From Stanieria sp. NIES-3757 (GTDB lineage Bacteria > Cyanobacteriota > Cyanobacteriia > Cyanobacteriales > Xenococcaceae), in assembly GCA_002355455.1 (NCBI GenBank), contig AP017375.1, forward strand, positions 4,455,640 to 4,519,639: DNA of 64,000 bases. The letters run 5' to 3'. Below the pieces are notes generated by a model, which saw nothing but the letters and a program-made list of their open reading frames with translations, had not been told where the DNA came from and did not search any database. This document shows, piece after piece, positions 1-64,000 of this stretch (position 1 is its first letter; each line of letters begins with the position of its first letter). The position numbers and the translations under genes are program-made.

Positions 1-349
1 GAGGAGAATCACAAAATAAAGTAGCAACAGCGCAAATTGTGGCGATTAAGGCTGAACCCCAAACATTCTCTGGTCCTCGCATTCCTGATCGCTTTTCTGC
101 TATTCCTGCTGCTTCTTTTTGAGTCATACCGATCCGAGTGACTGCCGAACCAACCAGGAAATAAAACATTACGATTACATAGCCTTGCCATCCTAAAGTT
201 CCCCAAACCAACACGCCTAAAATCCAAGCATGAAGGTAACCCATTGGGGTAAGTAACTTTTTAGGACTAATCCAAGCAAAACTCAGTAAAAAACTATTTA
301 ATCCTATTGCTATTAACCAAGGATTGAACCAATTAATTGTAGAAAACAT
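1..349 (-). CDS. DUF92 family membrane protein (VTE6-like), partial
   Basis: The reading frame opens at an ATG at 347-349 and runs leftward off the window, so only about 116 N-terminal residues are present. They contain hydrophobic segments (near residues 8-27 and 36-60) followed by a KRSGMRGPENVWGSA stretch, which resembles the conserved motif after the second helix in DUF92 proteins. Plant VTE6 and cyanobacterial relatives of this family are linked to phytyl-phosphate kinase activity in tocopherol/phylloquinone synthesis. That role is family knowledge, not visible here. Membrane location is supported by the sequence. The 3' end is unseen. Confidence 0.72.
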   Translation of the reverse strand, partial: MFSTINWFNPWLIAIGLNSFLLSFAWISPKKLLTPMGYLHAWILGVLVWGTLGWQGYVIVMFYFLVGSAVTRIGMTQKEAAGIAEKRSGMRGPENVWGSALIATICAVATLFCDSP

Positions 350-408
350 TAGTACTCTAACTTATCTGTGTTTATATATTTTTAAACATAATTCACGATC
401 AATGTTTT

Positions 409-510
409 ATGAACCCAGAAGAACTAATCAGACGTTATGCACCTCATCAACTGAAATTAATCGAACATTACAATTACTTTCTTAAAGATGAACTACAAAA
501 AAAGCGATAG
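409..510 (+). CDS. Possible 33-residue small protein or gene remnant
   Basis: A short frame opens with ATG and reads MNPEELIRRYA, then a charged helical stretch, and stops after 33 codons. This opening resembles the first residues of many cyanobacterial pentapeptide-repeat proteins, but no pentapeptide repeats follow. It may be a remnant or a chance frame. No clear ribosome-binding site is visible. The rest of the 350-659 gap is AT-rich and shows nothing else. Confidence 0.2.
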   Translation: MNPEELIRRYAPHQLKLIEHYNYFLKDELQKKR

Positions 511-659
511 TAATTTTTTTATAATCTTATTTAGCAAATAATAAATAATTTTTGTGGTAAAAGTTAAGCTAGTGTATATTCATTGATTAGGTTGCTCTTA
601 AATAATCTAATTTTATTGTACTCTTAAGCTGTCAAGCTTATTAGTGTATTATTTATTGT

Positions 660-1934
660 TTACTCATTCATATTTTTGAAAGTAGCTACAGCAGATGGTG
701 AAATACGATTGAGGTATCTAAAAATCCAATATTTAAAAATAGTATCGAGAATAACTGGAAAAGTAGCAATGAATAGAAATATAGCACTACGATTAGGCTC
801 AATTCCTAAATGATTAGCGACACCTTCCATAATTACTTCCCAACCATGAGGCGAGTGAAAACCGACAAATATATCAGTCAACATAATAATAATAAATGCC
901 TTAGCACTGTCACTTAAATTGTACATGATACTATCAAGAAAACTTTTGATCGCACTAATTCCTGAGCGATTAGTTAAGACAACTCCTGCAAAGGCTATTA
1001 AGCCTAATAAATCAGCAAAGACATTACTAATAGCAACATTACTTTTATAGCGAAATTCTTCGGCTAATTCATTAGCTTTTTCTTTTATTTTTAATTCTGT
1101 ATCTTCAGGCGAAATATTTGAAGTTTCTCCCAGGAGACTTTGAAATTTTAATCCTTCTTCAAAGATTTGTAATTCTTTGAAAGCTTCTTCTCTCATTTCA
1201 CTATTAATAAATATTTCTGGATTATGATTACTGCGGAACTTTTCTACTAAAGGTAATAATAAAAATTCTTTAGATAATTGTTGAGTTAATAATGGAATAA
1301 TTATTAACAGCAGCATACAGCGAGTTGCAGTTTGAGTTACCCAACGAGAACGGCGAAAATTTTGTAGAACTTCTGCTTCACTATTGCTATTAAAATCGGT
1401 TTTAATTGTTTGAAAAGTTTTTAAAAGAGAGCGTGGTAATACACTAGTTTTATCCGGGGTTGATTGAGTATTAATAAACTCATCTTGCAGAGAAGAATAA
1501 TTAACTTGAGAATTATTTGGTTTTTCGATTGCTCGATCTGGTTCTACTACTGAGGTTTCCACAATATCTGTGCGATATTTTTTGAGAACTTCATCAATAA
1601 CAACTAACTTCTCCCAAGAGTTAGAATTTTGAGAATTAAGTAAGAAACGACTAACTTTAAATTCAGCTAAATTAATTTTGATAATTGCTAAATATTTTTC
1701 CAGGTCTGATTGTAAACATTCTATGATTGTAGATTTAAAATTATTAGTAGCCTGGGCTTGAGTTTGTGCTGTTAAATAATCTGCTTCTAAAGATTTAATT
1801 TTTAAGGCTGCTTGGTAAGCTTTATCTAATGCTCTTCCAGGAGTAGCAATCAACCAACGATAGCTAGATTGAGAATAACTAGAGATTTTTTGGAGGAAAA
1901 TTTCTTTATTTTTCCTCAATAAAGATTTTTTCAT
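660..1934 (-). CDS. pxcA: Proton extrusion protein PxcA (CemA family)
   Basis: A 424-residue protein with the CemA/PxcA arrangement. A long hydrophilic N-terminal region (about residues 1-205) is followed by a hydrophobic segment near 210-230, a charged loop, and three more membrane segments in the last 120 residues. The C-terminus holds the family block FHSPHGWEVIME followed by FPVILDTIFKYWIF. PxcA is a cytoplasmic-membrane protein needed for light-induced proton extrusion and linked to inorganic carbon uptake; chloroplast CemA is its homologue. Length fits the cyanobacterial long form. The gene is alone on its strand, with a carbonic anhydrase further upstream on the same strand, which fits a carbon-acquisition theme. 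Confidence 0.9.
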   Translation of the reverse strand: MKKSLLRKNKEIFLQKISSYSQSSYRWLIATPGRALDKAYQAALKIKSLEADYLTAQTQAQATNNFKSTIIECLQSDLEKYLAIIKINLAEFKVSRFLLNSQNSNSWEKLVVIDEVLKKYRTDIVETSVVEPDRAIEKPNNSQVNYSSLQDEFINTQSTPDKTSVLPRSLLKTFQTIKTDFNSNSEAEVLQNFRRSRWVTQTATRCMLLLIIIPLLTQQLSKEFLLLPLVEKFRSNHNPEIFINSEMREEAFKELQIFEEGLKFQSLLGETSNISPEDTELKIKEKANELAEEFRYKSNVAISNVFADLLGLIAFAGVVLTNRSGISAIKSFLDSIMYNLSDSAKAFIIIMLTDIFVGFHSPHGWEVIMEGVANHLGIEPNRSAIFLFIATFPVILDTIFKYWIFRYLNRISPSAVATFKNMNE

Positions 1935-2200
1935 TATTCAGGTTGAAATCTTTTTTATTTAAAAAAAAGTAAAAGGAAAAGAATATCCTAATTATTTATT
2001 CAAATCAGATCATTCTTTCCCAAGCGAGAGCAAAATTTAATATAGCGTTTCTCATAGTTAAAAGGTACAATCAACGTTCAGGTTTTTGTTAATGGTTAAT
2101 AGATGAGCAACCTTAACAAAGTTTCCTCCCATAGAAGCTTGCGAGTTAATTGAGATGTACCTTATGAGTCTAAGAATTGCAAGAAATAATCATGAAAACT

Positions 2201-2881
2201 TTAAGCTTTTTGGTGATGAATAATCGATAAAGGATTAGGAACAGGGAACGGTCCAGAACTAAGCAAGGCAAATTCGCCTTTATTAGCATCATAAGCATAA
2301 ATTTTGCCTGTTTCTATGGTATAAACCCAAGCGTGAAGAGAAATTTGTCCGCTGTGCATTTTGGAACGAATGACAGGATACGTTTCTAAATTTTCAATTT
2401 GAGTTAACACATTTTCTTCAATAGCAATCTTCAATAATTGTTCTTCGCTACAATTGGCATAATTTTCTTTTAATAAACGGCGTACAGGTTCACCATAATG
2501 TTTTAGCCAATCATAAACTAAAGGCATTTCTTCATTTAATTTGTTGAGTTGTAAAAGGGCTTTCATACTGCCACAATGAGAATGCCCACAGACTACAACG
2601 TGTTTAACATCTAAAGCTGCCACAGCATATTCAATTCCTGCGCCTTCGCTACTATTAAGAATGCCATGAGGAGGAACAATATTGCCGATATTACGAATAA
2701 TAAATAATTCCCCAGGTTGAGTTTGAGTTAATAAATTAGGATCGATTCTGGAATCAGAACAAGTAATTAGCAGAATGTCAGGAGTTTGTCCTTGAGAAAG
2801 TTGCTCAAACAACTCTTGATGAGTATTAAAATAGTTAGTCTGAAATTCACTCAATCCCTGAATAATGCGACTAAGAGGCAT
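2201..2881 (-). CDS. Beta-class carbonic anhydrase
   Basis: Zinc enzyme interconverting CO2 and bicarbonate. Counting from the ATG at 2879-2881, the zinc ligands expected for beta-CAs are present: Cys41 and Asp43-Arg45 in the CSDSR motif, and His100 and Cys103 in GHSHCGS. The protein is 226 residues, normal for the class. A longer frame reaches 2983, but that extension overlaps the end of the upstream PII-like gene and is low-complexity serine. The 2881 start also has a GGGAG ribosome-binding site about 8 bases upstream, so I prefer it. No carboxysomal targeting domain is visible. The broken PII-like gene 87 bases upstream on the same strand suggests a former carbon-regulation operon. Confidence 0.9.
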   Translation of the reverse strand: MPLSRIIQGLSEFQTNYFNTHQELFEQLSQGQTPDILLITCSDSRIDPNLLTQTQPGELFIIRNIGNIVPPHGILNSSEGAGIEYAVAALDVKHVVVCGHSHCGSMKALLQLNKLNEEMPLVYDWLKHYGEPVRRLLKENYANCSEEQLLKIAIEENVLTQIENLETYPVIRSKMHSGQISLHAWVYTIETGKIYAYDANKGEFALLSSGPFPVPNPLSIIHHQKA

Positions 2882-2967
2882 AGACAACTCCCTAGTTGGT
2901 AAATCAACGGCTTTTGTTGACATCATAATCCTCAATCTTAGTTGTCGAAAAGAAGAACTTGAACTGT

Positions 2968-3324
2968 TTAATGATTTACCCAAGCTGCATCAGTGAGGGG
3001 CTGTCCCCCGAATCGAATTCGGGGGGGGTTCATAAACCCTCGGCTTGTACGCCCCGTCACTAGACAAATTCCACCAACTTTTTTGAGGAGAGGTGTAATT
3101 TCTTTAATCAAAAAATTGAGTTGTTTTTCATTTGTACAAACAGTCAAAATATAGTTATTACTAGAAGCTCGATCTAAATCGTTAGCTCAAATGCCGCGAT
3201 CGCCTTTACCAGAAGCAGGATTGATAACGGTATAACCCGAAACTCTAAGTTTTTCTAAAATGTCTAGTACTTCATTAATTTTTAGACTACTGATAATAAT
3301 TTCTACTTTGTGAACGGATTGCAT
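2968..3324 (-). pseudogene. PII-like carbon/nitrogen signalling protein, broken by a stop and an insertion
   Basis: Read from ATG 3322-3324, this 119-codon frame encodes a small PII/SbtB-like protein. Residues near 30-45 read GYTVINPASGKGDRGI, matching the T-loop entry of the family. Later come SNNYILTVCTNEKQL and PLLKKVGGICLV, and the frame ends in DAAWVNH. A TGA at 3187-3189 interrupts it directly after GDRGI, where the conserved text simply continues (ANDLDR). Near the 3' end a palindromic element at 2993-3060 adds about 21 in-frame codons between GGICLV and DAAWVNH. PII-like proteins of this type often sit beside bicarbonate transporters or carbonic anhydrases, as here. Without readthrough the product would be about 45 residues. 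The family call is from motif recall only. Confidence 0.75.
2993..3060. repeat. Palindromic mini-element inserted in PII-like gene
   Basis: A 68-base GC-rich island in AT-rich DNA. The ends are imperfect inverted repeats, GTGAGGGGC against GCCCCGTCAC. Inside is a second near-palindrome, CCCCGAATCGAATTCGGGG. It lies in frame within the 3' end of the PII-like gene, with recognisable family sequence on both sides. No coding capacity of its own; it looks like a non-autonomous MITE or REP-type repeat. Confidence 0.65.
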
Positions 3325-3485
3325 AATCTTAGGCTGCCAAGTGTTTAATTATTTCTAAATAGAGCAGCATATTACAGCTTCATTTTTCTTGCGCTTACCC
3401 TGAGATACATTGAAGTTAATCACTTTATTCAATTTACACCTAATATAAGCTTAGAGTTTGGCGATCGCTTATTTTTAGTTTCTTA

Positions 3486-3686
3486 CTATTTATTAAGCTT
3501 ATTTAAATAAATATAAATCGAATAACCTTTATAAAAAATTTGTCCGTGTCCTGGTTTTAAATCAAAATCAACTTCACCATTATCATCAGTCACGCCACCT
3601 CTAAAAAATTCCTTGAATGCAACTGCAATTTTGATTTTTTTAGCAGGTTGAGCATTATTTTTCCCAAGAGCTTTAACTGTAATCAT
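3486..3686 (-). CDS. Small conserved protein with Ig/CNA-like beta fold
   Basis: A 66-residue protein: MITVKALGKN, a lysine-rich strand, then FKEFFRGGVTDDNGEVDFDLKPGHGQIFY. The TDDNGEVDFD turn resembles the repeated strand-turn-strand of carboxypeptidase-regulatory-like or CNA-B-like domains (transthyretin fold). I recall small free-standing cyanobacterial proteins of this kind, but their function is unknown to me. There is no signal peptide. It lies alone between the PII-like gene and the divergent STAND NTPase gene. A coding call is supported by the ATG start and the amphipathic pattern rather than by a known family. Confidence 0.55.
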   Translation of the reverse strand: MITVKALGKNNAQPAKKIKIAVAFKEFFRGGVTDDNGEVDFDLKPGHGQIFYKGYSIYIYLNKLNK

Positions 3687-3944
3687 AAATTAATCCTTTT
3701 ATCAATAATTTTTAGTAGTTGAAACTTATTGTTTTATAACTTTCTTTGATTAAATTCCTTAAAATCTTCAAAATTACAACTAGTTGAATGAGCAATTGAT
3801 TGAATAGTCATACCTAAAAATACTTAAATATTTATTACAAAAAATTTCTCTTTGCAGAAAAAACCATCACTAGCTTTGAGTGAGATTTACATATAGTTGA
3901 TTTTTAAAATTTTTGTAGTTGCTCAATTCAAATAATTACTAATA

Positions 3945-5234
3945 GTGAAAAAATCTCAAAATAGTTATTTAGCAGGAACAATATTTAAACAGTTACTTCT
4001 TAAGAAAAATATTAATGCTTATCGGCTTGGTCAACAAACTGGAATTGACAAAACCTATCTAAGTAAACTGACTAGTGGCATCATCAAAAAACCAGGACAT
4101 GATAAATTAGCTAAAATTGCCCAAGTTTTAGAGCTTAAACCAAGCCAATTACACGCTATTTTTACCAAACCTGAAATTGCAGCAGCAGAATTAAATATAG
4201 GAGAAATCAAGCTAACTCAACAGCAACTGATTCAATCTTCAAGACAAGATTGGGGAGAGGCACCCGATGGCATAGTTTGTTATGGAAGGGTAGCTGAAAT
4301 GGCAATTTTACAGCAATGGCTGATTCAAGAACGCTCTCGAGTTATTATATTGTATGGTTTAAATGGTATCGGTAAAACTACACTCGCCGTACACCTAGCT
4401 AAACAATTTCAACATGAATTTGATTATATTTTTTGGCGCAGTCTTTGGTATGCACCATCGCTAGAAATTATTTTAACCGAGGCTTTAGGTTTGACTACGC
4501 GAAAACAAACTTCTGAAGCTGGTGTGGCACAAAAAATTTCTCAATTACTGTTTCAATTGCGTCAGAATCGTTGTTTGTTGATTTTCGATCAAATAGAATC
4601 AATTTTAGCAACGGGAAATACTACTCAACAATATCAAACTGGTTATCAAGTTTATGGAGAATTGTTTCGTCAGATTGCTCAATTAGAACATCAAAGTTGT
4701 TTATTAATTATTAGTAACGAAAAACCGCAAGATTTGGCAATCTTAGAAAGTGCTTCGGCATCAATTCGTTCTCTGCAACTTCAAGGTTTAACTACAGCAG
4801 CAGATCGACTACTTGAAGACAAACAATTATCAGAAAAAGAACTTTGGCATGAGTTAATCACAATTTATCGAGGTCATCCCCTCGCTTTAAAAATAGTTGC
4901 TACAACGATTAAAGAGCTTTTTAATAGCAGTATATCTGAGTTTTTACGTCAAAACACTTTTTTTCTTGGAGATTTAAAATTTTTAATCGAGCGACAATAT
5001 CGTCGTTTATCAGATGCAGAAAGAACTTTAGTTTGTACCCTTGCTAAAGAAAATCAATTAGTCTCAATCTCGCAGTTGCAAGCAGAACCTAATTTACTAA
5101 TGAATTGTTCAGAAATTATTTGGTTGCTTGATTGTTTAAAGAGGCGATCGCTTTTGGAAACTATTCAAGAAAACAATCAAACTTGGTATACCCTTCAACC
5201 GATAGTGAAAAAGTATCTCAATTTTTATGGTTAA
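3945..5234 (+). CDS. XRE-type HTH fused to NB-ARC STAND NTPase
   Basis: 429 residues from a GTG start. Residues 10-75 form a Cro/C1-type helix-turn-helix (AYRLGQQTGIDKTYLSKLTSG). A signalling ATPase core follows: P-loop GLNGIGKTTLA near 140, Walker B CLLIFDQIES near 210, and the GHPLALK motif near 315, typical of NB-ARC/AP-ATPases. After about 80 further residues the protein stops, without the WD40, TPR or ankyrin sensor repeats that usually end such proteins. STAND NTPases switch on ligand sensing and act in regulation, programmed death or phage defence. With an N-terminal DNA-binding domain, a ligand-gated regulator is one possibility and a minimal defence protein another. The gene stands alone, convergent with the transglycosylase gene. 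Confidence 0.75.
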   Translation: MKKSQNSYLAGTIFKQLLLKKNINAYRLGQQTGIDKTYLSKLTSGIIKKPGHDKLAKIAQVLELKPSQLHAIFTKPEIAAAELNIGEIKLTQQQLIQSSRQDWGEAPDGIVCYGRVAEMAILQQWLIQERSRVIILYGLNGIGKTTLAVHLAKQFQHEFDYIFWRSLWYAPSLEIILTEALGLTTRKQTSEAGVAQKISQLLFQLRQNRCLLIFDQIESILATGNTTQQYQTGYQVYGELFRQIAQLEHQSCLLIISNEKPQDLAILESASASIRSLQLQGLTTAADRLLEDKQLSEKELWHELITIYRGHPLALKIVATTIKELFNSSISEFLRQNTFFLGDLKFLIERQYRRLSDAERTLVCTLAKENQLVSISQLQAEPNLLMNCSEIIWLLDCLKRRSLLETIQENNQTWYTLQPIVKKYLNFYG

Positions 5235-5260
5235 ATCTTAAGCAATTATTGCAAAAATAT

Positions 5261-7447
5261 TTATTGACTACGTTTGAGATAATTAGCTACTTGTTGCTTG
5301 ATTTGAGGATCGTATAAACGTAAATAATTCCAATAATTACTAAACACTCCTTCCACATAATCTTTAGTTTCTGGAAAAGGAATCTCTTCTACAAAACGAT
5401 CTAAATCTTTAGTACTGTATTGTTTCAGCCATTGATTGACATTACCTGTTCCTGCATTGTAACTTGCGATCGCTAAAAGCGAATTATTCTGATAACGTTC
5501 ATGATTATGAGCTAAATACCAAGTGCCAATTTTAATATTGTCATCGGGTTGTTTTAAAGAATATTCTGCCAGATTAATTTGTGTTGCTACCCATTGAGCG
5601 GTTTCTGGTACAACCTGCATCAAACCAACTGCACCAACTCGTGAATTAATTTCAGGCGCAAAAGTTGATTCTTTACGCATCACCGAAACAACCAATAAGG
5701 GATTGATTTTACTTTGTTGGGAATTGGTTAAAATTGCCTCTCGATAGGGAAAAGGAAATAAAGCATACCAATAAGTTGGTGTTTTTCTGAGAACTTGCCA
5801 TTGTTGTTGTTCGTAGGGGTTATCCCGTTGCGCTAAATCCCAAATTTGGTTAATTCCTGCCGAAACTTGCCCTAATTTTAGCAAAAGTAGCCCTTCAATA
5901 AATTGTTCTGAAACAGTTAGTTCTTGAGGCTGTTTGATTTCTGATTCCAGGAGATTCCACGCATCTTGATACTGCCCTAAAACTAGTAATTCCTTAATGG
6001 TATCGGAATTAGTATGGGGAACTAGATTGAGTTCGGGAAATTCTAAAGCCCGATTGAAGGTACGCACATTATCAAAATTTCCTACCTGCCAACCCAACCA
6101 TACTGCCGACCGCCAAGCATAATAGGATTGAGGATAAAGAGTAATTACCTTCTGAAAGGCTTGTTGAGATTGGGCTACCATTCCTAATTGTTTAGCCCAT
6201 TTTCCTGCCCAAAAAGTAGCTTTAGGAAGAATTTCAAGATTGAGATTAGTTTGAAGATCAATCAAAGGTTGCACCCATGAATATGCAGCTTGGATATTTC
6301 CTTTAACTGCTAGCTTCTGGGCTTCCTCCCAACGATAAGTTACGGCCGCTTCTGAATGAGGATATTGTTGCAACAATGTTTGTCTGGCTTGGTTAGCTAA
6401 CTCTGGTTGTTCGAGAGCATCATAAACCATTCCTTGAGATAACAAAGCTTGGGGAGCGTGTTCGGGAAACTTTTTAATTGTCATGTCCAAATAAATAATC
6501 GCTTCTTGCCCTCCAGAAATTGAAGCTAAATGAAGTAAACTTAATCCTGCTTCTCTGGCATCGTGAAACTCAGCAATTAACCTTTGATAACCCCTCTGAG
6601 CTTCAGAAAAATTGCCATTAAGATGAAAACCTCTAGCAGTCCGATAGAGATTACGGGGAGTAAGACGAGCTAGGGTATAAGCATCAGCAGCCTTACGATA
6701 TTTTTCTTCACGCCAATAACCAGATGCGATCGCTTCCCAGTCTTCTGGAGTTAATTCCGTAGGATGTTCTAAAACTAAACGATCTCGAATCGCTTCAAGA
6801 TTAGGCTCACGACTATATTTAGCTAACAATAATAATAAATTTAATTGAGCGGAATCTTGCTGAAGTAACTGACGAACTAGCTGTTGAGTTAAGGGATGAT
6901 AAGGAAATTCTTTAATTAGTTGTTGTTGATAAGAAACGTCGCTTTGACTCAACCAAAACAAAACTTCAGGAATTGCCAAAGAATCCGCATATTTTGTCAT
7001 TAGTTGTTGATAAACTTGCTTAACTTGGGTTGATTGATTGAGCAATTGATAAGCATTGGCTTGTTGAACCAGAATTTGCGGGGCGAGAACCGAATAATCT
7101 TTTTCTAAGTCTTCTAAAGACTCTAAAGCAGCTTTTGCCTGTTGTGCTTTTAATAAATCTACTGCCAAAAGATAACGCGCCCGAAAGAGGTCTGTTTTCG
7201 TTATCTCGGATTTTTTCCAAATAGAAGAATTACTCTGAATAATTTCTTTTAAACGATTATCTCTTTGCTGAGGAGAAAGGGTAACTAATGGTAAAACCTG
7301 AGAAGGCTGTTTTGATTGTTCTGGTTGCTGAGTTTTAAATAGCCAAACCACCATAGTTAGCAAACAGATACTAAAACTCAGTCCGAGCCAAACTTGGTGA
7401 GAACCTCTTTGGTGTCTTGGTTGGGGTAGTGGTCTTTGTTTTAACAT
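5261..7447 (-). CDS. Soluble lytic murein transglycosylase (TPR + SLT domain)
   Basis: 728-residue exported protein. An N-terminal hydrophobic anchor (VWLGLSFSICLLTMVVWLF, about residues 20-38) is followed by roughly 500 residues of helical tetratricopeptide-like repeats. The C-terminal SLT goose-type lysozyme domain begins near 575. It shows the catalytic glutamate in VMRKESTFAPEINS, then GAVGLMQVVPETA and ASYNAGTGNVNQW, all diagnostic. It cleaves the MurNAc-GlcNAc bond with formation of 1,6-anhydro-MurNAc, in periplasmic peptidoglycan turnover. The architecture matches E. coli Slt70, with a larger helical part. It is divergent from the exported protein gene at 7592 and convergent with the STAND gene. 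Confidence 0.9.
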   Translation of the reverse strand: MLKQRPLPQPRHQRGSHQVWLGLSFSICLLTMVVWLFKTQQPEQSKQPSQVLPLVTLSPQQRDNRLKEIIQSNSSIWKKSEITKTDLFRARYLLAVDLLKAQQAKAALESLEDLEKDYSVLAPQILVQQANAYQLLNQSTQVKQVYQQLMTKYADSLAIPEVLFWLSQSDVSYQQQLIKEFPYHPLTQQLVRQLLQQDSAQLNLLLLLAKYSREPNLEAIRDRLVLEHPTELTPEDWEAIASGYWREEKYRKAADAYTLARLTPRNLYRTARGFHLNGNFSEAQRGYQRLIAEFHDAREAGLSLLHLASISGGQEAIIYLDMTIKKFPEHAPQALLSQGMVYDALEQPELANQARQTLLQQYPHSEAAVTYRWEEAQKLAVKGNIQAAYSWVQPLIDLQTNLNLEILPKATFWAGKWAKQLGMVAQSQQAFQKVITLYPQSYYAWRSAVWLGWQVGNFDNVRTFNRALEFPELNLVPHTNSDTIKELLVLGQYQDAWNLLESEIKQPQELTVSEQFIEGLLLLKLGQVSAGINQIWDLAQRDNPYEQQQWQVLRKTPTYWYALFPFPYREAILTNSQQSKINPLLVVSVMRKESTFAPEINSRVGAVGLMQVVPETAQWVATQINLAEYSLKQPDDNIKIGTWYLAHNHERYQNNSLLAIASYNAGTGNVNQWLKQYSTKDLDRFVEEIPFPETKDYVEGVFSNYWNYLRLYDPQIKQQVANYLKRSQ

Positions 7448-7591
7448 AACTACAGAAGCTAAAACGAAAGTTTAAAAAAGTGAGCGTTGGTTGGCATTTT
7501 ACTCGCCCAATTGAATCCCAAAGTTACCAGGAACTATGGTAAATAGCTCTTCGTCGAGATAATCAATCAATAAAATTAAATCTTGAAAAAT

Positions 7592-8272
7592 ATGTTTGCT
7601 TTTAGATACTTTAAACCAGCTACTTCTTTAGTGATGTCATTAACTATTGGTATGGTTGCTATTACACCATTAGTTAGTTTAGCTCCTGCTTCAGCTCAAC
7701 TTTTTCCTTCTCAAAGTAGACCAAATCGTAACAACTATCCCAATCAACCTAGTCAACTAATTATTCCTGCTGGAGCAGAAATTCCTGTTTTCTATGAAGA
7801 TGCAGAAAAAATTTTAGTAACTAAAGAAGAAACTGCTCCTTTAACTTTAAAAGTGGCAGCTAACTTAAAAAATCGCGACGGTGTTATTTTAATACCCTAT
7901 GGCACAGAAATTGTCGGTCAGATTGAACCTGCTAATGGTGGTTCTCGTTTTGTCGCCCAAGAACTAGTTTTTTCCGATGGTACTAGACAGTCTATCGACG
8001 CTACTTCTCAAACTATTACTCGTACCGAAACCGTCAGAAGAGGAGCAAGTGCAGGAGGAATTCTTAAAGGTGCTGCGATAGGCGCAGCAGCAGCTACAGT
8101 AGTTTCGGGAATTACTGGAGATAAAGCGATCGCGACAGAAGAAGTTCTTGGTGGTGGTGCTATAGGTGCAGCAGCGGGTTGGCTGTTGGGTAGAAAACAA
8201 GTAGAACTCATTTCCATCGATCCCAACAGTGATTTAAATTTAACCCTCCAATCCGACTTAATCTTGCGCTAG
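7592..8272 (+). CDS. Exported protein with glycine-zipper segment
   Basis: A signal peptide (about residues 1-35, ending in PASA) is followed by a proline/asparagine-rich linker. Next is a predicted beta domain carrying IPAGAEIPVFY and VILIPYGTEIVGQI. An alanine/glycine-rich stretch then reads GAAIGAAAATVVSGITGD and GGGAIGAAAGWLLG, a glycine-zipper pattern that can pack in membranes. The beta domain loosely recalls the TrbI/VirB10 type, but this may be chance. A TTG at 7583 could extend the start by three codons; I use the ATG. It is probably an envelope protein of unknown function, conserved among cyanobacteria as far as I recall. Confidence 0.65.
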   Translation: MFAFRYFKPATSLVMSLTIGMVAITPLVSLAPASAQLFPSQSRPNRNNYPNQPSQLIIPAGAEIPVFYEDAEKILVTKEETAPLTLKVAANLKNRDGVILIPYGTEIVGQIEPANGGSRFVAQELVFSDGTRQSIDATSQTITRTETVRRGASAGGILKGAAIGAAAATVVSGITGDKAIATEEVLGGGAIGAAAGWLLGRKQVELISIDPNSDLNLTLQSDLILR

Positions 8273-8336
8273 TAATTTAGAAACTTTTAAAAGTTGCTTC
8301 ATAATTCTTAATTGAATCGAGCCTGTTTGGCTCGAA

Positions 8337-9353
8337 TTAACTGAGTTGAAAAATAAAAGTAACTAAATCACCCTTGCCTAGGGAAATGCGATCGCCTGTT
8401 CTTAAGCGATGACGATTTCCAGGTGGTAAAGGACTATGATTGACATAGGTACCATTAGAAGAACCTACATCTTCGAGAAAGTAAGTATCTCCCTCAACCC
8501 GAATATCGGCATGAATTCGCGAGACAACTTCGGAATTAGGAAAACCGGAAACGTCAATATCGGGAGGAATTTGACTGTTTGGTTTGCCAATATGAATTAC
8601 ATATAAATTATGAGGAAGTTCTAAAGTTGTACTAGTCTGGACATGAAGTAGACTAGCTTGCTGAATTTGGAGTTGGGTGGCAGAACTCACTTTTCCTCCT
8701 GAAGAAAATGGTTGTGGTGGTGGCAATGGCGGAGATGGCGGAGACGCTGGTGATGGTGGTGGCGATGCTTCGGCAACAGGTTGAGGTGGTTGAGGTGATG
8801 GAATTGGTTGTGGTTCATTAAATGCAGTATCTAAATCGATATCTTCAGCTAATTCTTGCTCGCGCTCAGCAAATCTAGGGTTAGTTGGCGGATGTTTAGG
8901 AAATTCTTGCTCAAAATCAACTAAAGGTGAATTTGTTGTCTCCAGTTCCTCTAGTTCTTCCAAGTCCTCCAATTGTTCTAATTCTTCTACTGCTAAATTT
9001 TCATCATCCCAAGAATCCCCAAACCCTGAAGTTGGTGACATTACTTCGGTTTCATGAGTTTGCCAAGGTTCGGGCGTGGGAATTGTTTCGATCTCCTCGT
9101 CATCCCAAGGGTTAATTAATGTAGAGGAAGTACCAGTTTCAGATGAGCCGACAAAAGTTTCCGAAAGTTCTGGAGTAGGAGCGAGAGTTTCTGCTTGAAG
9201 ATTAAAACCACATTGACCACAAAAGGTAGCATCAGTTTGTACAGAAGCTCCACAATTGGGACAGCTAGTAGTTTGGGGTAAAGGAGTGTAGCAATTTTCA
9301 CATTGCATCGAACTTTCTGGATTTTGATGATTGCAATTTGGACAAACAATCAT
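8337..9353 (-). CDS. Double zinc-ribbon and FHA-domain protein
   Basis: 338 residues. Two N-terminal zinc ribbons are seen (CPNC...CENC and CPNCGAS...CGQC, residues 4-50). A long acidic and proline-rich linker (about 60-230) follows, then a C-terminal FHA domain (about 250-338) with the signature residues SRIHADI, GSSNGTYVN and the GDRISLG turn. FHA domains bind phosphothreonine peptides, so the protein is probably a cytoplasmic partner of Ser/Thr kinases. The kinase gene at 37.6 kb also has an N-terminal zinc-ribbon-like cluster, but no link is shown. It lies upstream-divergent to nothing; pgl follows behind it on the same strand. Confidence 0.85.
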   Translation of the reverse strand: MIVCPNCNHQNPESSMQCENCYTPLPQTTSCPNCGASVQTDATFCGQCGFNLQAETLAPTPELSETFVGSSETGTSSTLINPWDDEEIETIPTPEPWQTHETEVMSPTSGFGDSWDDENLAVEELEQLEDLEELEELETTNSPLVDFEQEFPKHPPTNPRFAEREQELAEDIDLDTAFNEPQPIPSPQPPQPVAEASPPPSPASPPSPPLPPPQPFSSGGKVSSATQLQIQQASLLHVQTSTTLELPHNLYVIHIGKPNSQIPPDIDVSGFPNSEVVSRIHADIRVEGDTYFLEDVGSSNGTYVNHSPLPPGNRHRLRTGDRISLGKGDLVTFIFQLS

Positions 9354-9436
9354 AGGTTTTTTAGTTAATTAAGTTTTATCAATCTAGTTTTCCAGAATTT
9401 TTAGTAAAAAAAAACTGAATTATAATCTCGACCATT

Positions 9437-10168
9437 TTAAGCCAGATTTCCATCAAATTCTGCTCCAGCAGAATTATCTAACAACCACCATAGCTCTCCT
9501 TCAGGTTGAATTAGACGTGCAGGATACATGATTCCATCTCCTTGAGGTGCAAAAATTTCTCTAAGAGCAGGACGTTTATTTTCACCACTGACGATAAAAA
9601 TGACACAACGGGCGTGATTGAGTAAGGGGACAGTAAAAGTTAAACGAGGTTCGCCTTGCTTATTGCCAACTGTCACTAATCGGTCTGTTACTTTTAAAGC
9701 CTCTGTCTGAGGAAACAAGGAAGCTGTATGACCATCATCTCCTATCCCTAATAAAACTAGATCGAAATGCGGAAATTCCCCAGGAGCCAGTCGAAAAAAT
9801 TGTTGTAATTCGGCTTCATGCTTTTGGGCATCGAGATTAGCATCTCCTGCTGAGGTAGGCATGGGATGAACGTTGGTTTCAGGAAAATTAACTTGTGTTA
9901 GCCAAGCTTGACGTGCCATCAATTGATTACTATCGACATGATCTGCCGAAACATAACGTTCGTCACCCCAAAACACTTCGATTTTGTCCCAAGGAAAAGA
10001 TTGTTTGGCTAAAGCCTCATACAAAGGTTTGGGTGTATTGCCTCCAGCTAAAGCAATAGTACATTTTCCCCTGCTTTCAATAGCTTGTTGGATTTTGGCG
10101 ACTACCAGGTCAAGCGATCGCTCTATTAAAGCGTTTCGATCTTTTAGTACTTCAACTTTTCTATTCAT
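9437..10168 (-). CDS. pgl: 6-phosphogluconolactonase
   Basis: 243 residues, the normal size of DevB-type lactonases. Family blocks are present in order: ALAGGNTPKPLYEAL near residue 40, FWGDERYV near 67, and LLGIGDDGHTASLFP near 143, then VTFTVPLLN-like and SGENKRPAL segments. It hydrolyses 6-phosphogluconolactone to 6-phosphogluconate, the second step of the oxidative pentose phosphate pathway, which supplies NADPH in the dark. The ATG has no other competing start close by. The FHA gene lies 83 bases downstream on the same strand. Confidence 0.93.
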   Translation of the reverse strand: MNRKVEVLKDRNALIERSLDLVVAKIQQAIESRGKCTIALAGGNTPKPLYEALAKQSFPWDKIEVFWGDERYVSADHVDSNQLMARQAWLTQVNFPETNVHPMPTSAGDANLDAQKHEAELQQFFRLAPGEFPHFDLVLLGIGDDGHTASLFPQTEALKVTDRLVTVGNKQGEPRLTFTVPLLNHARCVIFIVSGENKRPALREIFAPQGDGIMYPARLIQPEGELWWLLDNSAGAEFDGNLA

Positions 10169-10469
10169 GATGATTTGATGTTGGTGTAATTTGGGAATAA
10201 TGAGAAGGCATTTTTAGACCCTTACCATCCTAAAATCTTCTCCGAGAATAAGGACTAAAACTTAAGCATATATTCGTGTCACTGTTAGCTAAATAGTGGA
10301 CAAGTTAAGCTGGGCAAGTTACAACTCAATTAAACTTATCTGGATTGAAATTTTTGAATTGAGCTTAAACAATAGCTAATCTATCTAGCTTGTTTATCGT
10401 TATTACCTTATCAGTTATTACTGCATTTGCTCTTGAACACAATTATTTAGTAGTTCTAAAAATCAAACC
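10169..10469. other. Divergent intergenic region pgl / HpsJ-like gene
   Basis: About 300 AT-rich bases between two divergently transcribed genes; promoters for both must lie here. I see no gene, strong hairpin or repeat. Confidence 0.5.
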
Positions 10470-11285
10470 ATGAATAACACAAGTACGTCTCAATTTACTT
10501 CTTTATGTCTTAAGATAGTAGGTTTAATTCTGATTATTTCTGCCTTACTCGATTACCTTACTTTAGCAATCCCTTTCCAACCATTAGATTCTCAATGGCA
10601 AATTAGTTTTACTGGTCAAATTGTTGATCGCGGAATTGTGCCTATGGTTGGCATCAGTTTTATTTTAGTTGCTGTTTGGATTGAAGCAACTCTCAGTAAT
10701 ACACCTAAAAAATCTGGTTTTGATGTCAAATTACCAGTATTTATCTTAGCGAGTATCCTCGGCTTATTATTTTTGCTTTTAGTTCCTTTACATTTAAATA
10801 ATCTTCGTTTAGCTAGCGATAATGCCATCAATCAAATTCAACAGGGAGCAGATCAAGCGGAAAATAGAATTAAACAACAATACGATCAGCTTAATGTTTT
10901 AGCTCAAGATCCTCAACGTCTACAAGAATTAGAAGCTCAACTAAAACAAATTGATCAAGCTATTAGTAGTGGTAAATTTCAAGGACAAACTCTCAATCCT
11001 CAACAGTTAAAAAGTTTACAAGAAAGTCAACAACAATTACAAAATTTCCGTGAATTGGCTAAAAATCCTGAAGCATTAGAAGCCAGACTGAGTGAATTAC
11101 AAACTCAGCTACGAGATCAAAAGCTAGATAGAGAAGCTCGTGCTAAAACTGAAGCGATTAAACAAGGTTTACGGACTGGTTTAAGTAGTTTAATGTTGGC
11201 GATTGGTTATATTGTGATTGGTTGGCTTGGCTTAAAAGGATTTGGCGGTACTTCGGTTAGTCCAAAAAAAGCTTCTGTGCGTTAA
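10470..11285 (+). CDS. HpsJ-like membrane protein with coiled coil
   Basis: 271 residues with four membrane segments: near 12-35, 50-70, 85-108 and, after a long gap, 240-262. Between the third and fourth lies a glutamine/alanine-rich coiled coil of about 120 residues (QIQQGADQAENRIKQQYDQ and onward). This pattern and the N-terminal text (KIVGLILIISALLDYLTL) match what I recall of cyanobacterial HpsJ-type proteins. Those were named from hormogonium polysaccharide loci of filamentous strains. The coiled coil could serve oligomerisation or partner binding at the membrane. No polysaccharide genes sit beside it, so the name is a family label, not a function. Confidence 0.62.
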   Translation: MNNTSTSQFTSLCLKIVGLILIISALLDYLTLAIPFQPLDSQWQISFTGQIVDRGIVPMVGISFILVAVWIEATLSNTPKKSGFDVKLPVFILASILGLLFLLLVPLHLNNLRLASDNAINQIQQGADQAENRIKQQYDQLNVLAQDPQRLQELEAQLKQIDQAISSGKFQGQTLNPQQLKSLQESQQQLQNFRELAKNPEALEARLSELQTQLRDQKLDREARAKTEAIKQGLRTGLSSLMLAIGYIVIGWLGLKGFGGTSVSPKKASVR

Positions 11286-11386
11286 ATTATCGATTAATTT
11301 CAGCCAAATTGATTCGATCTCGATCTACAAGGCATCTCTAAGCTAATAATAAGTAATAAATACTTAAAAATAAAATCTGAGATGCA

Positions 11387-12202
11387 ATGATTCGTTGGTT
11401 AATCGTTTTAATTGGGATTGGTTTTCTCTCCTTCTTCAATATCAGTCAAGTTGCTCCGGTACAAGCAAATGAACTATCTTCAATTACTCAGCAGCAACTT
11501 AATCAAGGAGAGGAAACTGCTCAAAAAGCTTTACGGGCAATCGAACAAGGCAATTATCTTCAAGCCGAAGTTTATTGGACTCAGTTAATCGAACAATTTC
11601 CTAATAATCCTGCTGTGTGGAGTAATCGAGGCAATACTCGCATCGCTCAAAATCGTCTCGATGAAGCGATCACAGATTTTAATCAATCGATTAAAATCGC
11701 TCCTCAATACCCCGATCCCTATCTTAATCGTGGGATTGCTTATGAAAGCAAAGGTCTTTGGCAAGAAGCTTTAGCCGATTATAATCATGTTTTGGCGATC
11801 GATGCAAATGATGCAGTAGCCTATAATAATCGTGGTAATGTTAAAGCAGCACAAGGTTTTTGGCAAGAAGCTTTGAGCGATTATCAAAAAGCTGTAGAAA
11901 TTGTTCCTAATTTTGCCTTGGCTCGTGCTAATGCAGCTCTAAGTACTTATCAATTAGGAAACTGCGATGAGGCAATTCGTGAGTTACGTAATTTAGTCCG
12001 TAAATATCCTTTATTTTCCGATCCTCGGGCAGCTTTAACAGCAGCTTTATGGGTAGCAGGATTGCAAGGAGAAGCTGAAAGTAACTGGGTAGCCACAGTT
12101 GGTTTAGATCATCGCTATCAAGATCTTAATTGGGTTAAAAATAATCGTCGTTGGCCACCAACCATGATTGAAGCTTTAGAAAAGTTTTTGACTCTCTCTT
12201 AG
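11387..12202 (+). CDS. Exported tetratricopeptide-repeat protein
   Basis: 271 residues. An N-terminal signal sequence (WLIVLIGIGFLSFFNI, cleavage perhaps after PVQA) precedes at least four 34-residue TPRs. Their signatures include AVWSNRGNTRIAQNRLDEAI, PYLNRGIAYESKGLWQEAL and AYNNRGNVKAAQGFWQEAL. A C-terminal tail includes WVKNNRRWPP. TPRs form a superhelical scaffold for protein contacts; Ycf3/Ycf37-like and lumenal TPR proteins are related in form. It is probably periplasmic or thylakoid-lumenal. It follows the HpsJ-like gene on the same strand by about 100 bases, so co-transcription is possible. Confidence 0.8.
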   Translation: MIRWLIVLIGIGFLSFFNISQVAPVQANELSSITQQQLNQGEETAQKALRAIEQGNYLQAEVYWTQLIEQFPNNPAVWSNRGNTRIAQNRLDEAITDFNQSIKIAPQYPDPYLNRGIAYESKGLWQEALADYNHVLAIDANDAVAYNNRGNVKAAQGFWQEALSDYQKAVEIVPNFALARANAALSTYQLGNCDEAIRELRNLVRKYPLFSDPRAALTAALWVAGLQGEAESNWVATVGLDHRYQDLNWVKNNRRWPPTMIEALEKFLTLS

Positions 12203-12570
12203 CAGCTTTTTTACCTTATTAAAATATTATGATTAGGTTTAAAAACCTAAATTAGGGACAAGAGCAATACTATTCTTAGTCTAATATGTAAGCCAATAAA
12301 TTAGACAATTTTGCTCTAAATCAATTTTTAATTAAAAAAATCTGAAAAAACTAATATAACTAGTTATATAGCAATAAAAATGTTGATAATATATTATGCC
12401 TCTACTGTTAATCAACAGTAGATTATACCAATAAATTTAAAGTTCTAATGTGTGGTGTGGAGATAAAACAATCGAATTCATCAAAGCAGAGGTTGTTAAG
12501 TTTTTTTACACTTCTTAACATATTGGCTTTTTGATCTATCACTTACCCGAAACACATTGAGAGTAAAATT
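12203..12570. other. Intergenic region with perfect inverted repeat
   Basis: No gene seen. At 12401-12422 there is a perfect inverted repeat: arms TCTACTGTT and AACAGTAGA around a 4-base spacer. With no T-run after it, it looks more like an operator or mRNA hairpin than a terminator. It lies about 150 bases before the gene at 12571. Confidence 0.5.
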
Positions 12571-13107
12571 ATGAATCAATTGGCAGAGAAAATATTAAGC
12601 TCTATGTCTTTTGAAGAAGCGATCGCTAATACTCAAGCGTTAATGATTCAAATTGAAACTAATAAATTAAGTGAGGAAGAAATTACTTCGGCAATAGCTA
12701 CTTTAATCACAAATAAAGCTAGTGCTAGAGGTTTTTTTGTCGGTTATCTTACTAGTGATTTTTTATTAGCAGATGTGCCTTGTTTAGCTATTATTCATGG
12801 CTTAAAATCTGCTCCTGATATTGTTAGTGAATTATTGATCAAAAATCTTGTCATGTCAGCAGCGATGAGCATTACTCATCGTCGTAATCATCAAGAGATG
12901 ATGGCGTTGGGTTCAGAAAAAGTTCTTCAACGAACTCTTAATTTGATTAAACAAATAAATCTGGAACAAATAAAAATAGGTTTACGTAAATTACAAGTTA
13001 GCTTGTTAACAGGAGAAGGAGATTATCAAAAATTCCTCAATCGTTGGGGATATGACCGAGAACAAAAACAAATAATTCAACAAGCTATTGAGCAAGTTAA
13101 TTATTGA
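12571..13107 (+). CDS. Conserved cyanobacterial helical protein
   Basis: 178 residues, soluble and mostly helical. Features include a central ARGFFVGYLTSDFLLAD segment, PDIVSELLIKNLVMSAAMSITHRRN, and a C-terminal GEGDYQKFLNRWGYD block. I recognise this as a conserved cyanobacterial protein of unknown function; the order of motifs seems fixed in relatives I recall. There are no membrane segments and no catalytic motif that I can name. It stands alone, after a 370-base gap with a perfect inverted repeat. A well-formed ATG start and strong conservation-like composition support a real gene. Confidence 0.7.
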   Translation: MNQLAEKILSSMSFEEAIANTQALMIQIETNKLSEEEITSAIATLITNKASARGFFVGYLTSDFLLADVPCLAIIHGLKSAPDIVSELLIKNLVMSAAMSITHRRNHQEMMALGSEKVLQRTLNLIKQINLEQIKIGLRKLQVSLLTGEGDYQKFLNRWGYDREQKQIIQQAIEQVNY

Positions 13108-13191
13108 ACAGTTTACTCACCTAAGAAAAATAGGGATAAATTAAAATTTTATCCCTAAATTACCCCTAGAAAACTTTAATTAAATCAACAT

Positions 13192-14253
13192 CTATTTACT
13201 TTTTGGTTGATTTTTTACCTGCTCTAAAGCAATTTCTTTCATCGCTTCAAACGATTTGCGGTTAGATGTACCTTCAATAGCTTTAACTGCTAAATCTTGA
13301 ACTTGTTTAAGAACTAATTCAAGTTGTTGGGAAAGTTTATCAATTCTAACTTCTTGATTATGAATTGTTTGTTCTAATGTTTGTATTCTTAGTTGATAAT
13401 TTTTGGTTTGTCCTTCTATCTCTTTAGTCCGTAAATCTGCTTTGACTTTAGCTTGATAATTACCGATACTTTTACCTTCTTCTTCAGCTTGTTTGATTTT
13501 TATTTTTAGTTGTTCTTCAAAAGCAGCTACTTTATTTTTAGCTTCAGTATATTCTTGCTCTTGTCCAGTAATAGTTTCTTCTCGCTGTTGCCATTGTTTT
13601 TCTAATTGTAAGCGAGCCGTAGCTAATTCTTGATATAAATGTTTTTTTTGTTGTTCGTATTGTTCTTCCTGTAAATCTCTTTGTAGATCTAAATTGCACT
13701 CATATTCTTCTGCTTCTCTTTGTTTAGTCTTTTGATAATTTTCATTACGCTCTTTAACTGTTCGAGTAAAAATTTCTTTTTCTTTTGTCCAAGCTTGTTT
13801 TAAAGATTCGATTTCCTGTTGAATATTTTCTTCTTTTTGATTTAATTCTTCAATAAACTGTTTAGCACTACTTTGATAAGTTTGAATCAAATGATCGATA
13901 GTATTTTCATTTATTTCAGTTAATTGATGAAGTTCTTCTAATTGTTTTCTTTCTATAGAAATTAATTCTTGGATCGTTTGAAATGAGCTAGACTCTGCTA
14001 CTAACTGTTCAGAAAGATTACCAACTGAACTACTAAAATCAGTTTGCAACTTTTCTAAAATTTTAATAGTTTGTTCCATATTTTTATCTGATAAGTTTAC
14101 TTTGGTATGATTAGTAGTATTATTTTCTTTAATAACTGGACTAGAAAGAAAAACTGTTTTTTTAAGTTCAGACTCTAGAGTTTTTTTCTCTTTTTCTAAT
14201 GTTTTATAGGCTTCCCAAATTTGGGCTTTAGTACTTTTAAAATTAACTGTCAT
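13192..14253 (-). CDS. Coiled-coil protein, paralogue of the next gene
   Basis: 353 residues, almost wholly predicted coiled coil with glutamine, glutamate and lysine-rich heptads (for example EEEGKSIGNYQAKVKADLR near 260). No transmembrane segment or enzymatic motif. A short non-coil patch near residues 55-80 (FSSSVGNLSEQLV) has a counterpart in the neighbouring gene (YFSSVVNELTSKL). The C-terminus LVLKQVQDLAVKAIEGTSNRKSFEAMKEIA also matches the neighbour's tail. The two genes are therefore tandem paralogues, probably one transcription unit. Function unknown; scaffold or cytoskeleton-like filament roles are guesses. Confidence 0.7.
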   Translation of the reverse strand: MTVNFKSTKAQIWEAYKTLEKEKKTLESELKKTVFLSSPVIKENNTTNHTKVNLSDKNMEQTIKILEKLQTDFSSSVGNLSEQLVAESSSFQTIQELISIERKQLEELHQLTEINENTIDHLIQTYQSSAKQFIEELNQKEENIQQEIESLKQAWTKEKEIFTRTVKERNENYQKTKQREAEEYECNLDLQRDLQEEQYEQQKKHLYQELATARLQLEKQWQQREETITGQEQEYTEAKNKVAAFEEQLKIKIKQAEEEGKSIGNYQAKVKADLRTKEIEGQTKNYQLRIQTLEQTIHNQEVRIDKLSQQLELVLKQVQDLAVKAIEGTSNRKSFEAMKEIALEQVKNQPKSK

Positions 14254-14352
14254 GATTAATTACCGTTAATTTATTTAATTAGCATTAGTTTGAAAAGCTT
14301 TGAAGGCTAAATTTTGTGCTTGAGAATTAACTTCTTGCAGTTGAGCAGTTAA

Positions 14353-15123
14353 TTAATTAATTTGTTCAGTTTGTTTCTGAATTGTTGTTTCTAAAACTTG
14401 AATTTTTAATTCGTATCCTTGTTGATTTGCTTCCCATTCTTTTTGATGTTCGGCTAAATATTTTTTTCTTACTTGCCAATCTTGTTCTTTTTGTTGGGCT
14501 ATTTCGGCTAGTTCTCTTTCTTGTTGACGTTTATCTTCTTGATAATCGTCTAGTTCTATTTGTCTTTGTCTGGTAATTTCGTATTGATAATCAGCTTCTT
14601 CTTGCTGACATTTTTGCTTTAATAATTCGGCTGCTTCTGTAACTTTTAAACTAAATTCTTCTTGTTCTTTTGCCCATTGTTTTTTGGTTTGGTTTATTTC
14701 TTTGGCTAAAGCTTCTTTTTGGTTAATTGTTTGGATTTCTATTTGTTGGATTTTTTCTTGATGTTCTTGTTTAAGAAGGTACAAAGCATCGGCAACTAAT
14801 TTAATTTGACAGAGTTGTTCTAGTTTTTGTTGTTCAATTATAATAGCTTGTTTTAATTCAATTAATTTATTAGATTCTTTATTTAGTTTGCTCGTTAATT
14901 CATTGACAACACTACTAAAATATAATTGTAATGTTGCCATACTATTAACAATATTATTAACTGTATATTCGTTGACTTGCGTTAATAATTTTTGATTAAT
15001 AGTTTGTTGTAACTCTTCTTCTTTCGTTGCTACTTTGGTTTGTTGTTGTTGATATTGATTTAATAGTTTGTTGAAGGACACAATAATTTTTTCTCTGCCT
15101 TCTTGCGATGCAGTTAAGCTCAT
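14353..15123 (-). CDS. Coiled-coil protein, shortened by an in-frame stop
   Basis: 256 residues from ATG 15121-15123, nearly all coiled coil (for example KQEHQEKIQQIEIQTINQ). The frame meets TAA at 14353-14355. In the same frame the text then continues with LTAQLQEVNSQAQNLAFKAFQTNAN and stops at 14275-14277. That continuation matches the tail of the paralogue at 13192-14253 (LVLKQVQDLAVKAI). So the ancestral product was probably 282 residues, and the current one has lost 25 or so C-terminal residues. The stop lies in an AATTAATTAA tract. A palindrome at 15153-15168 lies just upstream of the start. Confidence 0.65.
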   Translation of the reverse strand: MSLTASQEGREKIIVSFNKLLNQYQQQQTKVATKEEELQQTINQKLLTQVNEYTVNNIVNSMATLQLYFSSVVNELTSKLNKESNKLIELKQAIIIEQQKLEQLCQIKLVADALYLLKQEHQEKIQQIEIQTINQKEALAKEINQTKKQWAKEQEEFSLKVTEAAELLKQKCQQEEADYQYEITRQRQIELDDYQEDKRQQERELAEIAQQKEQDWQVRKKYLAEHQKEWEANQQGYELKIQVLETTIQKQTEQIN

Positions 15124-15491
15124 ATTATTCTCCTATTTGATAGCTGAAATTTATCTCACGTGTGAGATGAGCGTTAGTTTTTGATGATGGGATTTTGCTT
15201 GGCTGAATTGGTTTGATTTTTTAATCAACTTGTTTTTATATTAAAGCCAAGTTGATTTTTAAGTCAATAGCTGGGCTGATTTTTTTTTTAACTATCGCAG
15301 ATGTCCTTACTCAAGCATTTTTCAGACTTTTGCCATGATCAAAAAGCACACTTCAGTCAGAAGCGATCACTCTAAAGCAAATAATACAAAAATATTAAAA
15401 TAACAAGACTTACGTAAAAATAACTGTTGTAGCGAGCAACTTAAAAAAAATAAGTATAAGTAGCAAATCTCATTAAGCAATCTTTAATTTT
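15124..15491. other. Divergent intergenic region with candidate operator
   Basis: Space between the coiled-coil pair (minus) and the small membrane protein (plus). It contains the inverted repeat ATCTCAC-GT-GTGAGAT at 15153-15168. No gene is visible otherwise. Confidence 0.5.
15153..15168. promoter_or_regulatory. Candidate operator palindrome
   Basis: Perfect 7-base arms ATCTCAC and GTGAGAT around a GT spacer. It sits 30-45 bases upstream of the coiled-coil gene's ATG, where a dimeric repressor could act. The binding protein is unknown. Confidence 0.4.
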
Positions 15492-15989
15492 ATGGGAAGA
15501 AAATTAAAAACAACTTTATCAAACTTATGTAAAAATTTTAGGCAGCCGATCAAAAAGAGCCAAACAATGCTAGATGGTTTTAAAAGATTTATTTATCATC
15601 CAATTCTTTGTTACCTACCTACCTTTTTAATAATAATGTTTTTGATTTCTAGTTTAAGTCAACTCAGTCCGACCAACTGTTTATTTAACTCGATTCAAGA
15701 ACAATGTTTGTTGTATACGAATTTGAGTTTAATTGTTTATCATCCAATCTCTTTAAGTATTTATTTACTTTCTTTGTATACTATTTATTATTTGTATTAC
15801 AATATTATTAACCAAAAAAATATTGTTGGGAAATCAGTCAAAATTAGTTACGAAAAAATAATTAATAACTTAAAAATTAACGATACAAAGAAACAATTGT
15901 GGATTTTATTAATTAGTTATATTATTATCTCAATATTTTCCTATTTTGTATTACCTTATTTTTTGTGTAAAAAGAAACTTGAAGTATAG
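15492..15989 (+). CDS. Small membrane protein of unknown function
   Basis: 165 residues with a basic N-terminus and three hydrophobic segments: near 33-53 (FLIIMFLISSL), 75-103 (SLIVYHPISLSIYLLSLYTI) and 135-158 (LWILLISYIIISIFSYF). The loop between the first two contains two cysteines (NCLFNSIQEQC). The end is lysine-rich with a final CKKKLEV. I do not recognise a family. Very AT-rich composition makes a chance frame possible, but the helix spacing looks protein-like. It is isolated between intergenic gaps. Confidence 0.5.
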   Translation: MGRKLKTTLSNLCKNFRQPIKKSQTMLDGFKRFIYHPILCYLPTFLIIMFLISSLSQLSPTNCLFNSIQEQCLLYTNLSLIVYHPISLSIYLLSLYTIYYLYYNIINQKNIVGKSVKISYEKIINNLKINDTKKQLWILLISYIIISIFSYFVLPYFLCKKKLEV

Positions 15990-16228
15990 TGATTTCTAAT
16001 TTAATTAAAAAAAAGGAAGATTTAGTTTTTGCTTAACTAATTAACTCAGATGCATTTAATCAATAACCAACGCCTTAAATCCAACTTTCGAGCTTAATGC
16101 ACCTATCGGTCATCTTCCCACTTGTGTTTTAGAATGTTGGTTGTGGTTTTGAAATTGGAAAGGTCAATCTCCTATCTTTTTCTCCCGTGTAGAAAGTTGT
16201 AAAATTTAAGCAAGGCTTTTTGATAATC

Positions 16229-16642
16229 ATGGCTCAGGTTTTACCTTTAATCGCTTTTCTATTTTTATCTTTAGGGCAGATGAATTCAAAACAAGCTATT
16301 GGCGCAATGGTACAAAGACAAGCTTCTGCTTGGGAGAATGCTAATTCATCAGCTATTGTGCGAGATTTTGCTGAAGATGCCATTTTTATAGCTGCTGGGA
16401 CTAAATTTGAAGGAAAAGAAGCAACTAAACAAGCAGCCGAAGATTATTTTGCCCAATTTACCGACACTAAAGTAACCATTAAACGAATAATTATTGATGA
16501 GTTTCAAGGTGCGGTTGAATGGGATTGGAGCGATCGCAATAAAAAAACTGGTCAAATCTCTCAAGCCGAAGATGCAATTATTTTTGAATTAAAAGACAGC
16601 AAAATAGTTTACTGGCGCGAGTATATTGAAAAGAAAAATTGA
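16229..16642 (+). CDS. SnoaL/NTF2-like protein
   Basis: About 137 residues from the ATG at 16229; a TTG at 16220 would add three. After a short hydrophobic start (VLPLIAFLFLSLGQ) comes an alpha/beta cone-fold pattern: RQASAWENANSSAIVRDFAEDAIFIAAG, then an ending with AIIFELKDSKIVYWREYIE. This matches SnoaL-like/DUF4440 domains, used by small-ligand enzymes and binding proteins alike. The specific activity cannot be read. The leader is short for a secretion signal. It precedes the Psb35-like gene by 105 bases on the same strand. Confidence 0.7.
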   Translation: MAQVLPLIAFLFLSLGQMNSKQAIGAMVQRQASAWENANSSAIVRDFAEDAIFIAAGTKFEGKEATKQAAEDYFAQFTDTKVTIKRIIIDEFQGAVEWDWSDRNKKTGQISQAEDAIIFELKDSKIVYWREYIEKKN

Positions 16643-16747
16643 TCGTTAGACTATTTTAAGAACTAAAGCCCAAGAATATTTTTTAATTCATCTTGAATAA
16701 GATTTGGTAAGATTACGTTAAATTAAGTTTTGTAAAGGAATAAATTA

Positions 16748-16966
16748 ATGTATCTCTTGCTCGAAGCTGCTGCGATCGCAGGTGGTAAATTCCCTACTTA
16801 TTTCGTTGCTGTTTATGTAGTTGGTTTTATTGCTGCTGTAACCATTGGTTCTATTGCCTGGTATAATTCCAAACGTCCTACTGGTTGGGAAGATGCGGAA
16901 AAACCTAATATTGTGCCAAATATAGATATAGAAAACCAGCGTGGTGAGAAAGCAAGTAAATCCTAG
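16748..16966 (+). CDS. psb35: Photosystem II assembly protein Psb35-like
   Basis: 72 residues with one transmembrane helix (YFVAVYVVGFIAAVTIGSIAW, residues 19-39), followed by YNSKRPTGWEDAEKP and a polar tail. This matches my memory of the small Ssl2148/Psb35 family, which associates with CP47 assembly complexes in Synechocystis. The thylakoid membrane is the expected location. A clear AAAGGAA ribosome-binding site lies 9 bases upstream of the ATG. The name rests on recall of one family; the membrane topology is certain from sequence. Confidence 0.68.
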   Translation: MYLLLEAAAIAGGKFPTYFVAVYVVGFIAAVTIGSIAWYNSKRPTGWEDAEKPNIVPNIDIENQRGEKASKS

Positions 16967-17013
16967 TTTAGTGGGTGAGTAACCGCATCATTGTTCAAGT
17001 CAAAACTAATTAG

Positions 17014-17159
17014 GTATTTAGCAATTAATTTTAATGATACTAAATCCAATTGATAAAAGTATCTATTAACTTGGATGGCTAAATACTATTGAATACTTCT
17101 GTCTTCTACCTCCTGACTTACATAACAGTTAAATAACCTGCATGAACAGGATTTAGTAT
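17014..17159. repeat. Interleaved inverted repeats in intergenic DNA
   Basis: GTATTTAGC (17014-17022) is inverted at 17078-17086. ATACTAAATCC (17037-17047) is inverted at 17149-17159. ATCCAA/TTGGAT arms lie inside the first pair. The arrangement resembles a decayed mobile-element remnant or a structured RNA. No coding frame covers it. Confidence 0.45.
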
Positions 17160-17263
17160 GACAAATCAATTCGCCATGTACCTAACCAAGAAAAAAAGTT
17201 TTTCTGGTGACTTCTTGGCAATGCCTACTAGACAATCAACTATTATTTACACCACAAAACAAA

Positions 17264-18355
17264 CTATTTCAAAATTTTAGAATAGGTTTCAGAAAATGGT
17301 TTAGCGAAAATCATTCTACCAGCAGAAGTTTGGAGAGAAGAAGTAACTACTACTTGAATTTCATCCCCAACATAATGATTTCCTTCTTCTACCACTACCA
17401 TGGTGCCATCTTCAAGATAACCAATTCCCTGTTGTGGCTCTTTTCCTTCTTTAAGGATTTTTAATTGCAAATGATCGCCTGGTAAGTAGATCGGACGTAC
17501 TGCTTGAGCCAAATCATTAACATTGAGAATTACTACTTTTTGTAAGTTGGCAACTTTACTCAAATTGTAGTCATTGGTTAAAAGCATACCACTAAGCTCT
17601 TGAGCCAAAGCAATCAATTTAGCATCTACTGTATCAATATCTTCATAATCAGCACTATGAATGATAATACGTTCAGGAAATGATTCTTGGATGCGATTGA
17701 GAATATCTAAACCTCTTCTTCCACGAATCCGTTTTTGATCGTTACTGCCATCAGCTAACTGTTGTAATTCTTGTAAAACAAACTTCGGTACCAAAATTTG
17801 TCCTTCTAGAAAACCAGTTTTGAGTAATTCTTCAATCCGACCATCGATAATTGAACTAGTGTCTAATATTTTAGTGGAGGTTGGTTTTAAAGTTCCTTCG
17901 GCTACCAACATCGTTTCAATACTATTGGCATTGATCAAACGTAAAAAAGTCCGTCCGTGAGTATCTGCTAAACTTACTCCCATAAAAGAAAACATAACGC
18001 TGCCTAAAATAGCCAACATCGGTTTGGCGAAACTAAGTTCTTTGGGAATTGGTAGCAAAAAGATCGGTGCAAGCATTAAATTAGCTACCAGCAAACCTAC
18101 TACTAATCCGATCGCACGAGTAATAATTGTTTCTATGGGCGTATTACGGATTTGAGTTTCTAATCTTCGATAGGTGGTTTGTACTACAACACCGATACCT
18201 AAACCGATAATGGCACCAAAACCAGCAATAACGAAGCGTAATGCGTCAATATTGGAGACTTGTTCGAGAATGTCAGCAGGTAATAGTTGTAAACTCTCAA
18301 AACCGAGATTTACTGCTGCTACAATACAAATAATAATTATGATGACATCAACCAT
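17264..18355 (-). CDS. PIN/TRAM-domain membrane protein (YacL-like)
   Basis: 363 residues. Four hydrophobic segments occupy the first 140 residues (IIIIICIVAAVNLGFESL, IAGFGAIIGLGIGVVV and two more). A PIN ribonuclease-type domain (about 165-285) follows, with acidic residues in LDTSSIIDGRIEEL and LLTNDYNLSKVA. A C-terminal TRAM domain (about 290-350) ends it. The architecture is that of Bacillus YacL and its cyanobacterial relatives. PIN domains are metal-dependent RNases and TRAM binds RNA, so an RNA-processing role at the membrane is plausible but unproven. ATG start at 18353-18355. Confidence 0.88.
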   Translation of the reverse strand: MVDVIIIIICIVAAVNLGFESLQLLPADILEQVSNIDALRFVIAGFGAIIGLGIGVVVQTTYRRLETQIRNTPIETIITRAIGLVVGLLVANLMLAPIFLLPIPKELSFAKPMLAILGSVMFSFMGVSLADTHGRTFLRLINANSIETMLVAEGTLKPTSTKILDTSSIIDGRIEELLKTGFLEGQILVPKFVLQELQQLADGSNDQKRIRGRRGLDILNRIQESFPERIIIHSADYEDIDTVDAKLIALAQELSGMLLTNDYNLSKVANLQKVVILNVNDLAQAVRPIYLPGDHLQLKILKEGKEPQQGIGYLEDGTMVVVEEGNHYVGDEIQVVVTSSLQTSAGRMIFAKPFSETYSKILK

Positions 18356-18650
18356 TGTTTTAGTTGAAATAAATTAGGTATATATTTACTTTAATAAATC
18401 TGACAGAGAGACTGTGAAAGACTAGCTAGTTCTTAATATTGTATTTGTCTCATGTTTTACTAAAGTAGATTTATTTTTCTCATCAGAATCTTACTCAGCG
18501 TGATTGATTCAAAAATTTAGCTTGGATTGTCAAACAATAGCTTGACCATGATTTTTCTCAACCACAGAACCGAAGCTCCCGACTGTTTTTGCTCTACTTC
18601 ACTTGTGGATTACTTTTCATTTAACTAAACTCAAAAAAAAATCGATCTTA

Positions 18651-19931
18651 ATGCAGCAAAATTTATCCCTAAACCTAGATAATTATCTCTTCAAACAAGA
18701 GCAAAATTCATTAAGAGATTCTTTACCAACTGCGGTTTATATTCATATTCCTTTTTGTCGTCGTCGTTGTTACTACTGTGATTTTCCTATTTCTGTAGTG
18801 GGTAATGGTAGTCTTGTTTCCACTTCAACTATGGTATTAGATTATGTTGAAGCTTTATGTCAAGAAATTATAACAATTGAGCAAGCGCATCAACCTCTGA
18901 TGACAATTTTTTTTGGTGGTGGTACACCATCATTATTACCAGTTCCCTTACTTGCTCGAATTTTGGCAACACTCGAGCAACATTTTGGCATTGCTAAAGA
19001 TGCAGAAATTTCAATGGAAATCGATCCAGGTACTTTTGAGCGAGAACAATTAGAAGGCTTTTTAGCTGCTGGTGTCAATCGAATTAGTTTAGGTGTACAA
19101 GCTTTTCAAGATGAATTATTGCAAATTTGCGGACGTTCTCATAAGAGTCAAGATATCTTAAAAGCGATCGCTCTTATTAATCAATTAAATATCACTAATT
19201 TTAGTTTAGATTTAATTTCTGGCTTACCCAAGCAAACTTTAACCCAATGGCATGACTCTCTCACCAAAGCGATCGCTTTAAATCCTGCTCATCTTTCTTG
19301 TTACGATTTAGTATTAGAGACTGTTACAGCTTTCGGTAAGCAATATCAACCAGGACTCAAACCTTTACCAAGCGATGAAGATACTGCCAATATGTATCGG
19401 CTAGCACAGCACATGTTAACTGATGCTGGTTACGAACATTACGAAGTATCTAACTACGCTAAACCAGGGTTTCAATGTCGTCACAATCGAGTTTATTGGC
19501 AAAATCAACCCTATTATGGTTTTGGAATGGGTGCGGCAAGTTTTTTCGCCCAGAAAAGATTTACTCGTCCTCGTACTAGAAGGGAATATTATGCTTGGGT
19601 TGAAGCTGGTGCCATAATTGATGTGCCAGAGTTATCTGCTACAGATTATCTGTTAGAAACACTTATGTTGGGTTTGCGCCTAGCAAAAGGAATTCGTTTA
19701 TCAAATATCACTCAGCAATTTGGCAAACAAGTTCTTAAATCAATTGGTATTTGTCTGCAACCTTATGCAAATCGAGGATGGGTAGAAACTGTTACGGACG
19801 AAGGTATACCAATCAACGCCGATTGGCACAATTTTGAAGAACATTTAGAATTAAACTTGCGATTAAACGATCCAGAAGGGTTTCTCTTTTCCAACACGAT
19901 TTTGGCGGATTTATTTGAAAAATTTAGTTAG
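18651..19931 (+). CDS. hemW: Radical SAM heme chaperone HemW
   Basis: 426 residues from the ATG at 18651; an in-frame TTG at 18603 would add 16 unlikely residues. The radical SAM cluster ligands are Cys36, Cys40 and Cys43 in CRRRCYYCDF, which includes the extra Cys of HemN/HemW proteins (CxxxCxxC pattern plus Tyr). GGGTPSLL follows, then SLGVQAFQDE and the HemN C-terminal domain. HemW binds heme and delivers it to respiratory enzymes; it is often misnamed coproporphyrinogen III oxidase. The true HemN-specific N-terminal extension is absent. The gene adds to several tetrapyrrole genes in the window (hemH, hemA, GUN4 fusion), though they are not linked. Confidence 0.88.
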   Translation: MQQNLSLNLDNYLFKQEQNSLRDSLPTAVYIHIPFCRRRCYYCDFPISVVGNGSLVSTSTMVLDYVEALCQEIITIEQAHQPLMTIFFGGGTPSLLPVPLLARILATLEQHFGIAKDAEISMEIDPGTFEREQLEGFLAAGVNRISLGVQAFQDELLQICGRSHKSQDILKAIALINQLNITNFSLDLISGLPKQTLTQWHDSLTKAIALNPAHLSCYDLVLETVTAFGKQYQPGLKPLPSDEDTANMYRLAQHMLTDAGYEHYEVSNYAKPGFQCRHNRVYWQNQPYYGFGMGAASFFAQKRFTRPRTRREYYAWVEAGAIIDVPELSATDYLLETLMLGLRLAKGIRLSNITQQFGKQVLKSIGICLQPYANRGWVETVTDEGIPINADWHNFEEHLELNLRLNDPEGFLFSNTILADLFEKFS

Positions 19932-20397
19932 TTAAAGATTTTCTATCTTAGGTATTGAAAAAAACAAATGTTAAATAATTCAATAATTGATAAAATATAA
20001 TGATTAAGTAAAAAATATATTTTTGGCTACATCGGTTAAGCGCTTTGTACCAAGGCAATTAGATTTGTCGTTATTTTTTGCTAGTGTTTCAATTTTCTTT
20101 CCTTCAGAAAATCTCAATAGTTACCTGAAACTTTATTATTGTAAATAATTTTACAGGTAACTTTTTTTTTACTTAGGAACAATTAAACAAAACCGATAAT
20201 TGTTAAGATATTTTAATTAATTAAACATAAAATATATTATTTTCAACAATTAGAAACAAAACTCAAATTTATTCAAACTAAATATAAATAAATTAACTAA
20301 AAAATGCGATCCAATAAAAAGAGATGTAAATATACTTGAATATAAGCAAGCAAAAAACTTGTTTTTTTAAAGTAGATTTAATTCGGAATAATAATCA
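19932..20397. other. Intergenic region upstream of psbA
   Basis: About 465 very AT-rich bases. A hairpin terminator lies at 20120-20170. The remaining 230 bases must hold the psbA promoter and 5' leader; I see no certain -35/-10 pair. No gene visible. Confidence 0.55.
20120..20170 (+). terminator. Rho-independent-type hairpin
   Basis: Arms GTTACCTG (20120-20127) and CAGGTAAC (20154-20161), directly followed by nine T residues. The loop is long at 26 bases. It lies between hemW and psbA and would stop read-through into the psbA leader. Confidence 0.6.
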
Positions 20398-21480
20398 ATG
20401 ACAACTACTATACGCAGACCGGAGACTTCCAGTGTATGGGAAAGATTTTGTCAGTGGATCACTAGCACCAACAATCGTATTTATGTCGGTTGGTTCGGTG
20501 TACTGATGATCCCCACGCTCTTAACCGCAACTACTTGCTTCATCATTGCCTTCATCGCAGCTCCCCCAGTGGACATCGATGGCATCCGTGAGCCTGTAGC
20601 AGGTTCGTTACTCTACGGTAATAACATCATCTCTGGTGCAGTTGTACCTTCTTCTAACGCAATTGGTCTTCACTTCTACCCCATCTGGGAAGCAGCTTCC
20701 TTAGATGAGTGGTTATACAATGGTGGTCCTTACCAGTTAGTCGTATTCCACTTCCTGATTGGAATTTTCTGCTGGATGGGTCGTCAGTGGGAACTATCTT
20801 ACCGCTTAGGTATGCGTCCTTGGATTTGTGTAGCATACAGTGCGCCAGTATCTGCTGCTACCGCAGTCTTCTTAATCTATCCTTTAGGACAAGGTTCTTT
20901 CTCTGATGGAATGCCTTTAGGAATCAGTGGTACCTTCAACTTCATGTTAGTGTTCCAAGCAGAACACAACATCTTAATGCACCCCTTCCACATGTTGGGT
21001 GTAGCTGGTGTATTCGGTGGTTCTTTATTCTCCGCCATGCACGGTTCTCTAGTAACCTCCTCTTTGGTTCGTGAAACCACTGAAACTGAATCTTTAAACT
21101 ACGGTTACAAATTCGGTCAAGAAGAAGAAACTTACAACATCGTAGCTGCTCACGGTTACTTTGGACGTTTGATCTTCCAATACGCATCCTTCAACAACAG
21201 CCGTTCCTTGCACTTCTTCTTAGGTGCATGGCCTGTGATCGGAATCTGGTTTACTGCAATGGGTATCTCGACCATGGCATTCAACCTCAATGGATTCAAC
21301 TTCAACCAATCGATCATGGATTCTCAAGGACACGTGGTCAATACTTGGGCAGACATTCTCAACCGTGCCAACCTCGGTTTTGAAGTAATGCACGAACGTA
21401 ATGCTCACAACTTCCCCTTAGACTTAGCTAGTGGTGATATCGCTCCTGTAGCGTTAACTGCTCCTGCTATCAATGGCTAA
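20398..21480 (+). CDS. psbA: Photosystem II D1 protein
   Basis: 360 residues, the full precursor length. Recognisable landmarks are the [14 protein letters not shown] helix, [26 protein letters not shown]-type [13 protein letters not shown] herbicide/QB pocket, and the C-terminal [13 protein letters not shown] before the processing site. Tyr161-containing and His190-containing regions are intact. Residue 130 is Gln (GRQWEL), the low-light D1:1-type state; high-light forms have Glu. D1 carries P680, pheophytin and QB ligands and part of the Mn cluster. The gene is monocistronic with its own terminator. Codon use is visibly more GC-rich and optimised than neighbours, as expected for a highly expressed gene. 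Confidence 0.98.
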
Positions 21481-21509
21481 TTGCTTCAAGTCTAACTGAA
21501 TTTTTCAAG

Positions 21510-21538
21510 ACGCTCTTCTTCGGAAGGGCGTTTTTGTT
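21510..21538 (+). terminator. psbA: psbA terminator
   Basis: ACGCTCTTC pairs with GGAAGGGCGT across a short TTC loop, followed by TTTTTGTTT. It starts 30 bases after the psbA stop. A strong intrinsic terminator, fitting a monocistronic, highly expressed gene. Confidence 0.85.
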
Positions 21539-21679
21539 TAGTTATAAAGTAAGTTAGCTCTTACTTAATTGATAAAGTTAATTGAATAAGTTGCCTCATA
21601 ACCAGAAATTATTGCACTAGGAAAGAAAAGTTAAGTTATAATAACAAAAGTGTAGTCGTTATGAGTTTAATTTATAATT

Positions 21680-23077
21680 ATGACAAATCCAACCATAGAA
21701 AATCTAGTAATTATTGGTTCAGGGCCTGCTGGTTACACTGCTGCTATTTATGCTGCGCGGGCAAATCTTAAACCAGTTATGTTTGAAGGTTTACAAGCAG
21801 GAGGAATTCCTGGTGGACAGTTAATGACTACTACCGAAGTAGAAAACTTTCCTGGTTTTCCTGATGGTATTACTGGCCCGCAATTAATGGAGAGAATGAA
21901 GGGACAGGCAATTAGATGGGGAACAGAATGCCATACAGAAGATGTAGTGGAAGTAGATTTAAGTAAGCGTCCCTTTACCGTTCGTTCGAGTGAAACAGAA
22001 GTAAAAACCCACAGTATTATTATTGCTACAGGTGCAACGGCAAAGCGTTTAAATCTACCTAGCGAAAATATTTATTGGAATAATGGAATTTCTGCCTGTG
22101 CTATTTGTGATGGTGCCAGTCCGCTATTTACTGGAGAAGAATTAGTAGTTATCGGTGGTGGAGATTCTGCTACGGAAGAAGCGGTTTATTTAACTAAATA
22201 TGGTTCTCATGTCCATTTATTAGTTCGTAAACATGAACTGCGTGCGTCCAAAGCTATGCAAGATAGAGTTTTAAACAATCCTAAAGTTACCGTTCATTGG
22301 AATACGGAAGCCATCGATGTGTTTGGCGAAAATGGTCGCATGAGTGGAATTAGAGTCCGCAATAATCAAACTGGTGTAGAACAAGAGATAAAAGCCAAAG
22401 GTTTATTCTATGCCATTGGACATAATCCCAATACTTCTTTGTTTAAAGGACAGTTAGAACTAGATGAAGTTGGTTATCTGGTTGTCAAACCAGGGACAGT
22501 GCAGACTTCTGTAGAGGGAGTTTATGCAGCAGGAGATGTGCAAGACCATGAATACCGTCAAGCAATTACCGCAGCAGGGACGGGTTGTATGGCAGCTTTA
22601 TCCGCAGAAAGATGGTTATCTGAACATAATTTGATTACAGAATATCATCAAAAATTTTCGGGGAAGGGTCAAGAAGACAATGAAGTAGTAGAAACAGAAA
22701 ATCAAGCTGATACTGAAGAAACTTTCGCTCTCAATGCTACCCGTCACTACGGTGGTTATGCCTTAAGAAGATTATTCCATGAAAGCGATCGCGTTTTAAT
22801 GGTTAAATATGTTTCTCCGACTTGTGGCCCTTGTAAAACTCTCAAGCCAATTTTAGATAAACTTGTTGAAGAATACGAAGGCAAGATTCATTTTGTCGAG
22901 ATTGATATTGTTGCTGAACCAGAAATAGCCAAAATGGGGCAGGTAATTGGTACACCTACTCTTCAGTTTTTCCGCAATCAAGAATTAGTTCAAGAACTTA
23001 AAGGTGTAAAACAAAAGAGTGAATACCGTCAGGTAATAGAAAGCTATTTACCAGTAAGAGCTAATGCTTCGGTATAA
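21680..23077 (+). CDS. NADPH-thioredoxin reductase C (NTRC, TrxR-Trx fusion)
   Basis: 465 residues. The reductase part (1-315) has the FAD motif [15 protein letters not shown], the redox pair Cys140-Cys143 (CAICDG), the NADPH motif [10 protein letters not shown] and the FAD end motif YAAGDVQD. A charged linker of about 45 residues follows, then a thioredoxin domain (about 360-460) with the active site Cys382-Gly-Pro-Cys385. NTRC is a self-contained NADPH-dependent reductant for 2-Cys peroxiredoxins and for regulation of chlorophyll synthesis and the Calvin cycle, active also in the dark. It occurs in plants and some cyanobacteria only. A hairpin with T-run follows the gene at 23130-23193. Confidence 0.93.
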
Positions 23078-23499
23078 CAGTTGTTTAGGTTAATAAACTT
23101 TAATTTCTTGCTGTAAACTCAAAGCATTGATTTCAAGTGTGCGTTGCTTGGTGAACCTGTAGCACCATTAGTCGCACCTTGAAATTATTTTTTATCTAAA
23201 TTGTTAAGATTTTGTCATTAAGATAAGCAAATTTTCTTAAGAAAAAGCTTGGATCGTAGGGCGATCGCTATATAAATCCATATAATAGACATCTCCGTAA
23301 AATCAATCATAAATGAATTAATCAGTGCCAAAATTCAATCTATTGTTGCTGGTTGGTTCTTAAATCGGCTAAGAGGCTTACTATCAATTAAGTAACGCAC
23401 TTAAACTCAATCTAAAATTAGACTTCTATTACTCTGTAAGAAAAAGGTTTCAATTGTAAAATTACCTTCTAAAATAATGGAGTAATAAGTAGATGTACT
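23078..23499. other. Intergenic region with structured element
   Basis: Contains the long hairpin at 23130-23193 described separately. The remaining 300 bases hold one HIP1 site and no visible gene. Confidence 0.5.
23130..23193 (+). terminator. Long two-tier hairpin with T-run (terminator or small RNA)
   Basis: ATTTCAAG-TGTGCG (23130-23143) pairs with CGCACCTTGAAAT (23173-23185). Inside, TGGTG (23149-23153) pairs with CACCA (23163-23167). A T-rich run follows. It lies 53 bases after the NTRC stop. The inner stem-loop is more elaborate than a simple terminator, so a small RNA or 3'UTR-derived RNA is possible. Confidence 0.55.
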
Positions 23500-23811
23500 A
23501 TGGAAAAAATACCTATGATTAGTGACAAATTCGACCACCCTGCTCTACTATCTTCTCGTGAATTAGAAATTCTAGAATTAGTTGTTAGCGGTTTAAGCAA
23601 TCATAAAATTGCTGAAAAATTGGATATTAGCAAACGAACTGTTGATAATCATATTAGTAATATTCTTAAAAAAACTCAAACAGAAAATCGCGTAGAATTA
23701 GTTCGTTGGGCTTTACAGTGGGGAAAAGTATGTATTGATGATGTCAACTGCTGTTCCTTGCCTGACTCTAATCAGTCAAAAAACCGCAATGAAATGGTAT
23801 CAGAAGCTTAA
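23500..23811 (+). CDS. LuxR-type HTH regulator, PedR-like
   Basis: 103 residues, a stand-alone GerE/LuxR DNA-binding domain without receiver. The helix-turn-helix reads SSRELEILELVVSGLSNHKIAEKLDISKRTVDNHISNILKK (signature residues E, L, G, K, T, V, H as in LuxR). A C-terminal cysteine cluster follows, CIDDVNCC (Cys78, Cys84, Cys85). Size and cysteines recall PedR (Ssl0564) of Synechocystis, a regulator whose activity is changed by thioredoxin through a conserved cysteine. It lies immediately after the NTRC gene region, which would make a redox link logical. An internal ATG at codon 6 could be the start. The PedR name is a family inference. Confidence 0.7.
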   Translation: MEKIPMISDKFDHPALLSSRELEILELVVSGLSNHKIAEKLDISKRTVDNHISNILKKTQTENRVELVRWALQWGKVCIDDVNCCSLPDSNQSKNRNEMVSEA

Positions 23812-24403
23812 GCAACCAATTGTTATAGTTACTGTATTAGGTATCGGTATAACCATAGGACTAGGCAGTTGTAATCAAGCTAACTACATTACACCGCCTA
23901 CTCAAAATTTAGGTGCTTCATTAAATACGACAGCAACTGAACAAGAACCTCATTTTTCCTATGATGGTCGTTATCTAGTGTTTGAGAGCGATCGCTATGC
24001 TCCTTGGTTACCTTCAGACCGTAATTCTCAACGTAGTATATATCTTTACGATCTACAAAGCCGTCGTTTAATATCTCTTCCTGGACTTAATCAGCAAGGA
24101 AGTATGCAGTTTCAGGCGGATATTAGTGCTGATGGTCGTTACATAGTCTATGTTTCAGAACAATTGGGTAAACCAGATATTTTTCTTTACGACCGCTTTG
24201 CTTTGAAATCTGAAAATATTACTCGTAATTTTTTAGGAGAAGTACGTAACCCCACGATTAGTGGAAATGGTCGTTTTATTGCTTTTGAAGGTAATCGTTC
24301 GGGACAATGGGATCTAGAAATTTATGACCGGGGTTTAGGAACAGAGTTATCTTTACCTACAACTGTTCCAAATAATTCTGATACACCACAACCCAATAAT
24401 TAA
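23789..24403 (+). CDS. TolB-like beta-propeller lipoprotein
   Basis: 204 residues from the ATG at 23789. The leader ends with a lipobox GLGSCNQ, so it is a predicted lipoprotein. Repeated TolB/PD40-like blades follow: EPHFSYDGRYLVFESDR, DISADGRYIVYVSE and TISGNGRFIAFEGNR. About three blades are present, fewer than a full propeller, so it may dimerise or be a partial propeller. The start overlaps the LuxR gene by 23 bases in another frame, which suggests translational coupling. A longer reading to 23735 gives no better leader. Periplasmic or outer-membrane side location is likely; partner unknown. Confidence 0.75.
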   Translation: MKWYQKLKQPIVIVTVLGIGITIGLGSCNQANYITPPTQNLGASLNTTATEQEPHFSYDGRYLVFESDRYAPWLPSDRNSQRSIYLYDLQSRRLISLPGLNQQGSMQFQADISADGRYIVYVSEQLGKPDIFLYDRFALKSENITRNFLGEVRNPTISGNGRFIAFEGNRSGQWDLEIYDRGLGTELSLPTTVPNNSDTPQPNN

Positions 24404-24675
24404 TTCTTACTCATTTGCTGATTAAAAATGCAATTATTTTAATGGCATTTCTCAAAGAAAACAAAAATTTTAGCTTGTATATAATTAAATTAATCAATAA
24501 TTTAGACGTTTTCAAGAGTCTGGTTTTAATATTTCCGCTCCTCTAAAAGTAGCTTAAATTTCCCTGATTGGCAAATTAGGCAGTAATTTTACAAATTGTG
24601 TTTTAATATTTTGAGTGTATCAGTCCTACTACAATAAAATATGTAATTTAAATAACGATTGCTGCCATTAAAATT

Positions 24676-24876
24676 ATGCAGCCAACTCCGTTCGATGAAC
24701 TCAAGAAAATCTTAGAGCAACTGGAAAACTTCCCTAGCACAGGATATCATCGCATTTATCTCCAAACTAAACTCAAGGAAGCGATCTCAGCTTACAATAA
24801 CGTTGGGATATTCAAATATGTCCTGTTTGCACCGAGATATCATCAACTTATAAAACGCGCTCGTTCTTTTCTGTAG
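24676..24876 (+). CDS. Small hypothetical protein
   Basis: 66 residues: FDELKKILEQLENFPSTG, HRIYLQTKLKEAISAYN and FKYVLFAPRYHQLIKRARSF. Two amphipathic helices and a basic C-terminus are visible; no cysteine and no membrane segment of full length. I do not recognise a family. It lies 77 bases before the DUF6940 gene on the same strand. The composition looks coding (balanced charged and hydrophobic residues), but the short length leaves doubt. Confidence 0.5.
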   Translation: MQPTPFDELKKILEQLENFPSTGYHRIYLQTKLKEAISAYNNVGIFKYVLFAPRYHQLIKRARSFL

Positions 24877-24952
24877 CAGCTTTTAATGGTGTTGATTATT
24901 TAATGTATAAAAAACGCTATATATTTAGCTAGTTGGGTTTCAAAATATTGTT

Positions 24953-25540
24953 ATGTGGGAATCTCAAATTGAATCTCTCAACTCTGGTTGTATTCAAAAA
25001 ATCTCCATTTTTTCCCAAACTAGAAGAGTAACCTACTCAGAAGTAATTCAATTGTGGCAACAAGCTGAAACCTTTCGTTCTTTTTTTATCTCTCTGTTAG
25101 CCTCTGCTCCGTTTTCAGCTTATTTTTGGGAAACACCGCCAATTACTCACTCTACTGTTAACCAGGAATTCGAGTTTGTTTTAGTAGATAGTCCTCAACT
25201 AACTAAAGTAGAGCCTGAATTAAGTTCGTTTAAAGAATATTTTGAATCAACTTCTGAAGATGTAATTACTTTTCCTAATCTAAATCAAGATGCTTTACTG
25301 GTTGTACCATGTCCCATTGCAAAATCATCTGCTTATCCTCATCTAGCTACCTTTGTCAGAGAAGCTCCCAAATCGCAGCAGCATGCTTTATGGCAAACTG
25401 TTGGTAGTGTATTAGAGCAGAATCTTAATGATCGTTCAACTTGGGTTAGCACATCGGGATTAGGAGTTTATTGGCTTCACGTTAGATTAGATTCTTATCC
25501 GAAGTACTACAGTTTTAATCCATACAAAATTGCAGGTTGA
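24953..25540 (+). CDS. DUF6940 family protein
   Basis: 195 residues, soluble. The block YSEVIQLWQQAETFRSFFISLLASAPFSAYFWETPP is what I associate with the DUF6940 family, followed by EFVLVDSPQL and a C-terminal WVSTSGLGVYWLHVRLDS. Relatives are found in diverse bacteria. Function unknown; no catalytic motif can be named. The ATG start is preceded by AT-rich DNA without a clear Shine-Dalgarno site. It stands before the IF-3 gene but 255 bases away. Confidence 0.7.
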   Translation: MWESQIESLNSGCIQKISIFSQTRRVTYSEVIQLWQQAETFRSFFISLLASAPFSAYFWETPPITHSTVNQEFEFVLVDSPQLTKVEPELSSFKEYFESTSEDVITFPNLNQDALLVVPCPIAKSSAYPHLATFVREAPKSQQHALWQTVGSVLEQNLNDRSTWVSTSGLGVYWLHVRLDSYPKYYSFNPYKIAG

Positions 25541-25795
25541 GCCGTGTTCATTTTACTCAATTATCATTTTATAAACTAATACCAATTTGATTTAATCGTG
25601 AGAGAGATTGAAGAAAAAAAGTAATAAGTAATAGGTTAAAGTTGCCTTCGGATTTCTAAAAACTGATCAAGTCTTTCATTAATTTAGAAAATTGGGATAA
25701 GTAGCTGCAAGAAAGCACTTTAATGTATTATGAAGTAAATATATTATATATTATTTAATAGTGTAGAATTAGATTGTAGTAACGAAGAAAATATT

Positions 25796-26347
25796 TTGAA
25801 AAAAACGAGAAAAACAAATAAATTTGCTCAACCCTTTCAAAAAGCAGACCTACATCGAATTAACGAAAGAATTACCGCTACAGAAGTTAGAGTCATAGAT
25901 GAAAACGGCGAACAGATTGGCATCAAACCCCTACAAGAAGCATTGATGCTAGCTAAAGAACAAGAGTTAGACTTGGTTGAAGTATCGCCAAAGGCTTCAC
26001 CACCAGTTTGCAAAATCATAGATTATGGCAAGTTTAAATATCATCTACAAAAGAAAGAAGCAGAAGCTAAAAAAAATCAAACTGATAACACCGTCAAGGA
26101 ATTAAAAATAAGATACTGTACAGATATTGGAGATTTAAACACTAAATTAAAACACGCTCGTAAATTCTTATCAAATGGTTGCAAAGTTAAATTTTCGATG
26201 AGATTTAGAGGAAGAGAAAAAGCATTTGTTAAACTGGGTCAAGATAAATTAGACCAGATCGTTGAGACGCTTGCTGACGTAGCTAATGTAGATGAGCAAC
26301 TTTCTAGTAATAAAAGTCAAATGCACGTTGTTTTGACTCCTAATTAA
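25796..26347 (+). CDS. infC: Translation initiation factor IF-3 (divergent)
   Basis: 183 residues. The N domain has INERITATEVRVIDENGEQIGI and PPVCKIIDYGKFKY. A lysine-rich linker follows, then the C domain VKELKIRYCTDIGDLNTKLKHARKFL, RFRGREKAF and the ending QMHVVLTP. IF-3 binds the 30S subunit, checks the initiator tRNA and blocks early 50S joining. There is no ATG or GTG at the start: TTG at 25796 and ATT at 25793 are adjacent candidates. ATT is the known autoregulatory start codon of infC in many bacteria. The C domain differs from usual (IGDLN in place of DDHDY), so this may be a second, divergent paralogue. A terminator follows. Confidence 0.88.
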   Translation: MKKTRKTNKFAQPFQKADLHRINERITATEVRVIDENGEQIGIKPLQEALMLAKEQELDLVEVSPKASPPVCKIIDYGKFKYHLQKKEAEAKKNQTDNTVKELKIRYCTDIGDLNTKLKHARKFLSNGCKVKFSMRFRGREKAFVKLGQDKLDQIVETLADVANVDEQLSSNKSQMHVVLTPN

Positions 26348-26378
26348 ATTTTTTTAAAGACATAACTTATATGTATAG

Positions 26379-26403
26379 GATAGGTTATGCCTATCTTTTT
26401 TTT
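26379..26403 (+). terminator. infC: infC terminator
   Basis: GATAGG and CCTATC arms around a TTATG loop are followed by eight T residues. It lies about 30 bases after the infC stop and right at the 3' end of the convergent lipoprotein gene. Confidence 0.75.
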
Positions 26404-26896
26404 ATGGGATTGGAAAACTAGACCAAGTAGAATTTTGTTCTCTTTTTAATAATCGCCAAAGATCGGGAGGTTGTTCAACTGTCTCCTGCGATGTTGCAGA
26501 AGAATCTCGCTCTTCTACTTGTCTTTGAAGATAAAGATCGAAGAAGTTATTAGTTTGAGTTGCTTGACGACGGGGTAATTTTAATTTGAGATTATATTTG
26601 CCTTGTAGATGGTAGGTAGGAAGTTTGGCAATATAAATTGGTTCTACTTGATCGACACGAAGATCGGTAATTTTTAAATCTGGAATAGAAGCATCTAGTT
26701 GTTGAGCTAGAGCTTGCTCGGTTTTCGCTATTTCAAATACGATCGCGCTTTTGATAATTTGATGGTCTGGAGCTAACTCTTTGGGTGGAATTCGATAACC
26801 ACAACTAGAAAATGCGATCGCGATCGCGATTAACAGTAAAATTTTTACCAACCAGCCGAATAAGTTTTGTCCTCGATCGATCTGCAATTGATTCAC
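26402..26896 (-). CDS. Cyanobacterial lipoprotein of unknown function
   Basis: 164 residues. The N-terminal hydrophobic leader (LVKILLLIAIAIAFSSC) ends in a lipobox with Cys32, so a lipidated periplasmic protein is predicted. The mature part has a beta-strand pattern (IYIAKLPTYHLQGKYNLKLKLP) and a short tail with QPPDLWRLL. I recall similar small cyanobacterial proteins but no function. ATG start near 26896 with the next gene on the other side far away. Convergent with infC. Confidence 0.68.
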   Translation of the reverse strand: MNQLQIDRGQNLFGWLVKILLLIAIAIAFSSCGYRIPPKELAPDHQIIKSAIVFEIAKTEQALAQQLDASIPDLKITDLRVDQVEPIYIAKLPTYHLQGKYNLKLKLPRRQATQTNNFFDLYLQRQVEERDSSATSQETVEQPPDLWRLLKREQNSTWSSFPIP

Positions 26897-27217
26897 TAGC
26901 TACTCAATTAAAATTCTTCTAACACAATCTTGATTTTTTTTCGGTATTTTGTCTTACATCGCTTCAAAGAACTAACTAACTCTAGCTAATCTTGATAGTT
27001 TTATTTTGAAGCTAATCGCCCTAAAAGCTAGTAATTTTGAGCTAATAAAACTTAAGAGCGTCTTTGAAGTTAAAAACTCTTCAATAGACACTCCCTATCT
27101 TTTTTTGTTTATTTTTAGGGTCTTTATATTGGCTGACCCCATTTGAATATATATATAGAATCTCAGACATTTGTGTTGCAGCCAAATTTCCTAATAATTT
27201 CTTTATATTTCAAAAAT
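26897..27217. other. Intergenic region
   Basis: About 320 bases between the lipoprotein and YqeG genes, both minus. Promoter for the lipoprotein is expected near 26900-26960. Nothing else seen. Confidence 0.4.
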
Positions 27218-27766
27218 TTACGATTTTTCTTCTTGTGTAAAATTATGTTGCGTAGTAGCCAAAGATACACCAATAATTTGTGACACCCATACTTCAAAAT
27301 TCCGAATTGAATAAGAAGGAGCTTCCATAGTAGGGCCAAGCATTGGTTCAACTAAAATTGTAAACATACCCAAACGATTACCTGCCAGCACATCAGTAAA
27401 AAGGCGATCGCCTACCATCGCAACTTGTTCGACTGGTAAATTCATTTGCGCTGCTGCTTGTCTAAGTTTTCGACGTGAAGGCTTTTTCGCACCAGCAATG
27501 TAAGGTACATTTAATGATCGAGCAATTCCACCAATTCGATTTTGGCTTAAATTATTGCTAACCAACCAAATTGTCGCTACTTGTCTAATTTGAATAATCC
27601 ATTGTTGTAATAATTCAGAAACCTCTCTTTCTCTAAATGGAACTAAAGTTTCATCTACATCTAAAATTAGTCCTTTGAGTTGATATTGATAAAGAAGCTC
27701 AGGAGTAATTTTAGTTACAGTATCCCCCAAAATTAAATCTGGTTGTAGTAAAGCTCGTTTAATCAT
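27218..27766 (-). CDS. YqeG family HAD phosphatase
   Basis: 182 residues with HAD motif I LILDVDETLVP (residues 35-45), motif II VSNN, and motif III-IV AMVGDRLFTDVLAGNRLGM. This is the YqeG/HAD-IIIA family, related to mitochondrial Gep4 phosphatidylglycerophosphate phosphatase. That makes phosphatidylglycerol synthesis a plausible role, relevant because PG is essential for photosystem II. Bacterial YqeG function is less certain. ATG start with divergent hemH on the other side. Confidence 0.88.
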   Translation of the reverse strand: MIKRALLQPDLILGDTVTKITPELLYQYQLKGLILDVDETLVPFREREVSELLQQWIIQIRQVATIWLVSNNLSQNRIGGIARSLNVPYIAGAKKPSRRKLRQAAAQMNLPVEQVAMVGDRLFTDVLAGNRLGMFTILVEPMLGPTMEAPSYSIRNFEVWVSQIIGVSLATTQHNFTQEEKS

Positions 27767-28093
27767 GTTCTGTTCAGTGATTTGACCTTAAAATACTATT
27801 GCTAAATATTTAATTCTAGCTTTTGACAGCAACAGGCATCCTCTTAAATAGAAGGCAAAGATTTGACTGGCATTGATTACTCAAACAAAAATGTTTTTAG
27901 AACCGCTCTGCATGATTGCAAAAAAAAAATTATTTTGGTTGAAATTGCTTACCAACAATAGATTTGTAAGAAATATTGCTAGTCGTAACTCTTTTTAGTA
28001 AAGTTCTGTATACTCTGACAAAGGAAGACCGAGCAGAAGATATATTGTTAAAATTAGTAAAGAAATTGATAAATTTTAGCAACTTGTAAAACT
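27767..28093. other. Divergent intergenic region yqeG-like / hemH
   Basis: Promoter space for both genes. AT-rich, with an A9 tract near 27920; no gene or clear hairpin. Confidence 0.45.
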
Positions 28094-29257
28094 ATGGGTC
28101 GTGTTGGGGTTTTATTACTCAATTTAGGCGGACCAGAAAAAATCGAAGATGTCCGTCCTTTTTTATATAATTTGTTTTCTGATCCAGAGATCATTCGACT
28201 TCCTTGGCAAGGATTACAAAAACCTTTGGCTTGGTTAATCTCCACTTTGAGAGCTAAAAAATCTCAAGAAAACTATTTACAAATTGGTGGCGGTTCTCCC
28301 TTATTACAAATTACTGAAGCTCAAGCTGAAGCATTGACAGCTAAGTTATCCGAACTTGGTAAAAATGCTAAAGTTTACATTGGCATGCGTTATTGGCATC
28401 CTTTCACTGAAGAAGCGATCGCCCAAATTGAAAAAGATCAGATCGAAAAGGTAGTAATTCTACCGCTTTATCCCCAATTTTCTATTAGTACCAGTGGTTC
28501 TAGTTTCCGTGTTCTCGAAGAAATGTGGAAAACAGACCCAAAACTCCAACAAATCAAATATACTTTGATTCCTTCTTGGTATGATGCGCCTGGTTATCTC
28601 GAAGCAATGGCAGATTTGATTGCTCAAGAGTTGGATCAATTTGACAATCCAGAACAAGTTCAGATCTTTTTCAGCGCGCATGGTGTTCCCGTCAGCTATG
28701 TTGAAGAAGCAGGCGATCCTTATCAAAAAGAAATTGAAGAATGTACTCGTCTGATTATGCAGACTCTCAAGCGACCTAATCAATATACTTTGGCTTATCA
28801 AAGTCGAGTAGGTCCAGTAGAATGGCTGAAACCTTACACTGAAGATGCTCTTAAAGAATTAGGAGAACAAGAAGTTAAAGATTTATTGGTAGTTCCGATT
28901 AGTTTTGTCTCAGAACATATTGAAACCTTACAAGAAATCGATATTGAATATCGTGAAGTAGCTGAAGAAGCAGGAATTGAAAATTTCCGCAGAGTGCCAG
29001 CATTAAATACTCATCCCCGTTTTATCGAATCTCTAGCTCAATTAGTGATTGACTCAGTAGATTCTAATCCTCGCACTTTTGCTCAAGTCACTCATCCCAT
29101 AGACAACATGAAGATGTATCCTCAAGAAAGATGGCAATGGGGTATGACAACCGCAGCAGAAGTCTGGAATGGTCGATTGGCAATGCTTGGGTTTATTGCT
29201 TTATTAATAGAATTGATTAGTGGTAGCGGACCTCTACATTTAGTCGGTCTATTGTAA
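28094..29257 (+). CDS. hemH: Ferrochelatase with CAB-like C-terminal helix
   Basis: 387 residues. The catalytic part (1-325) has [35 protein letters not shown], and the conserved histidine in [13 protein letters not shown]. The C-terminal extension ends with [20 protein letters not shown], a chlorophyll a/b-binding (LHC) motif typical of cyanobacterial and plastid type II ferrochelatases. The enzyme inserts Fe2+ into protoporphyrin IX to make heme, at the branch with chlorophyll. The CAB helix anchors it to the thylakoid membrane and binds pigment. ATG start. It may share a theme with hemA further on but is not adjacent. Confidence 0.96.
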
Positions 29258-29318
29258 TGGGAAAAGGTTTATGGCTCAAAGGTAAAAGGTAAAAATCTCA
29301 CTAATTTTCCTTTTCCTT

Positions 29319-29891
29319 TTAATTTTTTTGAGAGGAACACTGTTTTTTATGAACATACCAATCTTGCCAAGCTTTAGAACTACGAATAGCAAGCCACAAT
29401 AGTAATAAAGCGATCAAACCTCCCTGTTGAGGAGCAGAAAAAGCTAACAATACTAAACTAAGACAAAGAATATCTTCAAGTATCACAATGAAAATTGGTA
29501 TCCCGCGTAAGCGAAAAAACCAACCCACTTGCACTAAAGTTAAGACTAACGCAAATACTGCTCCAACTACAGCAATAATCCAAGTAGGAGTAAAATCAAG
29601 CTCGGCAATTTCTACGACAGTTACGGCAGTTAAAGCTCCTACCAACGGACTAAAGATTAATTGAAATATCTGTAAAATTCTTTGTCCGAGTAATTTTTTT
29701 GAAGCAAATAATTCAAACAACGACCACGAAATTAAAATTGCTAAAATTACCCGTGGATTAATTTTGGCTAAAAGCGGTAGTTGAGACCATAATTTATCTT
29801 CGTCAAACAAGCTAATTACGAGTAAAGGTAAAGCAATTCTCATGCCTGCTGCTGCTGAAGCTGATAAAACTGCCAAGATTAAAGTAAACAT
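29319..29891 (-). CDS. DUF4126 family membrane protein
   Basis: About 190 residues from the ATG at 29891; a TTG at 29945 would add 18. Hydrophobic throughout with four to six membrane segments. The start reads FTLILAVLSASAAAGMRIALPLLVI and a later segment IFSPLVGALTAVTVVEI, matching DUF4126 proteins. Those resemble a repeated-helix transporter-like fold, with no proven function. The tail is hydrophilic and lysine-rich. It is convergent with hemH and divergent from the glutaredoxin gene. Confidence 0.75.
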   Translation of the reverse strand: MFTLILAVLSASAAAGMRIALPLLVISLFDEDKLWSQLPLLAKINPRVILAILISWSLFELFASKKLLGQRILQIFQLIFSPLVGALTAVTVVEIAELDFTPTWIIAVVGAVFALVLTLVQVGWFFRLRGIPIFIVILEDILCLSLVLLAFSAPQQGGLIALLLLWLAIRSSKAWQDWYVHKKQCSSQKN

Positions 29892-30055
29892 CTGCAAAAA
29901 TATAATTAGCTTGAAAGCAACTCCAAGATAGCTGAAAAATTTCAAGGTTTGGGATCGATAGTCTTTACTTCAGCCGATTTAAACTAAAAAATCTCAAGAT
30001 TGTTGTTATCTAATCACTAATCGCTATAATTCAAACAATTGCGTTTGGTTCTTTT

Positions 30056-30370
30056 ATGTTTGATTTTCTTAATCCTCTTTTTGGTCGCAATCCAGAAAAA
30101 ATTAAAGCTAATGTAGAAATATACACTTGGGTAACTTGTCCATTTTGTATAAGAGCAAAGATGCTACTGTGGTGGAAAGGGGTTGACTTTACTGAATATA
30201 AAATAGATGGTGATGAAGTAGCTAGAAATCAAATGGCTCAAAGAGCTAATGGAAAAAGAACAGTCCCACAAATTTTTATTAACAATCAACATATTGGTGG
30301 TTGCGATAATCTGTACGAATTAGATGCTCAAGGAGAATTAGATTCTTTATTATTTGAAGCAGCTAGTTAA
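30056..30370 (+). CDS. grxC: Glutaredoxin (GrxC type)
   Basis: 104 residues. Dithiol active site Cys28-Pro-Phe-Cys31 in TWVTCPFCIRAK, cis-proline in GKRTVPQIFIN, and glutathione-site GGCDNLYEL. It reduces protein disulfides and mixed disulfides using glutathione. An N-terminal stretch of about 20 residues precedes the core, slightly longer than E. coli Grx3. ATG start after divergent spacing from the DUF4126 gene. Confidence 0.93.
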   Translation: MFDFLNPLFGRNPEKIKANVEIYTWVTCPFCIRAKMLLWWKGVDFTEYKIDGDEVARNQMAQRANGKRTVPQIFINNQHIGGCDNLYELDAQGELDSLLFEAAS

Positions 30371-30405
30371 TAATTGAATTTTATTTTTTCCTGGTTTAAA
30401 TTCAG

Positions 30406-31569
30406 CTAAATATCTAATCTTTGCCACGTTAAATTTTTTTGTGCTTCGTTCCAATGCCAACGCAATAAATTAGCAGGTTGTCCCACAGCTATACCCGATA
30501 ACCCAATTGCTTGGCGAGGAGATGCTGTTGCCATTGCGATCGCTTTTTCAATGCTACAAATTTCCCATTTAATTAAATTATTTACTCCTGCTAATAAGGG
30601 TAGGGTTGTTCCTGCTAACGTTCCATCAGCAAGTTTAGCTGTACCAGAGTTAATTTCTATTTCTCGACTGTCCCAAGGATAAAGTCCATCTGGTAATCCT
30701 AAAGGTGCTAAGGCATCACTGACTAGAAAGATTCCTTGTTCATAATTACTAGCTGATAACAAAATTTTCATCATGGTAGGACAGACATGGTTGCCATCAG
30801 CAATTAAGCCACAAAATACCTGAGCATTAATTATTGCTTCTCCTAACAAACCAGCTTGACGATGATGTAAACTGGGCATGGCATTAAAGGCGTGAGTTAC
30901 CATTGATGCTCCTAATTTAAAGGCAGTTTTTGCTTGTTCGTCTGTTGCTGTTGAGTGTCCCAAGCTAATAACTATTCCTTGAGAATGTAAATAAGTAATT
31001 GTTGTTCCGCTTGAGTCTAATTCAGGAGCTAAAGTAATAATTTTGACAAGATTTTGATAACTTCCTAGGACTTGTTGTAAATTTTCAATTGTTAAGGGTA
31101 ATAAATATTCTGCTGGATGCGCTCCTCTTTTTTCGTAATTTAGAAAAGGGCCTTCTAAATGAACTCCGATAATTTGGGCTGTTTTTTTACTAGGAGTTTG
31201 ACTATTAATAAACTTATCTATTGTTGCCAAGGAGTTTTGAATTTTTTCGATTGAAGTGGTCACAATTGTTGGTAAAAATCCGTCTACTCCCTGCGACCAA
31301 AGAAAATCACAAATTTTTGAGAGTTTAGTTAAATCTTCTGGTTGCAAATCGGGAAATGCCAAACCTAGCGCACCATTAATTTGTAAGTCTATTCCTCCTA
31401 AAGATAGCCAATCTCCCTGTAAATCGATGACTTGTTTTTCTGTGTTGACTATGGTATTATTACTAACAGGTTTAATTTGATTAATAATTCCTTGCTCATT
31501 AATTTCTACTTGTTGCAACTCTTCAAAACCAGGCAAACAAGCATTAATAATTTTTTTTCCATTTCCCAT
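30406..31569 (-). CDS. nagA: N-acetylglucosamine-6-phosphate deacetylase
   Basis: 387 residues of the amidohydrolase superfamily. GGIDLQINGALGLAF near residue 55 is the NagA form of the first metal-site motif. GVHLEGPFLNYEKRGAH near 140, VISLGHSTATDEQA, VTHAFNAMPSLHHR and LVSDALAPLGLPDG supply the metal and catalytic residues (Glu, His, Asp). It removes acetate from GlcNAc-6-P in amino-sugar and cell-wall recycling. No nagB or other amino-sugar gene is beside it. ATG start. Confidence 0.92.
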   Translation of the reverse strand: MGNGKKIINACLPGFEELQQVEINEQGIINQIKPVSNNTIVNTEKQVIDLQGDWLSLGGIDLQINGALGLAFPDLQPEDLTKLSKICDFLWSQGVDGFLPTIVTTSIEKIQNSLATIDKFINSQTPSKKTAQIIGVHLEGPFLNYEKRGAHPAEYLLPLTIENLQQVLGSYQNLVKIITLAPELDSSGTTITYLHSQGIVISLGHSTATDEQAKTAFKLGASMVTHAFNAMPSLHHRQAGLLGEAIINAQVFCGLIADGNHVCPTMMKILLSASNYEQGIFLVSDALAPLGLPDGLYPWDSREIEINSGTAKLADGTLAGTTLPLLAGVNNLIKWEICSIEKAIAMATASPRQAIGLSGIAVGQPANLLRWHWNEAQKNLTWQRLDI

Positions 31570-31835
31570 TATTTTTTTTTCAAAGCTAAAAAAAACGCGC
31601 TTTTTTTTGATTAGTTAATAACAGTTTTTGCTTGACTTTATGTTATTATTTTAAATAATAGGAATATTGACGTTTATCGATAGCTGCCAATATTCCCATT
31701 ATGAAACTATATTGTTCAAATAATACCAGAAAACGAACTCAATAGTATTCTATCTTTGAGCAAATTTCCTAAAAAAAATCTTAAAAAAAGTCATTAACAA
31801 GTTAAAATAGTTGGTTCAAGAATTAATCAATAATC

Positions 31836-32360
31836 GTGAGTCAAACCAAGCCAGTTGTAGGGATTATTATGGGCAGCGATTCCGATTTGCCCACCATGTC
31901 AAGCGCGATCGCAGTATGTGAAGAGTTTCAAATAGATTGTGAAGTTGCGATCGTTTCTGCCCATCGTACTCCAGAAAGAATGGTTAATTATGCCCAAACT
32001 GCCCATCAACGAGGAATTAAAGTAATTATTGCGGGGGCGGGTGGTGCAGCACATTTACCAGGAATGGTAGCGTCTCTAACTCCTTTACCAGTAATTGGCG
32101 TACCCGTTGCCACGAGGCATTTACAAGGAGTTGATTCTCTTTATTCAATTGTCCAGATGCCTGGAGGAATTCCTGTCGCGACAGTAGCAATTGGTAATGC
32201 TAAAAATGCTGGTTTATTAGCTATTCAAATTCTCGCGACTAGCGATCCTGAATTATTAACCAAAGTACAACAATATCGTCAAAGTTTAAATGAAATGGTA
32301 ATGGAGAAACAAGCTAAATTAGCACAAATAGGTTATCAAGATTATTTAAACAATATGTAA
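31836..32360 (+). CDS. purE: N5-carboxyaminoimidazole ribonucleotide mutase
   Basis: 174 residues from a GTG start. The class I PurE signature is clear: [44 protein letters not shown] and the PVIGVP loop. It converts N5-CAIR to CAIR in purine synthesis. Length and motif order are standard. It stands alone; the partner purK is not in the window. Confidence 0.95.
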
Positions 32361-32433
32361 TTACTTTCAACCTTATATCTTGTACGTCATAAAATTGGCA
32401 AATGCTCTAATTACGCCTAGGTTTTTTACTTTT

Positions 32434-32461
32434 GTAGAGACGTAACATTTTACGTCTCTAC
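32434..32461. repeat. Dispersed hairpin repeat GTAGAGACGTA...
   Basis: Perfect 11-base arms GTAGAGACGTA and TACGTCTCTAC around six bases. This is a widespread cyanobacterial dispersed palindrome as I recall. Related degenerate copies are seen at 56731-56757 and near 56866-56911. Between purE and the convergent TPR gene it could double as a bidirectional terminator. Confidence 0.7.
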
Positions 32462-32475
32462 CTGTTGACTTTTAA

Positions 32476-33783
32476 TTATTCATTTTTTTCACTACAAATT
32501 TGATTCAGATTGTATTGAATATCTGCCCATTGTTGGGGAAATTTATCTCGGGTATAAACAACAGAAGCTTGCTTCAAAAAAAAGATTGCCTGAGCGATAT
32601 TTTCTGATTTGTTACCTTTCAGACGATGACGATAAGCACCAGCTAAATTATTTTGAATCATTGCCCAATTGTAAGGAAATTGATTTAAGGTATGAATTGA
32701 TAAAGCTTTTTGATAGCAAGCAATTGCCTCTTCAATATTCTCTTCTCTATCGCCTGTGGTTTTACTTTGAAAAGCATTACCCAAATTATTTTGTACCATT
32801 GCCCATTGATGGGGAAAATCTTGAGGTGTATAAATTCTTAAAGCCTCTTGAAGATGATGAATTGCGATTAGCAAATTTTCTTGTCGATTGCCATGTAGAC
32901 GGTTAAGATAAGCATCTCCTAAATTATTATGATTAGCAGCCCAATCTTGAGGAAAATCATCAAAATTATGGACTAATAATGCTTGTTGATAATGAGCGAT
33001 CGCATTGTCGATATTTTCAGCGCGATTGTCTTTGACACGATAGAGATAAGCAATACCTAAATTACGTTGAATATTTGCCCATCGGTAGGCATATTTTTCT
33101 TTCGTAAAAACTGTTAAAGCAAAATGATAAGACGCGATCGCATTCTCGATATTTTCTATTTTATTTCCCTTAATTCTATCTCGATAAGCATTAGCTAAAT
33201 TGCCATGAATAGTTGCCCAACTTTCAGAAAATTGAAGTTTTTTATAAGGTTTTAAAGCAGTTTGATAACCAATAATTGCTACTTCTAAATTATTAACTTT
33301 ATTTCCTCGCGGAAAATCACACAATAAATTACAAAAATTAACAATATCATTGGCAATACTACGAGCTTGCTCTGGTTGAACCGAACTAAAAGTTTCTGTA
33401 GCCCAATATTGAAGAATTATACTTAAATTATGATCGATTTTATCAAGATTTTTTTCTAAAATTGAATAGATTAATTGAGGTGTAGCTCGTTGAGATACTT
33501 GGTGTAAAACTGCCATTAAAAATTTAAAATATTCTTGGCGGTTAACTGTAGCTGAATTGTTTTTTTCTAATTGAAGTAATTTACTGGCTAAACTAATTAA
33601 TCTTTCTGCATGATCTAGATATTGTTTTTTTCTAAGACTTTCTCCCACAGTAATTAAGTTACTAATTAAATTCTGGTCTACCAAATTTTTATGGGCGTTG
33701 AGAATTTCCACTTCTAATTCTCGTGGACTATTGAGCAGAGTTTCAATTAGCTTTAAATATAATTGTGTTTGTGGTTGAGTCAT
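32476..33783 (-). CDS. Tetratricopeptide-repeat protein with 46-residue units
   Basis: 435 residues without signal peptide. The C-terminal half is built of about five units of 46 residues with the pattern FPxxWAxxQNNLGxAY followed by ENIxxAIxxYQKAL. Such units are common in cyanobacterial TPR proteins joined to CHAT peptidases, but no CHAT domain is present here. The N-terminal 150 residues are helical and less regular. Likely cytoplasmic scaffold. Alone on its strand, divergent from murJ. Confidence 0.8.
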   Translation of the reverse strand: MTQPQTQLYLKLIETLLNSPRELEVEILNAHKNLVDQNLISNLITVGESLRKKQYLDHAERLISLASKLLQLEKNNSATVNRQEYFKFLMAVLHQVSQRATPQLIYSILEKNLDKIDHNLSIILQYWATETFSSVQPEQARSIANDIVNFCNLLCDFPRGNKVNNLEVAIIGYQTALKPYKKLQFSESWATIHGNLANAYRDRIKGNKIENIENAIASYHFALTVFTKEKYAYRWANIQRNLGIAYLYRVKDNRAENIDNAIAHYQQALLVHNFDDFPQDWAANHNNLGDAYLNRLHGNRQENLLIAIHHLQEALRIYTPQDFPHQWAMVQNNLGNAFQSKTTGDREENIEEAIACYQKALSIHTLNQFPYNWAMIQNNLAGAYRHRLKGNKSENIAQAIFFLKQASVVYTRDKFPQQWADIQYNLNQICSEKNE

Positions 33784-34156
33784 GGTCTGTTTGAAGATTA
33801 AGTGATGTTAAGTATTACTTATTAATTGTGCTTCAAATTAACTACATTTTTTTTGGAAAAGAAGTATTATATTTTTTGACCAGTTGCTTGGTATCTATTA
33901 ATACTTTTAAGGAAAATATTATTTTTCAGTTTAATTAACAGTAAATTAGAACTATTACCCAACTTCTTACTCTGATTAGATAATAACTAAGGTTTGAAAC
34001 TTCTAGTAAAATCGAAAAAAAATTAATTCAATTGGTTTCGTTTATGTTATTAATTCAACCTAAATATTGATTTTATTGATATTTTTATGTACAGCTTGTT
34101 AAAAAATAGATTAGATCTAGACGAATCTTTGTCAAGAAAGATAAACTCAACAGTCA
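33784..34156. other. Divergent intergenic region TPR gene / murJ
   Basis: 373 AT-rich bases with promoter space for both genes. No gene, hairpin or repeat of note. Confidence 0.45.
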
Positions 34157-35779
34157 TTGTCTCATTTATCTAAATATCCTGTGTCTGTAACTAAAAAATC
34201 ATCTCGTTCATTAGCTAGTATTGCTAGCATTGTTGCTATTGCTACCCTGATTAGCAAAGTTGTTGGTTTAGTACGCGAACAAATTGTTGCTGCTGCCTTT
34301 GGGGTAGGTGAAGTTGTCAATGCTTACGCCTATGCTTATGTTATACCTGGATTTCTTTTGATTTTACTGGGCGGTATTAATGGTCCCTTTCACAGTGCTT
34401 TAGTAAGCGTTTTAGCTAAAAGGGATAAATCAGAAGCTGCGCCTTTAGTGGAAACGGTAACTACCCTAGTTACGGCAATGCTGTTAATTGTCACGGCAAT
34501 TTTAGTAGTTTTCGCTGGTACCTGGATTGATTTGTTAGCACCAGGGTTAGAAGCAGAAGTTAGGGAGATAGCCATTTTTCAATTACAGATTATGGCACCA
34601 GTTGCGATGCTGGCAGGATTAATCGGGATTGGTTTTGGCACTCTTAACGCTGCGGATCAATATTGGCTTCCCAGTATCAGTCCCTTATTTTCCAGCATTA
34701 CTATTGTGATTGGTGTAGGAATTTTGCTGTGGCAAGTAGGGGAACAACTCAATACACCTCAATATTTCCAAACAGGTTCGTTAATCTTAGCAGGCGGAAC
34801 AGTAGCTGGTGCTATTTTACAATGGTTGGCGCAATTAATTGCTCAATGGCGATCGGGACTAGGTTCGTTGCGGTTGCGGTTTGACTGGCGAATTCCTGGG
34901 GTAATGGATGTGTTGAAAGTAATGGCACCTGCGACTCTCTCTTCAGGAATGTTACAGATTAATGTTTATACCGATTTGTATTTTGTTTCCTATCTTAGTG
35001 GTGCTGCAGCTGCAATGCGTTATGCCAACTTTATTGTTTTAACTCCTGTTGGCATTATTTCTAATATGATTTTAGTTCCGTTTTTACCAGTCTTTTCTCG
35101 TCTTGCTGCGCCTGAAAATTGGCAGGAATTAAAAGTTAGAATTCGTCAGGGATTATTTTTAACTGCCTTAACTATGTTGCCTTTAACAGCAGTATTTTTA
35201 TCCCTTGCTTTACCAATTGTGAGATTAATTTATCAACGTTACCAATTTAATGAAGAAGCAGCACAATTAGTTGCACCTTTATTAATGGTTTATGGTTCGG
35301 GAATGTTCTTTTATTTAGGAAGAGATGTTTTAGTTAGAGTTTTTTATGCTTTAGGAGATGGAGAAACACCTTTTCGAGTCAGTATTCTTAATATTTTTCT
35401 CAATGTAGTTTTGGATTATTTTTTGGTTAAAAGTTTTGCTGCGTCAGGTGTAGTAATGGCAACGATTGGCGTAAACGTTTTTTCAATGGTTATCTTTCTA
35501 TGGATTTTGGATCGTCGTTTACACGGTTTACCTTTAGTTGAATGGGGACTGACTTGGTTAGGGTTAGTGTTTGCTAGTGTGTTGGCTAGTTTAGGTAGTT
35601 GGGGAGTTAGTTGGGGATTTGAACGAGTTTTAGGAAATAATAATTTCTTATTTTTGTTATTAGAATTGGGATTAGCTACGGCATCGGCGTTGATTATTTT
35701 TATCTTGATTGCGATGCAGTTTAAGTTACCAGAATTAGATTTATTAACATCTCGAATTCGTCAGAAGATTAGACGCTAA
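34157..35779 (+). CDS. murJ: Lipid II flippase MurJ (MviN)
   Basis: 540 residues, about 14 membrane helices. The MviN/MurJ opening (ASIVAIATLISKVVGLVREQIVAAAFG) is followed by AYAYVIPGFLLILLGGINGPFHSA and, further on, LGDGETPFRVSILNIFLNVVLDYFL, all family features. It flips lipid-linked peptidoglycan precursor across the cytoplasmic membrane. The start is uncertain: TTG at 34157 or GTG at 34181; no ATG is close. Stands alone. Confidence 0.92.
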   Translation: MSHLSKYPVSVTKKSSRSLASIASIVAIATLISKVVGLVREQIVAAAFGVGEVVNAYAYAYVIPGFLLILLGGINGPFHSALVSVLAKRDKSEAAPLVETVTTLVTAMLLIVTAILVVFAGTWIDLLAPGLEAEVREIAIFQLQIMAPVAMLAGLIGIGFGTLNAADQYWLPSISPLFSSITIVIGVGILLWQVGEQLNTPQYFQTGSLILAGGTVAGAILQWLAQLIAQWRSGLGSLRLRFDWRIPGVMDVLKVMAPATLSSGMLQINVYTDLYFVSYLSGAAAAMRYANFIVLTPVGIISNMILVPFLPVFSRLAAPENWQELKVRIRQGLFLTALTMLPLTAVFLSLALPIVRLIYQRYQFNEEAAQLVAPLLMVYGSGMFFYLGRDVLVRVFYALGDGETPFRVSILNIFLNVVLDYFLVKSFAASGVVMATIGVNVFSMVIFLWILDRRLHGLPLVEWGLTWLGLVFASVLASLGSWGVSWGFERVLGNNNFLFLLLELGLATASALIIFILIAMQFKLPELDLLTSRIRQKIRR

Positions 35780-35866
35780 AGTTGATTTTTTTATGTTTGT
35801 TTGAGCTTGATGACTTAGTAGTACAATTTAAAAGGATTATGATGATGTTTTAAAAAAAATTTCAAT

Positions 35867-36661
35867 ATGACTCCTCAAGAAACAAACTGGTTTAATCTTT
35901 TTGGACAATATGTACCAGAAAAGACTACATGGCACGCTTTAACTACAGTGTATTCTGTAGCATTAGAAGTAATTCGTTCCTATCAATTTACACGAACATT
36001 TAGCACTAATGCTGATAAAAGTATAATTTATCATCACAATATTTATTACTTACCTGATAACCAGATCAAGGAACAAAGTTGGACATTAGAGCGACAGAAA
36101 TGTAATCAACCCGATGGCGTTTTTCATCCCGAAGCTGAAAACATGAGAGCTATTGGTTTTGACAATGAAACAAGCATTTGGAGCTCTAAAAAATTTAGCC
36201 ATAACCATAATTTTGGCTCGGAAGTTTTTTTTCAACAACAAGATTGGCGATACAGTGTTATTCCAGTTTATGAAGAGGGCAATTTAGTTCGGATCGTTAC
36301 GATTAAAGAAAATAAGCAACAATTTCCTACTCAAATTGATGAAGAAAAAATTACGAATTTATCAGGAAAATGGCAATTAAAAAGAATAAAAATGACACCT
36401 AATTTACAAACTTCTAATCAAGAATTTGCTTTTCAAGACATTATAAATTATGTTGCCATTGAAACTAATCAAACTTATTTTCTGCCTGAAAAAATTATTC
36501 TTAATTTGCCCCCAATAATTCCCATAAATCAAACCTTTGAAATGCTCGTCGGCAAACAAATTACAGACAATTTATATCAACAGATCAAAGTTCAATACAA
36601 TTCAAGCGGAAAATTAAGTGAATTAACTTCAGAAGTTTATCAACTAGACGCATCAATATAA
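35867..36661 (+). CDS. DUF3598 lipocalin-like protein
   Basis: 264 residues, soluble, mostly beta. It begins NWFNLFGQYVPEKTTWHA and contains FHPEAENMRAIGF and SVIPVYEEGNLVRIVTIKE. This fits the cyanobacterial DUF3598 family, which is thought to share the lipocalin/CpeT-like barrel. Ligand and role are unknown. ATG start. It precedes the HAD hydrolase gene on the same strand by 170 bases. Confidence 0.72.
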   Translation: MTPQETNWFNLFGQYVPEKTTWHALTTVYSVALEVIRSYQFTRTFSTNADKSIIYHHNIYYLPDNQIKEQSWTLERQKCNQPDGVFHPEAENMRAIGFDNETSIWSSKKFSHNHNFGSEVFFQQQDWRYSVIPVYEEGNLVRIVTIKENKQQFPTQIDEEKITNLSGKWQLKRIKMTPNLQTSNQEFAFQDIINYVAIETNQTYFLPEKIILNLPPIIPINQTFEMLVGKQITDNLYQQIKVQYNSSGKLSELTSEVYQLDASI

Positions 36662-36830
36662 TTTGAATATTTAATGATCATTAAGAACTGGTAACTAAAG
36701 TTCTTACTGCCCGATAGTAACCAAAGTGTAAGTAAAAAGAGCGGACTACTAATAACTTGTTGTGAAATATATAGAAATGTTTTTTTAGAAATGTTAATAG
36801 TAAAGAGTACTAACAACTGGAAATTGAGGA

Positions 36831-37493
36831 ATGCTCTCTGCAATTTTGTTCGATCTTGATGGCACGTTAGCTAATACCGATCCGATTCATTTCTCTATCT
36901 GGCAAGAGCTATTAGCTCAATACAATATAAATTGTGACCGTACTTTTTATCAAACCTATATTTCTGGTAGAACTAATGCAGAGATAATTCAAGAGCTTCT
37001 ACCACAATTATCTCCACAAGAAGCTATCCAACTAGCCGATTTTAAAGAGGAACGCTATCGTCACTCAGCACCAACTTTAACACCAATGCCAGGGTTAACT
37101 CAAATTTTGGAATGGATTGAGCAACAACAACTCAAACAAGCAGTTGTTACTAATGCACCTTGTGAGAATGCCTATCATATGTTAGCTGTACTGAATTTAA
37201 CCAAGGTATTTCCTATTCTAATTTTGGCAGAAGATGCACCACCAGGAAAACCCGATCCAGCACCTTATAATTTAGCCTTGACTCGTTTAGGTGTACAAGC
37301 AACTGAAGCAATTGCTTTTGAAGATTCTCCTTCGGGAATTTGCGCTGCTGTAGCTGCTGGTATTGTTACAATTGGGGTTGCTTCTACTCATGCTCCCGAA
37401 CATTTGATTGAAGCAGGAGCGGTTATGATAATTGAAGATTTTACGAACCCGCAACTTTGGCAAATATTAACCCAGAAATTAAAGTATTTTTAA
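36831..37493 (+). CDS. HAD family phosphatase (beta-phosphoglucomutase-like)
   Basis: 220 residues. Motif I LFDLDGTLANTDPIHF, motif II VTNAP, Lys in GKPDPAPYNLAL and motif IV AFEDSPSGICAAVAAG place it in HAD subfamily IA with a helical cap, near beta-phosphoglucomutase/CbbY. Likely a small sugar-phosphate phosphatase or mutase. The substrate cannot be read. ATG start; monocistronic as far as seen. Confidence 0.88.
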   Translation: MLSAILFDLDGTLANTDPIHFSIWQELLAQYNINCDRTFYQTYISGRTNAEIIQELLPQLSPQEAIQLADFKEERYRHSAPTLTPMPGLTQILEWIEQQQLKQAVVTNAPCENAYHMLAVLNLTKVFPILILAEDAPPGKPDPAPYNLALTRLGVQATEAIAFEDSPSGICAAVAAGIVTIGVASTHAPEHLIEAGAVMIIEDFTNPQLWQILTQKLKYF

Positions 37494-37655
37494 ATAAAGT
37501 TTAGCGATCGCATTTATTTAGGCGATAGTTGTCATCAGTTTATACTATAAAATTTATTTAAAAACCGCTCTATTAAAACTTTTTTATTAATTAAAATAAC
37601 TTGGTTTGTTAAATAACAAATTAAATTATAAATTTAAACTATTATTTTAGTCTTA

Positions 37656-39113
37656 ATGACTAGCACTCCTTTAAATTGTAGTAATCATCACAACAAAGAG
37701 ACAACATCTCAACCATTAGTTGAGTTAAATTTGTCTGGAGTATTTTCTTCTTTAAAAGTATCTCAATGTCTTAATCCTCAATGTCTCAAGCTTAATCAGG
37801 AAAAATCAGAATTTTGTCAAGTTTGTGGTCACAAATTATTCCTACAAGAGCGTTATCGAGCAATCAAATATCTTAGTCAAGGAGGATTTTCTCATACTTT
37901 TATCGGTGTAGACAAACTTAACTGCAATCGTGTTTGTTTGATTAAACAATTTGATCGACAAGTTGTTATTAAAGCAGAAATTTTAGGTGAGAGAGAAGCA
38001 GAAATTTTAAAATATTTGGGAGATCACCCAAAAATACCTAATTTACTAGCTTTTTTTGTTCACGAAAATCAAGTTTATTTGATTGCTGAATTAATTACAG
38101 GTCAAAATTTATTACAAGTACAACAGCAAGCAGGATATTTTAGTCAATCGCAAGTCATCAATATTTTAAATAAACTGTTACCTGTTTTAGAATTTATTCA
38201 TCAACGCCAAGTAATTCATCGAGATATCAAACCTAGTAATATTATTTATCGAGAAGATCAATCTGTAGCCTTGATTGATTTTGGTAGTTCTATCTTTTTA
38301 AAATCTAAGTTTCAGCACTTTACGCCTATTGCAGGTACACCAGGTTATGCAGCACCAGAGCAATTACAAGGTCAAGTATATCCTGCGAGCGACCTTTATA
38401 GTTTAGGTGTAACGACTTGGCAACTGTTAACAGGGATAATGCCACCAGAAACAGGAATAACGGATAAATGGATTTGGCAATCTAACGATCTTGCTCTTGA
38501 TCGAAATTTTACTCAGATTATCACTAAATTACTTCAACCGAATTGGCGCGATCGCTATCAGTCAGCAACGGAAGTGTTAGATGCTTTATCAACCTTAATG
38601 CCTCAATCAAACCAAATTGAGATTTTAAATCATAATTTTTCTGAAACTAACTATCAACAATTAAAAGATTTGTTAGCTCAACAAAACTATCAAGAAGCCG
38701 AACAAGTAACTTGGCAATTAATTCTAAAACTTGCTCAAAGAGAAGTCCAAGGTTGTTTAAATTTAACTGCGATTAATAATTTACCTATTGCTCAATTAAA
38801 AATTATTGATTTGCTCTGGCGCAATTATAGTCGCGATCGCTTTGGTTTTTCTGTTCAAAAAAGAATTTATCAAAATTTATTAGCTGCAACACAATTAGAT
38901 TATCTTGGTTGGCAAAAATTTGCTCAACAAGTTGGATGGTATCAACAAGAACAATGGTTAAATTATGCTCAATTAAATTTTACCAATCAAGCACCAATCG
39001 GACATTTACCTGTTTGTTTGATTGATGTGTTTAATCGTGGTGGAATTAACCGTCATGTTTGTGGTTGGTGGCGTACTGGTTTTTTAACTTTCATGGAAAA
39101 AATAATTTTTTAA
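37656..39113 (+). CDS. Ser/Thr kinase fused to a GUN4 domain
   Basis: 485 residues. An N-terminal zinc-ribbon-like cluster has Cys38, Cys43, Cys54 and Cys57. The protein kinase domain (about 65-315) has IKQFD lysine, the catalytic loop HRDIKPSN (188-195), DFG (208-210) and GTPGYAAPEQ. A GUN4 domain (about 330-475) follows: LKDLLAQQNYQEAEQVTW, DLLWRNYSRDRFGFSVQKRIYQ and GHLP. GUN4 binds Mg-protoporphyrin and protoporphyrin and stimulates Mg-chelatase, so this may be a porphyrin-sensing kinase. It is a cytoplasmic protein by sequence. It is followed after 16 bases by the GAF receptor gene, so the two are probably co-transcribed. Confidence 0.9.
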   Translation: MTSTPLNCSNHHNKETTSQPLVELNLSGVFSSLKVSQCLNPQCLKLNQEKSEFCQVCGHKLFLQERYRAIKYLSQGGFSHTFIGVDKLNCNRVCLIKQFDRQVVIKAEILGEREAEILKYLGDHPKIPNLLAFFVHENQVYLIAELITGQNLLQVQQQAGYFSQSQVINILNKLLPVLEFIHQRQVIHRDIKPSNIIYREDQSVALIDFGSSIFLKSKFQHFTPIAGTPGYAAPEQLQGQVYPASDLYSLGVTTWQLLTGIMPPETGITDKWIWQSNDLALDRNFTQIITKLLQPNWRDRYQSATEVLDALSTLMPQSNQIEILNHNFSETNYQQLKDLLAQQNYQEAEQVTWQLILKLAQREVQGCLNLTAINNLPIAQLKIIDLLWRNYSRDRFGFSVQKRIYQNLLAATQLDYLGWQKFAQQVGWYQQEQWLNYAQLNFTNQAPIGHLPVCLIDVFNRGGINRHVCGWWRTGFLTFMEKIIF

Positions 39114-39129
39114 ATCAATTAATAATTTT

Positions 39130-41832
39130 ATGAAAACGAATTTAACTTCTAAATCTAATATTTTGATTAGTAAAAACTGGAGTTATAAAAAAAGATTAGC
39201 TGGAATTATGTTGGCACTCAGTATTCTTCCAGTCTTAATTTTTGGTGTACTTACTTATATAAAAACTCAATCAATTAATCAGCAAATTCAACCATTATTA
39301 AGCTCAACAGAGCTGGAAAAAATAAAAACAGATTTGGTGAAACAATCCTTTTGGCTATTAACTGCGACAGTTATGATTACAGGATTATCTGGAACTCTTG
39401 CTTTGATTTTAGCAGAATATATTTTTCGTCCAATTTTACAAGTCAAAAAAATTTCTCAAAAAGTAATTAAACAATTAAATCCTGAAAACAATTCTAATTT
39501 ACAACAAGATGAATTAATAGCTTTAGAAAGTAATCTTTATGCCATTGAACAACAACTTTCAGGTTTGCTTTGGCAACAAGAAGCAGAAAATGAACGTTTT
39601 CAATTAATCATTAAAATTATTCAGCGTCTTCAACAATCTCGTTCAGTTACAGAAGTTTTTACTCAAACATCAGAAGCAATTCGTCATACTTTTCAAGTAG
39701 AGCGAGTAGCAATTTTATATTTCAATGGAGAAAACAATATTACAGTTGTTGCCGAATCAGTAGCTGCTAATTTACCTAAAATTATTTGGACAGATTTAGC
39801 TCAGTCTTTATTTGAACCAGAAGATTTAGAAACTTTTCGTCAAGGAAAAATTCGTGCTATTGATGATATTTATCAAGCTGACTTGAGCGATCACTATGTT
39901 AATATCTTAACCAAATTTGCTGTTAAAGCTAACTTAATTGCACCTTTAATTAAAGATGAAAAATTATTTGGTTTATTAATTATCCATCAATGTTCTTATC
40001 CCCGTCATTGGCAAGCTAAAGAAATTGATTTAATTAGTCGCATCACCAGTCAAGTTGGTTTTGCTTTCAACTATGCTAATTTACTAGAAGAATTAGATTT
40101 AAGAGCTACTCGTTCTCAACAATTTATTGAACTGAGTCGTCAAATTCGCGATGCTTTAACTGAAGAAGAAATTTTTAAAGTTACTGTCGAACAAATACGA
40201 AAACTACTAACCAGCGATCGCGTGATGGTTTACACTTTCGACCGAGATTGGTATGGTACAGTAGTAGCCGAATCAGTTTTACCAGGCTTTTCTAAAGCTC
40301 TTTGGGCAGGTATCAAAGATCCTTGTTTTGCCGAAGGTTACGTGGAAAAATACCAAGCTGGCAGAATGCAGGTAATTAATAATGTCAACGAAGCAGGATT
40401 AAATCCTTGTCATGTCAAGCAATTAGAACCTTATGAGGTTAAAGCTAACTTAGTTGCCCCAATTTTGAAAGAAAATCAGCTATTTGGTTTATTAATCGCT
40501 CATCAATGTTCTGCACCCCGTAACTGGCAATCTTCTGAAATCGATCTATTTAAACAAGTTGCTACTCAAGTTGGTTTTGCGTTAGATCGAGCGAGATTAT
40601 TGCAAAGACTAGATACAGAAATCAAACACAATCAATTATTAGCTAATCTGACTCGTTCAATTCGAGCCTTACTTGTCGAAGAGCAAATCCTCAATATCAC
40701 AGTAACAGAAGTTCGGAAAGCAATCAACAGCGATCGCGTGATGATTTACAGTTTCGACCAAGATTGGTATGGTACAGTAGTGGCCGAATCAGTCTTACCA
40801 GGTTTTCCTAAAGCTCTCTGGGCAGAAATAAAAGATCCTTGTTTTGCCGAAGGTTACGTGGAAAAATACCAAGCTGGCAGAATGCAGATAATTAGTAATA
40901 TTGACGAAGCAGAATTAACTCCTTGTCATCGTCAGCAATTAGAACCTTACGGCGTTAAAGCCAACTTAGTTGTCCCAATTCTCAAAGATAATCAATTATT
41001 TGGCTTATTAATTGCTCATCAATGTACTCAACCACGCTCTTGGGAATCATGGGAAATTAATTTTTTCTCCCAAGTTGCTTTACAAGTAGGATTTGCTCTC
41101 GAACATTCGAGATTATTACAACAAGCAGAAAATTTGGCTCAACAACAAAACCAGCAAAAACAAGCTCTGCAACAACAAGTCTCCAATCTACTTTATCAAG
41201 CAGAATCGATTCAAATTATTTACGAACAGACTCAAATTTTAATTAATACTTTAGTCAATCTCCAAGCTACTGTCAAACAAATTGAAACAGAAGCACAACA
41301 ATGGCAAAAAAATTTTACTGCGATCGCAAATATTTTTCAGCAGAAATTAGCTTTAGAAGTTAATACTGTCGCAACCTTGAATCAACTTCAAAGTCTCAAA
41401 GATTCATTACCTCAACTAATTCAAATTATCAAAAATGCAAACGATACTACTGCTCAAATTAAAGTGCAAGGAATGAATGGTGTTATTGAAACAGCTCGTA
41501 GCCAAGCTAATTCTGAAACTTTAGCAACTATTTATCAAAAAATCCATAGTTTAGCCAAACAAGTAGAACAAAACTTTAGTCAGATACAACCAACTCTAAG
41601 TTCTTGGCAATTAAAACTAGAAGAAGCAACTAATACTCTCTCAACTAATCTGACCTCTACCGATCTTGAACAGTTGGAACAACAAACAGAACAAAACATA
41701 CAAGATTTTACTAGTGTTGGCGAGCAAATAAAAACTTCACTAGCTTATTTATCACAAAGTTCTCAACAACAAATAGAAGCTTTGAATATTCTTAAAGATA
41801 CAATTGGAGTAATTAAACAGCTACTTAATTAA
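39130..41832 (+). CDS. Membrane receptor with tandem DXCF cyanobacteriochrome GAFs
   Basis: 900 residues. Two membrane helices (about 24-44 and 75-97) bracket a very short outer loop; HAMP follows, then three GAF domains (about 165-320, 340-490, 512-665). GAF2 has DPCF with Cys399 and PCH with Cys427; GAF3 has Cys571 and Cys599. The 28-residue spacing equals that of the TePixJ pair (Cys494/Cys522), which form blue/green photoreceptors. GAF1 lacks both (DHY in place of CH). The C-terminal 220 residues are coiled coil, with a degraded methyl-accepting signalling tip near MNGVIETARSQ. This looks like a PixJ-type light receptor with an eroded output domain. ATG start 16 bases after the GUN4-kinase gene. 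Confidence 0.88.
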   Translation: MKTNLTSKSNILISKNWSYKKRLAGIMLALSILPVLIFGVLTYIKTQSINQQIQPLLSSTELEKIKTDLVKQSFWLLTATVMITGLSGTLALILAEYIFRPILQVKKISQKVIKQLNPENNSNLQQDELIALESNLYAIEQQLSGLLWQQEAENERFQLIIKIIQRLQQSRSVTEVFTQTSEAIRHTFQVERVAILYFNGENNITVVAESVAANLPKIIWTDLAQSLFEPEDLETFRQGKIRAIDDIYQADLSDHYVNILTKFAVKANLIAPLIKDEKLFGLLIIHQCSYPRHWQAKEIDLISRITSQVGFAFNYANLLEELDLRATRSQQFIELSRQIRDALTEEEIFKVTVEQIRKLLTSDRVMVYTFDRDWYGTVVAESVLPGFSKALWAGIKDPCFAEGYVEKYQAGRMQVINNVNEAGLNPCHVKQLEPYEVKANLVAPILKENQLFGLLIAHQCSAPRNWQSSEIDLFKQVATQVGFALDRARLLQRLDTEIKHNQLLANLTRSIRALLVEEQILNITVTEVRKAINSDRVMIYSFDQDWYGTVVAESVLPGFPKALWAEIKDPCFAEGYVEKYQAGRMQIISNIDEAELTPCHRQQLEPYGVKANLVVPILKDNQLFGLLIAHQCTQPRSWESWEINFFSQVALQVGFALEHSRLLQQAENLAQQQNQQKQALQQQVSNLLYQAESIQIIYEQTQILINTLVNLQATVKQIETEAQQWQKNFTAIANIFQQKLALEVNTVATLNQLQSLKDSLPQLIQIIKNANDTTAQIKVQGMNGVIETARSQANSETLATIYQKIHSLAKQVEQNFSQIQPTLSSWQLKLEEATNTLSTNLTSTDLEQLEQQTEQNIQDFTSVGEQIKTSLAYLSQSSQQQIEALNILKDTIGVIKQLLN
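40318..40930 (+). repeat. Near-identical direct repeat between GAF2 and GAF3
   Basis: The stretch beginning at 40318 is repeated almost base for base at 40834, 516 bases (172 codons) later; both start GATCCTTGTTTTGCCGAAGG. It spans the DPCF motif and the following helix. Base identity, beyond protein similarity, suggests recent duplication or gene conversion. Confidence 0.75.
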
Positions 41833-41984
41833 ATTATTTTTGGTAATAGTTATAAGACAGGAGATTTTTAGCTATTTTGTCATTAAAATAGTTGCTTTTA
41901 TTTTATTACTTGTTAAATTCAAATTTTTAAAAATTAGATATGGATGCACTAAGTTTATAATTTCAACTTTTAAATAATTGCTAT

Positions 41985-43235
41985 ATGAATGAGGAATATG
42001 TTCTTTTTTTAGAAGAAAGCTTAGAAAGCTTACCTTTTATCTATACTAAATTAAAACAATTATCTAACCATTACTCTTTTGATTTATTAAGTGAATTAGA
42101 AGAAATAGTCAACCAATTAGCAACCAAAGCTCAACAAGAGCAATTAATTGAAATTAAAAATTGTCTGAAAAAAATTGAACTGTTAAATAGTTTCAGTCAA
42201 GAATCTCAAACTCCAAATCAAAAATCTAATCTCATTAAACAACTTTGGCAAGCCTACACTAATTTTAAACAATATCTCATCAAAAATTTAAGCCAATCCG
42301 ATTCAGGTAAGGCAGGAATCCTAGCTCAAGGAGAATCATTTGTTGGGTTAATTTCACCACTCATTCAAGTTAGCGAGATTGAGTTATTTCAAGAAATTTG
42401 GCATAAAGATGTAACTCCTATTCTTAATTATCTCGAAACCGCCCATAATAATTCTAACCAAGAACAACTTACCCCTATCTTTCATCAACAAGCCGAAATA
42501 TTACTTGGTTTAGGAGAATTATTAGAAATTGCTGATTTGATTACAATTACTCAAATTGCGAGCGCTCTCCAACAATCCTATCCGCAAGCAACTCACTTAA
42601 TTGTCAAAAGGACTTTAGCTAGTTGGCGAACTGCACAAGATGCTTATTTTCAGTTATTAAATCCTAATTTAGAGTTAGAAGAAGAAAATAAAATCGATCT
42701 GTTTGATAACGCAGAAATTATTGATGAGACTGCATCAATAACAATAACAAAGCCACTCTTACATAGATTAGAAAAATATCCCAAAACTTCTACAATTAAT
42801 ACAACTAATTTTTTACTTTGGTTAGCAGGTACAAATTTATTTCTACTCCCAGCAGAGCAAATTCAAGAAATAGTTAATCTTTTCCCCGAACAAATCATTG
42901 ATTCTCATGAGCAAATCTTTTTCAACTGGCAAGCGCAGTTAATTCCTTGTCTTCAATTATCTCAATTAATTAAATATAATTATTATCCTCTCAATCGAGT
43001 CAGTAATAACTCTACTACTTCTTCTTTATCTCAGATCGTAATTCTAAAACAAAACCAGAAATTTCTTGCCGTAGAGATTGAAGTTGAACAACTGCTCGTT
43101 ATCCCAGAATTGACTTTACAACATTTTAATCCAATCTTGACAACACCTACTTATCTACTTGGTTGCACAGTGCTAGAAAATGAACGTTTATTTGCGATCA
43201 TCGAAGTTTTAAATTTATTAGCAAATCATTTCTAA
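41985..43235 (+). CDS. CheW-domain protein without kinase core
   Basis: 416 residues. The N-terminal 240 are helical, in the general position of CheA Hpt/P2 regions, but no phosphorylatable HTLKG-type histidine motif is seen. There is no HATPase N/G box. The C-terminal 140 residues form a CheW-like domain (NFLLWLAGTNLFLLPAEQIQEIV, then LAVEIEVEQLLVIPELT and GCTVLENERLFAIIEVLNLL). It could couple a receptor to a kinase elsewhere, or be a degenerate CheA. It lies 152 bases after the GAF receptor gene. Its stop overlaps the stop of the convergent gene by four bases. Confidence 0.75.
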   Translation: MNEEYVLFLEESLESLPFIYTKLKQLSNHYSFDLLSELEEIVNQLATKAQQEQLIEIKNCLKKIELLNSFSQESQTPNQKSNLIKQLWQAYTNFKQYLIKNLSQSDSGKAGILAQGESFVGLISPLIQVSEIELFQEIWHKDVTPILNYLETAHNNSNQEQLTPIFHQQAEILLGLGELLEIADLITITQIASALQQSYPQATHLIVKRTLASWRTAQDAYFQLLNPNLELEEENKIDLFDNAEIIDETASITITKPLLHRLEKYPKTSTINTTNFLLWLAGTNLFLLPAEQIQEIVNLFPEQIIDSHEQIFFNWQAQLIPCLQLSQLIKYNYYPLNRVSNNSTTSSLSQIVILKQNQKFLAVEIEVEQLLVIPELTLQHFNPILTTPTYLLGCTVLENERLFAIIEVLNLLANHF

Positions 43236-44335
43236 GTTAATAAATCTAGCTGTCGCTTAATCTGTTCCTGAATTTGCTGCAAAGAAGCTACATCATCTAA
43301 ATAAAAAGGATTATTTTGCTTAAATTCTCTAATTTGTTGCAATTTTTGTTCTAATTTTTTAGCTAGATCTAAAGCTTGCTCTTCCCATTCCTTGATTTGT
43401 CTGCGTTGATACAACTCTAAAGCTTTACCACGCAAAATTTGGATCGTTGCTTCCTCACCATATTCTCCAGGATGAATTCGCCAACGGATGAGCAACTTTT
43501 CTTCTTGATAACAACGTTCTAACTCTCCCTGCTGTACTTTTGCCAGTGGTAGAGTAGGCAACCCAGCAAATTTTTTAAACTCAAGTAAAACCCCTTGAAA
43601 TATTTTTAACTCTAGAGAATCAAAAGATAATTTTAAAGCTCCATTTTGACTCCAAAGCACTCTTCCACAGTTAGCTAATCTTTCAAAATAAAGTCTACCA
43701 ATTCCTTCTTCCAAAACTCTTCCCAATAACTCTTGCCACAAGACTTGAGGAGGTAAAGCAGCCAAAAATTCGACAGGAGCAGATAAATAACGTGCTTTTA
43801 CTTCTATAGTAGAAATATTCTTGAGATAGCTTGCTTTAGAACCATTTTTGAGCAATTCCGCCTCAGAAGAGACAACTTGCTCGGTTATTTTTGGTAATTG
43901 TTCTGGAGCATTGATAATTAAAGTAGGTCTTTCTTGAATCGGTTGTTGAGGAATAGCAACACGCGATCTCGGCACAGCCGAGGCACTTCTGGAGCGCGAT
44001 TGACGAGAATGTTGAATATATGCTGAGAGAATTAATTGATGAGTATGAGCTTCAATGGGTTGCAAATGAAAATTCTCAACTTGACTACCACAAAACGAGC
44101 GAACTTGTTCTAAAGTATCATTTTGCTCTGGATTTACCATGCCTAAAGTGAGACATGTTTGATTTAACTCAAGGGGAACAACCTTATGAGATAAACAATA
44201 ACGAACAGGTAGTAAATTATCAATTAGCTCAAAAATCCGAGCAGGATTAGTTGTAGTTGGTTGGAATTTTTGCTTAAGTCTCTGAGTATTAGGTGATTGA
44301 GAATTAGACTGAGCTAAGTCTTGAGTGTAGGACAT
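43232..44335 (-). CDS. GspE/PilB N-domain-like protein
   Basis: 367 residues. Residues 28-115 (FELIDNLLPVRYCLSHKVVPLELNQTCLTLGMVNPEQND) resemble the N-terminal domain of type II secretion/type IV pilus ATPases, where a conserved 'plays the role of LxLAMxDP' segment occurs. No ATPase domain follows. A linker rich in Arg/Ser (about 115-140) derives partly from a palindromic repeat at 43968-43990. The remainder is helical with a C-terminal coiled coil (LEQKLQQIREFKQNN). Possibly a pilus-associated regulator, fitting a phototaxis theme with the neighbouring genes. That link is inference. Confidence 0.6.
   Translation of the reverse strand: MSYTQDLAQSNSQSPNTQRLKQKFQPTTTNPARIFELIDNLLPVRYCLSHKVVPLELNQTCLTLGMVNPEQNDTLEQVRSFCGSQVENFHLQPIEAHTHQLILSAYIQHSRQSRSRSASAVPRSRVAIPQQPIQERPTLIINAPEQLPKITEQVVSSEAELLKNGSKASYLKNISTIEVKARYLSAPVEFLAALPPQVLWQELLGRVLEEGIGRLYFERLANCGRVLWSQNGALKLSFDSLELKIFQGVLLEFKKFAGLPTLPLAKVQQGELERCYQEEKLLIRWRIHPGEYGEEATIQILRGKALELYQRRQIKEWEEQALDLAKKLEQKLQQIREFKQNNPFYLDDVASLQQIQEQIKRQLDLLT
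43968..43990. repeat. Hairpin repeat inside coding sequence
   Basis: CTCGGC-ACA-GCCGAG hairpin (43968-43982) continuing into GGCACTTC. The 14-mer AGCCGAGGCACTTC (43976-43989) recurs at 63626-63639 in intergenic DNA. It lies in frame in the Arg/Ser-rich linker of the surrounding gene. Confidence 0.6.
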
Positions 44336-44491
44336 GGCTTGCTCGAATTATTGTATAGTAACTTTGATTATATTTAAGGAATTTTACTTAAGCAATACTA
44401 CTGACATCAAAGTTCGACTAACTTTACTCAATCATTAAATTATTAAAAACAAACAACCCTGTAAGGGCAAAGGCTTTTGTTAAGTTGGTTT

Positions 44492-46240
44492 TTACTGCAA
44501 AATTTCTTTTAATTGATGTTGTTGCCATAAAGATTGATATAAACCTGGTTGTGCTAATAAATCTTGATGAGTGCCTTGCTGTACTAATTGTCCTCGCTCC
44601 ATAACTAAAATTCGGTCTGCGGTAGCTGCTGCGGATAATTGATGAGAAATAAAAATTACGGTTTTTTTTCTGCCTTCGTGAGCTAGATTATTCAAAATTT
44701 GAGTGGCTGTTTCATTATCAACACTAGAAAGAGCGTCATCTAGAATTAAAATTGGTGCATTGACTAACAAAGCTCTAGCTAAAGAAGTACGCTGACGTTG
44801 TCCTCCAGAAAGAGTAATTCCTCTTTCACCGACTAAAGTTTCATATTGTTGCGGAAAATTGAGAATTTCTGGATGTATTTGCGCACTTTTGGCAGCATAT
44901 TCTACTTCAGAAGTTTCGCTTAAAGGTTCGCCGTAACGAATATTATTTTTAATGGTGGTACTAAAGAGAAAACTTTCTTGGGGAACATAAGCGATCGCTC
45001 TACGTAAATCTTCTAGTTTTAGTTTGGTAAGATCGTAACCATCTAAAAATAGTTGTCCTGATTCAACATTGAGTAAACGAGCAATTAGATTCGCTAAGGT
45101 AGATTTACCCGAACCAATTGAACCAACTACTGCAACAGTTTCTCCTGGTTGAATGATAAAACTGACATCGTTAACAGCAGCGATTTTGCTATCGGGGTAA
45201 GTATAAGTGAGATGATTGGCTTGAATTTGTCCCTGAATCTCTTCAGGAGCGATCGCAACTGGTTGGGGAGCATTGGTAATCTGAGGTTGAGCAGTTAAAA
45301 TAGCTTCAATGCGGTCGATACTTACTTCTCCTCGTTGATAAGCGGTGATGGTAAATCCAAGTAAGGCTGTAGGAAATACCAATCTTTCTACGAATAAAAT
45401 TAAAGCAACTAAATCACCTACTGTAATTATTCCCTGAGCGATCGCTCTAGTTCCCAGCCATAATAAAATCAATAAACTGATATAGGCAATACTTTCGACC
45501 AAAGGAAAGAGTAAATTTCTGGTTCTAGCCAATTTTAAATTAGCTCGTAGCAGTTTCTGATTATTACGCCGAAAAGCTAACCTTTCTGGTTCTTCTTGAG
45601 CATAAATTTTAATCAAAGAAATACCGCTGATATCTTCTTGGATTAATTCACTGAGGGAAGAAAGTTGTTCTTGTACTTCTTGCTGCTGTCCTCTCAAGCG
45701 ATCGCTAAATAATTGCACCGTAATGATCATCAGAGGATAAACCCCAATTGCCAATAAACTCAGGCGCACATCAATTGCCAACATGGCAGGTAAAGTTAAC
45801 CCATAGGCAAACACAATATTAATCAAACTTAAAACAGCAAACCCCAACAAACGACGAATATTATCCACGTCGCTAGTAGCGCGGTTCATTAAATCACCAG
45901 AAGTATTAGTCGCGAAATATGCTGGTTCTAGTTTGAGTAAATTTTGAAAAATTCTTTGTTTGAGATCGAACTCGACTTGTCTGCCTACCCCAAAAATCAA
46001 AATGCGGGATAGTAGCCGAATTACCCACATCAAAGAAGAAAGAACCAAAATAATCAGCACATAACGCCAAAGCTCGGCAAAATCAAATTCTCCCCTCAAG
46101 CTATCAATAATATCTCTAATCAGTAAAGGAATATAAACCCCCACTGCATTAACGATCAAAAGTGTAACAACCCCCAAAGACACCATTCGCCAGTGAGGAC
46201 GCAAATAAGCCCCTAATTTCCTAAGCCTTGAGTTTGCCAT
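44492..46240 (-). CDS. ABC exporter, fused permease/ATPase (MsbA type)
   Basis: 582 residues from the ATG at 46240; a longer start at 46267 is less likely. Six membrane helices in the first 310 residues are followed by a nucleotide-binding domain with Walker A VGSIGSGKSTLANL, signature TLSGGQRQRTSLARAL, Walker B PILILDDALSSVD and the switch histidine in ISHQL. It is a homodimer or heterodimer half-exporter for lipids, drugs or peptides. The substrate is unknown. Walker A has Ile for the usual nearby residue but is otherwise standard. No partner half-transporter gene is adjacent. Confidence 0.92.
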   Translation of the reverse strand: MANSRLRKLGAYLRPHWRMVSLGVVTLLIVNAVGVYIPLLIRDIIDSLRGEFDFAELWRYVLIILVLSSLMWVIRLLSRILIFGVGRQVEFDLKQRIFQNLLKLEPAYFATNTSGDLMNRATSDVDNIRRLLGFAVLSLINIVFAYGLTLPAMLAIDVRLSLLAIGVYPLMIITVQLFSDRLRGQQQEVQEQLSSLSELIQEDISGISLIKIYAQEEPERLAFRRNNQKLLRANLKLARTRNLLFPLVESIAYISLLILLWLGTRAIAQGIITVGDLVALILFVERLVFPTALLGFTITAYQRGEVSIDRIEAILTAQPQITNAPQPVAIAPEEIQGQIQANHLTYTYPDSKIAAVNDVSFIIQPGETVAVVGSIGSGKSTLANLIARLLNVESGQLFLDGYDLTKLKLEDLRRAIAYVPQESFLFSTTIKNNIRYGEPLSETSEVEYAAKSAQIHPEILNFPQQYETLVGERGITLSGGQRQRTSLARALLVNAPILILDDALSSVDNETATQILNNLAHEGRKKTVIFISHQLSAAATADRILVMERGQLVQQGTHQDLLAQPGLYQSLWQQHQLKEILQ

Positions 46241-46325
46241 TAAATAAATATAAGCATCGAGGAACAATAAATTATTATCGATGAATATTTAATTCTTAGC
46301 TTCTTTCTAAAGTAAGCTCTTGTTC

Positions 46326-46355
46326 AGTTATCAGTTACCAGTGACCAGTTACCAC
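46326..46355. repeat. Heptanucleotide tandem repeat (STRR-like)
   Basis: AGTTATC AGTTACC AGTGACC AGTTACC: four 7-base units between the ABC exporter and leuS. A related inverted copy (GGTAACTGGTAACTG) lies at 54758-54772 at the ftsI end. Such short tandem repeats are common in cyanobacteria. Confidence 0.65.
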
Positions 46356-46448
46356 TTTTTCAGCTTAACTAGAACCCAGGTTACATTACAATAAAAGCCT
46401 AAACCAACAAGATTTTATTGCTAGTCCAGTTAGGAGAAAATCATCGCC

Positions 46449-49007
46449 GTGGAATCCCGATACAACGCAACAGAAATAGAACCAAAGTGGCAAAAAACCT
46501 GGGCTGAATCTGAAACAGATAGGACTCCAGAAACCCCCAATCTCCCCAAATACTATGCACTTTCGATGTTCCCCTATCCTTCGGGAAGCCTCCACATGGG
46601 ACACGTGCGTAATTATGTGATTACTGATGTAATTGCTCGCTTAAAAAGAATGCAAGGTTATCGGGTACTTCATCCGATGGGTTGGGATGCCTTTGGTTTG
46701 CCCGCAGAAAATGCAGCGATAGATCGAGGTGTTCCACCAGCGCAATGGACTTACCAAAATATCGACCAAATGCGATCGCAACTACAACAGTTAGGATTAT
46801 CGATAGACTGGGATCGGGAAGTTGCTACTTGTTCCCCCGATTATTATCATTGGACGCAGTGGTTGTTTTTGCAGTTTTTTCAAGCAGGATTGGCTTATCA
46901 AAAGGAAGCTGCGGTTAATTGGGATCCCATCGACCAAACTGTACTCGCTAACGAACAGGTAGATAGTGAAGGGCGTTCCTGGCGTTCTGGTGCAAAAGTC
47001 GAACGGAAATTATTAAAGCAGTGGTTTTTCAAAATTACTGATTATGCCGAACAATTACTTAACGATTTAGATAAGTTAACTGGGTGGCCCGATCGCGTAA
47101 AATTAATGCAGGCTAACTGGATTGGTAAATCAGTTGGGGCTTATTTGGAATTTCCGATTATTGGGATAGATGAGAAAATTGGGGTGTTTACGACTCGTCC
47201 CGATACTGTTTATGGTGTAACTTATGTTGTCCTCGCCCCTGAACATCCTTTAACTCCTCAAGTTACCACGAGCGATCGCCAAGAGGCTGTTGAAGCTTTT
47301 ATTAAAGAAGTCGCTAGTGAGAGTGAAATTGAAAGAACTGCCGAAGATAAACCCAAACGAGGTATTTTAACAGGTGGTAAGGCGATTAATCCTTTTAATG
47401 GCGCAGAAATCCCGATTTTAATTGCCGATTACGTCCTTTACGAATACGGTACGGGGGCAGTAATGGGTGTACCCGCTCACGATACTAGGGATTTTAAATT
47501 TGCCAAGGAAAATAATTTACCCATTCAGGTTGTAATCGTTCCAGAACAAACCGACGATATTGGGACGCTAGAAAATGCTTACACCGAACCAGGAATAATG
47601 GTTAATTCTGGGGAATTTGACGGCACACCTTCAGAAACAGGCAAAACCAAAATTATTGAATATGCGGAACAAAAAGGTTATGGCAAAGCACGTATTCAAT
47701 ATCGTTTGAGAGATTGGTTGATTTCTCGTCAAAGATATTGGGGTTGTCCCATTCCTGTGATTCATTGTCCTAGTTGTGGTACAGTTCCCGTACCCGATGC
47801 TGATTTACCAGTTCAATTACCAGAACAAGTAGAATTTAGTGGTAGAGGACCTTCTCCTTTAGCAAAGTTGGAAGATTGGGTAAATGTACCTTGTCCTAGT
47901 TGTGGCGAACCTGCCAAACGGGAAACCGATACAATGGATACTTTTATCGATTCTTCTTGGTATTTCCTTCGTTATAGCGATGCGAAAAATCCAGAGTCAG
48001 CTTTTGCCAAAGATAAAGTCAATGACTGGATGCCCGTCGATCAATACGTCGGTGGGATCGAACACGCCATCCTTCATTTACTTTATTCTCGCTTCTTTAC
48101 TAAAGTATTGCGCGATCGCGGTTTACTAGATTTTGATGAACCTTTTCAACGCCTATTAACTCAAGGCATGGTACAGGGACTTACTTATAAAAATCCCACT
48201 ACAGGTAAATATATCCCCTCGGCAGAAGTTAATCCTGAAGAGCCTAAAGATCCAGAAACAGGGGAAGCTTTATCTGTCTTCTACGAGAAAATGTCTAAAT
48301 CTAAATACAATGGTGTCGATCCTCAACGGGTATTAGCTAAATATGGGGCGGATACGGCACGGATGTTTATTCTGTTTAAAGCACCACCAGAAAAAGATTT
48401 AGAATGGGATGATGCCGATGTAGAAGGACAATTCCGTTTCTTAAATCGAGTTTGGACACAAGTTACCGAATATAATTCTTCTCAATCTATTTCATCTGAA
48501 AACAAAGAACTTACTAAAGCTGAAAAAGATTTACGCAGGGCAATTCATACCGCTATCAAAGAAGTTTCCGAAGATTTGGAAGGAGAATATCAGTTTAATA
48601 CGGCTGTTTCTGAGTTAATGAAACTAAGTAATGCCCTCAAAGATGCATCTTGTAAAGATTCTCCTGTCTACAAACAAGGGATTGAAGCATTAGTAATTTT
48701 ACTTGCACCTTTTGCCCCTCATTTAGCAGAAGAATTGTGGCAGCATCTCGGCAATAATAATTCAATCCATCATCAAAGTTGGCTTAAAGTCGATCCTGAT
48801 GCTTTAGTAGTTGATGAAATTACTTTGGTAATTCAGATCATGGGTAAGACTCGCGGGACTATTCAAGTTCCTGCCAACTTAAACAAGGTTGAGTTAGAAA
48901 AATATGCCCTTCAATCAGAAATGGCTCAACGTTACTTAGAAGGAAAAGAAGTCAAAAAGGTGATTGTTGTGCCGAATAAACTTGTTAATTTTGTAGTAGC
49001 CAAATAA
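46449..49007 (+). CDS. leuS: Leucyl-tRNA synthetase
   Basis: 852 residues from GTG ([15 protein letters not shown]). Class I signatures are HMGH (in [13 protein letters not shown]) and KMSKS. The editing CP1 domain ([20 protein letters not shown]) and two CxxC zinc knuckles ([15 protein letters not shown]) are present. It charges tRNA-Leu. Length is standard. Stands alone. Confidence 0.97.
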
Positions 49008-49169
49008 ATTAAATATTTTTTGAAACCAACAATTTTACTACACTAAAAAAAACTTTAAAACTTTTTATTTGGTCGGGGTTTGGCATAGCTAAACCTCTAT
49101 TTTTTTGTTTTGTTTATTGCAGATTTCAATTAAAATTGCTGACCCAGCAATGCCGAATTTTGAACAACC

Positions 49170-50078
49170 TCAGATAACTTTTGCTCCAGTAGTATCGAGT
49201 TGCAAAATCATTACTTTGGAATTAATTCCTTGCTCTTGCCAAGCTTCCATCATTGCACTAACAACACTTTTTGCTTGTTGAGGATTAGTTAAAGCAAGCA
49301 AAGTAGGACCTGCACCACTAATTACCATACCATAAGCACCAGACGCGATCGCAGCAGCTTGAACTTGTTGATAACCGTGAATCAATGCTTGACGATAGGG
49401 TTGATGCAATTTATCTGCTAAAGCTGCGCTTAACCAATCACTACGATTTGTTTCTAAACCTCTCAACAACAAACCGAGACGAGAAATATTAAAAATAGCA
49501 TCGCTGCGACTAATTGTAGTTGGTAGCACCGAACGAGCTTCTTCGGTAGACAATTCAAAATCAGGTATCGCTACTACAGGAACAATCTCTTGATGCCAAG
49601 GAATTTCGCAAATTTGCCAGTTACCAGTTTCCCCTACAGATAATTGACAATTACCCAATAAAGCAGGAACGACATTATCAGGATGCCCTTCCATTTCAAT
49701 GGCTAATTCCATTACTTCTGTATTAGACAAAGGATTACCAGCTAATTGATTTGCTCCTACCAAACCTCCTACTATCGCTGTAGCTGAACTACCCAAACCC
49801 CTAGCCAAAGGTACACCCAACTTGATTTCTATTGCTATTTTGGGTATCGAGCGGTCAATTTTGTGATAAAACTTAGTAAAGGATTGATAAAGTAAATTAT
49901 CTCGATCTTGACTGACTCTTGCTGCTTCCTCTCCAGTAACAACAATTTTTAAATCGGTATTTGTTTCAACTGTAGTGAAAGTAAATTGGTTGTAGAAGGT
50001 TAAGGCAGCACCAATGCAATCAAAACCAGCACCAAGATTAGCAGTAGTAGCAGGAACAATAACAGTAACTTGCTTCAT
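49170..50078 (-). CDS. thrB: Homoserine kinase
   Basis: 302 residues, GHMP kinase. The opening VIVPATTANLGAGFDCIGAAL and ATP motif PLARGLGSSATAIVGGLVGAN are diagnostic, with the C-terminal SGAGPTLLAL. It phosphorylates homoserine on the way to threonine. ATG start. Standing alone; thrC and hom are not in the window. Confidence 0.95.
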   Translation of the reverse strand: MKQVTVIVPATTANLGAGFDCIGAALTFYNQFTFTTVETNTDLKIVVTGEEAARVSQDRDNLLYQSFTKFYHKIDRSIPKIAIEIKLGVPLARGLGSSATAIVGGLVGANQLAGNPLSNTEVMELAIEMEGHPDNVVPALLGNCQLSVGETGNWQICEIPWHQEIVPVVAIPDFELSTEEARSVLPTTISRSDAIFNISRLGLLLRGLETNRSDWLSAALADKLHQPYRQALIHGYQQVQAAAIASGAYGMVISGAGPTLLALTNPQQAKSVVSAMMEAWQEQGINSKVMILQLDTTGAKVI

Positions 50079-50796
50079 TCGACTAGGAACTAGGAATAAG
50101 AGCGATCAATTAACAGCAATATTTAATCCTAACACAGTCACTGTGATGGTTCAGCCTATCTTAAAAAAGTAGAAACAATTCATAGTATCTTGAGTATTTA
50201 CAAAACTAAAATTAGTTGCTTTAGCTGACTTACTCATCAGAGTTAAGGTAATAATTTGGTTAATTAACTTTGTTTAAAGAGTTATTTTATTAAATTAATA
50301 TTTAGATATTTTAACTATTTTTTATTTTATCTTAATTAAAATTAGGTAAAATTTTAGGTCAAGCATCCAATCAAATAAATATTTTTTAATCAATGATGAA
50401 GTTAATTAGGCTGCTTTTAAATAAAGAGCAATTTAAATTGTGATTATAATTTTGGTCATTTTTTTTTATTTGACTATTAATTAATATTATCAAAAAACAG
50501 ATGAGTTTTAATCTTGAACTTTGTATAAACGTATCGTCGATATTTAAAAACTGCAAATTACCTGATTTATCAATTAAGACTTGCACCAGAAATAACGAGT
50601 AATAAATGGCTAATAATAACGGTTTAAAGATTTATAATGTCAAATAGGATAATTAAGAGTTATAAGCTCTACTTATCACAAATGACTTATTAAAACTTAA
50701 TAAAAATCAAAGGAGATGCCTCTCTCTGATAGACTTTTGACTTGAGTAGGCATACCTTGATTGTAAGGAAATCATAATCGAGTAGGGAGGAAAATC
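50079..50796. other. Long divergent intergenic region thrB / glpX
   Basis: About 720 bases of very AT-rich DNA, the largest gap here. It holds promoters for thrB and glpX. A 66-codon frame on the minus strand (50386-50586) looks like chance. A strong GGGAGG ribosome-binding site lies at its right end for glpX. No RNA gene recognised. Confidence 0.5.
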
Positions 50797-51837
50797 TTGC
50801 TAGAAAATACCCTTGGGCTAGAAATTATTGAGGTAGTCGAACAAGCTGCGATCGCCTCAGCTAAATGGATGGGGAAAGGTGAAAAAAACACCGCCGATCA
50901 AGTTGCAGTAGAAGCAATGCGCGAACGGATGAACAAAATCCACATGAGAGGTCGCATTGTCATCGGTGAAGGCGAACGGGATGATGCTCCCATGCTTTAC
51001 ATCGGGGAAGAAGTAGGCATTTGTACTCAAGAAGATGCTAAAGACTTCTGTAACCCAGAGGAATTAATTGAAATTGACATCGCAGTCGATCCCTGTGAAG
51101 GAACTAACTTAGTTGCTTACGGACAACCAGGTTCGATGGCAGTATTGGCAATTTCTGAAAAAGGTGGTTTATTTGCTGCACCAGACTTTTACATGAAAAA
51201 GCTAGCTGCACCACCCGTAGCCAAGGGTCATGTTGATATTAACAAATCAGCTACCGAAAACTTGAAAATCATCTCTGATTGTATGGGAAGAGCGATTGAA
51301 GAGTTGGTTGTGGTAGTAATGGATCGTCCTCGTCACAAAGGATTAATCCAAGAAATTCGCTCTGCTGGTGCGAGAGTAAGATTAATCAGTGATGGTGACG
51401 TTTCTGCTGCTATTTCTTGCGCTTTTTCTGGTACAAATATCCACGCTTTGATGGGAATTGGTGCTGCACCTGAAGGGGTTATTTCTGCTGCTGCTATGCG
51501 CTGTTTAGGCGGTCACTTCCAAGGACAGTTAATTTACGATCCCGAAGTAGTTCAAACAGGTTTAATTGGCGAAAGTAGAGAAGGCAATCTTGCTAGATTA
51601 AATGAAATGGGTATTAATGACCCAGACAAAATTTACAATGCTGAAGAATTAGCTAGTGGCGAAACAGTGCTGTTTGCTGCCTCTGGTATTACTCCAGGAA
51701 CTTTGATGGAAGGAGTCCGTTTCTTCAAAGGTGGAGCAAGAACTCAGAGTTTAGTTATTTCTTCTCAGTCTAAAACAGCCCGTTTTGTTGATACTGTCCA
51801 TATGTTTGAACAACCTAAAAATTTACAATTAAAATAA
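50797..51837 (+). CDS. glpX: Class II fructose-1,6-/sedoheptulose-1,7-bisphosphatase
   Basis: 346 residues from TTG ([17 protein letters not shown]), the start being set by GGGAGG 5-8 bases upstream and by the conserved N-terminus. Metal-site motifs include [15 protein letters not shown] and the DPCEGTN segment. In cyanobacteria this dual-function enzyme dephosphorylates both FBP and SBP in the Calvin cycle. Length is standard. It precedes hemA by 170 bases on the same strand. Confidence 0.96.
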
Positions 51838-52006
51838 GGTTGTTTTAAGTCATCAAAGGTGAAAAGTAGAAGGTAAAATCTCTTTCCTTATTACTTTTTC
51901 CCTTTCTCTTGGTTTAAGTTTTAAGATATTTTGTTGGCATAAATTAAATTTAATTACTAATCAAAAAACAGCCAAAAAACATAACCAAAAACTCTTGAGA
52001 GAACAC

Positions 52007-53293
52007 ATGAATATTGTAGTTGTTGGTCTAAGTCATAAAACCGCAGCCGTAGAAATTCGCGAAAAACTAAGCATTCCAGAAGCACAAATCGAATCAGCGA
52101 TCGCGCACTTATCGAGCTACCCTCACATTGATGAAGTAGCAATTATTAGTACTTGTAATCGTCTGGAAATTTACGGCATTGTCAAAGACACTGAGCAAGG
52201 CGTTAAAGAAATTACTCAATTCTTAGCAGAAAAAGGTCAAATCAGCCTGCTAGAATTACGCAGACACTTATTTACCTTATTACACGAAGATGCTTTACGC
52301 CATCTGATGCGAGTTGCATCGGGTTTAGAGAGTTTGGTATTAGGGGAAGGACAAATCCTTGCTCAAGTCAAAAATACCCACAAATTAGCTCAAAAATATG
52401 GGGGATTAGGACGATTATTAGATCGCTTATTTAAACAAGCTATCTCTACTGGTAAAAGAGTTCGTAGTGAAACTAGCATTGGTACAGGTGCAGTTTCAAT
52501 TAGTTCTGCTGCAGTAGAATTGGCGCAAATCAAAGTAGAAAATATTGCACCACTAAAAGTCACAATTATTGGTGCTGGAAAAATGGCTTGTCTATTGGTG
52601 AAACACCTGTTAGCCAAAGGTGCAACTGAAATTGCTATTGTTAACCGTTCTCATCGTAGAGCGCAAGAGTTAGCGGATAAGTTTCCTGAAGCTAGTTTAA
52701 AACTTTATCCTCTCTCAGAAATGATGAGTATGATCGCTTTTTCCGATCTCGTTTTTACTAGCACTGGTGCGACTGAACCAATTTTAGACCAAGCCAAGCT
52801 AACAGAACATTTACCAACCGAAAAGTCTTTAATGTTGATTGATATCTCCGTACCTCGCAACGTCGCTGCGGATGTCAATCTGCTCCAACAAATTCAAGCT
52901 TATAACGTTGACGATCTTAAAGCAGTAGTCGCAGCTAATCAAGAAAGTCGTCGGAAATTAGCTCAAGAAGCAGAAGGAATCATTGAAGAAGAAGTTGAAA
53001 ACTATCTACTTTGGTGGCGCTCGCTAGAAACTGTTCCAACCATTAGTTGTTTACGTAGTAAAGTAGAAACAATTCGCGAACAAGAATTAGAAAAAGCTTT
53101 ATCTCGTCTCGGAACAGAATTTGCCGAAAAACATCAAGAAGTAATTGAAGCTTTAACTAGAGGAATTGTTAATAAAATTCTTCATGAACCTATGGTACAG
53201 TTAAGAGCGCAGCAAGATATCGAAGCTCGTCGTCGCTGTTTACAATCGCTTCAGATGCTGTTTAATTTAGAGACAGAAGAACAATTTAGTTAA
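52007..53293 (+). CDS. hemA: Glutamyl-tRNA reductase
   Basis: 428 residues from ATG 52007 ([21 protein letters not shown]); a TTG 12 bases before is less likely. Catalytic cysteine in STCNRLEIY, then [17 protein letters not shown] and the NADPH motif [15 protein letters not shown]. It makes glutamate-1-semialdehyde from Glu-tRNA, the first committed step of tetrapyrrole (heme, chlorophyll, bilin) synthesis. Usually feedback-controlled by heme. Follows glpX on the same strand. Confidence 0.97.
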
Positions 53294-53370
53294 ATTGTGT
53301 TTAATAAAATATTTTTTTAACAGATAAACACGGAGACTGCTCGATGTAGTTCCGTGTTTATTTTATTATT

Positions 53371-53407
53371 TGTCTTTTGTCTTTTGTCTTTTGTCTTTTG
53401 TCCTTTG
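53371..53407. repeat. Heptanucleotide tandem repeat TGTCTTT
   Basis: Four perfect TGTCTTT units and a fifth variant TGTCCTT between hemA and the aminotransferase. A second run of 7-base units (CCAATGA/CCAATAA/CTAATGA-type) at 53445-53476 reaches into the aminotransferase start. Confidence 0.8.
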
Positions 53408-53466
53408 TTCGCTAGTATTTTTAGTGATTAAATAACCACCAACCAACAACCAATGACCAATAACTA

Positions 53467-54651
53467 ATGACTAATAAACTTTCTCGCATGGAAACGGTAC
53501 AATCTCCTTTAATTCCAGTGATTGGGGAACTAATTCGTCAACACCCAGGTACAATTTCTTTAGGACAAGGGGTAGTTGCTTATCCTCCTCCTCAAGCAGC
53601 AATTGCAGCTATAACAAAATTTTTAAATAATCCAGATAATCATAAATATCAGGCAGTAGAAGGAATACCACCTTTAATTAAAGCGATCGCACATAAATTG
53701 GCTACGGAAAATCAGATCGAAATTGAGCAAAATAACTGTATTGTGGTTACTGCTGGGAGTAATATGGCATTTTTTAATGCTATCCTCGCGATTACTGAAG
53801 CTGGTGACGAAATTATTCTAAATGCGCCTTATTATTTTAATCACGAAATGGCGATTAGAATAGCCAATTGTACTCCTGTAATTGTACCAACAGATGTCAA
53901 CTATCAATTACAACTAGAATTAATCGCTCAAGCAATTACGAGTAAAACCAAAGCAGTAGTTACTATTTCTCCGAATAATCCCACAGGTACAGTCTATTCT
54001 GCCCAAACTTTAGCTCAAGTAAATCAACTTTGTCGCGAGGGGTTCGCTCCTTGCAGTCGCGATCGCGGTATTTATCATATTAGCGATGAAGCTTATGAAT
54101 ATTTTACTTATGATGGAGTTAAACATATTTCCCCAGCTTCTTTTGCTAATAGTAGTAATCATACTATTTCTCTCTACAGTTTATCCAAAGCTTATGGTTT
54201 TGCTTCCTGGCGTATTGGTTATATGGTGATTCCGAAGCATTTATTAATGTCGGTCAAAAAAGTTCAAGATACTAATTTAATTTGTCCGCCTGTTATTTCT
54301 CAGTATGCAGCTTTAGGAGCTTTGGAAGTTGGCTATAGTTATTGTCAACCTTTTATTCAAGAAATTGCTAAGGTTAGAAAGATAGTTTTGGATAAATTGC
54401 AAAGTATAAATAATATTTGTACTGTTAATCAGGCGGATGGTGCTTTTTATTTGTTCCTCAAGATTAATTCAGAAATTAATGATTTTGAATTGGTTAAAAA
54501 ATTGATTATGGATTATCAAGTTGCTGCAATTCCTGGAAGTACTTTTGGGATGGAGAGTGGTTGTTATTTAAGAATTGCTTATGGTTCACTACAACTCGAT
54601 ACTGCTAGCGAAGGAATTAACAGATTAATTAAAGGATTAAATAATATTTAG
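53467..54651 (+). CDS. PLP-dependent aminotransferase (class I/II)
   Basis: 394 residues, fold type I. YSLSKAYGFASWRIGY contains the PLP lysine, SPNNPTG the substrate and cofactor loop, and ISDEAYEYFTYDG the Asp that contacts PLP. Aspartate/aromatic or LL-DAP-like specificity cannot be decided. The ATG lies inside a heptanucleotide repeat, so Met8 at 53488 could be the true start. An 8-residue insertion EGFAPCSR at 54037-54060 splits the conserved CRDRGIYHISDEAY; its 24 bases are flanked by a CGCGA duplication and it looks like a repeat insertion in a surface loop. Confidence 0.85.
   Translation: MTNKLSRMETVQSPLIPVIGELIRQHPGTISLGQGVVAYPPPQAAIAAITKFLNNPDNHKYQAVEGIPPLIKAIAHKLATENQIEIEQNNCIVVTAGSNMAFFNAILAITEAGDEIILNAPYYFNHEMAIRIANCTPVIVPTDVNYQLQLELIAQAITSKTKAVVTISPNNPTGTVYSAQTLAQVNQLCREGFAPCSRDRGIYHISDEAYEYFTYDGVKHISPASFANSSNHTISLYSLSKAYGFASWRIGYMVIPKHLLMSVKKVQDTNLICPPVISQYAALGALEVGYSYCQPFIQEIAKVRKIVLDKLQSINNICTVNQADGAFYLFLKINSEINDFELVKKLIMDYQVAAIPGSTFGMESGCYLRIAYGSLQLDTASEGINRLIKGLNNI
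54034..54062. repeat. 24-base in-frame insertion with CGCGA duplication
   Basis: CGCGA at 54034-54038 recurs at 54058-54062 and brackets GGGGTTCGCTCC and neighbours, a GC-rich mini-repeat. It adds eight residues to the aminotransferase without breaking the frame. Confidence 0.6.
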
Positions 54652-54773
54652 TCATTAGTTGATTGTTAATTGTTAATTGTTTGTCCACAGATTAACGCAG
54701 ATAAACACAGATGATTGATTAGATTAATTGCTACTTTTTACTTGCTACTTAATCTTTGGTAACTGGTAACTGA

Positions 54774-56621
54774 TTATTGAGCGGGTGGAATTCCTTCAAT
54801 CGCAATAATAGCTTCCATGACTGATTTAACGATAGGTGCTGCTACGGTAGAACCAAAAGTATATGCGCCTTTAGGCTCATCTACAACAGCTAAGATCGCA
54901 TAACGGGGAGCTTCAACGGGAAACATAGCAACAAAGCTGGTAATTTTGGCTTTTTTGTCGTATCCTCCTTCATTAACGGCTTTTTGTGCAGTTCCTGTTT
55001 TGCCAGCAATGCGATAACCTGGAAGAGAAGCAACATAACCACTACCTTCTTTTTCCCTAACTACACTTTCCATCATCGCTAAGACAGCTTTGGTAGTTTC
55101 TGGTTTAAATACTTGTTTAATAGGATAAGTAGGTTGCCAATGTAGATAGCCTTTGACATCTGATAAACCACGAACAAAATGAGGTGTAACTAAATTTCCT
55201 CCATTAGCGATCGCACAATGTAATTGAATCAGTTTTAAGGGTGTTAAAGAAAAACCTTGTCCAAAAGAGGTAGTAGCAGCTTCAATGGCTTTGACTTTAA
55301 ATTCTATTTCGTTTTTGAGATGTCCAGGAGTATAACCAGGAATATCTAAAGCTAGTTTATCTTCAATTCCTAAAGCGAGAAGATGATGGTAATAATCCTC
55401 TCGATTGAGACGATTCATCATCTGAATCATACCCACATTACTTGAATGCTGTAGAATTTGGGGAATTGTTAAAATGCCTCGCGCACCGTCGTCTTCATAA
55501 TCGTGGTTGCGTATCTCCCAACCATCAACCTTGATTTTACCTGTATCTTTAAAGGTATCATTGGGAGTAATTACCCCTGCATCTAAAGCGATCGCAACAT
55601 TAATCGGTTTAAAAGTCGAACCAGGTTCATACAAATCGGTAATTGCCCAATTTTTAAACAATTCCACATTATATTTGTAGTAAAGATTAGGATTATAAGT
55701 AGGTTCAGAAACCAAAGAAGCGATCGCACCATCGTGGACATCCATCACAATTACAGTACCGCGTTTAGCTTTATATTTGAGCATTTGCTGTTTTAAAGCA
55801 TTGCGCGCTGCTTGTTGAATCTTAAGATCGAGCGTTAATTGCAAACGTAAATCGTCAAATTGCAATAATTCCTCTTGAGGATTTAAATCACCTACATGAA
55901 AGATAGAGCGATCGCCAATAAAACTCCGTTTAACTGATTTAGTAATTTCAGGACGTTGTAGAAGTTGTTGTTGAGTATATTCTACTCCTGCTTGCGGTAA
56001 TGGTAAGCGATCGCGATTCATATAACCTACTACTTCCGCTACCATTTCTTCATAGGGATAAAAACGAGAATAGCGTTTTTGTAAATCTAAACCATCAATT
56101 TTTAATTTACTAATTTTTTCTTTAACTGATTCTGGAAGATCGCTTGCTAATTTAATTCCTGTTTTTCTTTCTCTAAAAACTTGGACTAATTTTTCGGTAG
56201 TGTAATTAGGAAGAATTGGAGCTATTTCTTGTGCTACTTGTTCAGGAGAAATATCTTTAGAATAAACAGTAAATAAAGAAGGATGAGCGTAAAGATCGTA
56301 AGTAATTCGATCTGTCGCTAAAACATTTTGTTGACGATCTACTATTTGACGACGAGGATTATAAAAACGTAATAAAGTATGTTGTTGATCGTTGGCTATT
56401 TGTTTTAAAGTTTTGCCTTTAGGTGCTTGTTCATAAATAATAGTAGGATTCAAAATTTGTAAATAAAAAAGTCTGGTCGTTAATCCAAAAGCAGCACATA
56501 CTAAAACTAACCAAACTAATAATAGTCTAATCGGCTGAAATTTTCTTGAAGATTTAATTGAAGAAGCTTGAAAAATTCTTTTTGGTCGTTGAGGTATATT
56601 TGTCGGTTTTGATTTAGTCAT
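54774..56621 (-). CDS. ftsI: Peptidoglycan transpeptidase FtsI (PBP2/3 type)
   Basis: 615 residues from ATG 56621; a TTG at 56639 would add six but skips the GGGGGG ribosome-binding stretch. One N-terminal membrane helix (LLLVWLVLVCAAFGLTTRLFYL) is followed by the PBP dimerisation domain and the transpeptidase domain with STFK (GSTFKPIN), SSN (HSSNVGMI) and KTGT. Class B PBP making septal crosslinks. The FtsL-like gene lies upstream on the same strand, the usual dcw-like order. Confidence 0.93.
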   Translation of the reverse strand: MTKSKPTNIPQRPKRIFQASSIKSSRKFQPIRLLLVWLVLVCAAFGLTTRLFYLQILNPTIIYEQAPKGKTLKQIANDQQHTLLRFYNPRRQIVDRQQNVLATDRITYDLYAHPSLFTVYSKDISPEQVAQEIAPILPNYTTEKLVQVFRERKTGIKLASDLPESVKEKISKLKIDGLDLQKRYSRFYPYEEMVAEVVGYMNRDRLPLPQAGVEYTQQQLLQRPEITKSVKRSFIGDRSIFHVGDLNPQEELLQFDDLRLQLTLDLKIQQAARNALKQQMLKYKAKRGTVIVMDVHDGAIASLVSEPTYNPNLYYKYNVELFKNWAITDLYEPGSTFKPINVAIALDAGVITPNDTFKDTGKIKVDGWEIRNHDYEDDGARGILTIPQILQHSSNVGMIQMMNRLNREDYYHHLLALGIEDKLALDIPGYTPGHLKNEIEFKVKAIEAATTSFGQGFSLTPLKLIQLHCAIANGGNLVTPHFVRGLSDVKGYLHWQPTYPIKQVFKPETTKAVLAMMESVVREKEGSGYVASLPGYRIAGKTGTAQKAVNEGGYDKKAKITSFVAMFPVEAPRYAILAVVDEPKGAYTFGSTVAAPIVKSVMEAIIAIEGIPPAQ

Positions 56622-56730
56622 TTTCCCCCCAATGCTCAATAATTGTAGTAAAAAAGATTTAATATAAAAATTTATTCAAGTTTTATTATAAAAATTGCTA
56701 TTTGAACTAATTTTCTAAAAAAAATAATTA

Positions 56731-56757
56731 GTAGAAACGTAAAGATTACGCTTCCAC
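56731..56757. repeat. Degenerate copy of the GTAGAGACGTA hairpin repeat
   Basis: GTAGAAACGTAA and TTACGCTTCCAC arms, diverged from the perfect copy at 32434-32461. A further remnant, AGAGAC...ACGTCTCTAC, spans 56866-56911. Both lie in the 280-base gap between ftsI and the FtsL-like gene. Confidence 0.5.
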
Positions 56758-56921
56758 TTGATAATTGCATATCTATTTACAGCCAAAAGTTAATCAGTTA
56801 AATCCTTCAACAAACGACATCTATTAAAAAAAACTCTAGTTGTTTTTAATAGACGATCAGAGGTTTTAGAGACTTATGATAACTGTACCAACGTAATAAA
56901 TAACGTCTCTACTGATAGCTG

Positions 56922-57446
56922 TTAATACCCTGAATTAAATTCTAAATCTTTTGCTTGAACTTGTTCGATAGGATTAGATTGAACTGAAGAAGAGATCGAA
57001 GCTGGACGAACAAAAATAGCGTTATCTACAGACAAAGAAACAAATTTATTATTTTTCTCTTGAGCTTGTTGAGCAATTTCGTGTTTGAGAGATTCGTTAA
57101 TTGCAATTAGCTGCCGTTCTTGACGTTGCAAAGTTTCTAAATTGTTATATTCTTTACTCCAAAGTTGAGGAATACGAACATTACTAACATAAACTGCAAT
57201 ACTGCTAGCTATTAATACTAATGCTAAACCAAAAGAACTTTTTTGTAAGAATAACAAAATTTGTAATTGAACTGGTAGTAGTTTTTTATTAGGTAATTTG
57301 GCAACCGAAGAATTACTGAATTGATTAATTTTATGATGAGAAGAAGGCAATTGTGAACGATAATTTTTACGCTTACGAGAACGATTAGAATAGGATTGTG
57401 GGGAATAATTTTGAACTGGAAAAGTTGGCTTAGGAAGAGCGGACAT
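56922..57446 (-). CDS. FtsL-like septum protein
   Basis: 174 residues. A basic, serine-rich cytoplasmic part (1-65), one membrane helix (FGLALVLIASSIAVYVSNV, about 74-92) and an outer coiled coil (ETLQRQERQLIAINESLKHEIAQQAQ) give the FtsL/DivIC topology. Its place directly upstream of ftsI on the same strand supports this. Such proteins bridge FtsQ, FtsB and FtsI at the septum. FtsL diverges so fast that position and topology are the evidence. Ends in a conserved-looking but unplaced tail. Confidence 0.65.
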   Translation of the reverse strand: MSALPKPTFPVQNYSPQSYSNRSRKRKNYRSQLPSSHHKINQFSNSSVAKLPNKKLLPVQLQILLFLQKSSFGLALVLIASSIAVYVSNVRIPQLWSKEYNNLETLQRQERQLIAINESLKHEIAQQAQEKNNKFVSLSVDNAIFVRPASISSSVQSNPIEQVQAKDLEFNSGY

Positions 57447-57608
57447 AATAATATTTATTATCCAGTAATAATTGCTTTCGGGCGAAATTATAACTTTATT
57501 TTTATTTAAATGGCAGCAATTAATGTGATTTATTAAGATTTTATTTTTTTGCTTAATAATTTTTTTATCTTCTTTGCCATTGAGTCGGATTATTCACCAA
57601 AAATTGCT

Positions 57609-59276
57609 TCAACCAAAGCTATAAATAATTTGACTTTCCCACTTACCACAGAGTTGAGAAGGTGGTTGAGTTAAAGGAAAAGTTTGTCTGTCCAACTTCA
57701 CTTGTAAACCCATCATGGGATCTTCCCCAGTAGCAATTAAAAATTCTAAACTCTGAACATCTTGCCAACTAGCAAGATAATCAAGAATTTTGCCGATTCC
57801 TTCTATATAAGGATGATTGCAATCACAATACCAGTCGGGTTTGGCTAGGTTGGATTGATCGAAGCCGAGATGAAAAATTAAAGCAGGATTGCTAAATAAT
57901 GCGATCGCAACTGGTCGAGCTTCTTCCTGTAATAGTAGATCGAAAGATTGAGCTAGGTGTCGAATTTTATCTAATTTTTCGTATCTAGCTGTAGCCGAGC
58001 TTATTTCTTGTTTCCAATTAATGGCTACAGTGATGAGATAGGTTTGTAGCAACAAATGTCCTAATTTTTTGGCTTTGGTGGCTAAATATTCAGAATTATA
58101 ATCGTTAGCTTCAATTAACAAAGGAACGCGATCGACTATTTCCAAACCATATCCTTTTAAGCCAGCAATCTTACGAGGATTGTTGGTAATGAGACGAATT
58201 TTTTTCACGCCAAGATCGTTGAGCATTTGCGCTCCCATGCCATAATCTCGTAAATCAGCTGGAAAACCTAATCTTTCGTTCGCTTCTACCGTATCTAAGC
58301 CCAAATCCTGTAAAGTATAAGCTTTTAACTTATTAACTAAGCCAATTCCTCTTCCTTCCTGACGTAGATAAATTACTACTCCTAATTCTGCTGCTTCAAT
58401 CATTTTTAAGGCAGCTTGTAATTGCATCCGACAGTCGCAACGCAGTGAACCCAAAGCATCACCAGTCAAACATTCTGAATGTACCCTAACCATAACTGGT
58501 TGCCGATCAAACTGAGCAGGATTACCTTTAACTATGGCTAAATGTTCGGTTTCATCAAGAACATTGCGATAAGCGTAGATCTGAAAATCTCCAAATTGGC
58601 TGGGAAATTTACAAACCGTTTCCCGATAGACAAAGCGATCGTGTTTGAGGCGATAACTAATCAGATCTGCAATACTAATAAGCTTGAGATGGTGTTTGCG
58701 AGCATATTCTACTAACTGAGGTAAGCGCGCCATCGAACCATCCGCATTTTGGATTTCGCAAATTACTCCTGCTGGATAAAGTCCTGCTAATCTAGATAAA
58801 TCTACCGCAGCTTCAGTATGACCAGCCCGTTTGAGAACTCCCCCTATTTTAGCCCTCAGAGGAAAAATGTGACCAGGACGAGCTAAATCTTCTGGTTTAC
58901 TAGCTGGATTGATAGCTATTTGAATGGTACGTGCTCTATCTTCAGCAGAAATACCCGTACTTCCTCCCAAATGCTTGGCTGCATCGATACTGACAGTAAA
59001 AGCAGTTTGGTTGCTATCAGTATTTTTAGTCACCATCAGAGGTAAATCGAGTTCATCCAATCTTTGTCCCGTCATTGCCAAACAAATCAAACCTCTAGCC
59101 TCTACTGCCATGAAGTTGATCATATCTGGGGTAGCAAACTGTGCTGCACAAATGACATCACCTTCGTTTTCGCGATTTTCATCGTCAACTACCACAATGG
59201 CGCGACCGGCTTTAATATCGGCTAAAGCTGCGTCAATGGAATCAAATGTAAAGAAGTTGCTTTGAGGCGTTTCCAC
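57609..59276 (-). CDS. ribBA: Bifunctional DHBP synthase / GTP cyclohydrolase II
   Basis: 555 residues. The N-terminal RibB domain (1-205) has [10 protein letters not shown] and the DHBP loop GHIFPLRA. The RibA domain (206-400) has the zinc cysteines in [14 protein letters not shown] and [11 protein letters not shown]-terminal extension of about 150 residues is usual in cyanobacteria and plants. The enzyme supplies both precursors of riboflavin. ATG start; 80 bases to the next gene. Confidence 0.96.
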
Positions 59277-59355
59277 TCTAAAAACTTGAACCGTAAGATT
59301 GTTACTTGATCTGTTCTGATTTTAGCGTGTTTGTCTCCTCTACTTCTGATTGGGT

Positions 59356-59955
59356 TCAAAGGTTTATGTTTGAAGGTTTTTTGAAAAATAAAAATAATTT
59401 TATAGCGATCGCTATAACTAATAAACTTACAAACGGTAAATAAATAATTAGTGATTCTCCTAATCTACCAATGAAAGAATAGATAAATGCCAGCCATAAA
59501 TAATACATTCCCACTGTATGCAAAATCTGCCAACTACGATGTCCTAACCAACTTGCCGTAGTTTGAAATGAAGTAGCAGTCATAGCAATCAAAAAGATAT
59601 AGCCTAAGTTGCCACCGTGGTTATTGTGAAGAATTTCTGGCGAAGAAAAGATTACTAAACCAATAATTGCTAAAGCATGAAATCCGTGGGAAACTGCTAG
59701 GGAAAATAAAAAATAACGACGATTGATAAAAAGCCAATTGGTTAACTGATTAGTTCTAATTCTTTTGATTGTATTAGCAACAAAAAATAATAAAAATAGC
59801 AAACAAGAAGTCCGAGCAGTTGCTCGAATTGCTATCCGCATACTTAATTCATTAATACCATTAAAAATTAAAATTAAGACGAAAAGACTTGCAATTATCA
59901 AAGTTGAGTAATTAACAATTTGCCATTTTTGTAAATTAAGTTTTCGAGTAAACAT
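59356..59955 (-). CDS. Ferric-reductase-like heme membrane protein
   Basis: 199 residues, about six membrane helices. Segments RRYFLFSLAVSHGFHALAII and SWQILHTVGMYYLW contain histidines spaced as in the ferric-reductase/MsrQ transmembrane domain that binds two hemes. There is no FAD/NADPH domain, so a partner would be needed. MsrQ serves methionine sulfoxide repair with MsrP, not seen here. Function beyond electron carriage is uncertain. ATG start. Confidence 0.7.
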   Translation of the reverse strand: MFTRKLNLQKWQIVNYSTLIIASLFVLILIFNGINELSMRIAIRATARTSCLLFLLFFVANTIKRIRTNQLTNWLFINRRYFLFSLAVSHGFHALAIIGLVIFSSPEILHNNHGGNLGYIFLIAMTATSFQTTASWLGHRSWQILHTVGMYYLWLAFIYSFIGRLGESLIIYLPFVSLLVIAIAIKLFLFFKKPSNINL

Positions 59956-60170
59956 ATCTGATCTTGAGTATTGATAGGAGTTTTGAAACTAATGAAAGAC
60001 AAATTTAATCGTTTTGAGCTATAAAAAAGTAAGCCTAGCTCAGATGAATTAAACTAAATTAAGAAACGCGATAATTTTCTTTAAATATTAGTTATTAAGT
60101 AAATAACTTGGATTATTATGAACTAAAAATGAGAGTAACTAGAGAAGTAATTATTTAATTTGTTCGACGA

Positions 60171-60489
60171 TTAATTATTTTTCAAATAATGCTGTCGGTT
60201 TAAAAGAAACAAAGGTAAACCAAAAGAGATACCGACCCAAAATGTTACTTAAAGGATAGAGCCAAAGATATTTCATCTGAAGCTTTGAGCCTTCCCAAAA
60301 AACAAATACCCAAAATACTAAAGATGAAACAATTACATCCATGCCCAAAAAACTAGATATTTGATTATTAAATAGCTGTTCAAAAAAAAGTTTTATATCT
60401 AAACCATGTTCAATTAAAAAAAGAATAAATTGAGAATAAGGTAAAATAAAACCCAGTAAACACAGGAAAAGATAAACAAAATTCAACAT
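60171..60489 (-). pseudogene. DUF2834 membrane protein, frameshifted
   Basis: The frame from ATG 60487-60489 encodes LPYSQFILFLIEHGLDIKLF and SFLGMDVIVSSLVFWVFVF, typical of DUF2834 small membrane proteins. In that frame the protein stops near 60175, with an unusual tail (LGRYLFWFTFVSFKP). One frame over, the family-like tail VGISFGLPLFLLNRQHYLKNN appears and stops at 60171-60173. Removing one G (CCC at 60236-60238 on the plus strand) joins NIL to VGISFG. So a single-base insertion, real or a read error, has shifted the frame. Without it the gene would be intact at 60171-60489. Confidence 0.75.
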
Positions 60490-60667
60490 AATTGTTTAAG
60501 TTCGCTCATAACTTTCCGAGTTGGTTAATTATTAAGATATAAACTTCGTTTACTTTTGTATTGCCTATTCTTCTGAAAACTGTGCAGATCTTCCTATCTT
60601 TAAACCCAGGTTGAATCTTAAGAGCAAAGTAACGATAAGAAATTATTCTTATTTCAATCAAATATTT

Positions 60668-61549
60668 TTAAGTCGAGTCTCGATAAATCTTGGGTGTAGT
60701 TTTTACGTGTTGACGAAATACTCTAGTAAAGTGACTTTGATTGTGAAAACCAACTTCATGGGAAATTTCAACAATTGATAACTGTTTTTGTCGCAATAGT
60801 TGTTTGGCTTTTTCGATGCGACATTTGGTTAAATATTGATGAGGTGCAAATCCTGTAGACTGTTTAAATAAAGTAGCAAAATAATGAGGACTCATCTGAG
60901 CGATCGCGGCTAATTGAGCTAAACTCAAATTTTGGTCTAAATGTAAGTGGATATATTCTTTGACTTGCTTTAATTTATAGAGAGGTAATCCACCTGAATA
61001 ATTTCTAATTTCTTGGCTATGGGATGAATATCGTTGCAATAGATGAACAGCAAGTGCAGTAGCCATCGAATCAGCATAAAGTTTACTATGACTATTTCCT
61101 GTTGCTAATTCAGTTTTCAAAGCTAAACCTATTTGTTCAATTAACGGATCGCGTAATTTCAACTGCTGTGCCAATTGAATTTTGCTTGTTTTAATTGCTT
61201 CTTCAGCAGTGCTAGTTAAAATTGTTGGTTCAAAAAAAAGCTCAATTAAAGGAACTTGACGATCAATTTGTACTTTCGGAAAAATTTCTCCCGCAGGAAA
61301 AAGAATAATATCTCCTTCTGTATAAGTTTCTTGCTGCCAATTGCCATTAAAATGGTAGCTAGCTTGACAATTTCCTTGGCAAATAACTAACAGATGTTGC
61401 TCTAGCGCAAGTTCTGGCATTTCTCCAGCAGGTTCTAATTCATAAATGAGATTTACTCTTTCCCATCCTGCTTGTTCACTAGAAAGTAAATGGAGATGTT
61501 CGATATATTCTCCTTGTAAATCGACTGTAGGTAATTGATGATCCGACAC
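60668..61549 (-). CDS. AraC-family transcriptional regulator
   Basis: 293 residues. An N-terminal cupin-like sensing domain (about 15-125, with VICQGNCQASYHFNGNW and GDIILFPAGEIFP) is followed by a C-terminal double helix-turn-helix (190-290). The latter shows LSLAQLAAIAQMSPHYFATLFKQSTGFAPHQYL and VEISHEVGFHNQSHFTRVFRQH, the full AraC signature. Ligand unknown. Divergent from tsaB, with only 90 bases between the starts. Confidence 0.92.
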   Translation of the reverse strand: MSDHQLPTVDLQGEYIEHLHLLSSEQAGWERVNLIYELEPAGEMPELALEQHLLVICQGNCQASYHFNGNWQQETYTEGDIILFPAGEIFPKVQIDRQVPLIELFFEPTILTSTAEEAIKTSKIQLAQQLKLRDPLIEQIGLALKTELATGNSHSKLYADSMATALAVHLLQRYSSHSQEIRNYSGGLPLYKLKQVKEYIHLHLDQNLSLAQLAAIAQMSPHYFATLFKQSTGFAPHQYLTKCRIEKAKQLLRQKQLSIVEISHEVGFHNQSHFTRVFRQHVKTTPKIYRDST

Positions 61550-61639
61550 AAAAATTACTGAAGAGAAAAAGTGATTTTATAAAATTCTAAGATAAAAAGT
61601 GTTTTGTCTCATTTCCAATCAATTCAATTTGCTCCTGTT

Positions 61640-62275
61640 ATGTTAACTTTAGATTCTCATCAATATGCTTTAGCTCTTCACACTACTACACCTCAATTGG
61701 GTATAGCGATTAGTAATTTTGCAGGAGATCATCGGAGTCAAGTTTGGCATTTAGGACAAGATCTTGCTTCTCATCTTCATCAATATCTTGGCGAAATTTT
61801 ACCACCGCAAACATGGCAAGATTTAAAATTTATTGCCGTTGCTAAAGGGCCGGGTGGTTTTACTGGTACAAGAATTGGTGTAGTAACTGCTCGAACTCTA
61901 GCGCAACAGTTAGAAATTCCTTTGTATGGTGTTTCTACTTTAGCTGCTGTTGCTTGGTCACAAAAAACCCAATTTGAATCTGATTCTCTTCTAGCTGTGC
62001 AAATGCCAGCCAACCGAGGTCAATTATTTGTCGGTATTTATCAATTCTCTAAAACTAATCATAGGAAAATTTATTTACCCGATACGGTAATGACACCAGA
62101 AGCTTGGCAACAAGCTTTAACAGATTTAAATTTACCTTATCAATTAATTGAAACTCCTGTTAATCTTGCTCAGACTGTTACTAATATCCTTCAACTTGGT
62201 TATTTAGAATGGCAGCAAAGACATTTTGAGCAATGGTCAGAAGTCGTTCCTTTTTATGGTCAGAATCCAGTTTAA
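61640..62275 (+). CDS. tsaB: tRNA threonylcarbamoyladenosine synthesis protein TsaB
   Basis: 211 residues from ATG 61640; a TTG at 61604 would add 12 less likely residues. ALHTTTPQLGIAI and the ASKHA-fold motif AVAKGPGGFTGTRIGVVTARTLAQ are diagnostic. TsaB is the inactive partner of TsaD in t6A37 tRNA modification. Here it diverges from the AraC gene. A hairpin terminator follows at 62489-62520. Confidence 0.9.
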   Translation: MLTLDSHQYALALHTTTPQLGIAISNFAGDHRSQVWHLGQDLASHLHQYLGEILPPQTWQDLKFIAVAKGPGGFTGTRIGVVTARTLAQQLEIPLYGVSTLAAVAWSQKTQFESDSLLAVQMPANRGQLFVGIYQFSKTNHRKIYLPDTVMTPEAWQQALTDLNLPYQLIETPVNLAQTVTNILQLGYLEWQQRHFEQWSEVVPFYGQNPV

Positions 62276-62676
62276 AAAACCAAGTTAATCGAATCTTCAT
62301 TTTGATAGTAACTATTTTCAAGATTTAGTTAAATTTCGGCTTTAATCCAGTCATTTTTGATTTGATATGTCATATTAATAATAACTCTCTTGTTTAAAAC
62401 TAAGTGATTTGACTTTATCAATTATAGTTAGAAAAAATATACATAACTAAACTGTAAAATAATTGTCAAACAAATGGTTTTTACCTTGCTCATGGTCATG
62501 ACTAGCCATGAGTTTTTTTTGTTTTAGGTGAAATTTAGGCTTGATAATGATTTATCAAATATTACTAAATATTACATAAAAAATACTAACACAAGCTAAA
62601 ATCAGCCCAAATCTTGTCAAGAAGATTAATTAAAATGATAAAATCTCAAACACTTGGCTTCATTACTATTTAATCT
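62276..62676. other. Intergenic region tsaB / dndE
   Basis: Holds the terminator at 62489-62520 and about 150 AT-rich bases before dndE. No other gene seen, notably no other dnd gene. Confidence 0.5.
62489..62520 (+). terminator. Hairpin terminator after tsaB
   Basis: CTCATGG (62489-62495) and CCATGAG (62506-62512) flank a 10-base loop; eight T residues follow. It separates tsaB from dndE. Confidence 0.7.
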
Positions 62677-63102
62677 ATGAATACATCAATAGAACGTGTT
62701 CGTTTATCAACAACGGCTAAAGAACAACTGATAAAACTTAAACGTCTGACTAAAATTGAACAGTGGAATATTTTGTGTAGGTGGGCATTTTGTTATTCTT
62801 TAGCTGAACCTAGTATTCCTACTTCTGTACCAATAAATTTAGATAGTAATGTGGAAATGACTTGGAATGTTTTTGGTGGAGAAATCGCAGATATTTTATT
62901 ATTGGCTCTTAAAAAAAGATGCGATCGCGACGGTTTAGAGACAAATCAAGAAACTCTTAAAATGCAATTTATGTTGCATCTTCATCGAGGAATTAGTTAT
63001 TTAGCTGGTGAATTGGATTTTAAAAATATTGACGATTTAATTACTATGGCGGTTGAACCAACCCAAACTTTACAAACCGTTACTCAATTAGAATCTAATT
63101 AG
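62677..63102 (+). CDS. dndE: DNA sulfur modification protein DndE
   Basis: 141 residues. IERVRLSTTAKEQLIKLKRLTKIEQWNILCRWAFCYSLAEPS and NVEMTWNVFGGEIADILLLAL, then FMLHLHRGISYLAGEL, follow the DndE family text as I recall it. DndE works with DndA/C/D in phosphorothioate DNA modification and binds nicked DNA. Here it is alone: no dndB, C or D lies within the window. Possibly an orphan homologue with another role. ATG start, slight AT-rich upstream. Confidence 0.85.
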   Translation: MNTSIERVRLSTTAKEQLIKLKRLTKIEQWNILCRWAFCYSLAEPSIPTSVPINLDSNVEMTWNVFGGEIADILLLALKKRCDRDGLETNQETLKMQFMLHLHRGISYLAGELDFKNIDDLITMAVEPTQTLQTVTQLESN

Positions 63103-63199
63103 GACATAAACCATTACTTACTAATTCACTCCGAGTTTTGAGCGTCATTTTTTTATCTCACCAGCTAAGATAAAAATTAAAATTCTTTATCCTAAAACT

Positions 63200-63460
63200 A
63201 TGCCACGCTTAAATCTTCATAGTTTATCAATGCAAATAAGTCGGATGTTTGAGCAAGGACAATCTTTATTCTGTACGATTAAAGTTCAAGATTGGCTCAA
63301 AGAACGCAATTACGACCCTAACGAATACGATATTATTTTTCATCATAAACCTGCACCGCCAGAATCAGGCTTAATTCAAATGGTAGAAATTGAATTGCGT
63401 CGCAAGGATGGACAACCTGTAGATAGTTGGCTACAAACAGAAGTTAATCGTTATAGTTAA
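63200..63460 (+). CDS. Small conserved protein
   Basis: 86 residues with no membrane segment. MPRLNLHSLSMQISRMFEQGQSLF opens it, then VQDWLKERNYDPNEYDIIFHHKPAPPE. I recall similar small cyanobacterial proteins but no name. It lies 97 bases after dndE on the same strand, so it may share a transcript. Function unknown. Confidence 0.55.
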   Translation: MPRLNLHSLSMQISRMFEQGQSLFCTIKVQDWLKERNYDPNEYDIIFHHKPAPPESGLIQMVEIELRRKDGQPVDSWLQTEVNRYS

Positions 63461-63620
63461 GCTGAATTTGGGATAAGAAAAAGGACAGGTAGTAAGCTGA
63501 AAATAACGACTTTCTTCAGAAACCTGTTCTATAAGTCTTTATTACTAGCGTTTTTGACCTTAACTCATATTCTCAATATTGGGCAACTCATCATTATTCC
63601 TAATGTCACCAGCAGTCAAG

Positions 63621-63648
63621 AGCGAAGCCGAGGCACTTCGTGGTCGCT
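63621..63648. repeat. Hairpin repeat shared with 43.97 kb
   Basis: AGCGA...TCGCT ends around AGCCGAGGCACTTC (63626-63639), identical over 14 bases to 43976-43989. Inner arms CGAAG/CTTCG. GC-rich against an AT-rich background. Intergenic here, coding there. Confidence 0.65.
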
Positions 63649-63702
63649 ATTCAAATTAAAGGATGGTCTTTTTAGGTAAAAAGTTTTTTTTACTTTTAAT
63701 TT

Positions 63703-64000
63703 TTAAATCCATAATTTTGTTGGTGCAATCGGTTCAATCTCTTCGTCCCAACCGCCGACTTGATTAGTCCGCAACAGCCATAAACAAGCACCGTGTTGAA
63801 GTAAGATTTCTGCTAATTGATCGTTAGCTAAACGAGGCAAAAGCGATCGCCAACTGGTTAAAGCACTAATAATTGTAGTTACTGGTTGTTCGGCGAGTCT
63901 AGTCCCAATCAAAGATTCGTAAGGGTCTAACCAATCGGAACGAACTGTTTGCCAAGGAACTAATTTTTTTTCTATGGCTTTGTACAATGCAATCAATCTT
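63703..64000 (-). CDS. Conserved protein, partial at window edge
   Basis: At least 98 C-terminal residues. The frame is open to the window end, so an apparent TTG start at 63996 is probably internal. It contains YESLIGTRLAEQPVTTIISALTSWRSLLPRLANDQLAEILLQHGACLW and ends in EEIEPIAPTKLWI. Conserved-looking, helical, soluble. I do not recognise the family. Confidence 0.6.
   Translation of the reverse strand, partial: RLIALYKAIEKKLVPWQTVRSDWLDPYESLIGTRLAEQPVTTIISALTSWRSLLPRLANDQLAEILLQHGACLWLLRTNQVGGWDEEIEPIAPTKLWI

Follow-up and report, generated by a model that had tools for sequence, protein, structure and literature searches.

A conserved cluster of a GUN4-kinase, a cyanobacteriochrome-type receptor and a CheA-like protein as a candidate light-signalling module in Stanieria sp. 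NIES-3757 and other cyanobacteria

Results

Within the window, by which we mean the whole stretch of 64,000 nucleotides of Stanieria sp. NIES-3757 that was analysed, three genes follow one another on a common strand with gaps of 16 and 152 bases, exactly where a preliminary description had placed them (Table 1).

Table 1. Genes, domains and motifs of the three-gene cluster, with positions in the window
Feature	Position	Strand	Basis
Module, three genes	37656-43235	+	
Gene 1: Hanks-type Ser/Thr kinase with C-terminal GUN4 domain, 485 aa	37656..39113	+	Pfam; HRD, DFG intact
4-Cys prefix of kinase (C38, C43, C54, C57)	37767..37826	+	NCBIfam NF045510
Protein kinase domain (residues 68-312)	37857..38591	+	Pfam PF00069
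GUN4 domain (residues 330-453)	38643..39014	+	Pfam PF05419
Gene 2: cyanobacteriochrome-type receptor with MCP-like coil, 900 aa	39130..41832	+	Pfam, alignment
Two hydrophobic, likely membrane-spanning stretches (residues 21-46, 74-99)	39190..39426	+	Hydropathy
GAF1 (about residues 171-314), no chromophore Cys	39640..40071	+	Alignment, motif check
GAF2 (residues 343-486), DPCF Cys399 and CH Cys427	40156..40587	+	Pfam, motif
GAF3 (residues 518-657), DPCF Cys571 and CH Cys599	40681..41100	+	Pfam, motif
Degenerate MCP signalling coil (residues 749-895), tip around Asn783	41374..41814	+	Sub-cut-off MCPsignal, tip alignment
Gene 3: CheA-derived scaffold without kinase core, 416 aa	41985..43235	+	CheW domain alone recognisable
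Degenerate Hpt-like N-terminal helices, no phospho-acceptor His	41985..42299	+	Alignments; helices from low-confidence model
CheW domain (residues 277-413)	42813..43223	+	Pfam PF01584

The first protein joins a protein kinase domain (139.3 bits) to a GUN4 domain (123.5 bits against a cut-off of 29.2), preceded by a Cys-rich prefix (26.0 bits against a cut-off of 24) whose four cysteines are all invariant in an alignment of eight triad kinases, that is, kinases encoded beside the same two partners. Its AlphaFold2 model (mean pLDDT 78.5) matched PknB in a fold search (E 5e-18), all others among the 50 matches listed also being kinases, and its GUN4 domain resembles solved GUN4 proteins (E 7e-14 to 9e-9). 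The Hanks-type fold carries the catalytic Lys, HRD and DFG of a predicted active site, and HRD and DFG are kept in all 14 triad kinases checked; these 14 also share a C-terminal tail of their own, N/S-R ... WWR-x-GF. GUN4 is reported to bind porphyrins (PMC8967248) and phycocyanobilin (PMC10151467), and the label "porphyrin-binding" given earlier to this kinase is a family attribution; binding of bilins and porphyrins by the proteins of the module is putative, being predicted from motifs. Tyr437, invariant across eight triad kinases, aligns with residue 192 of chain 1y6i and thus provides an aromatic residue at the position of Synechocystis W192. For Synechocystis GUN4 R214, which we take to be the equivalent of Arabidopsis R211, the candidate counterparts are Arg461 and Arg473, neither an unambiguous match, and the loop at residues 458-471 is predicted with low confidence.

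Pfam matches GAF at three stretches of the receptor, with a total score of 200 bits. The two bilin-type GAFs described previously are indeed GAF2 and GAF3, each with the canonical Cys and the DXCF Cys of DXCF cyanobacteriochromes and hence putative bilin sites, but the third, Cys-less GAF had been overlooked. All 15 triad receptors have at least one GAF with DPCF plus CH or CY, the two cysteines lying 28 residues apart, and DXCF GAFs are reported typically to switch between blue and green (PMC11284453). The MCPsignal match of the NIES-3757 receptor (22.8 bits) is below the Pfam cut-off of 34.6; when the MCP domains found in this genome are compared, the receptor scores 27.5 bits and the 11 others 130-155. 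The MCP-type end had been described as degraded, which holds for NIES-3757 but is not a trait of the family, because the same coil exceeds the Pfam cut-off in several relatives (58.3 bits in L066 and 58.9 in L110). What has diverged family-wide is the receptor tip, which changes from TNLLALN to a KLQAMN-type sequence in the triads and differs from seven canonical tips read from the NIES-3757 genome.

The third protein had been taken for a CheW protein without a kinase core. Its CheW domain (39.9 bits, cut-off 23.5) is its best-kept part, and Pfam finds neither HATPase_c nor Hpt in it; it is better named a CheA derivative lacking the kinase core, and its relatives are Hpt/CheW/REC-type proteins. 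The CheW domain corresponds to the CheW-like (P5) domain of CheA. At E 0.01, HATPase_c and H-kinase_dim were absent from all 21 members of this family, NIES-3757 included, while the scanned CheA fragments of the same genome showed HATPase_c in four of four and H-kinase_dim in three of four. The phospho-accepting His of Hpt is replaced in 14 of 14 triads, with NIES-3757, L066 and L067 aligning weakly in this region. The predicted structure, made from four sequences (mean pLDDT 44.9), is usable for helix positions at most. As the preliminary description had it, none of the three genes encodes a CheA with a kinase core. The receptor and CheA-like gene do not belong to a separate, complete chemotaxis locus; the CheA genes of the genome that have a HATPase core are located elsewhere. 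The absence of a response regulator, also described, is true of the NIES-3757 window but not of most triads: in 10 of 14 (NIES-3757 counted in) a receiver domain with its Asp kept is fused to the third protein, and in four, NIES-3757 among them, it is missing. Some His-Asp chemistry supplied by another kinase may therefore remain.

The triad recurs in the same order and on the same strand in at least 15 genomes of six genera and three families (this count and that of pairs below are lower bounds, the best 80 of 528 matches having been kept and three candidates scored per genome): NIES-3757, two genomes of one Xenococcaceae genus, six of the seven in the Acaryochloris genus, two Acaryochloris relatives, one of whose triads is cut by a contig end, and four genomes of another genus. 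A shared pathway of kinase and receptor had been proposed, with conserved neighbourhood as its check, and the two genes are adjacent in 15 of the 15 genomes found; in all 14 whose contig reaches far enough, the third gene follows the receptor, in L067 at a distance of 799 bases. Identity to the NIES-3757 proteins falls to 43-50% for kinases (alignment A3), 34-47% for receptors (A5) and 23-34% for the third protein. The lack of conservation in relatives that would have spoken against the proposal did not occur, though the module is absent from Stanieria cyanosphaera (G001), the sole other Stanieria genome searched; G282, a genome from the Acaryochloris genus that is 87% complete, lacks it as well.

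Kinases chosen by sequence score alone proved to be receptor-adjacent, in G288 and G339 and then in G629, G641, G668 and G679. Neither partner was found near any of 18 GUN4-kinases outside the triad clade, 16 of which are informative downstream because L281 and L283 stop at the contig edge; L244, L252 and L255 have only 1-1.6 kb on that side. A named set of 13 GUN4-kinases overlaps these 18 (L120 is L249, and L119 appears to be L281), so the counts are not additive. In two members of the named set, L124 and L130, weak third-protein matches (53-71 bits) lie at least 3 kb away from the kinase; their most likely source is other proteins that have receiver or CheW domains.

Receptor and CheA-like genes also occur as pairs with no GUN4-kinase adjacent. 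At least six such loci, spread over five genomes, were found (L068 and L072, both from G049; L070, L071, L073 and L104), L257 being excluded from this count; G010 has one such pair plus a triad. The Hpt His is kept in three of the six (L068, L072 and L073), which also have REC. Because it is replaced in L104, L070 and L071 as well, loss of the His is not tied to the kinase alone. The genomes of L104 and L070 have no kinase scoring like the triad clade, and the pair may therefore work without the kinase.

In the kinase tree the triad kinases form one clade (14 of 42 rows; support 100/100), which is present in 100% of 200 bootstrap trees; this tree omits L105, whose kinase is cut by the contig, and its final version omits stand-alone and own-genome GUN4 proteins. 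Triad receptors and third proteins form no clades of their own, with three changes each, and the pairs L104 and L070 fall inside the receptor's triad clade; a second receptor tree was made without P_L257, a long branch.

Spread by viruses or plasmids was considered and rejected on the matches inspected. A scan with the kinase alignment matched 29 viral stretches by pattern, none of which encodes a relative. Plasmid records matched the kinase in 73 cases, counted by kinase match alone, and the receptor in five at E 1e-20, with at most 71% of the receptor covered; the best of these five, and the one plasmid locus inspected, belongs to Allocoleopsis PCC 7113 and is annotated as pix-type. Promoter-like sites numbered 30 and terminator-like sites 5, where shuffling gave means of 24.9 (sd 4.5) and 2.6 (sd 1.5); these sites were left unused.

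Discussion

Chemosensory systems are built around histidine phosphorylation by CheA. In the conserved cluster described here, a receptor and a CheW scaffold are kept, no histidine kinase chemistry of its own is evident, and a Ser/Thr kinase is present. The retention of these genes side by side in several distant cyanobacteria suggests one light-signalling unit, and we put at about an even chance that the three genes are a single light-signalling module made from chemotaxis parts, with the co-encoded, GUN4-gated Ser/Thr kinase as its output. On this reading the module's own His-Asp chemistry has been lost or is failing, and a different class of kinase may have taken over from the histidine kinase. 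The earlier interpretation of the locus is partly supported: the conserved neighbourhood favours a shared pathway, and the proposed integration of light and tetrapyrrole supply is putative.

In such a module, the DXCF cyanobacteriochrome GAFs of the membrane receptor would sense light, blue and green being expected from the family, and the light-induced change would travel down the MCP-like coil to the CheW-domain scaffold, presumably within a physical complex. The scaffold would be a CheA descendant that has lost both the ATP-binding core and the phospho-accepting His, and catalysis would pass to the Hanks-type kinase, with porphyrin or bilin acting as the gate through its GUN4 domain and the 4-Cys prefix perhaps adding redox control. 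The ligand sensed by GUN4 might even be phycocyanobilin, from which the receptor's own chromophore would derive. Candidate targets of the kinase would be the receptor and the scaffold or, further downstream, a protein that serves, for instance, pilus motility or pigment synthesis. More tentatively, we suggest that the Hanks-type kinase replaced the histidine kinase in evolution, that the photoreceptor with its MCP coil and the kinase-dead CheA scaffold drive or position the GUN4-gated kinase, and that the cluster reads light, tetrapyrrole status and perhaps redox.

Alternatively, one could envision the receptor and the CheA-like protein mixing into canonical chemoreceptor arrays, where the coreless protein would fill CheW/CheA positions and dampen or retune phototaxis, and the GUN4-kinase would tune the array by Ser/Thr phosphorylation. 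The genome could furnish such arrays: CheW has 18 more matches in it, and it also encodes 11 canonical MCP domains as well as CheAs that possess a HATPase core; the CheW domain is what the NIES-3757 third protein has kept best; and a single array is reported to be able to hold paralogous chemotaxis proteins (PMC6759762). However, the family-wide divergence of the receptor tip from the canonical tips of the same genome is more suggestive of a private partner than of mixed trimers, and we regard this role as rather unlikely. The CheA-like protein could also be phosphorylated in trans by the kinase core of another CheA, with the receiver as relay, in the manner of CheA3/CheA4 of Rhodobacter sphaeroides (PMC6829392); Hik36-Hik43 of Synechocystis (PMC7656254) is another known split CheA. 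Retention of the Hpt His and REC in three of the kinase-less pairs fits this arrangement, but with the His replaced in every triad scored and the receiver missing from four, it may be true of the ancestral pair rather than of the triad; the His replacement disfavours phosphotransfer through Hpt for NIES-3757, and overall we consider it improbable.

It could also be that the kinase and the receptor pair are neighbours by descent that do not act together. The kinase-less pairs, one of them in a genome that also has a triad, and the absence of the module from the same-genus S. cyanosphaera agree with this, but adjacency, order and strand have been kept across six genera and three families despite low protein identity, and we give this explanation little credence. 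Chance adjacency is ruled out by conservation in 15 genomes, and an ordinary chemotaxis locus is ruled out as well, as the cluster is without a CheA core or CheY.

A literature search, mostly outside subscription papers, found no published link between GUN4-kinases and cyanobacteriochrome receptors, and in the portions of the literature it covered, kinase-GUN4 fusions, described since 2005, appear with no tested input or partner. If our preferred reading of a single module with a Ser/Thr kinase output is true, a chemoreceptor platform can couple to a non-histidine class of kinase, kinase-GUN4 fusions gain a concrete candidate partner, and the matching of light sensing to tetrapyrrole supply in cyanobacteria becomes open to direct study.

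Among known systems, the Cys-rich N-terminal extension of the module's kinase recalls SpkB of Synechocystis, whose Cys-rich prefix is reported to be redox-controlled and which is linked to motility (PMC10651672). The module's kinase differs from it in having GUN4, a term with no occurrence in the SpkB paper. We know of no receptor linked to SpkB. In lacking its own ATP-binding core the third protein is like the split CheAs of R. sphaeroides and Synechocystis, but the triads lack the phospho-accepting His and have no kinase-core partner in the cluster. The receptors of the PixJ1/TaxD1 type (Synechocystis tax1/pix cluster; ptx of filamentous cyanobacteria) are described as having two N-terminal membrane stretches, cyanobacteriochrome GAFs, an MCP-type C-terminus and CheW-domain partners (PMC5812497). 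The NIES-3757 receptor shares this plan, with two predicted membrane stretches, DXCF-type GAFs, an MCP-like C-terminus and a CheW-domain partner; unlike PixJ1/TaxD1, its cluster is without a core-bearing CheA or separate CheW or CheY genes, its MCP domain is under the Pfam cut-off with a diverged tip, and a Ser/Thr kinase is included. In the pix-type locus of PCC 7113 used for comparison, the annotation lists a hybrid histidine kinase together with two response regulators. Finally, a 2005 paper described a kinase-GUN4 protein of Nostoc PCC 7120 and suggested that it takes part in regulating chlorophyll (PMC1262709), and GUN4 has been put forward as a regulator that is gated by tetrapyrroles and acts on the enzymes to which it is fused (PMC7159879). 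The triad kinases have the kinase-GUN4 domain order of these known cyanobacterial fusions, but unlike the others they form a separate clade, carry their own C-terminal tail and are adjacent to a receptor in every genome in which they were found.

Results

Composition of the triad

In the window, whose genome comprises two contigs and 5,463,308 bases, the kinase is Hanks-type with unbroken HRD and DFG motifs, and its four-cysteine prefix and its GUN4 domain score above the NCBIfam and Pfam cut-offs, respectively. The receptor has two hydrophobic stretches, three GAF domains and an MCP-like coil; GAF2 and GAF3 each contain the DPCF and CH cysteines at a spacing of 28 residues, and the motif check found neither motif in GAF1. 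Ahead of its preserved CheW domain, the third protein has ~270 residues that align with the relatives' Hpt-containing part and for which a low-confidence model predicts mainly helices.

Genes of the triad in the window
Gene	Position	Strand	Basis
GUN4-kinase	37656-39113	+	gene call
Receptor	39130-41832	+	gene call
CheA-like third gene	41985-43235	+	gene call

A convergent gene (43232-44335, minus strand), encoding a 367-aa MshEN-domain protein with a possible link to pilus or c-di-GMP, runs 4 bases into the CheA-like gene at its stop; the protein has no match in the two Xenococcaceae triad loci compared (L066 and L067). Genome-wide there are six GUN4 matches, in open frames of 233, 491, 197, 447, 603 and 466 aa; C2, the small contig, carries the 466-aa frame.

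The GUN4 part of the kinase is similar to solved GUN4 proteins. Tyr437, invariant in eight triad kinases, occupies the place of Synechocystis Trp192, whose replacement by Ala reportedly altered porphyrin binding (PMC8967248). Arg461 and Arg473, kept in 14 triad tails, are candidates for the binding-relevant C-terminal Arg, with the loop 458-471 predicted at low confidence. Phycocyanobilin is also bound by GUN4 (PMC10151467) and is the origin of the chromophore in typical DXCF GAFs (PMC11284453). By analogy with the family, the triad GUN4 domain may likewise bind a ligand.

Distribution and phylogeny

The third protein has matches at E 1e-6 or better in 75 of 100 genomes (its own included), yet beyond the window only two genomes of genus g5 (G005, Xenococcaceae MO_188.B29, and G010) match most of it (residues 65-416); the remaining matches lie within the CheW domain, bar one short N-terminal hit inside a CheA of genome G052. 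In both g5 genomes all three genes are present and keep the window's order and strand. In G010, a 135-aa MatE-like piece (L067:10396-10803, minus strand) separates the receptor from the CheA-like gene. Across 388 genomes of the class, the third-protein profile gave full-span matches, among those listed, in G243 and six genomes of the Acaryochloris genus; all six carry the triad (in G319 the kinase is cut by the contig), including Acaryochloris sp. IP29b_bin.148 (G275) and CRU_2_0 (G302). The kinase profile, by sequence score alone, picked G288 and G339, then G629, G641, G668 and G679; the receptor adjoins the kinase in all six, and the third gene follows in five, the contig of G339 ending first. 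The module thus occurs in 3 of 27 genomes of the window's family, 8 of 29 of the family of Acaryochloris (6 of 7 in its genus) and four of a third family, all of genus g248. With each frame taken to begin at its earliest start codon, the receptor lies 16 to 346 bases after the kinase, and the third gene 9 to 799 bases after the receptor.

Triad kinases form one clade (support 100/100; 42-row tree, 14 triad rows). For the 18 GUN4-kinases outside it, 16 of them with downstream sequence, no receptor or third gene was found in the fetched stretch. Among the best 80 of 528 named loci, triads occurred in three alone, in genomes already counted, and 13 other GUN4-kinase loci, a set overlapping the 18, had no adjoining receptor; loci L124 and L130 have weak third-protein matches at least 3 kb from the kinase. 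A kinase match also lies on plasmid NC_019765.1 of Stanieria cyanosphaera PCC 7437. The plasmid pMIC7113.02 of Allocoleopsis franciscana PCC 7113 bears a pix-type locus (L294), annotated as two response regulators, CheW, MCP, hybrid histidine kinase and CheW.

Neither triad receptors nor triad third proteins form a clade of their own. In the receptor tree, from which P_L257 was left out as a long branch, the 15 triads share one side of a 100/99 branch with the kinase-free pairs L104 and L070, and four other such pairs lie opposite. Because L070 is nested among triads, the GUN4-kinase was probably lost there. Genomes G068 (which holds L070), G243, G049 and G074 yielded no kinase scoring like the triad clade (best 2e-119, in G068; triad kinases not cut by a contig end reach at least 2e-188). 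At L070:1125-2480 (plus strand), a 451-aa HisKA/HATPase histidine kinase stands in the GUN4-kinase's place, directly upstream of the pair. Besides its triad, G288 has another CheA-like gene with a REC domain (L257, on contig 27), which adjoins an MCP-like gene without DXCF and CH motifs.

Discussion

The preliminary description had placed the GUN4-kinase and the GAF receptor in one putative pathway and proposed a conserved neighbourhood as its check; such a neighbourhood is present in at least 15 genomes from three families. The three genes very probably act together in some way, and that they are mere neighbours, as the kinase-free pairs might suggest, seems to us highly doubtful. We favour, at about an even chance, a single module in which a light-driven receptor would use the CheW scaffold to act on the Ser/Thr kinase. 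A rival account of the triad, phosphorylation in trans, in which the third protein would receive phosphate from a kinase elsewhere, is very unlikely.

No HATPase_c or H-kinase_dim was detected at E 0.01 in the 21 third-family members, the window included, which matched CheW (18), receiver (16) and Hpt (12) domains; in the control, CheA fragments of the window's genome, they were detected in 4/4 and 3/4. The phospho-histidine position is Gln in 7 of 14 triads (the Acaryochloris genus and G288), Ser in two and Asn in two of the g248 genomes, and Asp in L066 and L067 and Asn in the window, where the alignment is weak for all three. A receiver retaining its Asp is found in 10 of the 14 triads and is lacking in the window, L066, L067 and the triad locus L240. 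Of the kinase-free pairs, L068, L072 and L073 keep the histidine and L104, L070 and L071 have replaced it; L257 lacks the region. Within this set, the GUN4-kinase occurs only beside partners without the histidine. With the histidine replaced and the receiver partly gone, the third protein seems, judging from sequence, to have moved from a kinase-less CheA with both towards a pure scaffold. In L068, L072 (G049) and L073 (G074), the genes for multi-GAF receptors have close by them genes for Hpt-CheW-REC proteins, with the Hpt histidine intact and no kinase core; these proteins represent a second kinase-less CheA type, possibly phosphorylated in trans.

The module might instead modulate canonical arrays, which we consider rather unlikely. 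The window's genome has 12 MCP domains, 11 at 130-155 bits and the window receptor at 27.5; seven of the 11 canonical tips read, with variations, like TNLLALNASIEAARAGE-G-GF, the pattern leaving four unmatched. All 15 triad receptor tips retain the motif's Asn, Glu and Arg, which presumably serve receptor contacts as in E. coli work, and TNLLALN has become KLQAMN or similar; the Gly-rich part that follows is also gone in the window, L066 and L067. The coils of L066, L068, L070, L104 and L110 exceed Pfam's cut-off, those of the window, L071 and L072 fall short of it, and L073 has no listed match. The degraded chemotaxis-type tip described earlier therefore holds for the window but not as strong decay across the family, since five relatives score above the cut-off; the receptor family is MCP-like, with the strongest decay in some members.

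Our search of the literature, which extended to few subscription papers, returned no conserved union of all three proteins with the histidine replaced. Kinase-GUN4 fusions have been known since 2005 (PMC1262709), PixJ-type receptors are well known (PMC5812497) and core-less CheA proteins are known from split systems (PMC7656254, PMC6829392). Relative to that literature, what appears to be new is the conserved union of these known parts, kinase-GUN4, PixJ-type receptor and core-less CheA, with the histidine of the last replaced.
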